A stretch of DNA of 41,438 nucleotides, taken from assembly GCA_017647225.1 (NCBI GenBank), contig JAGCLA010000056.1, positions 1 through 41,438 on the forward strand, read 5' to 3'. The translations under genes and the position numbers were made by a program. A model generated the notes under the pieces. It worked only from the letters and a program-made list of their open reading frames with translations. It searched no databases and had not been told where the DNA came from. This document shows positions 1 through 41,438 of the stretch, piece after piece (the stretch's first letter is position 1; each line of letters opens with the position of its first letter). This stretch comes from Bacteroidaceae bacterium. GTDB taxonomy: Bacteria; Bacteroidota; Bacteroidia; Bacteroidales; Bacteroidaceae.

Positions 1-45
1 CTGTTTTGAGTAAGTATCAAAAGAATAAACAAAAAATATATAGAG

Positions 46-306
46 ATGTCAAAGATTTGTCAAATCACCGGTAAGAAAGCTATGGTGGGTAACAATGTTT
101 CACACTCAAAGAGAAGAACAAAGCGTCTTTTCAACGTGAACTTGTTTACTAAGAAGTTCTTCTATGTAGAAGAAGATTGTTGGATTCAGTTGCGCGTGAG
201 TGCAGCGGGGTTAAAAATTATCAACCGAGTAGGTCTTGATGCTGCTTTGAAAGATGCAGTAAAGAAGGGCCACGTTGCTTGGGAGGAAATCAAAGTACTC
301 GGCTAA
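46..306 (+). CDS. rpmB: 50S ribosomal protein L28
   Basis: This 86-residue protein is a structural component of the large ribosomal subunit. The N-terminus [20 protein letters not shown] followed by a basic SKRRTKR stretch is the typical L28 opening, and the length is normal for Bacteroidetes L28. It is first in a three-gene cluster with L33 and a DUF4295 protein, a common arrangement in Bacteroidales. No Shine-Dalgarno sequence precedes the ATG, which is usual for this phylum. The promoter is probably just outside or at the very edge of the window. Identification is firm. Confidence 0.97.
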
Positions 307-308
307 TT

Positions 309-316
309 AAAGGAGG
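309..316 (+). promoter_or_regulatory. Strong Shine-Dalgarno sequence before rpmG
   Basis: AAAGGAGG lies 8 nt before the rpmG ATG. Bacteroidetes genes usually lack such motifs because the 16S anti-Shine-Dalgarno is masked on their ribosomes, and the neighbouring rpmB and DUF4295 genes do lack one. It fixes the rpmG start at 325. Confidence 0.75.
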
Positions 317-324
317 AAAGTAGT

Positions 325-513
325 ATGGCTAAGAAAGTAAAAGGTAATCGTGTTCAGGTAATCCTTGAGTGTACTGAGCAGAAGAATAGCGGTGTTCCCG
401 GTATGTCTCGTTATATTACAACAAAGAACCGTAAGAACACAACAGAGCGTTTGGAGTTGAAGAAATACAACCCATATTTGAAGAGAGTAACTGTTCACAA
501 AGAAATTAAGTAA
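325..513 (+). CDS. rpmG: 50S ribosomal protein L33
   Basis: This is a 62-residue basic protein of the large ribosomal subunit. It begins [18 protein letters not shown] and contains [20 protein letters not shown], the L33 core, ending in a VTVHKEIK tail. Only one Cys (in LECTE) is present, so this is the non-zinc (C-minus) form rather than the four-Cys form. It follows rpmB by 18 nt and precedes the DUF4295 gene by 6 nt, so all three are almost certainly cotranscribed. A strong Shine-Dalgarno motif precedes it, unlike its neighbours. Confidence 0.96.
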
Positions 514-519
514 TAAGAG

Positions 520-672
520 ATGGCTAAGAAAGCAGTGGCAACCCTCCAGACTGGTGATAAGGAGAAGTTCGTAAAGGTTGTAAAATTGGTTAAATCACCT
601 AAGACCGGTGCTTATATGTTCGCAGAGGAAATGCTTCCTCAGGGCAAGGCTGATGAGTCTTTGAAGAAGTAA
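520..672 (+). CDS. DUF4295 family small protein
   Basis: A 50-residue basic protein starting MAKKAVATLQTGDKEKFVK and ending GKADESLKK. It matches the DUF4295 family, a Bacteroidetes-specific small protein encoded directly after rpmG. Its function is not established; its position and its lysine-rich composition suggest a ribosome-associated role, but that is inference. It begins 6 nt after the rpmG stop and is followed by a rho-independent terminator, so it is the last gene of the ribosomal operon. It is easily missed by length-filtered gene finding. Confidence 0.9.
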   Translation: MAKKAVATLQTGDKEKFVKVVKLVKSPKTGAYMFAEEMLPQGKADESLKK

Positions 673-695
673 TAAATAACCGAAAGGTTTAGATA

Positions 696-732
696 TAAAA
701 AGAGGATAGCTTTAAGGGCTATCCTCTTTTTT
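696..732 (+). terminator. Rho-independent terminator of the rpmB-rpmG operon
   Basis: A long perfect stem (AAAAGAGGATAGC pairing with GCTATCCTCTTTT) with a 7-nt loop ends in a T run, 24 nt after the DUF4295 stop. The 186 bp that follow, up to the next gene, hold no gene or motif that I can recognise. Confidence 0.92.
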
Positions 733-918
733 GTAGCTATAATATAGCAGTTGACCCTGAGCGTTTTCTGCTTAATGTCGTCCCAACAGAGCGAAGTGAC
801 GAGTGGTTTAGAGTGTAAAGTCTAAAGTTTAGAGGGGTATTGACAGGTTGCGATACTGATTGCTCTGTTCTTGTTTTAACAGTGCATTGTCGGCTGTGCA
901 GGAGCGGTGTTCGCTCCT

Positions 919-1995
919 TTACTTTTTACGTCCCAACAGAATGCCGTAATCGAGATTTACCTTTACCTGCAACCATTGGCGTGTGCCCCAGCCTGTACCG
1001 TCATACTCCATAGTTATACCGGCAGATAGGTCAAGTGTCTTGTTGAAGAACGTATTATTATACGAGGCTGTTATTGCATCGTATATTCCCTTTGTGGTGC
1101 GGTAGAATGGTGTGCCGTAATAGATATCTTTCCCATATCTGCTGTAGAGTGGAAACAGGTTGTCGTGCATATACAGGCGGTTTGACAATGTCACTCCCCA
1201 ACGGCTTACAGCACAGAAGAACTCTCCTCCCCATGGGTGAAGCCATATGTTTTCATAATATCGGTCGCGTTGCAGCGACTGTATGTACGACAGCTGCAGG
1301 TTGATATCGAACCCTCCTGCTTTCACGTCATAGCCTATATGTGGCACTGCAAGGATATTGTCAACAACACCTTCTTTTGTCTCAGGGTTGTCGTCCTTGG
1401 CATAGTGTCCGACCATAAGGTCATATCCAAAGCGTACTCCGCGTAAATTGTATTCTCCGGCAGAGATTATCATAAACGCTTCGCGTGTGTTCATATCGCG
1501 TATGCCTGTGTAGTCAAAAGCAAATTCCGCAAACGATTTGCTGTCTTTGCTTTCGTAGCGCGCAAGTACACCGTTTATGCGGTTATGGTAATACAGGAAA
1601 TCGCGGTCAAAGAAAAGTGGGCTGTCAAGGCCTCGCATCTCTTCGCGTGGGAAGATACCTGCCAACAACCTTAGTTGGGGCGAACTGTAGCCATAGTATA
1701 GCTGTATGTTTACATCGGAAAGTATTTTTGTCTTGTTTCCGAAGTCCTGTACCAAATCTACTGCGAACATCAATTCATTGCTTTCGGCCCATTGCATGCC
1801 TATCTTGGGTGTCAGGCGTGCGCTGAACAGTGTCCATGAACTGTTGAAGGTTGTGGTGGCGTATTCCTTGTTGTCGAACAGGGTGGTGAAGTCCGCTCCT
1901 AGGCGTAGTGTCTGTGCCTGTGCGCTGCTCAGCATTGTTACAAGCAGCAGACAGAGGGTGGTTTTTCGTAGTATAGTGGGCATCTGTTTGTGCAT
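919..1995 (-). CDS. Outer-membrane beta-barrel protein, uncharacterised
   Basis: A protein of about 358 residues with a cleavable signal peptide (start MHKQMPTILRKTTLCLLL, cleavage near AQAQ) and a body of alternating hydrophobic/polar strands rich in Tyr, Trp and Gly, ending in a strand (LQVKVNLDYGILLGRKK). That pattern indicates an outer-membrane barrel, possibly porin-like; I do not recognise a named family. An upstream ATG at 2019 is possible, but it lies inside a perfect palindrome and would put charged residues ahead of the signal peptide, so the ATG at 1995 is preferred. The gene lies downstream of the PpiD-like gene on the same strand. Function unknown. Confidence 0.75.
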   Translation of the reverse strand: MHKQMPTILRKTTLCLLLVTMLSSAQAQTLRLGADFTTLFDNKEYATTTFNSSWTLFSARLTPKIGMQWAESNELMFAVDLVQDFGNKTKILSDVNIQLYYGYSSPQLRLLAGIFPREEMRGLDSPLFFDRDFLYYHNRINGVLARYESKDSKSFAEFAFDYTGIRDMNTREAFMIISAGEYNLRGVRFGYDLMVGHYAKDDNPETKEGVVDNILAVPHIGYDVKAGGFDINLQLSYIQSLQRDRYYENIWLHPWGGEFFCAVSRWGVTLSNRLYMHDNLFPLYSRYGKDIYYGTPFYRTTKGIYDAITASYNNTFFNKTLDLSAGITMEYDGTGWGTRQWLQVKVNLDYGILLGRKK

Positions 1996-2005
1996 CTTTT
2001 TGATT

Positions 2006-2037
2006 AAGGGGCTGACCAAAATTTTGGTCAGCCCCTT
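2006..2037. repeat. Perfect 32-bp palindrome between the PpiD-like and barrel genes
   Basis: AAGGGGCTGACCAAAA is followed immediately by its exact reverse complement. As RNA it would form a 12-bp GC-rich stem with an 8-nt loop. It lies after the PpiD-like gene and just before the barrel protein. No T run follows on the minus strand, so it is not a textbook terminator. It may be an attenuator, an RNA processing site or an imperfect terminator. Confidence 0.8.
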
Positions 2038-2074
2038 GGTTGGTTCCTTCGTTCAGAAGGTCTGTTTCTGTTTA

Positions 2075-4279
2075 TTAGAAGAAACGGAATAACTTGTTCT
2101 CTACAGGGTAAACCTCGTTCAAGCCCATCTGGAAGAGCTGGCCAACGATGTTAGAGTATTCATACATACCGCCGTTTGAGAGGATGTACTCGTTCTCTTT
2201 CTCTGCGTTGAAGATAGCGTTCTTAGCATTCTTGCCAACTACCTTTATTACATATACTCCGTTGTCACCCTTGATTGGTGCGCTTACTTCGTCAACCTGC
2301 ATATTTGCGGCTACAACACCGATAACAGGCTCGTCAACATTGAGTGAAGGGATATTTGTAATCTTCTTGAACTCTACATTGTTCACTCTTGAAACCTTAG
2401 CCTTGCTGTTGTTCTTGATTGCGTCGAAATCGTTGTTTGCAATTTCTGCTGTGAGAAGTTCTGCCTTTTTGTCAAGTACCAAACGGTTCTTTACGATATC
2501 GCGAATCTTTGTACCGTAGTTGTTTACTTCTTTGTCAAGTGACATATAACCCTTTGGATTAACGCTTGTAACTGCTGCGAAAATCAAGTGGTCTGCACCG
2601 CACTCTTCAATGCCTGAGAAATCACCGGCTTCTCTCTCTTCAGCAAGAACCCATTTAACAACATTGTATGTCTGTGGTACGTTGTTGATGTTTCTTGTTG
2701 AAGCATTGACGTCGTTCAACTTCTGTACGCGGTAACCGTTTTGCATTGCGTTGCTTTCAACATCTTCGATGCTCTTGCATGATGCGATGAACTGGCTGAG
2801 CTTGTTGTATGCGTTGTCGTATGTGTCGCTGCTGAATTCAATCTCTCTCTTGATGATAACGAGGTTGCATACATCAGCCTTACCCTTCTTGCTTATTACC
2901 TGGTAAATGAGCTTGCCTGGGATAGTCTTGAAATCTGATGTTGCATATACGCCCGGACGTGCATTGTAAATCTCTTTCTGTGTTGCTGCATTGTCGATGA
3001 TACCTGCTGTGTAGAACTGAGCCGATGTAATCCACAATGAGTCAACGCTTGCATAGTTCTTTGCTACCTCTTTGAAGTCAGCCTTGCTGTTCAATGCGTT
3101 GAGAAGGCTGTCTGTTGTTGCTGCAACCTCTTCGCTTGACTGGCTTGTAACAACAATAGCACGAATGAGAAGTGAATCGGGAACTGTGCTCTTTTCTGTA
3201 GCCATGAAGATGTTGTAGCTGTTGTCCGATGGGTTGAGGTATGGACCTACAACTTCGTTTACTGCAGCCTGCTCCAAACGAATCTGGATATCTTCGGGAT
3301 AAGAATCACCTGTCCAGAGGAGGTCGTTGTACTCGAAATTGCTGCGTGATGTGCGTACAAGTCTTTCGTACTCCTTCTCACCGTTCTTGAGGGATTCTGC
3401 ATACTCGTTCATCTGTGCAAGAAGCTCCTGCTTATCGCTTTCGCTTGGTGTAATCTTCACGTCGATATACTTGATGTCGCGTGTGTCAATCTCCTGCTTG
3501 TAGAAATACTCCTTGTTCTCCTTGTAGTATTTCTCGATTTCGGCATCGCTGACATTTACCAATGAATCCTCAACAGATGTGTATGGGAATGATACTACCT
3601 CGAGGTTGTATGCGTTGTCGTTGAGCTTGAAGTTTTTGTTTGCGAGAACTGGGTTTGCGATGGTTGCGTTCTCAATCAACTTAACCTGCTTGTTGGTAAG
3701 AGCTTCGAGCTTGATTCTCTTTTCCATGAACTTCCAGCAGCTGTAGATTGCTGCAAGGTTTGCATCGTACTCGCCACCTTCGTTCATCATCTGGTTGTAT
3801 GATGCGATAACGGCGTTCAAGTCGTCTGTGCTGAAACCGTTCTCTGTTCTGAATGGGTGGTAGATACTGTTGAGGTATTCGCTGCTGTTGTTATTGAGGA
3901 TATCCATGATTTCCTCGTAAGTAACAGTGATACCGAGCTCTTTGCACTGTCTTTCAGCTACATTAAGCTGTGTAAATACACTCCATGCCTCATTCTTGAT
4001 GTATGAGAGTTCCTCTTCTGTGAATGATGCTGTTCTCTGGTCGTCAGACAATCTTGGGTCTGACATTCTGAACATTCTCTGTGCGTTTTCGCACTCTTTG
4101 TACAATTTTTCGAAATCCATTGCAGAAAGCTTGTCGCCGTCGATTGTACCAACGGTCGCTTCCATAGAGTCTGACTGGAACAATCTCCAAGCGTCACCTG
4201 CGATGAATGCAAATAATGCAAGACCCACGAAAATAACGAGCAGTGGGCCCATGTTGCGCAATTTTTGTAATGTTGCCAT
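2075..4279 (-). CDS. ppiD: PpiD/SurA-like peptidylprolyl isomerase, membrane-anchored
   Basis: A 734-residue protein with a short cytoplasmic N-terminus, one membrane anchor (about residues 12-30, LLVIFVGLALFAFIAGDAW) and a large periplasmic region. The overall plan is that of the PpiD/SurA-N family: a helical chaperone domain, a parvulin-like region in the middle (about 360-470) and a second helical part. Family members help outer-membrane proteins fold after Sec export. The parvulin segment is divergent, so isomerase activity is uncertain and chaperone function more likely. It has its own -7 element and lies downstream of the lptC-CorC operon, a neighbourhood common in Bacteroidales. Confidence 0.85.
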   Translation of the reverse strand: MATLQKLRNMGPLLVIFVGLALFAFIAGDAWRLFQSDSMEATVGTIDGDKLSAMDFEKLYKECENAQRMFRMSDPRLSDDQRTASFTEEELSYIKNEAWSVFTQLNVAERQCKELGITVTYEEIMDILNNNSSEYLNSIYHPFRTENGFSTDDLNAVIASYNQMMNEGGEYDANLAAIYSCWKFMEKRIKLEALTNKQVKLIENATIANPVLANKNFKLNDNAYNLEVVSFPYTSVEDSLVNVSDAEIEKYYKENKEYFYKQEIDTRDIKYIDVKITPSESDKQELLAQMNEYAESLKNGEKEYERLVRTSRSNFEYNDLLWTGDSYPEDIQIRLEQAAVNEVVGPYLNPSDNSYNIFMATEKSTVPDSLLIRAIVVTSQSSEEVAATTDSLLNALNSKADFKEVAKNYASVDSLWITSAQFYTAGIIDNAATQKEIYNARPGVYATSDFKTIPGKLIYQVISKKGKADVCNLVIIKREIEFSSDTYDNAYNKLSQFIASCKSIEDVESNAMQNGYRVQKLNDVNASTRNINNVPQTYNVVKWVLAEEREAGDFSGIEECGADHLIFAAVTSVNPKGYMSLDKEVNNYGTKIRDIVKNRLVLDKKAELLTAEIANNDFDAIKNNSKAKVSRVNNVEFKKITNIPSLNVDEPVIGVVAANMQVDEVSAPIKGDNGVYVIKVVGKNAKNAIFNAEKENEYILSNGGMYEYSNIVGQLFQMGLNEVYPVENKLFRFF

Positions 4280-4321
4280 AATCTAATATTTTGTTTGTTT
4301 TATATTTTGCATTAAACTTTG

Positions 4322-4329
4322 CGAAGATA
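4322..4329 (-). promoter_or_regulatory. Promoter -7 element of the PpiD-like gene
   Basis: On the minus strand this reads TATCTTCG, one base from the Bacteroidetes -7 consensus TAnnTTTG, 42 bp before the start codon. No clear TTG is visible at -33. It lies just after the terminator of the preceding operon, where a promoter is expected. Confidence 0.5.
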
Positions 4330-4366
4330 GTAAAAAGCTTTTGAATTATTATTATAAAATGGGTGT

Positions 4367-4413
4367 AAAAAACAGCCAAAAAACGCATTTTTGTACGTTC
4401 TTTGGCTGTTTTT
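4367..4413 (-). terminator. Terminator of the coaX-lptC-CorC operon
   Basis: On the minus strand AAAAACAGCCAAA pairs with TTTGGCTGTTTTTT across a 20-nt loop and ends in a T run. It lies about 180 bp after the stop of the CorC/CNNM gene and before the PpiD-like promoter. Its symmetry could allow function in both directions. Confidence 0.75.
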
Positions 4414-4432
4414 GTGCTTATTTGTAATCTTG

Positions 4433-4582
4433 TTAATCGGTCACGTATTCATCAAAGAAATGATACTCGCCATTTTTGTCATAATATCCTACATAATATA
4501 TGTTATTGTTGGAATCTCTATTGATAAGCAATGCGTCTTTGCCCCATGTGAAACTTCTGCCACTCTTACTTTCATAATAAAC
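4433..4582 (-). pseudogene. Possible gene relic or short unannotated ORF
   Basis: One minus-strand frame is open for 49 codons and reads like real protein: SFTWGKDALLIN, then NNNIYYVGYYDKNGEYHFF, ending EYVTD and TAA. The frame starts directly after stop codons and has no ATG; a TTG near codon 17 would give about 32 residues. It lies between the CorC gene and the operon terminator, so it would be transcribed. I do not recognise the family. It could be the 3' remnant of a decayed gene, or chance. The longer plus-strand ORF in the same place looks like a shadow. Confidence 0.35.
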
Positions 4583-4588
4583 TTATTA

Positions 4589-5845
4589 TCATTTATTTAT
4601 TGTTAGCTTTACAAGTTCAATCTTTGTACTGCGCAGCTTTATGGCCTGTATCTTGTAATTGCCGATAGTGAATGTTTCGTTGAGTTGTGGGAAACGCTGG
4701 TGATGTGCAAGAATGAAACCGCCAAGTGTCTGATAGTTGTCCGACTCAGGTATTTCAAGGTCAAACTGTTCGTTTATGCGCTCTATCTCAAGACGTCCCG
4801 ACAAGAGGTATTCTTTGTTCCCGAGTGATTTGGCCACAAGGTTCTGGTTGTCGTGCTCGTCCTCGATCTCGCCTATAATCTCTTCGAGAAGGTCCTCAAG
4901 GGATATGATTCCCGATGTTCCGCCAAATTCGTCGATGACAACTGCCAACGATTTCTTTTGTTGCATGAGTGTCTTCATCAGCTTTTGTGCCGACAAAGTT
5001 TCGGGAACGTATGGCATCTTGCATATTCTCTGTTGCCATTTCTTGCCCATTCTGAAGAGTTCCGACGAGTGAATGTAACCGATGATGTTGTCTATATTCT
5101 CCTTGAATACGACAATTTTTGAATGACCTGATTCGATAAATACCGATTTCAACTCTTCAAGTGAGGTGTTGAATTCCACAGCCTCAATCTCTGTACGCGG
5201 TATGAAACAATCCCTTACTTTGATGTTTGAGAAATCGAGTGCGTTCTGGAATATAAGTACATCGTTGTTAATCTCTTTCTCCTCCTCCTCGGCGCTCTCT
5301 ATCGAGGTCTGTATCAGGTTGTTGAGTTCTCGCTTTGAGAATGTGTTGTCACGTGCTTCGTCCTCGATTTTTATGTTGAATAAACGTAGCAGGAATATGG
5401 CGCATAGGGTGGTGAAACGTGCAAAAGGATACAGAAGTATGTATATCGGGTAGGTTATGATCGCAAATCTTTTCAGCGAACGGTTGGGGTTTATTCTGAA
5501 AATGGCTTTGGGTACAAACTCGCCTGTCAGAATAATGACAATGGTAGATATTATGGTCTCGAGCAGAAGCGAATTGGCGTCGCTGAAGTCTTTTAGAATT
5601 GTTGCGTGCAACAACTTTGCCATAAGCATACCGTATATTACAAGCACGATATTGTTTCCTACTAACAGACTTGAAATGAAGTTATTGCTCTTGGCGTAGA
5701 ACTTGTTGATGACATACGACGTGGTGGAACGCTCGTTGAGGTCGATGCCAAGCAACAGCTTGTTCGACGACACGAACGCTATCTCCATTCCCGAAAACAG
5801 GGCGGACAATAGAATTACGACAATAAGTGCCAATATACTCGTCAT
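4589..5845 (-). CDS. CNNM/CorC (hemolysin C-type) membrane protein with CBS domains
   Basis: A 418-residue inner-membrane protein. The N-terminal part (to about residue 150) has several hydrophobic segments of the CNNM/DUF21 type, the middle (about 195-320) is a CBS pair including the conserved VVIDEFGGTSGIISLEDLLE, and the C-terminus (about 345-415) is a CorC/HlyC domain containing YQTLGGFIL. Families with this plan are linked to magnesium or cobalt transport and, in gliding Bacteroidetes, to GldE; hemolysin is a historical label. It begins 3 bp after the lptC stop, so it is translated from the same transcript. Substrate and direction of transport are not evident from sequence. Confidence 0.88.
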   Translation of the reverse strand: MTSILALIVVILLSALFSGMEIAFVSSNKLLLGIDLNERSTTSYVINKFYAKSNNFISSLLVGNNIVLVIYGMLMAKLLHATILKDFSDANSLLLETIISTIVIILTGEFVPKAIFRINPNRSLKRFAIITYPIYILLYPFARFTTLCAIFLLRLFNIKIEDEARDNTFSKRELNNLIQTSIESAEEEEKEINNDVLIFQNALDFSNIKVRDCFIPRTEIEAVEFNTSLEELKSVFIESGHSKIVVFKENIDNIIGYIHSSELFRMGKKWQQRICKMPYVPETLSAQKLMKTLMQQKKSLAVVIDEFGGTSGIISLEDLLEEIIGEIEDEHDNQNLVAKSLGNKEYLLSGRLEIERINEQFDLEIPESDNYQTLGGFILAHHQRFPQLNETFTIGNYKIQAIKLRSTKIELVKLTINK

Positions 5846-5848
5846 ATA

Positions 5849-6433
5849 CTATTCCTCAATACTGAATATTCCTTTGGTGTTGTTTATCTGCCAGATAGTG
5901 AGGTTCTGATTGGCTGAAAAGCCGTATCCCTCGGTTACCTGGTCGGTCTGTTCTATTCTTATGTAAGCGTCTGAATAGATTTTTTCTGTTTCCTGATTCC
6001 AAAACAAAAGGTCGGTAAAGAATTTTTCGTCGTTACTGTTCCTTATGTTTACATTGCTTATCAGTTTCCAGATTTTTTGCTCGCTGTAATAGTATGCCGT
6101 ATCGCATTTTATGGTAGCCTCGACATTCATATCCCTGTCGAATTTCTCAAGATATACTCCTTTTTCAAAGGCCCAATGAGGCGGGTTGCGCTTGTCAAAT
6201 ATACGCCATTCATCGGCAATTATCTTGTAGCTGATGCGTCCTGAATCGCTTATCATTGTGTTTACATCGAAAGTGCTCATGACGGCAAGCGAGTCGCTGC
6301 ACTCAACAGCAAGAAGCTTCTCTTTTGGCTCTCCTTTGCATGATGAGTGAAAAATGAGTACAACAATTGCCGTAACGGCAATTGTTGTACCATTAAGAAT
6401 ACGTACTATTTTATTTAACAGTTGTTGTTTCAT
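5849..6433 (-). CDS. lptC: LPS export periplasmic protein LptC
   Basis: A protein of about 194 residues with one N-terminal hydrophobic segment (residues 12-28) ending in HSSC, a possible lipobox, followed by a periplasmic beta-rich domain (MNVEATIKCDTAYYYSEQKIW, then SDAYIRIEQTDQVTEGYGF) typical of LptC. LptC passes lipopolysaccharide from the LptBFG transporter to the periplasmic LptA bridge. Starting at the ATG for MKQQLLNK gives a normal membrane anchor; the ATG 15 bp upstream is less likely. The start overlaps the TPR gene by 23 bp, which implies translational coupling. The tandem of lptC and CorC genes is typical of Bacteroidales. Confidence 0.87.
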   Translation of the reverse strand: MKQQLLNKIVRILNGTTIAVTAIVVLIFHSSCKGEPKEKLLAVECSDSLAVMSTFDVNTMISDSGRISYKIIADEWRIFDKRNPPHWAFEKGVYLEKFDRDMNVEATIKCDTAYYYSEQKIWKLISNVNIRNSNDEKFFTDLLFWNQETEKIYSDAYIRIEQTDQVTEGYGFSANQNLTIWQINNTKGIFSIEE

Positions 6434-7832
6434 TAATCCAACCGCCAATAGTGATTGACTGACCGCTCTTGTAGTTTCTCATGAACATCTCCTCTGGTTT
6501 CGGATAGTATTTCTTATACATTGCAATGTACTTGTCGGCCTCTTTCTTTACTGATGGGTCAACAGCCTTTGCACGCTCAAGACGGTCGATACATACGAAA
6601 TATGTACATGAGTTGAGTGTCTCGTCGTCACACCACTGTGGCTTTGTTGCATAGCACTGTGCGATAAGGATGTGAGGCGCACCGAACTTTGAGTTGAGTG
6701 CCAAAGCCTTCAAAGCGTATGTACGTGCCTTTGCATAGTTCTCAAGGCTGTAATAGATGTTACCCACCTTATTGCAAAGCTCAGCCTTTGTGGTAACACT
6801 GGCTTCAAGCTCGATAGCCTGGTCGAACAATTCCAAAGCCTTCTCTGTGTCGCCTCTCTTGAAGTAACGGTAACCGCAACCCATGGCAGCCTTTGATGTA
6901 GGCTCAATTGCAAGAGCGTACTCTGAAGCTGTGAGGTAAGCGTCGTTCTCGGTACACTTCAACATACTCATTACAGAGATAACCTTGTTGAGGTATTCGA
7001 GGTTGTCTTTGTTCTGCTCGAGTGTTGCCATGTAGATGTTGTTCAAGTCGTCGCAAGTAGCAGCACCACTGTTGATGAAGTATGCATCGATGTTGCTCTT
7101 TGAAATACGTGAAGCGTCAATCATCTTGCCGTATTTCTCGGCGTTGATGCTGTCTTTTGGGTTACCCTCTTCTTTGTAGCGTGCGTTGCAAGCCTCGATA
7201 TTGTCGTGGTACTTGTCAAGAACCTCTACGATATAAACCGATGCATTGAGGTAGTCCTCGATGATCTGCTCGCTGTGGCTCTTGTCTTTCTTGTACATCA
7301 TTGCCGAATACTTCATGAAACGCTCTGTAACTGTGTATTCAGACTTGCCTTTCTCAATTTCTACAGATTTTGCAAGCATGTTGTAAACTGTGTCAACAGG
7401 CGCATTCTTGTAGTACTGAATATATGCAAGTGCCTTACGGCCAAGAATCTGACCTGCAGACAATGGAGTCTTTGTGATTTCCTGTAACTTGTCGATGTAT
7501 TTTATCTGGTTGTCATAAACAAGCATAAGCTCTTTTGTAAGCTCTTCTTTCTTAACAGGGTCGCTCTCTGTCTTTATAAGCTCTGTCAGAATTTTGACAC
7601 CGTTTGTGTAAGTATCGACACGTGCAACAGGGAACTCGGTGAATACAGTCTTCCAAGAGTCGTAAGCTGTCTTGTAGTCCTTGTTCTTTACGTTGATGTT
7701 GGCGATGCTGATAGCCTCAAGACATCTGATGCTGTCTTCGCCCTGACCGAAACGGAATTCGTTTGTAATACCGTTCTGTGCGCTTGCACTTGCTACTACA
7801 AGTACAAGAATTGCAAAAAATAACTTCTTCAT
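6411..7832 (-). CDS. TPR-repeat periplasmic or envelope protein
   Basis: A 473-residue exported protein with a signal peptide (MKKLFFAILVLVVASASAQN). The C-terminal half carries tetratricopeptide repeats, for example YRYFKRGDTEKALELFDQAI and the following NKVGNIYYSLENYAKARTYA (about residues 325-385), which form a helical protein-binding scaffold. The role is unknown; it is cotranscribed with a barrel protein before it and lptC after it, so a function in outer-membrane assembly is a reasonable guess. It starts 22 bp after the barrel-protein stop. Confidence 0.82.
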   Translation of the reverse strand: MKKLFFAILVLVVASASAQNGITNEFRFGQGEDSIRCLEAISIANINVKNKDYKTAYDSWKTVFTEFPVARVDTYTNGVKILTELIKTESDPVKKEELTKELMLVYDNQIKYIDKLQEITKTPLSAGQILGRKALAYIQYYKNAPVDTVYNMLAKSVEIEKGKSEYTVTERFMKYSAMMYKKDKSHSEQIIEDYLNASVYIVEVLDKYHDNIEACNARYKEEGNPKDSINAEKYGKMIDASRISKSNIDAYFINSGAATCDDLNNIYMATLEQNKDNLEYLNKVISVMSMLKCTENDAYLTASEYALAIEPTSKAAMGCGYRYFKRGDTEKALELFDQAIELEASVTTKAELCNKVGNIYYSLENYAKARTYALKALALNSKFGAPHILIAQCYATKPQWCDDETLNSCTYFVCIDRLERAKAVDPSVKKEADKYIAMYKKYYPKPEEMFMRNYKSGQSITIGGWINETTTVK

Positions 7833-7854
7833 CTTTTTATTGTTCTATCTTGGT

Positions 7855-9120
7855 TTATTTTACTTTTAACTTCATGAACCACGCCTCGTTGAATGTGATT
7901 CCGACATTCAGCCTGAAATAGTTCTCGGCAATCATTCCTCCGCCTCTTGGCGACATGTGAACGTATTGTCCCGATATATGTACCTCGGCGTGGCTGTACT
8001 TGTTGTTGCGGTTCATGAACGGCAACGAGAGTCCGGCACTTACTCCATATTCGTCACATCCGTTCCTGCCTTGAACCATTGTGTATGGTTGTGCGTAATA
8101 CAGACCGCCACGGTAGCTTATCATCTTATGGAATTTGTTTGAAGGTTCGTTTGGCGAATATTCCAATCCGGCCGAAATTTTGTAACGGTCAACTCCGTGT
8201 CCTGTTTCGTTGTCACCAAAGAATGTTGATGTTCCCCATTGCTGGTATGTGTAATCGACACCGAACTTCCATTTCTTGTCGTAACAATATGTAAAACCGC
8301 CACCATAAGTGTTTGGCAAATAGAATCCGTTTTCAATCTTCTTCTGGGTGTTCTCAGTTCCGGAAACAGATTCTGTGACAGATGCGTTTGCATTCAGGTT
8401 ATGTCCGAGTGAGTATGTCGCACCCAAAACGAAATCGTGCTTTTTGGCAAAAGTCGCGTAGTATTGCAAACCGAAATCGGCCTTGTAGCTTCTGAATGTG
8501 GCGTTGTATGTCTTTATATTGTCATTGTCGCTCTTTGTCAGGTCTATTGCAATCTCGTGGTCGATATCGCCGTAAATGAAAGAAACGCTTGCACCAATTG
8601 ACAAACCTTTGAACGGTTGCCAGCCAAGTCCTGCATAAGGCTGGTAAAGTCCTCCGCTACCTGCGTATGTGTTTGTACTCTCATTCTGTGTTCCTGCATT
8701 TGATATGTTGCTGAATGAGTAACCGACTGTAGAGTAGGGAAGGAAACCGAGTGACATTCCTAATCCTTTGCATAATCTGAACTGCATGGCAATGTAGTCG
8801 AAACTTGCATTTAGCGCGTTGATGTTCTTGCCGTTCTCTTTGAAGTTTACGTCCTGCAATGTGAATCCGGCTTCAAAAAGCATTGTCAGCGTGTCGGCCT
8901 GTGAGAATGACGCAGGGTTGAGAATGTTTATATAGCTGTTGCTTCTCAAACCGTAACCCAATCCACCCATTTGGCGGTTTATGCCAAGGCTCTGGTTTGT
9001 CAATGTTCCCAATCCGTAACGTGAATATGGCGAATTGACACCGTTGTCGGCTTTGGCTCCGGCAATGGTGACAAGTGTCAGCAATATCGTTAGTATTCTC
9101 TTATAACCAATCATAATCAA
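7855..9120 (-). CDS. Outer-membrane beta-barrel protein, uncharacterised
   Basis: A 421-residue protein with a signal peptide (about residues 1-24, ending AGAKADN) and a long series of amphipathic strands with many Gly/Tyr/Asn turns, including the early SPYSRYGLGTLTNQSLG. That opening is common in a Bacteroidetes barrel family related in plan to FadL- or PorV-like proteins, but I cannot assign a function. It overlaps the 3' end of coaX by 20 bp, so translation is probably coupled, and is followed closely by the TPR protein. Cargo and partner are unknown. Confidence 0.78.
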   Translation of the reverse strand: MIMIGYKRILTILLTLVTIAGAKADNGVNSPYSRYGLGTLTNQSLGINRQMGGLGYGLRSNSYINILNPASFSQADTLTMLFEAGFTLQDVNFKENGKNINALNASFDYIAMQFRLCKGLGMSLGFLPYSTVGYSFSNISNAGTQNESTNTYAGSGGLYQPYAGLGWQPFKGLSIGASVSFIYGDIDHEIAIDLTKSDNDNIKTYNATFRSYKADFGLQYYATFAKKHDFVLGATYSLGHNLNANASVTESVSGTENTQKKIENGFYLPNTYGGGFTYCYDKKWKFGVDYTYQQWGTSTFFGDNETGHGVDRYKISAGLEYSPNEPSNKFHKMISYRGGLYYAQPYTMVQGRNGCDEYGVSAGLSLPFMNRNNKYSHAEVHISGQYVHMSPRGGGMIAENYFRLNVGITFNEAWFMKLKVK

Positions 9121-9829
9121 GCAAAATTCTGTTCAAACCTTTTGCAACAAGGTATTTATCTGCAAAGATGCGATTTTTTATGCTATTTTTCAAGGTTTTT
9201 TCATCTCCACCCGTTAAAAAAACCAAAACATTGCCATATTTTTCTCGAATTTCATTGATATAGCCGTCAATTTCATGGCAAATGCCTTTAATTACACCGC
9301 TTCTTATGGCTGTTTTGGTGTCGTAACCGAATGTGGGGGTTTCGCCCTCTTTCTCTACCAAGGGAAGACGACCTGTGAATTCATGCAAGGCCTTAAGACG
9401 CATCTTTACACCCGGTGCAATGTTGCCACCCTTGTATCTTCCTTGTCGGTCAACAAAATCGATGGTTATGGCACTGCCAGCGTCAATGACAAGCATGTTG
9501 TTGCCCGGCTGTTCGTTCCATGCACCGACAGCCGCCGCTATGCGGTCACTGCCCAACGTGTGTGGTGTGGCATATTCAATGCTTAGTGGTGTGGGTATAT
9601 CGTTGTTGAACCATATTACAGGGCAACCTATTGTATGGAACTCTTCTTTCTGTTGCTCAGTGAGGTCTATTACAGTGGATACGATGATTTTGTCAATACC
9701 GAATTGTTCGTTCCATTCCGAAATTATTCCGTATGACGCATCGCCTCTTCTTGTGTGCAACAGAATCTGTTCTCCGTTGAATAGAAAGAACTTGGCGCTG
9801 TTATTACCTATGTCTGCTATAAGGTTCAA
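9101..9829 (-). CDS. coaX: Type III pantothenate kinase
   Basis: A 242-residue cytoplasmic enzyme that phosphorylates pantothenate, the first step of coenzyme A synthesis. It shows the family signatures of the ASKHA fold: DIGNNSAKFFLFNG at the N-terminus (phosphate loop), the pantothenate-site motif LGSDRIAAAVGAW, and DAGSAITIDFVD near the middle. Length is slightly below the usual 250-260. It is the first gene of the minus-strand envelope operon and ends inside the next gene. Type III enzymes are not feedback-inhibited by CoA; that is family knowledge. Confidence 0.95.
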   Translation of the reverse strand: MNLIADIGNNSAKFFLFNGEQILLHTRRGDASYGIISEWNEQFGIDKIIVSTVIDLTEQQKEEFHTIGCPVIWFNNDIPTPLSIEYATPHTLGSDRIAAAVGAWNEQPGNNMLVIDAGSAITIDFVDRQGRYKGGNIAPGVKMRLKALHEFTGRLPLVEKEGETPTFGYDTKTAIRSGVIKGICHEIDGYINEIREKYGNVLVFLTGGDEKTLKNSIKNRIFADKYLVAKGLNRILLDYDWL

Positions 9830-9843
9830 AGTCTATTTGTTTT

Positions 9844-9867
9844 CGCAATGTTTAACATTGCAAAGAT
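9844..9867 (-). promoter_or_regulatory. coaX promoter -7 element with adjoining hairpin
   Basis: The minus strand carries TATCTTTG (9860-9867), a perfect Bacteroidetes -7 element, 30 bp before the coaX start. Overlapping its end, 9844-9860 is a 17-bp palindrome, GCAATGTT-T-AACATTGC. No clear -33 TTG is visible. The palindrome may be an operator or a leader hairpin. Confidence 0.6.
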
Positions 9868-9941
9868 ACTGCAAATTATTCATAAATTTAACTGTTTTCC
9901 ATATTTTCCCTTAATCCTGCCGTTTTTATGCGACTTCTCAC

Positions 9942-9949
9942 TATCTTTG
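9942..9949 (+). promoter_or_regulatory. Promoter -7 element of the DUF4105 gene
   Basis: TATCTTTG matches the Bacteroidetes -7 consensus and predicts transcription starting near 9956, just before the ATG at 9970. This argues against the longer reading frame that begins at 9928 inside the promoter. Confidence 0.6.
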
Positions 9950-9969
9950 TAAATTATAACGATACAGAA

Positions 9970-11139
9970 ATGAAAAGATTTTGCATATTTGTTTTAGGAA
10001 TCATATTTTCAATCTCGATAACGGCGAACAATCCGAAGTTCTCGGTTCTGACATGTTGGCCGGGTGATGAGGCTTATTCTCTTTATGGCCATACGGGCTT
10101 GAGATATTGCGATGAGGAGAGGGATATGGATATAGTGTTCAACTATGGATATTTCGATTTTGACTCCCCTAATTTTGCATGGCGTTTCATTTTGGGCGAA
10201 ACCGATTATATGGTAGGAGCTGTCGATTACGACCATTTCTGCCAGGAATACATACAACGTGGTTCGCTTATTGTCGGTCAAGTGCTTGAACTGACACCCG
10301 AACAGGAAAATGAACTCCTCGAACTGCTTGTGGATAATTGTAGTGTGAGGAACAGGACATACCGTTATAACTATTTCTACAACAATTGCACAACAAAGGT
10401 AAGGGACAAAATTGAGCAGGTTGCCGGCCCTCTGTCGTATGACGCTGTTGCGCAATACCCGACTTTCCGCGATGCCTTGAACTCATTGTTGGGCGATCAT
10501 CCTTGGTTCGCTTTCGGAATAAATACTCTGCTTGGCGCGGATATCGACCGTCCGGCAACAGTGCGTGAACTGCAGTTTATTCCGGGGATTTTCATGCATG
10601 ACCTCGATAGCTGCTATATGGTAAATGCCGCTGGCGAAAGAACGCCTGTTGTGGCAATGAAACAACTTGTACTCCCCGAAGGTGAAGACGACGCTCCTAT
10701 GCAGAGCAATTTCACCCCATTCAACGTCTCGCTTCTGCTTTTGCTCATGACATTTGTGATAATGTTGTGCGAGGTACGTAAGAAAAAGACTTTCTGGGGT
10801 TATGATGTGCTGTTGATGTCGGTACAAGGCATTGCCGGTCTTCTGTTGCTATTTATGGCTCTTTTCTCACAGCATCCGGCTGTCGGAAACAATTGGGCAA
10901 TCATTCTGCTTAATCCTTTGGCTTTGATACTCATGCCTATACTTGTCAGCCGTATAAGAAAGCATAAGTCATTGTCTTTGGCATGGTTACAGGTCGTTTT
11001 TGTGGTGTTGTTCTTATTGTCGGCAATGTTGTCGTTGCAGGTATATCCGTTACCTCTGTACTTCTGTGCCATAGCATTGCTTGTACGTTCATTGTTTCTA
11101 ATCTATAAAGAAAATATATGCGAATTAAGTCGTTTCTGA
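9970..11139 (+). CDS. DUF4105 membrane protein
   Basis: A 389-residue protein with a signal peptide or anchor (MKRFCIFVLGIIFSISITAN). An exported domain of about 200 residues contains the DUF4105 signatures SLYGHTGLRYCD and YRYNYFYNNCTTKVRDKIE; the conserved His and Cys there are typical of a papain/NlpC-like hydrolase fold, which is family knowledge and not proof of activity. The C-terminus (about residues 250-385) has five hydrophobic membrane segments. The start at 9970 is chosen because the upstream ATG lies in the promoter. It overlaps the next gene by 22 bp, so both proteins are probably made together. Confidence 0.82.
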   Translation: MKRFCIFVLGIIFSISITANNPKFSVLTCWPGDEAYSLYGHTGLRYCDEERDMDIVFNYGYFDFDSPNFAWRFILGETDYMVGAVDYDHFCQEYIQRGSLIVGQVLELTPEQENELLELLVDNCSVRNRTYRYNYFYNNCTTKVRDKIEQVAGPLSYDAVAQYPTFRDALNSLLGDHPWFAFGINTLLGADIDRPATVRELQFIPGIFMHDLDSCYMVNAAGERTPVVAMKQLVLPEGEDDAPMQSNFTPFNVSLLLLLMTFVIMLCEVRKKKTFWGYDVLLMSVQGIAGLLLLFMALFSQHPAVGNNWAIILLNPLALILMPILVSRIRKHKSLSLAWLQVVFVVLFLLSAMLSLQVYPLPLYFCAIALLVRSLFLIYKENICELSRF

Positions 11140-12659
11140 TAGTTCTTTTCTGCTCTTTGGGCATATCTTTTGCGCAGGAAAAAATATCTTCTCCAAAACT
11201 CTATCTGAATATAGTCGTAGATCAATTGCGTACCGATTTTCTCTATGAGTTTTCGGAACTGTATGGCGAGGGTGGCTTTAAGCGTCTGCTTGCCGGGGGA
11301 CGTATATATCCGAACTCGTATTATGCCTTTGAAAACGTTGACAGGGCTTCTTCAACAGCTGCGTTGATGACTGGAACAAATCCCTATGTAAACGGTATAG
11401 TGGGGGAGCGTTGGTTTGACCGTAATACCCTGCGTACTGTGAGCAGTGTGGAAGATAAAAAATACAAAGGTCTGTTCTCTATATCTCCTTATGCACCTAC
11501 AAGGCTCAAGGCAATAACCATTACCGACGAAATGAAACGTGCATCGCGCGGAAAGGCTGTGGTATGTGCCATTGCACCCGACGAAGATGCTGCGGTTATT
11601 ATGGGTGGCCATGCTGCCGATGCTGCGCTTTGGAAGAATAATTCGGCTGGTTTCTGGAGCAGCTCGACATACTATGGGCTTTATCCTGAATGGGCAACGG
11701 AAATGAACAATGTCGTACAGGGACGTCCTGCAAAGTGGGTACCGCTTTACGATACCGAAAAATATAACAATTTCGGTGATGAGGCTCCTAAACCGTTCAG
11801 CTACTCTTTTGACGGTAAGAACAAGGTAAAGTCGTACAAGACTACTGCATGCATTAATGATGAGGTGGCAGAAATGGCTCTGGCATATCTTAAAAAAGGC
11901 ATAGTCGGCAATGACGCTATTGCCGATTGTCTTTCATTGACTTTCTATGCAGGAAATGTTGACGGCAATCCAATGGAACAGCGTCCTTTGGAAATTCAGG
12001 ATATATATGCGCGCCTTGACAGTACTTTGTCTTCGTTGTTTGATGAGATAGACAAGTGTATAGGAATGGAGAATGTCGTTGTGTCGCTTGCTTCAACGGG
12101 TTATGTCATGGTCGGCAATGACGATGGTGCCGAATACCGATTGCCTTCGGGAACTATATTTATGGAGAGGGTACAGGCATTGCTGAATGTATATCTTGGT
12201 GCAATTTTCGGCCAGAGAGAATATATCGAAGGTGTTTATGGCCCGCAATTGTATTTCGACAACGAATTGATAGAGAACGAGAAACTCAACAAAGTCGATA
12301 TCATAGCACGTTCGGTTGAATTCTTGAAATCGCTTGACGGTGTCGAGGATGTGTTCAGCATCTATCATCTTGGCGGAACTTTAAGTCCCGAATTGCAGTA
12401 TGTAAAGAATGGTTATAACCAGGCATGCTCGGGCGATGTATGGTTGCGTCTTATGCCGGGGTGGAAGGTTGCCGAAAGTTCGTTGACATTGACCAATGAG
12501 GTTTATCGTACACCGGTAATGTTCCCTATCATAATCTATGGCGCCGGTATTGAACATGACGTAATCGAAGAGATGACTTCGGCAAATGTGCTGGCTACGG
12601 AAATTGCACGTTTGTTGCATATACGTCGTCCTAACGATAACTGCCTGCGGGTGTTTTAA
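11118..12659 (+). CDS. Alkaline-phosphatase-fold protein, predicted catalytically inactive
   Basis: A 513-residue exported protein (signal peptide to about residue 20) of the PafA-like alkaline phosphatase/phosphodiesterase family, recognisable from LYLNIVVDQLRTDF, ALMTGTNPYVNGIVGERWFD and EIQDIYARLDSTLSSLFDEI. The family's catalytic centre appears lost. By alignment from memory to PafA, the nucleophile position is Ala81 (with Thr80 beside it), the D..GH metal pair is Phe276 and Asn280, the ADHG pair is Thr327 and Gly328, and the late metal-binding His is also absent; only the first Asp (Asp35) remains. It therefore probably binds rather than hydrolyses. Its start overlaps the DUF4105 gene. 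Confidence 0.85.
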   Translation: MRIKSFLIVLFCSLGISFAQEKISSPKLYLNIVVDQLRTDFLYEFSELYGEGGFKRLLAGGRIYPNSYYAFENVDRASSTAALMTGTNPYVNGIVGERWFDRNTLRTVSSVEDKKYKGLFSISPYAPTRLKAITITDEMKRASRGKAVVCAIAPDEDAAVIMGGHAADAALWKNNSAGFWSSSTYYGLYPEWATEMNNVVQGRPAKWVPLYDTEKYNNFGDEAPKPFSYSFDGKNKVKSYKTTACINDEVAEMALAYLKKGIVGNDAIADCLSLTFYAGNVDGNPMEQRPLEIQDIYARLDSTLSSLFDEIDKCIGMENVVVSLASTGYVMVGNDDGAEYRLPSGTIFMERVQALLNVYLGAIFGQREYIEGVYGPQLYFDNELIENEKLNKVDIIARSVEFLKSLDGVEDVFSIYHLGGTLSPELQYVKNGYNQACSGDVWLRLMPGWKVAESSLTLTNEVYRTPVMFPIIIYGAGIEHDVIEEMTSANVLATEIARLLHIRRPNDNCLRVF

Positions 12660-12685
12660 TAGCATATAACAAGTAATAGTAAAAC

Positions 12686-14056
12686 ATGACAGATACATTA
12701 ACCGCTTTTATTCAAAAATTCTGCGATATCCTTTGGGGGTGGCCTATGGTCATAGCCTTGCTCGGTACACACCTGTTTCTTACCATACGTCTGAAATTCC
12801 CACAGCGTAAGCTGTTGAAAGCCATACTCCTGTCTGTAACTCCCGACAAATCTGCCAAAGGCGATGTCAGCCAGTTCGGTGCGCTGGCAACAGCTCTTGC
12901 CGCAACCATTGGAACAGGTAATATAATCGGTGTGGGAACAGCAATCACCTTGGGCGGTCCCGGTGCTGTTTTCTGGTGCTGGCTTACTGGAGTGCTCGGC
13001 ATTGCTACAAAGTATGCCGAAGGATTGCTTGCCGTTAAATATCGTGTCCGTACGCCGGAGGGTGCTATGGCAGGTGGCCCGATGTATGCTCTGGAAAGAG
13101 GTATGGGATTGAAATGGCTTGCTGTACTTTTTGCCGTTTTTACGGTCATAGCCTCGTTCGGTATCGGTAATATGGTGCAGAGTAATGCAATATCGTTGCT
13201 CTGTCACGAGTCGTACGGAATACCTTACATGTGGACGGGATTGATTATAGCTTTGTGTGCCGCATTGGTCGTTATCTTTGGCGTAAAGGGTATTGCAAGA
13301 GTATGTACCACGTTTGTCCCGTTAATGGCTCTGCTCTATGTTCTGGGCTGTTTGTATATACTGTTTGTCAATGGCTCTTATGTAGGTGAAGCGTTGCGTG
13401 TGATTGTTGAATCGGCTTTCGATCCTAAAGCTGCCGGTGGCGGTTTTGTCGGTGGTGCAATAATTATGACAGCCCGCTACGGTATAGCAAGAGGCTTGTT
13501 CAGTAATGAGAGCGGTATGGGTTCAGCCCCAATAGTTGCCGCTGCAGCGCAGACACGCAATCCTGTACGTCAGGCATTGGTATCATCTACCGGTACATTC
13601 TGGGATACTGTGGTGATTTGTGCCTTGACAGGTCTTGTGCTTGTATCAAGCATTCTTGCATATCCCGATATTACATATAACGACGGTGCTATTCTAAGCA
13701 AGCAGGCTTTTGATAAGATACCATATATCGGTACTCCTTTGCTGACCTTCGGTATTATAACTTTTGCATTCTCTACCATATTGGGCTGGTGCTATTATGG
13801 CGAAAAGGCGATGGAATACCTTAAAGGCAAGAAGTGGATGCTTGTCTATAGAGCAATCTTTATTGTGGCAGTGTTCATTGGAGCAATGGTGAATCTTTCA
13901 GTTGTATGGAATATAGCAGATATCGCAAATGCCTTGATGGCTATCCCGAACATGATTTCGTTGATATTCCTTTCCGGTATCATAGCTAAAGAGACGCAGA
14001 AATATCTTTGGGAAGACCGTTTGGATGATACGGAAGAACCGAATAACGATAATTGA
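12686..14056 (+). CDS. Alanine/glycine:cation (sodium) symporter, AGCS family
   Basis: A 456-residue inner-membrane transporter with about ten hydrophobic segments. Family signatures are clear: GALATALAATIGTGNIIGVG near residue 75, GGPGAVFWCWLTGVLGIATKYAEGLLAVKYR after it, and GLFSNESGMGSAPIVAAAAQ near 275. AGCS proteins import alanine or glycine with sodium. Length matches the family. It begins 26 bp after the phosphatase-fold gene and is closed by a strong terminator, so it is probably the last gene of that transcript. The precise amino acid cannot be told from sequence. Confidence 0.93.
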   Translation: MTDTLTAFIQKFCDILWGWPMVIALLGTHLFLTIRLKFPQRKLLKAILLSVTPDKSAKGDVSQFGALATALAATIGTGNIIGVGTAITLGGPGAVFWCWLTGVLGIATKYAEGLLAVKYRVRTPEGAMAGGPMYALERGMGLKWLAVLFAVFTVIASFGIGNMVQSNAISLLCHESYGIPYMWTGLIIALCAALVVIFGVKGIARVCTTFVPLMALLYVLGCLYILFVNGSYVGEALRVIVESAFDPKAAGGGFVGGAIIMTARYGIARGLFSNESGMGSAPIVAAAAQTRNPVRQALVSSTGTFWDTVVICALTGLVLVSSILAYPDITYNDGAILSKQAFDKIPYIGTPLLTFGIITFAFSTILGWCYYGEKAMEYLKGKKWMLVYRAIFIVAVFIGAMVNLSVVWNIADIANALMAIPNMISLIFLSGIIAKETQKYLWEDRLDDTEEPNNDN

Positions 14057-14060
14057 TGAC

Positions 14061-14099
14061 AACATAAAAGCCAAACTCAATGAGCTTGGCTTTTATGTT
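14061..14099. terminator. Bidirectional terminator between the symporter and PII-like genes
   Basis: AACATAAAAGCCAA pairs with TTGGCTTTTATGTT across an 11-nt loop, directly after the symporter stop. The genes converge here, and the A/T-rich arms suit termination on both strands. Confidence 0.85.
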
Positions 14100-14112
14100 T
14101 AGTGGTTATGTA

Positions 14113-14406
14113 TTAATAATACTGTTCGATACTCCAAACAAAGGCTCTCAGTCCTAACATCTCGGCGCTCTCGTCAATGGCTTTGAGTGCTGCCAAAAGC
14201 TTATCTACAATTGCATCATCAACCATTGTGATAATACCAGAGTTCATTGATGCCCATGCGTGTGTGCCATAGTGAGGTTCTCCAGTCTTGCTGCCACGTC
14301 CCTGCAACTGCTCAATGAATGAGAAACCACGGCAGTTAAGGCGGTCAAGTGTGCTGATGACGGCATCCTTGTGTGCCTGGTCAAAAGCTATAAATATTCC
14401 TTTCAT
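14113..14406 (-). CDS. PII-like small protein of the RND efflux operon
   Basis: A 97-residue soluble protein with the ferredoxin-like layout of PII proteins: strand (MKGIFIAFD), helix (DAVISTLDRLN), strand (GFSFIEQLQGRGSKTGEP, with a T-loop-like stretch HYGTHAWA), then strand, helix (AIVDKLLAALKAIDE) and a C-terminal strand (LRAFVWSIEQYY). It is the last gene of the RND operon, 54 bp after the pump gene. PII-like DUF3240 proteins are known beside CusA-type pumps in other phyla. A role in sensing a ligand or regulating the pump is inferred; the ligand is unknown. Confidence 0.72.
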   Translation of the reverse strand: MKGIFIAFDQAHKDAVISTLDRLNCRGFSFIEQLQGRGSKTGEPHYGTHAWASMNSGIITMVDDAIVDKLLAALKAIDESAEMLGLRAFVWSIEQYY

Positions 14407-14421
14407 AAATGTTCTTTTTAT

Positions 14422-14446
14422 TCCGGAGTGGGTGAGCCACTCCGGA
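14422..14446 (-). promoter_or_regulatory. Intergenic hairpin between the RND pump and PII-like genes
   Basis: A perfect 10-bp GC-rich stem (TCCGGAGTGG with CCACTCCGGA) and a 5-nt loop lie 16 nt before the PII-like start. No T run follows on the transcribed strand, so it is probably an RNA stability or processing element or partial attenuator, not a full terminator. Confidence 0.65.
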
Positions 14447-14460
14447 TTTTGTTTTAGATA

Positions 14461-17400
14461 TTATTTTTTCGCGTTGATAAGCATCTCCTCGCTCTTGTGC
14501 TCTTTCCAGTACTGCTCAAGTTCTCGTTTTGCTCTCAGTTTCTTGCGGTTGCGCTTGATACCATTGCTACCGAATATACAATACATTACAGGTGTGTAAA
14601 CCAATGTCATGATTGTAGAAACTGTTAGACCACCGATAACGGCTACACCCAATGGACGCCACATTTCAGCTCCTACACCCTGACTTGTTGCCAATGGAAC
14701 CATACCAAGGATTGTTGTGAATGTAGTCATCAGAATTGGACGCAAACGACTTCGTGCAGCACGTACTGTTGCCGGTATGATACCAAGACCGCGTTCACGC
14801 AACAACATGGTGTAGTCGATGAGTACGATACCGTTCTTTACTACGATACCGATAAGCATGATAGCACCAAGTATTGACATGATGTTCATTGTTGTTCCTG
14901 TGATGTAAAGTGCTATCAATACACCACTCAATGCAAATGGAACGGAGAACATAATGATGAACGGATAGGTAAGTGATTCAAACTGTGCTGCCATAACAAT
15001 AAACACAAGTAGGATAATAAGTATCGCAAGCATTCCCATCTCGGCATTAGACTCCATTTGGTCCTCGTAAGAACCTGCAATCTGTATCGAGTATCCGCTC
15101 GGTATTGTCATGTCGTTGACAATTTCCATACCGTATGCAACACCGTCGCTGAGTGCGGCTCCTGCAGCCATGACACCATCAACTGTTACAATACGCTCAC
15201 GGTCCTTACGTTCAATGGTTGGTGGCAATTCGCGTTGAACAACTTTACCAACATCCTTTACACGTACCTTTGTTCCGTTATTTGAATATAGAACTACATT
15301 CTCGATGTCCGCGATGCTTGTACGGCTTTCAGGCTCAAAACGAACCTTTACATCGTATTCGTCACCATCCTCACGGAAATATGTTGCAAGGGCACCATTG
15401 TATCTATTACGCAAGTATGTTGCAGCAGTGCTTAAGTTAAGACCGTGCATTGCAAGTTTTTCGCGGTCGAAGTCAACCTGGTACTCAGGTTGGTAGTCGC
15501 TGCGGCTTATATTTACCTGCGAAATAAGTGGTGATTTCTCAAGATTACGGGCAAGAGTCTTTGCAAGGCTGTCTGTTACGGCAAAGTCATAACCATAAAT
15601 CTCGAACGATGCACTTACTTGTCCTCCCATACCACCTCCACCTGACTGCAAGTTGAAACGTGCAATCTCAGGGAAACTGTTCTTTATATCTGCACGCATC
15701 TGGTCGCATATTACAGATAGTCCAAGAGGGCGTTCTGTCAATGGAACGAATGAGAAATTGAACTTAATGATGTGTGAGCCGTTGTCGCTCATTGAAGCGA
15801 ATGCATTTTCTTCGTCAGCCTGTCCGACTGTGAAGTTGCAGGCTTTCAAGTCCTTACCGTAGCGTTCCATCCATAGGTTGGTAAGCTTAAGACCTATCTC
15901 TTCGGCTCTCTCTACACGTGTTCCGATAGGCAACTCCAATGTCGCTGAAGCACGGGCACTATCCTGTGATGGGAAGAATTCACTCTTGATACTTGGGAAA
16001 GTGAACAAACTGGCAATGAATAATGAGAAGCAGGCAATAAGCACTGTCCAACGGTGGCGTACAGCCCAGTTGATTCGCTTGGCATACCAGTTGTCGAGTT
16101 TGTCGAGTCCACGACCAATAGGTGTATAGAATATCTTGAAGAACTTGCTTTGCTTTTTCTGTAATTTAAGCATCTGAGAGCACATCATCGGGATAAGCGA
16201 CAAGGCAGCGACGGTAGATACAACCATAATTGTACACATCATCCATCCCAATTGCTTGAACAATACTCCTGCCATACCGTTAATCATTGTCAACGGGAAG
16301 AATACGGCAAGCATGGTAAGTGTTGACGCCACAACGGAAATAGCAACTTCGTTTGTTCCATGTACAGCAGCACTCTTGGGGCTTGAACCGCGTTCAATAT
16401 GTGTAGTTACGTTCTCAAGTACCACAATAGCATCGTCCACAACGTTACCGATGGCAATACTCAAACAAGAAAGCGAAATGATATTAAGTGAACCATCTGA
16501 TATAAGCAGGTATATGAATGATGCAATAAGCGAGAATGGAATTGTTATACCGATAATAACAGTTGCTCTCCATCGTCCAAGGAAGATGAATACTACCAAC
16601 ATTACGAATATCAGTGCGTATGCAATTGTTTCAGCAAGTGCTTTTACTGTCATCATAATATTGTCAGAGGAGTCCATGATTACACCAATCTTCACGTCAG
16701 AAGGCAAACGTTTCTGCAATTCTGGTAACTTCTCGTATATTGAGTTGATAATTTCTACAGAGTTTCCTCCGGTCTGCTTCTGAATAATTATCATTGCACC
16801 GCTCTGTCCGTCAGTATATGTCTTTTGAGCGCGTTCCTCAGTGCCGTCAACAAGTCGGGCGATATCTTTAAGATAAATGTTTGCACCATTGAATGAACCT
16901 ACGACAATGTCCAACATCTCTTTTGGGCTCTTGAATTCACCCTCTACGCGTAATGCGTATGTGTTGTTACCTATGTCGAAGTTACCTCCGGGGATATTTC
17001 TGTTTTCTGCTCCGATAGCTGAACTTACCGCCTCGACTGTGATGTTGTATGCCTCCATCTTCTCGGGGTTCATGTAAATGTTTATTTCGCGCTTAGGAGC
17101 ACCGGCGATAGAAACAGTACCCACACCGTCAATACGTGCAAGTGGGTTGGCGATATTGTCGTCAAGTATCTTGTATAGTGCAGGCATGCTCTCTTCTGCT
17201 TTTACAGAAAGCATCATGATAGGCATCATGTCTGCCGAGAACTTGAAGATAATAGGAGTGCTGACACCATCAGGCAATGCAGATGATATCATATCCAATT
17301 TATCACGAACATCATTTGTCAAATCATCGATGTCATATCCGTATTCGAATTCAAGTGTGACTATAGATATGTTTTCGCGTGATTTTGATGTGATATGCTT

Positions 17401-17631
17401 TAGGTGTTCTACCGAGTTCAGCGTGTTCTCAAGTGGGCGTGTTACATTGTTCTCAATGTCGGATGCACTCGCACCAGAGTAGCTTGTAATAACCATCATG
17501 GTGTTGGTCTCGATATCCGGCATAAGGTCAATTGGCAACTTCGTGAAGGAGAAGATACCGAATATTACAACCGCAATAAAGCATAGTGCGGTCATAATAG
17601 GCCTTTTTACAGCACTTTCATATAAACTCAT
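14461..17631 (-). CDS. RND efflux pump, inner-membrane permease (AcrB/MexB-like)
   Basis: A 1,056-residue proton-driven exporter of the HAE/AcrB group. It begins MSLYESAVKRPIMTALCF (TM1), continues with LPIDLMPDIETNTMMVITSY in the porter domain, and has the proton-relay motif GNVVDDAIVVLENV in TM4 with the Asp pair at residues 399-400. The second half repeats the plan, ending near GGLTVSTIMTLVYTPVMYCI. Length matches the family. It forms a tripartite system with the adaptor and TolC proteins upstream in the same operon. It exports drugs, bile acids or similar compounds; the real substrate is not visible. Confidence 0.95.
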   Translation of the reverse strand: MSLYESAVKRPIMTALCFIAVVIFGIFSFTKLPIDLMPDIETNTMMVITSYSGASASDIENNVTRPLENTLNSVEHLKHITSKSRENISIVTLEFEYGYDIDDLTNDVRDKLDMISSALPDGVSTPIIFKFSADMMPIMMLSVKAEESMPALYKILDDNIANPLARIDGVGTVSIAGAPKREINIYMNPEKMEAYNITVEAVSSAIGAENRNIPGGNFDIGNNTYALRVEGEFKSPKEMLDIVVGSFNGANIYLKDIARLVDGTEERAQKTYTDGQSGAMIIIQKQTGGNSVEIINSIYEKLPELQKRLPSDVKIGVIMDSSDNIMMTVKALAETIAYALIFVMLVVFIFLGRWRATVIIGITIPFSLIASFIYLLISDGSLNIISLSCLSIAIGNVVDDAIVVLENVTTHIERGSSPKSAAVHGTNEVAISVVASTLTMLAVFFPLTMINGMAGVLFKQLGWMMCTIMVVSTVAALSLIPMMCSQMLKLQKKQSKFFKIFYTPIGRGLDKLDNWYAKRINWAVRHRWTVLIACFSLFIASLFTFPSIKSEFFPSQDSARASATLELPIGTRVERAEEIGLKLTNLWMERYGKDLKACNFTVGQADEENAFASMSDNGSHIIKFNFSFVPLTERPLGLSVICDQMRADIKNSFPEIARFNLQSGGGGMGGQVSASFEIYGYDFAVTDSLAKTLARNLEKSPLISQVNISRSDYQPEYQVDFDREKLAMHGLNLSTAATYLRNRYNGALATYFREDGDEYDVKVRFEPESRTSIADIENVVLYSNNGTKVRVKDVGKVVQRELPPTIERKDRERIVTVDGVMAAGAALSDGVAYGMEIVNDMTIPSGYSIQIAGSYEDQMESNAEMGMLAILIILLVFIVMAAQFESLTYPFIIMFSVPFALSGVLIALYITGTTMNIMSILGAIMLIGIVVKNGIVLIDYTMLLRERGLGIIPATVRAARSRLRPILMTTFTTILGMVPLATSQGVGAEMWRPLGVAVIGGLTVSTIMTLVYTPVMYCIFGSNGIKRNRKKLRAKRELEQYWKEHKSEEMLINAKK

Positions 17632-17654
17632 ATTCTTTAGTTTTAATATGTTTC

Positions 17655-18668
17655 TTATTCAATTACTTCAACCTCAATTTCGTTAGCAAGGCTCTCTTTG
17701 CCTGCAACTACGACTTTTGAATCGGGAATAATACCTGAAAGAACTTCATAGCGGTTGCCAATTCGACGACCAAGCTCAACCTTGTTGTAATATACTTTGC
17801 CATCTTCGTATGTATAAACAAAGTAATCTCCGCTACCGGCCTGCTTGATTACAGCCTGGTCGGGTACAACCACATGTTTCTTTGTTCCGAAGTTTACAAC
17901 AGCCTTGCCATACATGCCCGGACGAATCTTGAGGTTTTCATTGTTAATTGAAATCTCAACAGGGAATGTGTGTGACGCTGCAGAGATTGTTGGGTATATG
18001 ATATCAATGTTGCCCTTGAACTCCTCTTCGCCGTAAGCTTCGAATGTGAGTTTTACATCAAGGTCCTTGGTTGTCTTTGCGTAGTATGATTCGCTGATGT
18101 TTATTTTCATCTTGACAGGCTTAATCTGCTCAACAACAAGGATTGGCTGACCGCCATACATGTCGCCGTCGTCGTAGTTGCGTGCAGAAACAACACCTTC
18201 AATAGGGCTTACAAGAATTGTGTTTTCCAAACGGTTGTCAATGTTCTTCTTGGCAACTTCGAGCTGTGTCTTCATGTTGTCATACTCAGATTTTGAAGTA
18301 CCGCCAATTTTGTAAAGTTCTTCTATACGCTTGAAGTTTGTTACTTGATTGTCATACTGCAATTTTAATTGGTCGAGGCTACTTGCGTCAAGTTGAACAA
18401 GTTGCTGACCTTTTGTTACATAGTCACCGACCTCTACAAGAATCTTTGCAATTCGCAAAGGTGAGTTTGGAATGATATTGTTTTTTACCTCAGCCTCAAC
18501 TGTAGTCGCATACTCCTCAAGCTGTGCAACATCCTCTGTATATACTTGAGCGATTTTAACTTTTGGCTTTTCAGCTTGTTGTACTGCATTTTCGGTTTTC
18601 TCAGGACTGCCACATGAACTTATCAGTGCAGTTGCAATTAATGCAATAATTGTCAGATTTCTTTTCAT
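17655..18668 (-). CDS. RND efflux periplasmic adaptor (membrane fusion protein)
   Basis: A 337-residue lipoprotein with a lipobox ending LISSC (Cys19). The lipoyl/biotinyl half motifs flank a short alpha-hairpin: SPLRIAKILVEVGDYVTKGQQL before it and the conserved VSPIEGVVSARNYDDGDMYG after it, then a beta-barrel domain and the membrane-proximal domain ending KVVVAGKESLANEIEVEVIE. The adaptor links the RND pump to the outer-membrane channel. It starts 15 bp after the TolC stop and ends 23 bp before the pump gene, consistent with one transcript. Confidence 0.93.
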   Translation of the reverse strand: MKRNLTIIALIATALISSCGSPEKTENAVQQAEKPKVKIAQVYTEDVAQLEEYATTVEAEVKNNIIPNSPLRIAKILVEVGDYVTKGQQLVQLDASSLDQLKLQYDNQVTNFKRIEELYKIGGTSKSEYDNMKTQLEVAKKNIDNRLENTILVSPIEGVVSARNYDDGDMYGGQPILVVEQIKPVKMKINISESYYAKTTKDLDVKLTFEAYGEEEFKGNIDIIYPTISAASHTFPVEISINNENLKIRPGMYGKAVVNFGTKKHVVVPDQAVIKQAGSGDYFVYTYEDGKVYYNKVELGRRIGNRYEVLSGIIPDSKVVVAGKESLANEIEVEVIE

Positions 18669-18683
18669 AGACGTATATTTTTA

Positions 18684-20015
18684 TTATTCTTTTCCTAAAA
18701 CTTTGTTCAACTCTGATTTTGCAACCAAGTAGTCATATATGGTGTTGTTGTAAGAGAGTCTTGTATTGGTCAACTGTACTTGTGAGTTTGTCAATTCAAG
18801 TATTGTGCCGTTGCCAATGTCGTAGCGTTTCTGGCTAATCTCAACCCCCTTCTCAGCAAGGCGTACGGCCTCTTTGTTGCTTGAAAGTTGCTCAGAACTT
18901 GCTGTCATGTTGTCGATAAAACTTTGTGCCTGCATGTTAAGCATGCGTTCTGTGTTTACTCTTGTTTCAGCAAGTTGGAATAGTTGTATCTTGTTGCTTT
19001 TCAAGCTTGTGAAATTCTTTGCTTTGAATATAGGAATACTTAAAGACAATGTAACGGACGCAGCATCGCTCCAATTGTATTTTGCGATATTCCAATTGGT
19101 GTTTGAGATAGACTGTACCTGATAACTACCTACAAGTGCCAATGTCGGGATAAATGACGATTTTAATATCTTACGTTGACGACCAATCATGTCTGTTTGC
19201 ATGTCTATCTGACGAAGTGATGAGTTGTCGGTAAGATTTATTTCTGTGTTGGCTACATTTGCCATCTCGTCCTCGTAATTTTCGAGGTTGTCATCAATAA
19301 CAAGTGTTATATCAGCAGTGATGCCCATAAGAACTTTTAGCTGTAAACGTGCAAGTTCAACGGCGTTCTTTCCGCTTACTACCGATGGCCATGCATTGTT
19401 TTTCTGCACCTCTGCGCTAATCTTGTCGTATTCGCTTACAAGGCCCTGCTCGAACATTTTGTTTACAATGTCGAAGTTCGCTTCAGCCAATTTGAAGTTC
19501 TCCAAAAGAACATTGTAAGAATCCTGTGCAAGCATCAGCTGATAGTAGGCCTTTGTTACCTGATTAATCATATCAATCTTTGAACCACGGCTTTTTTCTA
19601 CAGCAAGTTCAAGGTCGTTGTTGCTCAGTTTCATGGTCTCGTAAACTGCTGGAGCATAAAGCGGTATTGCAACCTGAAGAGCACCATTCCATGTGTTAGA
19701 ATTGTCTTTACCCATTTTAATCTCTTGGGTTCTTCCCATAGCTTCCATTTTCATGGATGCCACTTTTGCATTGTAAACGATAGCACCGTCAAGAGTAACC
19801 GAAGGGAGAAGGTTCTGCCAAGCTTCGCTCTTTGAAATCTCTTTCAGTTCAATCTCCTTGTCTGCAATTTTAATTGTTGGGTTCTCGCTCAATGCAAGCT
19901 CGATAGCTTTGTCGAGCGTAATGTGCATTTCGGGAGTGGTCTCTTGTGCATTGACAGTCAGCGTCATTGCTGCCAGCATTGCAACCACTGTTTTTAATCG
20001 CATTTTAAGATTCAT
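18684..20015 (-). CDS. TolC-family outer-membrane efflux channel
   Basis: A 443-residue protein with a signal peptide (cleaved near VNAQE) and the repeated helical-hairpin plan of OEP/TolC proteins: ITLDKAIELALSENPTIKIA at the mature start and, in the second half, AEKGVEISQKRYDIGNGTIL followed by NSQVQLTNTRLSYNNTIYDY, the hallmark second hairpin. It would form the trimeric exit duct of the pump. The start at 20015 overlaps the TetR gene by 11 bp; an ATG four codons later would remove the overlap and is equally plausible. Confidence 0.93.
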   Translation of the reverse strand: MNLKMRLKTVVAMLAAMTLTVNAQETTPEMHITLDKAIELALSENPTIKIADKEIELKEISKSEAWQNLLPSVTLDGAIVYNAKVASMKMEAMGRTQEIKMGKDNSNTWNGALQVAIPLYAPAVYETMKLSNNDLELAVEKSRGSKIDMINQVTKAYYQLMLAQDSYNVLLENFKLAEANFDIVNKMFEQGLVSEYDKISAEVQKNNAWPSVVSGKNAVELARLQLKVLMGITADITLVIDDNLENYEDEMANVANTEINLTDNSSLRQIDMQTDMIGRQRKILKSSFIPTLALVGSYQVQSISNTNWNIAKYNWSDAASVTLSLSIPIFKAKNFTSLKSNKIQLFQLAETRVNTERMLNMQAQSFIDNMTASSEQLSSNKEAVRLAEKGVEISQKRYDIGNGTILELTNSQVQLTNTRLSYNNTIYDYLVAKSELNKVLGKE

Positions 20016-20670
20016 AATTATAACTTGTATTTATTTTATTATTTTCTTTCAGATATGCTTCGATGATTTCTTCACCTTTTGGAGTTGATATTCCTCTTAA
20101 ATAGAAAATGATAAGTGTACGTCCCAGTTCGCGTGGAGGGAACTTGCTTAAACTGTTTTTATCAGAATCCATCTTTGCAGTGAATATTGTTTCAAGATTC
20201 TGTCTCAAAATGTATGAGAAAATCTCGAGATTGGCATCCTCTCTGAACCAGCCTTGTTTGCGTCCTTCTTCAATCCAGGCAAGAAAACGCTTGTCGTTCT
20301 GTTCTTCGTTATGCCTTTTCCTTTTGCATATTTCAGGATATTTCTTGAGGTCTGTAAAAAACTCTTTGTTAATGCTGCTTATTATATCAACATATTTGTC
20401 GTATAACTTCAGGATTATTTCAAGAGTATGCGAGGCATTGCGTACGATTTGTTTTCCCTCGTTGTGGATAATTTCGTTATGAAGTTTCAAGGCTTCGAAT
20501 AGTAATTGCTCCTTATCGCAGAACTGCTCGTAAATTGTACGCTTTGAGATGGATAGAGTTGATGCAATGTCGTCCATTTTGACCTTCTTTATTCCGTGCT
20601 TTGTAAATTGCTCCAGCGCGGTTTTTAATATGAGTTCACGAACATTGTCTTTTGTATTCTCTTCTTTCAC
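20005..20670 (-). CDS. TetR/AcrR-family transcriptional regulator of the efflux operon
   Basis: A 221-residue regulator. The N-terminal helix-turn-helix is classic TetR: ILKTALEQFTKHGIKKVKMD, then DIASTLSISKRTIYEQFCDKEQLLFEAL (residues about 12-60). The C-terminal two thirds would bind a small-molecule ligand. It is the first gene of the efflux operon and a large inverted repeat covers its own promoter, so autorepression and control of the whole operon are likely; that is inference from position. It could be tuned by bile salts or drugs as in related systems. Confidence 0.92.
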   Translation of the reverse strand: MKEENTKDNVRELILKTALEQFTKHGIKKVKMDDIASTLSISKRTIYEQFCDKEQLLFEALKLHNEIIHNEGKQIVRNASHTLEIILKLYDKYVDIISSINKEFFTDLKKYPEICKRKRHNEEQNDKRFLAWIEEGRKQGWFREDANLEIFSYILRQNLETIFTAKMDSDKNSLSKFPPRELGRTLIIFYLRGISTPKGEEIIEAYLKENNKINTSYNYES

Positions 20671-20698
20671 CTCGGTATCCTTTTTACGATTTCGAATG

Positions 20699-20731
20699 CA
20701 AAATTACAACGAAAACTTTTTGTTGCCAAAA
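20699..20731 (-). promoter_or_regulatory. Promoter of the TetR-RND efflux operon
   Basis: On the minus strand TTG (20727-20729) is followed after 20 bp by TAATTTTG (20699-20706), a full match to the Bacteroidetes -33/-7 pattern TTG-N19-21-TAnnTTTG. Transcription should start near 20692, giving a short leader before the TetR ATG at 20670. Confidence 0.82.
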
Positions 20732-20741
20732 AGTTTTCGTT
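20708..20741. promoter_or_regulatory. Probable TetR operator (15-bp-arm inverted repeat)
   Basis: AACGAAAACTTTTTG and its perfect reverse complement are separated by TTGC. The repeat occupies the space between, and includes, the -33 region of the operon promoter, while its edge abuts the -7 element. This is an ideal place for repression by the adjacent TetR protein. Confidence 0.82.
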
Positions 20742-20833
20742 AATAATTGCAATGAAAATGCCGATATTAAAGTTTTTTAGTATTTGAGAAATTGAGAGGT
20801 TTGTTTTATGGATAATCTGAAGGTGAAAATGAT

Positions 20834-20872
20834 AAAAAGCAAAACGCACCGTTCTGGTGCGTTTTGCTTTTT
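20834..20872. terminator. Terminator after the secA-linked small gene
   Basis: A perfect 17-bp stem (AAAAAGCAAAACGCACC with GGTGCGTTTTGCTTTTT) and a 5-nt loop, 7 bp after the stop of the acidic protein gene. It ends the secA transcript and could also stop read-through from the other strand. Confidence 0.92.
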
Positions 20873-20879
20873 ATATCGT

Positions 20880-21314
20880 TTATTCTTCAAGCAGATGCTT
20901 TAAGAATTCATCCATCTCCTCGTCAAAGCCTTTCAGTAGGTCTTCGCTTAGGATTATTGTATCGTCGTCAACAATAAGCAGGTCAACTATCGATTGATGG
21001 TCATCGTCGGTGAGAACGAAAGAGTAGGGTTTTGCTATATTCAGGTTGTCGAAACTTCCGTTTTCGTACATCTCGCCAAGTATTGTCTGAAGCTCTTTTT
21101 CAAAAATCTCCTCGTCGTGTTCTCCCTCCCATTCTAATATATGTACGCGCGCGAGGGTGTTGTCGTCATCGTCCATGATGTTTACATCACCGCTGTTGCC
21201 GTCAATGTATATATGAAAGTCGGTAACCTTGGTTTCTTCTGCAGTAATGAAATCTTTAGTCATCTTTATGATGGCTTCCTGCAATTTGTCGTGTGTTTCT
21301 CTGCTTAAAGACAT
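20880..21314 (-). CDS. Small acidic protein downstream of secA, function unknown
   Basis: A 144-residue soluble protein, strongly acidic, with runs such as IMDDDDN and LIVDDDT and a C-terminus rich in Glu and Asp (GFDEEMDEFLKHLLEE). There is no signal peptide or membrane segment. The layout of alternating strands and helices suggests a compact alpha/beta fold. I do not recognise the family. It begins 11 bp after the secA stop and ends at a strong terminator, so it is cotranscribed with secA; a role in Sec export is possible but not shown. Confidence 0.75.
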   Translation of the reverse strand: MSLSRETHDKLQEAIIKMTKDFITAEETKVTDFHIYIDGNSGDVNIMDDDDNTLARVHILEWEGEHDEEIFEKELQTILGEMYENGSFDNLNIAKPYSFVLTDDDHQSIVDLLIVDDDTIILSEDLLKGFDEEMDEFLKHLLEE

Positions 21315-21325
21315 ATATTTTCTTC

Positions 21326-24300
21326 TTAAAGGTTTTTACCGTGACAATTCTTGAACTTCTTTCCGCTACCGCATGGGCAAGGATCGTTGCGTCCTACAGT
21401 CTTTTCAACACGGATAGGCTCACGTTTTACATTTTCACGTGTGTCCTGTTGTGCTGCTGCCTGCTGGTTAGGGTCGTTCAAGTCAACTTTCGTTTCGTTG
21501 TATCGCTGTTGCTGCTTGTTACGCTTAGGGTCCGGAGCAACTCTTACGTTGCTGTTCTCCTGTACGGGAATCTGTCCGCGTGTCAATATCGATACTGTCT
21601 GGTCGTTTATCTTGTTGACCATCTTGTCAAATAGAGTTACAGACTCCAATTTGAATATCAATAGCGGGTCTTTCTGCTCGTAGCTTGCATTCTGTACGGA
21701 ATGTTTCAATTCGTCAAGGTCGCGAAGGTTCTCTTTCCATGCATTGTCGATGGTATGTAGCAATATCGATTTCTCGAAGCTCTTGATAACCTCTTTTCCG
21801 CGTGTATCGTATGCAGCTTGAAGCGGAACGGGAATCTGGTAAACGTGACGGCCGTCAGTGACAGGAACATATATGTGCTTGTCACGCATGTCTGGGTGCT
21901 CTTTGTAAACAAAATCAATGAACGGAAGTGCAACCTGTGCCATGCGCTCTGTCTTTTGCTTGAAATTCTCCATTGCCGCATCGAAGCATTTTTCGGCTTT
22001 TTCTTCCGGCTCCATCTTGTTGAAGATATCTTCATTCTCAAATGGCAACTCGGTTGTCAGCAGACGGAGCATCTCCATTTTTGCATCTTCGTAGGTGTAG
22101 TCTTCCACGATATGGCAACAGCGGTCCCATACGATGTTTACAATGTCCATACCTATACGTTCGCCAATAAGTGCGTGACGACGTTTTGTGTATATTACGG
22201 TACGCTGTTTGTTCATGACATCGTCATACTCAAGCAGACGCTTACGAATACCGAAGTTGTTCTCTTCAACCTTCTTCTGTGCACGCTCAATTGATTTTGA
22301 AATCATTGAGTGTTCTATCATGTCGCCCTCCTTGAAGCCCATGTATTTGCTGTCAAGTACTTTCGCAATACGGTCTGAGCCGAACAGACGCATCAGGTTA
22401 TCTTCCAATGATACGAAGAATACTGATGAACCCGGGTCACCCTGACGTCCTGCACGTCCGCGTAACTGTCTGTCGACACGACGTGACTCATGACGCTCTG
22501 TACCAATGATGGCTAAACCGCCGGCAGCCTTAACCTCTTCGCTCAACTTGATGTCGGTACCACGACCTGCCATGTTGGTTGCAATTGTTACAGTTCCTGA
22601 AAGACCGGCTTTTGCAACGATGTCGGCCTCTTTCTGGTGCAACTTGGCATTAAGTACATTGTGAGGTATTTTGCGCAAGGTGAGCAAACGACTGAGCAAT
22701 TCTGAAATTTCAACCGATGTTGTACCTACAAGTACGGGACGGCCCTGCTGTACAAGATTTGCAATCTCTTCGATAACCGCATTGTACTTTTCGCGTTTTG
22801 TCTTGTATATGCGGTCGTTCATGTCTATGCGGGCAATAGGACGGTTTGTAGGTATAACCACAACGTCAAGCTTGTATATATCCCAGAATTCGCCTGCTTC
22901 GGTTTCTGCAGTACCTGTCATACCTGCAAGCTTGTGGTACATGCGGAAATAGTTCTGCAAGGTGATTGTCGCAAAAGTCTGTGATGCAGCTTCTACCTTT
23001 ACACGTTCCTTTGCCTCGATAGCTTGGTGAAGACCGTCTGAGTAGCGACGTCCTTCCATGATACGTCCTGTCTGCTCATCGACAATCTTTACCTGTCCGT
23101 CTTCGGTTACGACATATTCGACATCGCGGTCGAACATTGTGTATGCCTTCAACAGCTGGTTGATGGTGTGTACGCGTTCCGATTTGATTGCAAAGTTTGT
23201 GAGCATCTCCTCTTTCTTTGCAATTTTATCTTCGTTTGTTAGTGTGTCGTCGTTCTCGAGCATTGACAATTCCGAAGCAATGTCGGGCAAGACGAAGAGG
23301 CTCTGGTCTGACGCATTTCCTGTAATGAGTTCTATACCCTTGTCTGTGAGGTCAACACTGTTGTGCTTCTCATCAATTACAAAGTATAGCGGTTCTGTAG
23401 CTTCAGGCATGCGACGGTTGTTCTGCTCCATATAGAACTCTTCGGTCTTGAGCAATCCCATCTTTACACCCGGCTCACTCAACAGCTTGATAAGAGCCTT
23501 GTTCTTAGGCAAGGCCTTGTGGCTGCGGAAGAGTGACAGGTAACCGTCGGCAACCTCGTCCTTGTCGCTTGAATATATCTTTGTTCTTGCTTCTGCAAGG
23601 AACTGTGTAGCAAGTTTTTTCTGTGCTTCAACCAGGCGCTCTACCAATGGACGGTACTCCTCGAACATCTGGTCTTCGTTACGTGGAACAGGACCTGAAA
23701 TGATGAGTGGTGTACGTGCGTCATCGATAAGCACTGAATCGACCTCATCGACAATCGCATAGTTGTGCTGGCGCTGAACAAGGTCGTCGGGCTGTGTAGC
23801 CATATTGTCGCGCAGGTAGTCGAAACCGAACTCGTTGTTTGTTCCGAATGTGATGTCTGCGAGGTATGCTCTGCGACGTGCGTCTGAATTGGGCTGATGC
23901 TTGTCGATGCAATCGACTGTCAGGCCGTGGAACATATAAAGAGGACCCATCCATTCCGAGTCACGTTTTGCGAGGTAGTCGTTTACTGTTACTACGTGTA
24001 CACCGTTACCTGTCAAGGCGTTCAGGAATACAGGAAGTGTGGCAACGAGAGTCTTACCCTCACCGGTTGCCATTTCGGCAATTTTACCTTTGTGAAGAAC
24101 AACACCACCGAACAACTGCACATCGTAGTGTACCATGTTCCAGACTGTGTCGTTACCTCCAGCCTGCCAATGGTTGCGGTATATAGCCTTGTCGCCGTCA
24201 ATGGTGACGAAATCGAATTTTGCGGCAAAGTTGCGGTCGGCATCAGTTGCTGTCACTACTACCTCTTCGCTTTCGGCAAAACGGCGTGCGCTGTCCTTGA

Positions 24301-24640
24301 TAATGGCAAAAGCTTCGGGAAGTGCTTCGTCGAGAGCCTTGTCAAGCTTCTCAAGCACCTCTTTTTCCAACTTGTCTATCTGGTTGAAGATTGCTTCTCT
24401 CTTTTCGAGTTCTGTATCTTCGATACTTGCTTTCAGTTCTGCAATTCTTGCACGTTCTGCAGTAACAGTATTCTGTATCTTTTCTTTTAGAGTCTGTGTC
24501 GCTGCACGCAACTCGTCATTGCTCATTGCCGAGATTGAAGGATAGACAGCTTTTACTTTTTCTACCCAAGGCTGAATCTCGCGCATATCACGGCTTGCCT
24601 TATTGCCGAATAGTTTGCTTATAAATTCGTTAAAACCCAT
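21326..24640 (-). CDS. secA: Protein translocase ATPase SecA
   Basis: A 1,104-residue cytoplasmic ATPase that pushes preproteins through SecYEG. It has Walker A MATGEGKT (Lys196), the [16 protein letters not shown] motif (Asp298-Glu299, Walker B), the helicase-like [16 protein letters not shown] and [16 protein letters not shown] motifs, and a zinc-binding SEC-C end ([13 protein letters not shown]: Cys1088, Cys1090, Cys1099, His1100). It is longer than the E. coli protein because of inserts typical for Bacteroidetes. The ATG at 24640 ([17 protein letters not shown]) is chosen; an in-frame ATG at 24697 lies inside the promoter. Confidence 0.98.
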
Positions 24641-24694
24641 TATGTTGTATTTTTTTATTCTTGAATAATACTTGTTGTGCTTCGCACATCTTTG

Positions 24695-24702
24695 CAAAGA
24701 TA
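24695..24702 (-). promoter_or_regulatory. secA promoter -7 element
   Basis: The minus strand reads TATCTTTG, a perfect match to the Bacteroidetes -7 consensus, 54 bp before the SecA ATG. No clear TTG is visible at -33. It rules out the upstream ATG at 24697 as the start. Confidence 0.6.
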
Positions 24703-24761
24703 ATTAAAACAAGTAAATAAAATGCATTGAAACGCGAAAATAATGCAATAGTTTCTGTTTG

Positions 24762-25340
24762 TTACCAAATGAAACCGAGTCTAATGCTGAAGCTTAAAGC
24801 TATATTGTCGTTATAGGTGTTGAACCAGTTCCAAAGTTGGAATCCGTGATGATAGCCTGTTTCGGCAGGTGTGCCAAAGGCGTAACCGCCACCGACCCAC
24901 GCGTCAGCAATGAAACGTTTATAGCAGAACTGGTATCCCACAGTGCCGAGTAAAGCTCCCATTCGGGCAGGTGTACGGAGTCCTGTCTTTGAATGTGTGT
25001 AGTCGTAGTGTGAATAAATGGCTTCAGGACGTAAGTAAAAACCCATCAACGGCTTTTCAGGGTTGTATTTGCCCATGAAGAATTTGTGTCCGTAGCGTAA
25101 AGTGAAACCTAACGGGTCATTGTGGTATTTGTCATATCCGGCTCCAATGACACTTCCGCAAATCTCGGCACTTTGCTTGATGTCGGCGAATGCACGTTCG
25201 TATGAAATTTTCGTGCTACCGCTTGTCCATGATAAAAAAGTGAGTTTTACAGCATTTTTATAAGGCTTTTGTGCATTTGCTTTTTGGAAAGAGAATAATA
25301 GCAGTGACAAAAGTATTACTGTAAAAAGCTTGTGTTTCAT
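24762..25340 (-). CDS. Small outer-membrane beta-barrel protein, uncharacterised
   Basis: A 192-residue exported protein with a signal peptide (MKHKLFTVILLSLLLFSFQKANAQ). The mature part alternates aromatic and small residues in short strands (FTLRYGHKFFMG, GFYLRPEAIYSHYDYTH) and ends in an aromatic residue (SIRLGFIW), the pattern of a small eight-stranded barrel. I cannot assign a family or function. It stands alone, divergent from the GH110 gene. Confidence 0.72.
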   Translation of the reverse strand: MKHKLFTVILLSLLLFSFQKANAQKPYKNAVKLTFLSWTSGSTKISYERAFADIKQSAEICGSVIGAGYDKYHNDPLGFTLRYGHKFFMGKYNPEKPLMGFYLRPEAIYSHYDYTHSKTGLRTPARMGALLGTVGYQFCYKRFIADAWVGGGYAFGTPAETGYHHGFQLWNWFNTYNDNIALSFSIRLGFIW

Positions 25341-25416
25341 AATAAAAAAAAACGTGTCTGTTGTATGTGTTTACGATAATTTCTGTAAAGGTAGGCAATA
25401 AAAGATATTTTTTACC

Positions 25417-25424
25417 TATCTTCG
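25417..25424 (+). promoter_or_regulatory. Probable -7 element of the GH110 gene
   Basis: TATCTTCG, one base from the Bacteroidetes -7 consensus, lies 21 bp before the GH110 ATG. The -33 box is not evident. Transcription would start near 25431, leaving a very short leader. Confidence 0.45.
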
Positions 25425-25445
25425 CAAAAATAAATATCTTTTTCA

Positions 25446-27272
25446 ATGAAAAAACTCTCATTTCTGTTTTTTGCGTCTTTGGTATTCCTGTTTGCATCAT
25501 GCAATAACGAGAAGGTCTATAATGCTTCCGATTTCGGAATTATACCCGGTACAGGTGCGGATATGACTAAGGAAATAGCTGATGCAATTGAATTTATTAA
25601 GGCTGAGCGTAAAGGTAAGCCTTCTGTTCTTCTGTTTGAAGCCGGCGATTATGACTTTTATCCCGATAGTGCCAATGTGCGCGAGTATTACATCAGTAAC
25701 CATGACCAGGATAATCCAAAACACGTGGCGATAGCTCTTGAGGGTGTCAAGAATCTGACATTGAGAGGCGAATCGTGTGGCAGACGTGCCAATTTCTATA
25801 TGAATGGCCGTATGTTGCCTGTGGCAATGGTCGGTTGTGAGAATTGTGTTCTCCGATTCATCGGTATTGACACCCGTTCTCCTCAGATAACACAGGTCGA
25901 AGTGCTTGAAAACGACGTAGAGGCAGGTTATATAACTTACAAGATAGCACCTTACGTGAAATACCGCATCGATAATGGCCGTCTGGTTGTTTATGGCAGT
26001 AATTGGGAGTTTAATCCATGCTGGGGCATTGCTTTTGACGGCCACACAAGACATATTGTATATACAACAAGTGATATCGGTGTGGGAACAAGCGATGTTA
26101 AGGAACTTGAACCATATCTCATTCGTGCGCCATGGCGTGATGCACGTCTTGTAAAGGGAACGGTAATTGCTATGCGCTCTTATCAGCGTCCTACTCCGGG
26201 AATCTTCGTTTCGGAGTGCAAGAATACTGAAATAACCAATTCTACTGTGTACTATGCTGAAGGAATGGGCTTATTGGCACAAATGAGTGAGAATATAACT
26301 CTTGACTATTTTGAGGTTGCTACACGTGATGACAGCCGTTACTTTACTACACAGGCCGATGCAACTCATTTTTCAGGCTGTAAGGGCTTGCTCACTTCTT
26401 GTAACGGCTTGTACGAGGGTATGATGGACGATGCAATCAATGTCCACGGTACATATCTGCGAGTTGTCCAGCGTCTTGACGACAATACTTTGGTAGGCCG
26501 TTACATGCATGGTCAGGCATACGGCTTCTATTGGGGAGGCGCGGGTGACAGTGTGCAGTTCGTACGCTCCGACGTTATGGAAATTACTGAAGGTAACCGT
26601 GTGGCTGAAATTGCTCCATACGACAAGGAACAGCTTGCCGGATGTAAAGAATTCAAGATAACATTTGAAAAACCGTTGCCGGAAGATATTGCCAATGGTA
26701 AATATGGCATTGAGAATCTCGAATGGACTCCCGAGGTTGTTTTTGCAGGCAATACCATACGTAATAACCGTGCTCGTGGTGCTTTGTTCAGTACTCCTAA
26801 AAAGACAGTGGTGGAAAATAATGTTTTTGACCATACATCGGGTACGGCAATCCTGCTCTGTGGCGATTGTAACGGTTGGTTCGAAACAGGTGCTTGCCGC
26901 GATGTGGTAATCAGAAATAACCGTTTCATAAATGCTTTGACAAGTATGTTCCAATTCACGAACGGAGTTATTTCAATATATCCCGAAATTCCTGACCTCG
27001 CATCGCAGACAAAATATTTCCATGGCGGAAATGGTCAAGGCGTGGTTATAGAGAATAACATTTTTGAAACATTCGATGCGCCACTTGTTTATGCAAAATC
27101 TCTTGACGGTCTGGTGTTCCGTAACAATAGAATTGTGCAGAACAACGATTTTAAGCCTTTCCATTGGAATCGTTACCGTTTCTTGCTTGACAAAGTGACA
27201 AATGTTACCATTGAGAACAATGATTTCGATGGTGGCTTTGATATGGAAAAGGATGTAATGTATCGTTATTGA
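25446..27272 (+). CDS. Alpha-1,3-galactosidase, glycoside hydrolase family 110
   Basis: A 608-residue lipoprotein (lipobox LFASC, Cys19) with a right-handed parallel beta-helix, seen as many NN and NNR/NNxF turns (VVENNVFDHTSG, VVIRNNRFIN, VVIENNIFETFD). Segments DATHFSGCKGLLTSCNGLYE and GMMDDAINVHGTY match GH110, with the conserved Asp pair at residues 328-329, the region of the catalytic acids in characterised family members. GH110 enzymes remove terminal alpha-1,3-galactose from blood-group B or linear alpha-Gal epitopes. The lipobox implies membrane anchoring. Its stop overlaps the next start as TGATG. Confidence 0.9.
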   Translation: MKKLSFLFFASLVFLFASCNNEKVYNASDFGIIPGTGADMTKEIADAIEFIKAERKGKPSVLLFEAGDYDFYPDSANVREYYISNHDQDNPKHVAIALEGVKNLTLRGESCGRRANFYMNGRMLPVAMVGCENCVLRFIGIDTRSPQITQVEVLENDVEAGYITYKIAPYVKYRIDNGRLVVYGSNWEFNPCWGIAFDGHTRHIVYTTSDIGVGTSDVKELEPYLIRAPWRDARLVKGTVIAMRSYQRPTPGIFVSECKNTEITNSTVYYAEGMGLLAQMSENITLDYFEVATRDDSRYFTTQADATHFSGCKGLLTSCNGLYEGMMDDAINVHGTYLRVVQRLDDNTLVGRYMHGQAYGFYWGGAGDSVQFVRSDVMEITEGNRVAEIAPYDKEQLAGCKEFKITFEKPLPEDIANGKYGIENLEWTPEVVFAGNTIRNNRARGALFSTPKKTVVENNVFDHTSGTAILLCGDCNGWFETGACRDVVIRNNRFINALTSMFQFTNGVISIYPEIPDLASQTKYFHGGNGQGVVIENNIFETFDAPLVYAKSLDGLVFRNNRIVQNNDFKPFHWNRYRFLLDKVTNVTIENNDFDGGFDMEKDVMYRY

Positions 27273-28915
27273 TGAATACTTTTCATAAATTCAAGAACAA
27301 TATCGACGGCGTGGAAATACCACGCCGTTTCAATAATCCGTTCTACTATTCGCCACATCCTCTGTGTTTTGTGGCTGCCGACGAGGTACGTGAAGCTATT
27401 GCTGGCGATGAGGCTCTTTTTGCGGAGGCATCCAAAGGTAAAATGTTCGGTGTACTTGTCGTACAGAATGTTTCGGGTGAGGTCGGGTATCTGAAAGCAT
27501 TCTCGGGGTTGCTGTTCGGGAAAAACATGTATAAAGGCTTTGTTCCCCCTGTCTATGACATGCAATCGCCAAGTGGATATTTCAAACAGGAGGAAAGCCG
27601 AATATCGGCAATCAATTCTGCCATAAAGGATATTGAGAAGAGCAAAGAATACATTTCTGCTGTTGATGCACTGAAAGCAGAAAAAGAAAAGACGGAGCAT
27701 GCCCTTGCGGAAATTTCTCTTCTGTTCAAGGCAAACAAGGAGGAACGTCGTAGAAAACGTGAATCGGGTCTGTTGTCGGCAGAGGAAGAGGTGCTTTTGA
27801 TAAAGCAGAGCCAATTTGAGAAGGCTGAACTGAAACGTGTGCGTCGTGCATGCGAGGCAGAGGTTGCCGATAAAGAGGCTCTCGTGGCGTCGTTCAAGGA
27901 ACGTATGGCAGTGTTGGGGAGCGAACGTCGTAATCGTTCTATAGCTTTGCAAAGATGGTTGTTTGAACAATTCAGAGTGCTTGATGCCAATGGCGTGAGT
28001 AAAAGTCTGCTTGACATTTTTGAAGAAAGGCTTTCGGCCTTGCCACCTGCCGGGGCAGGGGAATGTGCCGCCCCAAAACTGTTGCAGTATGCCTATGAAA
28101 ATTCGTTGAAACCGCTTGCTTTAGCCGAATTTTGGGTCGGGCAATCTCCTGTAGGTGAAGTTAGACGTGACGGTTGCTTCTATGGAGCATGCAAGAGCAA
28201 GTGTGAGCCGATACTTGGTCACATGCTTCAGGGTATTGATGTCGAAGAGTCTGCGCTTGAAAAAGGTGGCGATATAAGCTCTGTTGAAGTTGTCTATGAA
28301 GATGAACATCTTGTTGTTGTAAACAAGCCTTCGGGTGTTCTTTCGGTGCCGGGTGTGGTCGGTGGAATGTCGGTGCAGCAGTGGTTGCGTGAAGAGTATC
28401 TGCATAGCAACGACCTTTTTGTAGTGCATCGTCTTGATATGGCAACATCGGGGTTGCTGGTGGCTGCAAAATCTGTGGAAATGTATAAGTTGCTGCAAAA
28501 ACAATTTGCTGAGCGTTTGGTAAAAAAAACTTACAAAGCGGTGCTTGGCGGTGTTCCAAACAACTGTGAAGGAGTTGTTGAACTGCCATTGGCATCTGAC
28601 TATGAAAATCGTCCTCGCCAAAAGGTCGATTACGAGAACGGGAAGCCGGCTGTTACTTATTATAAAGTGCTTGAAAAAATATCATATAAGGGAAAACAAT
28701 GCGCTTTGGTCTGTTTTAATCCTGTTACGGGGCGCACACATCAGTTGCGAGTTCATGCGGCAAGTAACAAAGGGCTGGATTGTCCCATTGTTGGAGATGT
28801 CCTTTATGGTGTTGCCGATGAAAGGCTTATGCTGCATGCCGCATCAATACAATTTGAACATCCTGTAAGTGGAAAAAATGTTACAATAACTTGCGAACCC
28901 ACATTCTTTGTATAA
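27272..28915 (+). CDS. RluA-family RNA pseudouridine synthase with long N-terminal extension
   Basis: A 547-residue cytoplasmic enzyme. The C-terminal 220 residues hold the RluA fold: VVNKPSGVLSVPG, the catalytic motif HRLDMATSGLL (Asp389), and PVTGRTHQLRVHAASNKG. The first 280 residues are an extra region with a charged coiled coil (about residues 105-220) seen in a subgroup of long RluA proteins in several phyla. The ATG at 27272 shares bases with the stop of the GH110 gene, so translation is probably coupled. A TTG one codon upstream is less likely. The RNA target is unknown. Confidence 0.9.
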   Translation: MNTFHKFKNNIDGVEIPRRFNNPFYYSPHPLCFVAADEVREAIAGDEALFAEASKGKMFGVLVVQNVSGEVGYLKAFSGLLFGKNMYKGFVPPVYDMQSPSGYFKQEESRISAINSAIKDIEKSKEYISAVDALKAEKEKTEHALAEISLLFKANKEERRRKRESGLLSAEEEVLLIKQSQFEKAELKRVRRACEAEVADKEALVASFKERMAVLGSERRNRSIALQRWLFEQFRVLDANGVSKSLLDIFEERLSALPPAGAGECAAPKLLQYAYENSLKPLALAEFWVGQSPVGEVRRDGCFYGACKSKCEPILGHMLQGIDVEESALEKGGDISSVEVVYEDEHLVVVNKPSGVLSVPGVVGGMSVQQWLREEYLHSNDLFVVHRLDMATSGLLVAAKSVEMYKLLQKQFAERLVKKTYKAVLGGVPNNCEGVVELPLASDYENRPRQKVDYENGKPAVTYYKVLEKISYKGKQCALVCFNPVTGRTHQLRVHAASNKGLDCPIVGDVLYGVADERLMLHAASIQFEHPVSGKNVTITCEPTFFV

Positions 28916-29025
28916 TCTCTCCCCTTAATTCTTTTGGTGAAAGGATTGGTCAGGTGTGATTTTTTTTGTTTTTTTGTAGAGTTTTTACTCTTTAATGATA
29001 AATAAATAACTAATTATAAAATTCT

Positions 29026-32000
29026 ATGAAGTTAAAAGTTCCTTTTCTGTTCATGCTTTTTGTCTTGATGCTTGGATTTACTGCCAAGGCACAAGATTAC
29101 AAAGTGGTTAATGGTGCGAATGTGAATGTGACCCACGAAACCCACTATCCTAAGTCGGTTGGTGTAGTCGGTACACAAACTCCGCAACAATTGCTCGAAA
29201 ATATAGCAACTGCACCTCGCTGTGCTGCCTATTTTGATAAGACTGCAACTGTCTTTGAGGTAAAGAGCGGTGAAACAGTGACTCCGATTATTACCATAAA
29301 CGGCAAATATATGCATGGTTATGTTTATGTCGATTGGAACAATAATAAACAGTTCGATGTAAATATTTCCGGTGACGGTCCTTTCGTTAAGGAAGAGGGA
29401 AATGAACTTATGTGCTGGTCGCTATATGGTAAGAATACCGATGGCGATACAGGTTGGAATAGCGCAGGTATATACCAGAGCAACGGCGATGTTCTTGCTC
29501 CGGGCTCATTCCGTGTGCCCGATGGTCTTGAGAATGGTTCAACCTACCGTATGCGTTTTGCTGTGATGTGGAACTGCATCGACCCTTCCGGTAATTATGA
29601 CAAATTCTTAAGCGATGGTGCTTCAATAATAGATGTTACGCTGAAAATCAACGGCGTGGCTGATGATGTGGTCGAAGGTGGTTATCCTATCGACGATTAT
29701 GAGGAGCCACGTGTCGGTACCACTCCTGATGCTGCGGCTTGGAATGCATTGCCCGACGGCTTGAATGTTACATGGGCTTCGCGTGACGCACATTATAAAC
29801 TACATGAGGTGCCGGAGGTAGCTCAAAAGAATGTCGCTACAATACATGTTTGGAAGGGCGAGCGTGCAAATGTTCAGGCTGTGCTGTTCAGCAAAACAGA
29901 CCAAGGTATAATGTCTGTCCATATGACAGAGTGGAAGAAAAATGGTTCGGCAACAGGTGTGAATGGCGGTGATGCCCGTTTTGTCAACTATGTTATTACC
30001 GATGATTATGTAGCATGTGGAAATCATCCTATGGATTTACCTCAATGGCTTGTTGCCGACGTTATTGATCAGGATAAACCTCATGCAGTTCCTGCAATGG
30101 AGACACGTCCTGTTTGGTGCACATTGGAGATTCCTCGCGATATCGAGGCCGGCGAATATGTTACAGAACTCGAAGTGGTTGATGAAAATGACAATGTCGT
30201 AAAGAGCTTGAAACTGAATATCGTTGTTGATTCTCACTCTTTGCCAACTGTGGCAAATCAGAAATTCCATCTCGATTTCTGGCAGCAGCCTTATGCTGTA
30301 AGCCGTTATTATGGTGTGGAGCGTTGGAGCGACGAACACTTGGAGGCTTTGCGTCCATATCTGCAGGCTCTTGGCCGTGCCGGTCAGCGTGTTGTAAGTG
30401 CTATTCTTTTCTATGAGCCATGGGGTGAACAGACACACGACCTCTTTGACCCGATGGTACAGACAACAAAGAAAAGTGACGGCACTTGGGCTTATGACTA
30501 TACAATTTTCGACAAATATGTTGAGCTTTGTGCTGAATATGGTATCAACAAGCAGATTAACTGCTTCAGTATGTTGCCTTGGGATATGAGTTTCCGCTAT
30601 TTTGATGAGGCTTCAAACAGCTACAAGAATCTCACTACAACATATTCATCAACAGAATATCGCGACCTTTGGACAAACTTCCTTACAGCCTTTAAGGCTC
30701 ACTTGCAGCAGAAAGGCTGGTTCGAGAAGACTGTCATTGCTGTAGATGAGCGAGGCGAGGCAGCAATGCTCAAGGCTCATGAGATAGCCAATGCCCTTGG
30801 TTTCAAGATGGCTCTTGCCGGTAACTACCATGGTTCGCTCTGCGATATCCTGCACGACAAGTGTGTGCAGCTTGGCCAGGAACATCTCTTTACAGCGGCA
30901 CAGCTTGCCGACCGCAAGTCGAAGAATCGTATAACAACCTTCTATACAAGTTGTGCAAACAGCGAACCGAATATCTATTCCAATTCATATCCAGCTGAAG
31001 CTGCCTATTTGCCAATATATGCAGCAAAGATGAACCTCGACGGTTATCTGCATTGGGCATGGATGAACTGGGACGAGCATCCTCTTACCGACAGCCGTTT
31101 CCGTAAGTTCGGCTCGGGCGATACATATTGCTATTATCCCGGCAACCGCTCAAGCGTGCGTTTCGAGCGTCTTATCGAAGGAATCCACCAGTATGAGAAA
31201 ATACAGATTCTCAAGGAGGAGTATAAGGACAATGCTGAAAAACTTGCCCAGTTGAATGCGTTGCTTGGACGTTTTACCGGCTCTGTGGCAGGCGAGGATT
31301 GTGCTCGTATGGTAAATGATATCGAGGATTTCCTTAACGGTCTTGAAGTCGAGATACCTGTGGCAAAGGATGTCGAAACCGGTTATTATCACATAGTAAG
31401 TAAAGCTACAAGCCGTGCAGAACATCTTTATAATAATGCATTGTTAAGTGCCAACAGTATGAAGTTTACCTTGCAGTCAAATTCTATGGTAAATACCAAT
31501 AACGGTATTTGGCTTGTAACAGTAAAAGATAATGGTAAGCTTGCTATAAAGAACGGCGACGGTCAGCCTCTTGTTGCCGGAGCAAACTGGGGAAGTTCTG
31601 TCGTGGGTTCATACACAGAACTTACTGTTGATGGTACTACCGATGTTGGTGAGTTTCGTTATTACTATTTCAATGAGGCGCTGAACTGTACTAACGGAAG
31701 TGCTAACTATAAGATTGGAGGTGCGGATTTTGTTACTACGTGGTCTGACGGTGGCAGCGCTGATGACAATCAATGGCGTTTTGAGCCTGTGGATATGGAG
31801 GGTATGAGCGTTTACGAAATTGTTGTCGAAGGCAATTCCGAGGCTTATGTAAAATATAATAACGGACTTTCAACAGACTATGCTTTCAATGGTGGATTCT
31901 TTATTGTAGATACTGATATTGACAAATCAAAATTGACTGTTGGCGTTGTCGGTAATGTGGTGAAGAGTGCCGATGTTAAAGTTGATGGCAAAACCATCAA

Positions 32001-34032
32001 GGTGAGCAATGTCAAAACTCTTGAAACTCCTGTAAAACAGGATTTGTATAATACAAGTAAGGGTGACGGTGTAATTCCCCCTTATCGTATTCCCGGTATA
32101 ACCACAGCGAGCAATGGTCGCTTGATTACAGCTGCCGCACGTCTTGTCTGCGGTACTGACCCCGGATATGGTCAGGTCGATGTGGTATGCCGCACAAGTG
32201 ACAACCATGGTAAGACATGGAGTGATATGATAGATGTTGCGGTAGGTACAGGTCGTACATCGGCTACCGTAAACTATTTCGACACCGCTTTCGGTGACCC
32301 TGCCATTGTTGCCGACCGTACAAGCGACGAGGTACTTATAATAGCTGTTGCCGGTTGTACAGTATATGGTAATGGTAATACCACACGCCAGAATCCTAAT
32401 ATGATTGCTACGATATTGAGTAAAGATAATGGCGAGACATGGGAAGAGCCTATAAATGTAACTGAAGATATATACAGCCTCTTCGATGCAGGCAACCCCA
32501 TTCAGGCTGCATTCGTTGGTGGCGGTAAAATCTTTCAGAGCCGTATTGTAAAGAAGGATAAGTATTACCGCTTGTATGCAGCAATGTGTGCGCGTCCTAA
32601 CGGTAACCGCGTTATCTATTCCGATGACTTTGGCCGTACATGGCATGCACTTGGCGGTGCTTCTGCTCTTCCTGCTCCGGGAGGAGATGAACCGAAGTGT
32701 GAGGAACTCCCCGACGGTCGTGTAATACTTTCAAGTCGTGTTGGTGGTGGACGTATCTATAATATATATACATACAGCAATATCCTTACAGCTGAAGGTA
32801 AGTGGGATTCTTCCGTAAAGAGTACATTTGCAGGCTCGGGATTGACTCCCGGTGGAAACTCTACCAATGGCGAGATTCTTGTTGTTCCCGTTCAACGAAA
32901 TAGCGACAAGAAAGAAATGTACCTTGCACTACAGTCTTTGCCTACAGGTGGCGGCCGTACAAATGTGGGTATTTTCTATAAGGAGTTGACCGATTTTACC
33001 GATCTCAACAGCGTTGCGAATTTTGCTGGTGATTGGAACGGATTCTTTCAGGTAAGCAACACCTCATCGGCTTATAGCTCAATGGACTTGCAGGCTGATA
33101 ACCGCATCGGTTTTATATACGAGGAAACATTGACAGGCTTTGGTAAACGTGATAACCCTGTTTCTACAAGTTTCCCCACAGGCTCCGGACAGCATAATTT
33201 CGACGGTTTCGACAATATATATGTAGCATACGAATTGGAGTATATTACAAATGGCGCATACAGCGTCAAGCGTGATGTTGACCAGCGTGCATTCGTTCGT
33301 GACTATTTCAATGCTTGGGCTGATGATGTGGATATGTCTTCAAAAGACAAGAAAGCTCTGTCAAAGGCTCTTAATGCTTTGAGCGAGAAACCGACACCTG
33401 CTGAACTTGATGCCGTTTATGCTGTTTTTGCAGGGGTTAAGCCTGCTGACAAGTGGGACGGAAAAATCCTTACTTTTACCAATGTCCAGCAGTCGGGCGC
33501 AGAGCGTGTATTGTATGTAAATGATGATAATGTTCTTGATTTGACAACCTCTTCTGCCGAGGAGATGGGTGAAGCTGCAAAGTTTCTATGTACTAAGGAG
33601 GAAAGCGGCAACTACAGTTTTTTTAATGAGAAGAGCCGACTCTATATGATTTGGCGTGCCGGTAAAAGTTATGGCTATAATAACAACAGTGGAACTCTTG
33701 CTGAATATAATGCCACATATTGCGACTGGAGCATAAATCAGGGCTCTGTTTCCGACATGTATTACATCGTGAGCAAAAGAGCAAATGGCGCTGACGGTTC
33801 GTTGATTGTTATGGCTTCGGGTGTTTTTGACTCTTGGGACGGCTCGGAGGGATATAGTAATAATTACAGCAATCTCTTTCGTATAGATGCAGTTGATGTG
33901 GAAACCGGAATATGCGAGGTGAAAGGGGAAAATGCGACGATAAATGGCATATATGACTTGCAAGGCCGAAAAGTGGAAATTGTAACTCATGGACTTTACA
34001 TAGTCAACGGTAAAAAGGTTTTTATAAAGTAA
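29026..34032 (+). CDS. Multidomain secreted glycosidase: GH123-like (DUF4091) plus GH33 sialidase
   Basis: A 1,668-residue secreted protein. After a signal peptide (to about residue 23) come: a GEVED-like domain (about 30-210; GYVYVDWNNNKQFD); a DUF4091/GH123-like module (about 230-790) with HLDFWQQPYAVSRYYG near 415 and the candidate catalytic pair Asp574-Glu575 in AVDERG; a ricin-like segment (about 800-930); a BNR-associated N domain; a GH33 sialidase (about 1003-1410) with RIP Arg1021, Asp-boxes at 1058, 1132 and 1199, Glu1222, Arg1238, Arg1311 and Tyr1350; another carbohydrate-binding-like segment; and a tail (GIYDLQGRKV...GLYIVNGKKV) resembling type IX secretion signals. It would cut sialic acid and perhaps beta-GalNAc from host glycans. 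Confidence 0.87.
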   Translation: MKLKVPFLFMLFVLMLGFTAKAQDYKVVNGANVNVTHETHYPKSVGVVGTQTPQQLLENIATAPRCAAYFDKTATVFEVKSGETVTPIITINGKYMHGYVYVDWNNNKQFDVNISGDGPFVKEEGNELMCWSLYGKNTDGDTGWNSAGIYQSNGDVLAPGSFRVPDGLENGSTYRMRFAVMWNCIDPSGNYDKFLSDGASIIDVTLKINGVADDVVEGGYPIDDYEEPRVGTTPDAAAWNALPDGLNVTWASRDAHYKLHEVPEVAQKNVATIHVWKGERANVQAVLFSKTDQGIMSVHMTEWKKNGSATGVNGGDARFVNYVITDDYVACGNHPMDLPQWLVADVIDQDKPHAVPAMETRPVWCTLEIPRDIEAGEYVTELEVVDENDNVVKSLKLNIVVDSHSLPTVANQKFHLDFWQQPYAVSRYYGVERWSDEHLEALRPYLQALGRAGQRVVSAILFYEPWGEQTHDLFDPMVQTTKKSDGTWAYDYTIFDKYVELCAEYGINKQINCFSMLPWDMSFRYFDEASNSYKNLTTTYSSTEYRDLWTNFLTAFKAHLQQKGWFEKTVIAVDERGEAAMLKAHEIANALGFKMALAGNYHGSLCDILHDKCVQLGQEHLFTAAQLADRKSKNRITTFYTSCANSEPNIYSNSYPAEAAYLPIYAAKMNLDGYLHWAWMNWDEHPLTDSRFRKFGSGDTYCYYPGNRSSVRFERLIEGIHQYEKIQILKEEYKDNAEKLAQLNALLGRFTGSVAGEDCARMVNDIEDFLNGLEVEIPVAKDVETGYYHIVSKATSRAEHLYNNALLSANSMKFTLQSNSMVNTNNGIWLVTVKDNGKLAIKNGDGQPLVAGANWGSSVVGSYTELTVDGTTDVGEFRYYYFNEALNCTNGSANYKIGGADFVTTWSDGGSADDNQWRFEPVDMEGMSVYEIVVEGNSEAYVKYNNGLSTDYAFNGGFFIVDTDIDKSKLTVGVVGNVVKSADVKVDGKTIKVSNVKTLETPVKQDLYNTSKGDGVIPPYRIPGITTASNGRLITAAARLVCGTDPGYGQVDVVCRTSDNHGKTWSDMIDVAVGTGRTSATVNYFDTAFGDPAIVADRTSDEVLIIAVAGCTVYGNGNTTRQNPNMIATILSKDNGETWEEPINVTEDIYSLFDAGNPIQAAFVGGGKIFQSRIVKKDKYYRLYAAMCARPNGNRVIYSDDFGRTWHALGGASALPAPGGDEPKCEELPDGRVILSSRVGGGRIYNIYTYSNILTAEGKWDSSVKSTFAGSGLTPGGNSTNGEILVVPVQRNSDKKEMYLALQSLPTGGGRTNVGIFYKELTDFTDLNSVANFAGDWNGFFQVSNTSSAYSSMDLQADNRIGFIYEETLTGFGKRDNPVSTSFPTGSGQHNFDGFDNIYVAYELEYITNGAYSVKRDVDQRAFVRDYFNAWADDVDMSSKDKKALSKALNALSEKPTPAELDAVYAVFAGVKPADKWDGKILTFTNVQQSGAERVLYVNDDNVLDLTTSSAEEMGEAAKFLCTKEESGNYSFFNEKSRLYMIWRAGKSYGYNNNSGTLAEYNATYCDWSINQGSVSDMYYIVSKRANGADGSLIVMASGVFDSWDGSEGYSNNYSNLFRIDAVDVETGICEVKGENATINGIYDLQGRKVEIVTHGLYIVNGKKVFIK

Positions 34033-34038
34033 TAGAAT

Positions 34039-34069
34039 AAAAAAAGCCACTCGGAGAGTGGCTTTTTTT
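34039..34069. terminator. Bidirectional terminator between the sialidase and thiamine operons
   Basis: AAAAAAAGCCACTC pairs perfectly with GAGTGGCTTTTTTT with a 3-nt loop. It sits between two converging genes and overlaps the stop codon of the thiamine pyrophosphokinase gene by two bases, so it probably serves both. Confidence 0.93.
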
Positions 34070-34685
34070 AGTAATTGATAAACAAGAGATATTCACCTTC
34101 AGCACGTATTGTAAAACTGTCGCCTGTACATTCGTTCAATGTTCCTTGCCACCAATTGCTGAAATCGTAAATGGGGTAGAGTAATCCTTCTGCGCTCAAA
34201 TTGTTTGCCGTTATGCTGAATATGGAAACTTGCTGTCCTTTACGGCAACGGTGTGTTGTTGTGCCTTTGCATGGTATGAAGACACCATAGTCGGTATATG
34301 AACGGACTTCAGCTCCGGCGCGCATATATTCGATAAGCAGGCTTATGTTGCCGATGGTGTGGTCCTCGCGTTTGCCGGTAGCACCGACAATGGCAATTTT
34401 ACGCTTGCCTTGTTCTAAAAGAAAACGTACGGCCTTTGTCTGGTCATTACTCTCCTGCTCTGATACGATATGAAGTAAATGTGGGTACTTTGCCTTATTG
34501 TATGAACTTATGGAATCTCCATCGCCGACAATGGCGTCAGGGATTGCGCCTGTTGCGATGTGGCTGTCGGCAGCACCATCACAACAAACAATGTATCTTG
34601 CATCACTGATGACTTTTAGTGGCTGCTCGGCTGTGGGGTATTCGCCACCCCCGACAATTACGGCATCAAATACATTATCTTTCAT
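34068..34685 (-). CDS. Thiamine pyrophosphokinase
   Basis: A 205-residue cytoplasmic enzyme that transfers pyrophosphate from ATP to thiamine, giving thiamine diphosphate. Motifs fit the family: YIVCCDGAADSHIATGAIPD, AIVGDGDSIS, ESNDQTKAVRFLLEQG and the catalytic-domain GATGKREDHTIGNISLL, followed by a C-terminal thiamine-binding beta domain (YDFSNWWQGTLNECTGDSF). It is the last gene of the riboswitch operon and overlaps the transporter gene by 11 bp, so scavenged thiamine is converted at once to the active cofactor. This gene is called tnr3 in work on thiamine regulons. Confidence 0.93.
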   Translation of the reverse strand: MKDNVFDAVIVGGGEYPTAEQPLKVISDARYIVCCDGAADSHIATGAIPDAIVGDGDSISSYNKAKYPHLLHIVSEQESNDQTKAVRFLLEQGKRKIAIVGATGKREDHTIGNISLLIEYMRAGAEVRSYTDYGVFIPCKGTTTHRCRKGQQVSIFSITANNLSAEGLLYPIYDFSNWWQGTLNECTGDSFTIRAEGEYLLFINY

Positions 34686-35253
34686 CTTGCATCAACTTTT
34701 TCCATTTGAAGTATCCAAAGATAGCTATTATTGCATAAAAAAGGTACAGAATGGCTGTAAAATAGAGTCCTTTGTATATATACAATCCGCTACTTACAAT
34801 ATCTACTACAAACCATATCCACCATTGCTCCAGGTACTTGCGTGCAAGCATCCACATACCGATAATGCTCAGTGCTGTAGTGAACGAATCGCTCCATGGC
34901 ACAGTGCTGTCTGTGAAGTCTATGAGAATCCATGCTATGAGCATTTGTGCCACAATGTATGTGCCGAATGCTTTATAGTATCCGCTTCGTGGCATTCTGG
35001 TTATGGGCAACTCTTTTTTAATATCTTTTTTACCTGTAAGACTGAATCCTGTTTTCCATGCGACAAAGCCGTATATGGCTATTATAAGATAGTACAGGTT
35101 GATTCCAAAGTCGGCATAGAGCCCGGCTTTGTAATATATGAATAGATATATCGAGGGCATTATTATGCCTGCAATCCATAGATAGATGCTTGCCTTGTAC
35201 TCAAGCCAAAGATATATTATTCCAATTGTTACTCCTAAAATTTCAAGTACCAT
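34675..35253 (-). CDS. pnuT: PnuC-family transporter, probable thiamine transporter PnuT
   Basis: A 192-residue inner-membrane protein of the PnuC family with about seven hydrophobic segments and the family's conserved aromatic motifs (EYKASIYLWIAGIIMPSIYL, WIWFVVDIVSSGLYIYKGLY). PnuC proteins carry nicotinamide riboside; the closely related PnuT group carries thiamine. The TPP riboswitch, TonB receptor and thiamine pyrophosphokinase in the same operon make thiamine the likely substrate. It overlaps the next gene by 11 bp. Confidence 0.87.
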   Translation of the reverse strand: MVLEILGVTIGIIYLWLEYKASIYLWIAGIIMPSIYLFIYYKAGLYADFGINLYYLIIAIYGFVAWKTGFSLTGKKDIKKELPITRMPRSGYYKAFGTYIVAQMLIAWILIDFTDSTVPWSDSFTTALSIIGMWMLARKYLEQWWIWFVVDIVSSGLYIYKGLYFTAILYLFYAIIAIFGYFKWKKLMQDER

Positions 35254-35262
35254 AGTTAAAAA

Positions 35263-35351
35263 TGTGAAATCTGAAAAGTGAAATGTGAAATCTGAAAAGT
35301 GAAAACCAATAGACTTTTTCAGATTTCCGCTTTCCGTTTTCCGCTTTCCGT
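35263..35351. repeat. Intergenic tandem repeats between pnuT and the TonB receptor
   Basis: Two exact 21-bp copies (TGTGAAATCTGAAAAGTGAAA at 35263 and 35284, one base longer when the flank is counted) are followed by two exact 14-bp copies (TTTCCGCTTTCCGT at 35324 and 35338). The segment between them contains an inverted copy of GAAATCTGAAAA, so the transcript could form a hairpin between the receptor and the transporter cistrons. No coding potential is seen. Confidence 0.85.
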
Positions 35352-35376
35352 TTTCAGTTTGTAAAGGTTTCCCGTT

Positions 35377-37608
35377 TTACAATTCTATATTAATGTGTCC
35401 CATTGCATTAATACCAGCCTGTGCGGCATATCCTGCATAGTTGTAACGGTGGCGTGTACCATCTGCATCGGTGTAGTATCCGCTTCCTGCGTAACCGTTG
35501 TTCTCATATTCTTCGTTGAAGAGGTTATATATGGTAGCTCCTACTGTAATATTCTTTACACCTTTTAGCTTGAAAGAATATGCCAGACGAAGGTTATTTA
35601 CAAAGTATGCATCAAGAATATGTTCCTCTTGTGCCGTGTTGCTCATATATTGTTTGCTTACAAATTGTGATTGTAACGAAGCTTCCAGTCCACGCCAATT
35701 GTATGTGATGTTGCTATTCACAATAATGTCTGGCGAGAAGGCTATAGGTGTTTCCTTGTATTTGATTTCCCAACGTTCGTATGTGTTATCATCATAAAGT
35801 ATCTCGGTAAATTCCTTTATCCTATTACGGCTGAATGTTGCACTTGCATCCCACGATAGTCCAAACGGAAATGAAAAACCTGCTGTAAGCTCGACTCCGG
35901 CGCGGTAGCTGTCGGGAATGTTGGCTGCAAGTGGCTCGCCAATCTCGTTTAATTCGCCTGTCAGGACAAGCTGGTCTTTATAGTCCATGAAATACAAGTT
36001 TGCTCCGGCATATAATAGGTGGTTGGCAAATGTATATCCCAACTCATAGTCTATAAGTCTTTCTGCTTTAGGATGTTCATGTAACTTTCCATCGGTGTAG
36101 TTGTTGCGTGTCGGCTCTTTATGCGCCATACTTGCCGATGCGAATAGTCGGTTATGGTTATCTATCTGCCACGATAATCCTGCCTTCGGGTTGAAGAAAT
36201 CGAATTTTTCATTGATGTCAAGCTCCTGAAGGCTGTTTGTGGCATCATTCCATTTGTCGTTCTTTCCGTTTATTACGTATCCGATGTGACGATATTGGAG
36301 GTCGGCATAAATGTTTAGTCCGCGAGTGATGTTGTAGTCGCTCTTTATGTATATGTTTATGTCGTTCTTGCTTCCGTTGTTTCGGTAGTATTCGTGGTCT
36401 GGACGCAGGTCGCCAACATACTCTTTAACCCATAGAACATTTCCGAAATGGTTTCCGAAATATCTGTTTGCTCCACCGCCAAACGAGGCGTTCACCTTGC
36501 CTTTTTTGTATGTGAGCGAGAATATACCGCCGCCGAAATGGTTATCCATGGCTTTTTTACGTATAAGGTCGGCACGTTTTATCTCATTGCCGTCAACGAT
36601 GAAAGGCTGTAACGCATATTCTGATAGCTTGCGCTCGCTCTTGTATTCCTGATAGTAGCCGTCGCCTTTGGTGTAGTGCAAACCTATATTCATGCTTAAC
36701 GCATCGGTGAAGTGGTGGTCTGCAAGCAGTTGTATGTTGTGCTGTATGTAATTGTCTGTCTGGTTGTCGTAATAGTGTGCCTTTCCGTTATCGTCGGTGA
36801 ACATATATCCGCAGCTGTTGTATCTTCTGCCATATAGCTCCATCTCCTCTTTGCTTGCGTAGTTCCATGCGTGATATGTGTTTTCTGCTCCCGAATAGCT
36901 TATAAGACGGATTGTCGTGTTGTTCCCATAATATGCACCTTGCATATAGTACGAGTTCAGTCTTGCTTTTGCACGTTCAATATAACCATTGCTGCCTATG
37001 TTCGATAATCTCAAATCAAGTGACCAATGGTCGGCAATGATTCCTGTTCCGGCACGTAGTGTCTCTTTGTGTGTACCGAATGAACCGGCAGAACTGCTGA
37101 AACCGATATATGGCTTTGTGTTGAATTCGCTTGTCTTTATATTGATGCTTGCTCCGAATGCTCCTGCACCGTTGGTTGAAGTTCCTACACCACGCTGTAT
37201 CTGAATATCTTTTATTGACGAGGTTAGGTCGGGCATGTTTACCCAGAAGACATTATGACTCTCGGAATCGTTGACAGGAATGCCATTTGCCGTTACATTG
37301 ATACGTGTTGCATCTGTTCCGCGTATCCTCAGGCTTGTGTATCCTATGCCGGCTCCAGCGTCGCTTGTGGCAATGGCACTTGGCGTTGTTGAAATTATGT
37401 ACGGCAGGTCGATGCCGGTGTTCATTTTCTCCAATTTCTCCTTACCGATATTGGTGAAGGCAACCGGTGTTGTTTCTGTGGCTCTTGTTGACATGATTTC
37501 AACTTCTTGCAAGCTGACAAGTGTACTGTCGTTAGAGACCTCCTGCGCATGTGACGCAGATGCAATGGCTACCAATGCCAGGTAGCCAAACAATGTTCTT
37601 TTTCTCAT
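35377..37608 (-). CDS. TonB-dependent outer-membrane receptor, probable thiamine receptor
   Basis: A 743-residue outer-membrane receptor. The signal peptide ends near ASHAQ; the plug domain (about residues 40-160) has LRIRGTDATRINVTANGIPV and RGVGTSTNGAGAFGASINIK; the rest is a 22-strand barrel with features such as AGLSWQIDNHNRLFASASMA and the final GINAMGHINIEL. A TPP riboswitch controls it and a thiamine transporter and kinase follow, so it probably imports thiamine or a thiamine precursor using TonB energy. In published thiamine regulons this class is called OMR1. Confidence 0.9.
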   Translation of the reverse strand: MRKRTLFGYLALVAIASASHAQEVSNDSTLVSLQEVEIMSTRATETTPVAFTNIGKEKLEKMNTGIDLPYIISTTPSAIATSDAGAGIGYTSLRIRGTDATRINVTANGIPVNDSESHNVFWVNMPDLTSSIKDIQIQRGVGTSTNGAGAFGASINIKTSEFNTKPYIGFSSSAGSFGTHKETLRAGTGIIADHWSLDLRLSNIGSNGYIERAKARLNSYYMQGAYYGNNTTIRLISYSGAENTYHAWNYASKEEMELYGRRYNSCGYMFTDDNGKAHYYDNQTDNYIQHNIQLLADHHFTDALSMNIGLHYTKGDGYYQEYKSERKLSEYALQPFIVDGNEIKRADLIRKKAMDNHFGGGIFSLTYKKGKVNASFGGGANRYFGNHFGNVLWVKEYVGDLRPDHEYYRNNGSKNDINIYIKSDYNITRGLNIYADLQYRHIGYVINGKNDKWNDATNSLQELDINEKFDFFNPKAGLSWQIDNHNRLFASASMAHKEPTRNNYTDGKLHEHPKAERLIDYELGYTFANHLLYAGANLYFMDYKDQLVLTGELNEIGEPLAANIPDSYRAGVELTAGFSFPFGLSWDASATFSRNRIKEFTEILYDDNTYERWEIKYKETPIAFSPDIIVNSNITYNWRGLEASLQSQFVSKQYMSNTAQEEHILDAYFVNNLRLAYSFKLKGVKNITVGATIYNLFNEEYENNGYAGSGYYTDADGTRHRYNYAGYAAQAGINAMGHINIEL

Positions 37609-37621
37609 TGTAATTTCAATT

Positions 37622-37725
37622 TTTGGAGCAGGAGCAAAAAAATAAATCCTCCAAACTCCGTGGTTAAACAGAAAATGGGGATTTTTCCTGTGTACTTATA
37701 TATATAGGAATATATAATATATAAG
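37622..37725 (-). promoter_or_regulatory. Leader between the TPP aptamer and the receptor gene
   Basis: The transcript after the aptamer can form an AU hairpin (37695-37725, arms CTTATATAT and ATATATAAG) and, just before the ATG at 37608, a hairpin of TTTGGAG with CTCCAAA (37649-37655 and 37622-37628). No T-run terminator is present, so control of translation through the second hairpin is more likely than transcription termination. This is inference. Confidence 0.5.
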
Positions 37726-37729
37726 TTTT

Positions 37730-37803
37730 TTTCCTACGCCGGCATTACCCGGATCAGGTTCTTGGGTATGATCTCAGCCCATGTATTAAGGCACCCCGTT
37801 TTT
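37730..37803 (-). ncRNA. TPP riboswitch (THI box)
   Basis: The minus strand carries the conserved core of the thiamine pyrophosphate aptamer: GGGGTGCC, then GGGCTGAGAT (37771-37780), then ACCTGATCCGGGTAATGCC and GGCGTAGG. It directs a leader of the TonB receptor-transporter-kinase operon, so high TPP should lower thiamine uptake. P1 appears weak or AT-rich in this copy. Confidence 0.96.
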
Positions 37804-37814
37804 GAAATCGTTGG

Positions 37815-37844
37815 CAAAGTTAGTGTAAACTTATGAAAGTTCAA
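37815..37844 (-). promoter_or_regulatory. Promoter of the thiamine operon
   Basis: Minus-strand TTG (37842-37844) precedes TAACTTTG (37815-37822) with a 19-bp spacer, a full Bacteroidetes promoter. Transcription should begin about 37808, immediately before the TPP aptamer. Confidence 0.85.
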
Positions 37845-37967
37845 AAAAAGGATATATAAATATTTTTTATATAAAACGTTTATGTCAATTCATTAGCGAT
37901 GTTATATATTTTTTTCTTATAACATTAAAAAAAAGTCAGTATAATGCTTTTTTTATTGAAATTTTGA

Positions 37968-37975
37968 TAAATTTG
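37968..37975 (+). promoter_or_regulatory. Promoter -7 element of the DUF3332 gene
   Basis: TAAATTTG fits the -7 consensus, 52 bp before the ATG, predicting a leader of about 45 nt. No clear -33 TTG is present. The surrounding 37850-37967 is very AT-rich and holds no gene. Confidence 0.5.
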
Positions 37976-38027
37976 CACAAAAAGCAAAGGGAAAATTATC
38001 TATTTATTAACTTAAATATTTCGAATT

Positions 38028-38570
38028 ATGAAAAAGACTTTTAAATTCACAGCATTGTTGCTAGCTGCAACTATCATGTTCTCTTCTTGTATCGGCTCTT
38101 TCCAGTTGACAAATAAGATGAAGCAGATTAACGAGAATATCGGTGACAAGTGGGTTAATGAACTTGTATTCGCAGCTTGCTGTATTCTTCCTGTTTATGA
38201 GATTTGCCTTTTTGTAGATGCTATTGTATTCAACTCAATCGAGTTCTGGACTGGCAAGAAAGCTTTGGCTAATAAGGGCGAAAAGAAAATCGTTAAGAAC
38301 AACGAAGGCAAGAATGTTGAAATCACTGCAATGGAGAACGGTTACAACTTGACAGACGGTGTTTCTGCAATGAATCTTGTATTTGATGAGGAAACTCAGA
38401 TCTGGAGCGCTGAATACAACAACCAGACAACAAACCTTATCAAAATTGTTGACGACAACAACGCACAGTTGTTCTTGTTGGACGGCAGTGTAATGGATGT
38501 GACTCTTGATGCTGAGGGTATCAACATGGCTCGCATGTATATGAACAACAGCTTCGCAATGAACAAGTAA
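38028..38570 (+). CDS. DUF3332 lipoprotein
   Basis: A 180-residue lipoprotein with a lipobox at IMFSSC (Cys21) and a second hydrophobic stretch (about residues 47-68, VFAACCILPVYEICLFVDAI), followed by a soluble domain with ENGYNLTDGVSAMNLVFDEE. It matches the DUF3332 family, of unknown function, common in Bacteroidetes. It stands alone between its own promoter and a strong terminator. The lipobox and the second hydrophobic segment together suggest a membrane-embedded periplasmic or outer-membrane protein. Confidence 0.85.
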   Translation: MKKTFKFTALLLAATIMFSSCIGSFQLTNKMKQINENIGDKWVNELVFAACCILPVYEICLFVDAIVFNSIEFWTGKKALANKGEKKIVKNNEGKNVEITAMENGYNLTDGVSAMNLVFDEETQIWSAEYNNQTTNLIKIVDDNNAQLFLLDGSVMDVTLDAEGINMARMYMNNSFAMNK

Positions 38571-38592
38571 TAAACATTGCTTTCTGATATTG

Positions 38593-38629
38593 ACAAGGTC
38601 GCCGAAAAAACGGCGACCTTGTTGCTTTT
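38593..38629 (+). terminator. Terminator of the DUF3332 gene
   Basis: ACAAGGTCGCCG pairs perfectly with CGGCGACCTTGT across a six-A loop, followed by a T-rich tail, 22 bp after the stop. Its end overlaps the -33 box of the meaB promoter. Confidence 0.88.
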
Positions 38630-38652
38630 ATATATTATAATAAGTATCTTCG
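38622..38652 (+). promoter_or_regulatory. Promoter of meaB
   Basis: TTG (38622-38624), a 20-bp spacer and TATCTTCG (38645-38652) match the Bacteroidetes promoter pattern. Transcription would begin near 38659, so the ATG at 38663 would be almost leaderless and the ATG at 38696 is preferred. Confidence 0.65.
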
Positions 38653-38695
38653 CATTGAAGATATGTTCAAAAGGCAAACTTGCTTAATGAAACTT

Positions 38696-39793
38696 ATGGA
38701 ACATCCCGAAAATGACAAGGCATATAAAGGACTGAAGGTAAATGGTGGAGTGGAGCCTGTTGGCTCGGTAAACCCCTACCTTTCGCAGATGCGCAAGAAA
38801 CGCGTGTCACAGTTGTCTGTGGATGATTATGTCAATGGCATAAGACGTGGCGATGTTACAATACTCAGCCGTGCTGTTACTTTGGTCGAAAGTTTGTTGC
38901 CCGAACATCAGGCTATAGCTCAAGAGGTGGTGGAACGTTGTCTTCCCTTCTCGGGACAGTCGGTGCGTGTAGGTATAACAGGTGTGCCAGGTGCCGGAAA
39001 GAGTACTTCTATCGATGCTTTCGGTATGCACGTGCTGTCGCAGGGCAATGGCAAACTTGCAGTTCTTGCTGTTGACCCGAGCAGTGAACGCAGTAAAGGA
39101 AGTATTCTGGGAGATAAAACACGCATGGAACGTTTGTCGGTTCATCCTCGTGCTTTTATTCGACCGAGTGCCTCTTCCGGCTCTCTTGGTGGCGTGGCGC
39201 GTAAAACACGTGAAACGATTATTCTTTGCGAGGCTGCCGGCTACGACACTATTTTTGTTGAGACGGTGGGTGTAGGGCAGAGTGAAATTGCCGTGTGTTC
39301 TATGGTCGATTTCTTTCTCCTTATACAGATAGCCGGTGCCGGTGATGAACTACAGGGTATAAAACGCGGTATAATGGAAATGGCTGACGGAATTGTTATA
39401 AATAAAGCTGACGGAGATAATATTGATGCTGCACGACGCGCAGCCACTCATTATCGCAACGCTTTGCAATTGTTCCCGATGCCGGCTAGTGGAATACGTC
39501 CTTCCGTACTTACATATTCGGGATTCTTTGATATAGGAATAAAAGAGGTGTGGGATATGGTTATGGGTTATATCGCAGACGTTAAGAAGAACGGTGCTTT
39601 TGATTTGCGCCGTAGCAGTCAGCAGAAGTATTGGTTATATGAGAGCCTCGAAGAGCAATTGAAATCACGTTTCTATAACGCTGAAGGTATGGAGGGTATG
39701 CTGCGGAAATATGAGCAGCTGCTCTTGTCGGGTAAAATAACGTCGTTCTCGGCTGCAAGTAAGGTGCTCGAATTTTTCGATTCTATAGAATAA
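38696..39793 (+). CDS. meaB: Methylmalonyl-CoA mutase-associated GTPase MeaB
   Basis: A 365-residue G3E GTPase that protects and reloads the B12-dependent methylmalonyl-CoA mutase. Motifs include Walker A GITGVPGAGKST (about residues 94-104), AVDPSSERSKGSILGDKTRM, FVETVGVGQSEIAVCSMVD, and the base-recognition NKADGDN. Length fits the family. The start at MEHPENDKAYKGLKVNGGV follows the usual Bacteroidales form; the ATG at 38663 is too close to the predicted transcription start. The mutase itself is not in the window. Confidence 0.94.
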   Translation: MEHPENDKAYKGLKVNGGVEPVGSVNPYLSQMRKKRVSQLSVDDYVNGIRRGDVTILSRAVTLVESLLPEHQAIAQEVVERCLPFSGQSVRVGITGVPGAGKSTSIDAFGMHVLSQGNGKLAVLAVDPSSERSKGSILGDKTRMERLSVHPRAFIRPSASSGSLGGVARKTRETIILCEAAGYDTIFVETVGVGQSEIAVCSMVDFFLLIQIAGAGDELQGIKRGIMEMADGIVINKADGDNIDAARRAATHYRNALQLFPMPASGIRPSVLTYSGFFDIGIKEVWDMVMGYIADVKKNGAFDLRRSSQQKYWLYESLEEQLKSRFYNAEGMEGMLRKYEQLLLSGKITSFSAASKVLEFFDSIE

Positions 39794-39799
39794 GGTCAT

Positions 39800-39834
39800 A
39801 ATAAAAAAACAGCCTCAAAGGCTGTTTTTTTATT
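39800..39834. terminator. Terminator between meaB and the pfkA remnant
   Basis: An A/T-flanked stem, AAAAAAACAGCC with GGCTGTTTTTTT, and a 5-nt loop, directly after the meaB stop. It would have served both meaB and the convergent, now truncated pfkA gene. Confidence 0.9.
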
Positions 39835-40007
39835 ATGATGCAAGAATTTCCTGTGCGCGGACAGTCTCGCGGTCAATAGGCTTGTCATCTTTGATTGCCT
39901 TTGTGAAAGGAACATATACAAGTTCGTTGTTTCTCAAACCGATCATTACGTTACGCTGGCCTTCAAGCAGAGCATCGATGGCTGCTACACCAAGGCGGCT
40001 TGCCATC
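39833..40007 (-). pseudogene. pfkA: 3' fragment of 6-phosphofructokinase gene
   Basis: The minus strand encodes the last 58 or so residues of a Pfk[19 protein letters not shown], then [20 protein letters not shown], ending [10 protein letters not shown] and TAA. This is the conserved C-terminus of ATP-dependent phosphofructokinase. Nothing of the first 260 or more residues is present; upstream the frame runs out at a TAG (40019-40021) and the sequence changes to an insertion-sequence transposase. The fragment cannot be functional, so the cell must have another copy or an alternative enzyme. The join has a shared GATGGCAAG stretch. Confidence 0.85.
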
Positions 40008-40251
40008 AACTGGAGCTTCTAGCATTGATTTTTCTTGCTGTGCATCAAAAAACTTGCAGAATTCATCTGCCAAACAGAAAATTTTAGTAACTTTATCCTC
40101 GGAGAACATAGCGGTAAGGGGTTGTATATTATTTTGTTAGCTACTCAAATTTACAACTTTTGCCACATTCTCCTAATTTTCAATGAGTTAATTTTAACAA
40201 GAATTAAAATTCTTATATCGAACTCACGTTAAATAAGTACAAAACAACCCC
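39999..40251 (-). mobile_element. Remnant of an insertion sequence: transposase 5' end
   Basis: A minus-strand ATG (40109-40107) opens a transposase frame beginning MFSEDKVTKIFCLADEFCKF followed by [13 protein letters not shown], an N-terminus typical of Bacteroidetes transposases that I would place in the IS982 family. It is cut after about 35 codons at the pfkA fragment; the frame runs on through foreign sequence to a stop at 39963, giving only 48 residues. Upstream, GGGGTTGT at 40118 and ACAACCCC at 40244 may be part of the IS left end, so the boundary near 40251 is a guess. The rest of the IS is missing. Confidence 0.7.
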
Positions 40252-40312
40252 AAAATGTTGCAATTCAGCAATATATTAATTGGGGATATTTATTATTTGT
40301 TTAGCAAAAAGT

Positions 40313-40381
40313 AGATTGTCAACCGTTATAATGTTGTCAATCTGCAAATAACAGTTTGCAAAAATCTCTTTGAAAGAGATT
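40313..40381 (+). promoter_or_regulatory. Three hairpins upstream of the BspA-like gene
   Basis: Three neighbouring inverted repeats lie 45-110 bp before the GTG start: AGATTGTCAAC with GTTGTCAATCT (10 of 11 paired), TGCAAA with TTTGCA, and AATCTCTTT with AAAGAGATT around a single G. A possible -7 variant TCACTTTG follows at 40391. The rest of 40110-40425 is AT-rich with no gene that I can support; the 65-codon plus-strand ORF there looks spurious. Confidence 0.55.
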
Positions 40382-40425
40382 GTATAATAATCACTTTGAC
40401 AAAAACAAACATTTAAAATACTATT

Positions 40426-41438
40426 GTGAAGAAGTTGAAACATTTATTTACAGCACTTCTGTTATTGTGCTGCGTGGGAACAGCAACTGCCCACGATTTT
40501 TCTGTGAGTGGTATTTATTACGACATCACCGATGACACAAACAAAACTGTCGAGGTTACTTATAGAGGAACATCTTCTAGTGCGTATTCCAACGAGTACA
40601 TCGGCAGTGTGGTAATCCCGGAAAGTGTCACTTACAACGGTGCAACCTACAGCGTAACAAGCATTGGATATGATGCGTTCTATAATTGCACCGGGCTTAC
40701 AAGCATTGTAATCGGCAACAGCGTTACAAGCATTGGTAGTGATGCGTTCAGTGGTTGCACCGGGCTTACAAGCATTACAATCCCTAACAGCGTAACAAGC
40801 ATTGGATATGATGCGTTCTATGAGTGCACCGGGCTTACAAGCATTGTAATCGGCAACAGCGTTACAAGCATTGGAGATGATGCGTTCAGTTATTGCAGAG
40901 GCCTTAAAAAAGTAATAAACTTTTCTTCGCTTAAATTCTCAAAAGGTTCTGATGATTATGGTTATGTTGCTTATTACGCCGATAATGTCTATAACGTCCC
41001 CAATGGTTCAATAGAGGGTGATTATATCTTCTGTAAACTAAATAACGTAAATACACTGCTTTATTACTTGGGTAGCGAAGCCGAATTAACGTTGCCTGCT
41101 GATTATAAAGGAGAAAGCTATGTAATTAGCGAAAGTGCATTCAAAGGCAATAATACTATTACAAGCATAACAATCCCTAACAGCGTAACAAGCATTGGTT
41201 ATTCAGCGTTCAGTGGTTGCACCGGGCTTACAAGCATTGTAATCGGTAACAGCGTTACAAGCATTGGAGAATATGTGTTCAGAGGTTGTTCCCGTCTTAC
41301 AAGCATTACAATTCCTAACAGCGTTACAAGCATTGGAGATTGGGCGTTCCGTGATTGCACCGGGCTTACAAGCATAACAATCCCTAACAGCGTTACAAGC
41401 ATTGGAGATGGGGCGTGTAGTGGTTGCTCCGGGCTTAC
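40426..41438 (+). CDS. BspA-like leucine-rich-repeat surface protein, 3' end cut by window
   Basis: An open frame of 337 codons runs to the end of the window. It starts at GTG (KKLKHLFTALLLLCCVGTAT forms a signal peptide), continues with a BspA-type lead domain (DFSVSGIYYDITDDTNKTVE), and then 23-residue repeats of the form LTSIxIPNSVTSIGxxAFxGCTG (LRR_5). A non-repeat segment (about residues 160-230, FSKGSDDYGYVAYYADNVYN) separates two repeat blocks. Such proteins are secreted and bind fibronectin or other cells in oral and gut Bacteroidetes. Because no stop is present, total length and sorting signal are unknown. Confidence 0.9.
   Translation, partial: MKKLKHLFTALLLLCCVGTATAHDFSVSGIYYDITDDTNKTVEVTYRGTSSSAYSNEYIGSVVIPESVTYNGATYSVTSIGYDAFYNCTGLTSIVIGNSVTSIGSDAFSGCTGLTSITIPNSVTSIGYDAFYECTGLTSIVIGNSVTSIGDDAFSYCRGLKKVINFSSLKFSKGSDDYGYVAYYADNVYNVPNGSIEGDYIFCKLNNVNTLLYYLGSEAELTLPADYKGESYVISESAFKGNNTITSITIPNSVTSIGYSAFSGCTGLTSIVIGNSVTSIGEYVFRGCSRLTSITIPNSVTSIGDWAFRDCTGLTSITIPNSVTSIGDGACSGCSGL
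40691..41438 (+). repeat. 69-bp near-identical coding repeats in the BspA-like gene
   Basis: The string CCGGGCTTACAAGCAT recurs with exact 69-bp spacing at 40691, 40760 and 40829, and again at 41222, 41291 (one variant), 41360 and 41429. Each unit encodes one 23-residue leucine-rich repeat. High identity at DNA level suggests recent duplication or gene conversion. Confidence 0.93.

What the first reader, a model, noticed from the sequence alone, without database searches (positions are those of the whole stretch)
29026..34032. Single polypeptide joining GH123-like and GH33 sialidase modules
One 1,668-residue secreted protein carries a DUF4091/GH123-like domain with a candidate Asp574-Glu575 pair and a complete GH33 sialidase (Arg triad, Tyr1350, three Asp-boxes), with GEVED and ricin-like segments around them. 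If both modules are active, it would remove sialic acid and beta-GalNAc from one glycan, for example a ganglioside or Sda-type epitope. I do not know of a characterised enzyme with this pairing.
Basis: partly seen in the sequence, partly recalled or inferred. Interest (0 to 1): 0.7.

Follow-up and report, generated by a model that had tools for sequence, protein, structure and literature searches.

The report
Sialidase fused to beta-GalNAc-cutting enzyme
A gut bacterium of the Bacteroidales makes one large secreted protein with two sugar-cutting enzymes, probably to strip sialic acid and then GalNAc from the same host sugar branch; the same pairing was published recently in Bifidobacterium, and here it appears to have arisen more than once in herbivore gut bacteria.

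The parts
29026..34032 (+). CDS, 1,668 aa, GEVED - GH123 - linker - GH33 - C-terminal region - tail
29026..29091 (+). Putative signal peptide (aa 1-22, ...TAKA|QD)
   Evidence: by eye on the translation; no predictor run
29320..29601 (+). GEVED domain (aa 99-192)
   Evidence: PF20009 E 1.5e-5
29773..30180 (+). GH123 N-terminal domain (aa 250-385)
   Evidence: PF22680 E 3.7e-31
30280..31212 (+). GH123 catalytic domain (aa 419-729)
30745..30750 (+). Asp574-Glu575 codons, GH123 catalytic pair
   Evidence: aligned with BvGH123 and C. perfringens GH123; invariant in 20 of 20
31351..32025 (+). Inter-catalytic region (aa 776-1000), possibly lectin-like
   Evidence: weak: RicinB_lectin_2 in 6 of 26 sequences, best E 0.012
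32026..33141 (+). GH33 sialidase domain, TDE0471 type (aa 1001-1372)
33073..33075 (+). Tyr1350, GH33 nucleophile
   Evidence: aligned with Y463 of TDE0471; invariant in 20 of 20
33151..33900 (+). C-terminal region (aa 1376-1625), unassigned
   Evidence: no convincing PDB profile match
33886..34029 (+). C-terminal tail (about aa 1621-1668), possibly a type IX secretion sorting tail
   Evidence: inferred: a short tail motif is found in 20 of 20 fusions, 20 of 28 other complete sialidase ORFs of the genus and 7 of 77 other ORFs there; SprA is in the genome; no NCBIfam sorting-domain hit
25446..27272 (+). GH110-type alpha-galactosidase (GLAA-B domains), near neighbour on the same strand
   Evidence: PF23763, PF23764; within about 6 kb of the fusion in 7 of 15 flank loci
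27269..28915 (+). RNA pseudouridine synthase, between GH110 and the fusion
   Evidence: PF00849

Best explanation
A secreted two-enzyme protein that takes apart a sialylated beta-GalNAc branch in sequence. The GH33 module (Tyr1350 nucleophile assisted by Glu1222, Asp1045 acid/base, Arg1021/1238/1311 binding the carboxylate) first removes the sialic acid. That unblocks the neighbouring beta-linked GalNAc, which the GH123 module (Asp574-Glu575, substrate-assisted) then removes. The most likely targets are Sda-type (GalNAcb1-4[Neu5Aca2-3]Gal) caps on colonic mucin, or the same trisaccharide on GM2. The freed sialic acid can probably be eaten: the genome has a Neu5Ac lyase-like gene, an epimerase and a mutarotase-symporter in a row. 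Shown here: anatomy, active-site residues, fold match, conservation, fusion history. Inferred: activity, order of cuts, substrate, secretion route.
For: Both modules match solved enzymes in sequence and in the predicted fold. Eight catalytic residues are invariant in 20 of 20 full-length genus proteins aligned, and the two catalytic modules are the best conserved parts (mean pairwise identity 81% and 86%, against 51-71% elsewhere). SiaBb3, with the same two families in the same order, does this reaction, and its sialidase-dead form does not act on GM2 (PMC12856340). A GH123 identical to a Bacteroides plebeius protein, Uhgb_GH123, cleaves asialo-GM2 but not GM2 (PMC7531118 section 9). The GH33 Glu-to-Tyr spacing is 128 residues in both proteins (E1222/Y1350 here; E1430/Y1558 as printed for SiaBb3). 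The fused architecture recurs: 46 of 77 named loci, and more than one origin is supported by two module trees. The sister genes of both modules are neighbours in one genome, G392. The host genome carries a likely Neu5Ac catabolic cluster (most of its curated-family scores are below the cut-offs).
Against: No activity data for this protein. SiaBb3's sequence could not be obtained, so homology and subsite similarity to it are untested. Unfused GH123 genes are common: of the 31 unfused loci only 4 have a GH33 ORF in the stretch held (up to 5 kb each side, several cut by contig ends), and 2 of those look like broken fusions. Some members of the main clade carry GH123 without GH33 (G319, G841, G800; more). 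The gap between the modules varies from 12 to 235 residues, so no fixed geometry between the two sites is conserved. Inter-domain placement in the model is not reliable (pTM 0.52). Sda expression in ruminant hindgut mucin was not looked up.
Confidence: 0.6

Rival explanations
1. The pair acts on linear sialyl-LacdiNAc (Neu5Aca2-6GalNAcb1-4GlcNAc): GH33 uncaps the GalNAc itself, then GH123 removes it. Same sequential logic, different host glycan.
For: SiaBb3's sialidase prefers 6'-sialyllactose 20-fold over 3' (PMC12856340). Uhgb_GH123 showed no significant preference between b1-4 and b1-3 GalNAc. That LacdiNAc is frequent on ruminant glycoproteins is recalled, not looked up.
Against: No GH123 result on LacdiNAc was seen in the passages read; SiaBb3 targets Sda in mucin.
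Confidence: 0.2
2. The two enzymes act on different glycans; fusion only gives shared secretion and anchoring, as one of several multi-enzyme sialidase proteins in this genus.
For: The same genus fuses this sialidase type to GH20 and to GH95. The gap between the modules varies from 12 to 235 residues. Solo GH123 relatives are common.
Against: More than one fusion of exactly this pair, in both orders, and the block of GH123 by sialic acid in two characterised enzymes.
Confidence: 0.15
3. One module has lost catalysis and serves as a binding domain.
For: None found.
Against: All eight catalytic residues present and invariant in 20 of 20; the catalytic modules are the most conserved parts.
Confidence: 0.05

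Closest known systems
SiaBb3 of Bifidobacterium bifidum (GH123+GH33, 1,753 aa; PMC12856340)
   Same: Same two GH families in one polypeptide, same order, similar size, few Asp boxes, 128-residue spacing of the catalytic Glu and Tyr in GH33.
   Different: Another phylum (Actinomycetota); sortase-anchored, against a putative type IX tail here; GEVED and other accessory regions here.
BvGH123 (PDB 5l7r/5l7u/5l7v) and Uhgb_GH123, Bacteroidales beta-N-acetylgalactosaminidases
   Same: GH123 family and, for BvGH123, fold and Asp-Glu pair; 35% identity in the structural alignment with BvGH123.
   Different: Neither is reported with a sialidase module in what was read.
Treponema denticola TDE0471 / Td-NanH sialidase (PDB 10qf)
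   Different: TDE0471 has a small N-terminal domain and no GH123 module.
Clostridium perfringens GH123 (PDB 5fqe)
   Different: More distant; the solved chain holds no sialidase module.

Membership tests
GH123 | GH123 N-terminal and catalytic domains | tested here: met
GH123 | Asp-Glu catalytic pair | tested here: met
   D574-E575 aligned with 5l7r and 5fqe; 20 of 20 invariant
GH123 | beta-N-acetylgalactosaminidase activity | not testable with these tools
   needs the purified protein
GH33 | Six-bladed propeller sialidase fold | tested here: met
GH33 | Arg triad, Asp acid/base, Glu-Tyr nucleophile pair | tested here: met
GH33 | Several Asp boxes | tested here: met
   two canonical and one degenerate; the preprint gives three for TDE0471 and four or five as typical
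NeuramTDE0471 (NF052328 equivalog) | Score over the curated cut-off | tested here: not met
   268 bits against 900, so a relative of that type, not that equivalog
SiaBb3-type bifunctional enzyme | GH123 then GH33 in one polypeptide | tested here: met
SiaBb3-type bifunctional enzyme | Common descent of the fusion | not tested
   SiaBb3 sequence not obtained here
SiaBb3-type bifunctional enzyme | Neu5Ac then GalNAc release from Sda/GM2 | not testable with these tools
   needs enzyme assays
Type IX secretion cargo | Recognised C-terminal sorting domain | tested here: not met
   no sorting-domain hit with NCBIfam at E<=1; the tail motif is a pattern of mine
Type IX secretion cargo | Type IX machinery in the genome | tested here: met
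   SprA 2,648.8 bits; other components not searched

The most novel reading that the evidence does not exclude
GH33-GH123 coupling has been invented at least three times in Bacteroidales of the herbivore gut (both domain orders, two sialidase types), besides the Bifidobacterium case, because sialic acid blocks GH123. The main version arose from a neighbouring GH33/GH123 gene pair and spread through at least three genera in two families. It is one of a set of sialidase-led multi-enzyme proteins (GH33 with GH123, GH20 or GH95) with which these bacteria strip host glycan caps.
Probability: 0.5. Interest if true: 0.6.

Novelty: new member of a known kind. Interest (0 to 1): 0.45.

Why it matters
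The only characterised enzyme of this kind that my paper searches turned up is SiaBb3, called 'unique' in its title. A second, widespread and repeatedly formed set in another phylum would suggest that Sda-type caps (or a similar sialylated beta-GalNAc branch) are a regular food for gut bacteria of herbivores. It would give many natural designs (two orders, gaps of 12 to 235 residues, two sialidase types) for testing whether joining the two enzymes speeds the double cut. It also offers candidate reagents for removing the Sda antigen.

Tried and rejected
Rejected: inactive DUF4091 module (catalytic pair present and fold matched). Rejected: chance or chimeric ORF (20 of 43 same-genus genomes have a full-length match; shared gene neighbourhood in many). 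Rejected: one origin for the main clade and the reversed G457 protein (AU tests; the group was defined by architecture but tested after the tree was seen). No such test was run for the G068 protein.

Led nowhere: viral contigs with P0001 (no relatives); plasmids (16 records, none covering 80% of the query); PDB profiles of the linker and C-terminal regions (no convincing hit); NanE PF04131 in the own genome (no match; an AGE-type epimerase is there instead). The phylum sample gave 20 of 395 genomes with GH123, and no open frame over 726 aa outside the order. The hindgut bias of the fused loci (31 of 33) is no control-beating result: unfused loci with a site label show 9 of 11. No fold is claimed for aa 1376-1668, and none for aa 776-1000, which the structure search barely tested: a second structure job never found a place in the queue.

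Full report

SURROUNDINGS. Upstream on the same strand lie a GH110-type alpha-galactosidase (25446-27272) and a pseudouridine synthase; downstream, on the other strand, lie thiamine pyrophosphokinase, PnuC and a TonB receptor. I took flanks from 15 relatives in the genus: GH110 lies within about 6 kb of the fusion in 7; 3 show only some of the other neighbours; 5 show none of them, one of these on a contig that starts just before the gene. So the position is often, not always, the same. The genome (2.13 Mb, 56 contigs, 88% complete) has a second, separate GH123 gene and two tandem TDE0471-type sialidases. It also has SprA of the type IX secretion system and a row of Neu5Ac lyase-like, AGE-type epimerase and mutarotase-symporter genes. 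In that row only the symporter part scores over a curated cut-off, so the pathway is likely rather than shown. A short tail motif ends 20 of 20 fusions, 20 of 28 other complete sialidase ORFs in the loci compared, and 7 of 77 other ORFs of 300 aa or more there.

CONSERVATION. Of 43 same-genus genomes, 20 have a full-length match to the whole protein, one of these with an in-frame stop; others have pieces, several cut by contig ends, and one is split in two ORFs. From the 23 loci L003-L025 I aligned 20 full-length proteins (the window's own and 19 others). I dropped L019 (ends at its stop), L024 (contig end) and L025 (a longer variant, cut in that locus). D574, E575, R1021, D1045, E1222, R1238, R1311 and Y1350 are invariant in 20 of 20, and the two catalytic modules are the most conserved parts.

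OTHER FUSIONS. The genome-contig scan kept its best 80 of 96 confirmed matches, 77 distinct loci. Of these, 46 have both modules in one ORF (two of them, L147 and L155, come from one MAG) and 31 do not. Four of the 31 have a GH33 ORF in the stretch held: L168 and L181 (look like broken fusions), L194 and L195 (separate genes). All 46 fused loci are assigned to Bacteroidales. By record title 33 of the 46 name a ruminant gut site: 31 cecum, colon or rectum, and 2 rumen. But 9 of 11 unfused loci with a site label are hindgut too, so the site is a habitat of the group, not a mark of the fusion. The scan's patterns favour close relatives. Module trees of selected rows, 52 GH123 and 55 GH33, place 24 fusions in one clade each; the GH123 clade also holds three proteins without GH33. 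In both trees the sister is G392, whose GH33 and GH123 are neighbouring genes on one strand (support 99/94 and 99/96). The reversed-order protein of G457 (GH33 then GH123, 974 aa) falls elsewhere in both trees (AU p 5.5e-5 and 3.7e-6). The G068 protein has a different sialidase type (26% identity) and also falls elsewhere; that was not put to an AU test. The tool warned that long branches meet in the GH33 tree, naming G068 and G457, and each is a single MAG. A larger quick tree gives the same picture, with support 92 (GH123) and 97 (GH33) for the G392 sister position, and with more GH123-only proteins nested among the fusions.

MECHANISM. SiaBb3 of B. bifidum (PMC12856340; parts 1 to 3 of 6 read) has GH123 then GH33 and turns GM2 into lactosylceramide. 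Its sialidase-dead form does not act on GM2, and the enzyme acts on Sda in mucin. Uhgb_GH123 cleaves asialo-GM2 but not GM2 (PMC7531118, section 9 read). Sialic acid thus blocks GH123 in two characterised enzymes, which is a simple reason for joining it to a sialidase. Against this being the only way, Akkermansia has a GH20 that accepts the sialylated branch (PMC11790493, passages). I therefore propose GH33 first, GH123 second, on Sda/GM2-type branches (0.6). Sialyl-LacdiNAc is the main rival.

NOVELTY. Searches of the paper library for GH123 with GH33 and related terms, SiaBb3, Sda, GH33 with GH20 and DUF4091 with sialidase showed no other GH123-GH33 enzyme in the listings; apart from the passages and sections named above I saw only those listings, some of them capped at 20 papers, and the library holds open-licence papers only. 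So the window protein is a new member of a known kind. What appears new is its spread in Bacteroidales and the repeated fusion.

Noticed in passing
L046:2834-8491, L054:862-5862, L222:5683-10656, L050:1775-7930, L048, L221 (same genus): GH20-type beta-hexosaminidase fused to a TDE0471-type sialidase in one protein of about 1,660-2,220 aa (L048 and L221 cut by the stretch end). GH20 by Pfam in L046 and L050, by similarity to L046 in the others; sialidase by a profile built here.
   Followed up: partly
L041:3138-11708 and L042:3346-12108 (G036, G015): Sialidase (profile built here) fused to a GH95 fucosidase (Pfam) in proteins of 2,856 and 2,920 aa.
   Followed up: partly
L044:3587-7492 (G056): GH89-type (NAGLU) domains fused to GH123 in another genus, 1,301 aa.
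   Followed up: no
L079:2491-7999 / L195 (G392): Separate neighbouring GH33 and GH123 genes that are sister to the fused modules in both trees: a likely pre-fusion state or a fission.
   Followed up: yes
L073 (G319), L108 (G841): Close relatives with GH123 that lack the GH33 module; L073 (GEVED-GH123-linker) ends in its own C-terminal tail: probable module loss.
   Followed up: partly
L220:6192-10916 (own genome, contig C20): Neu5Ac lyase-like, AGE epimerase and mutarotase-symporter genes in a row.
   Followed up: yes
window 25446-27272: GH110-type alpha-galactosidase two genes upstream of the fusion; together the locus could strip alpha-Gal and sialyl/GalNAc caps (inference).
   Followed up: partly
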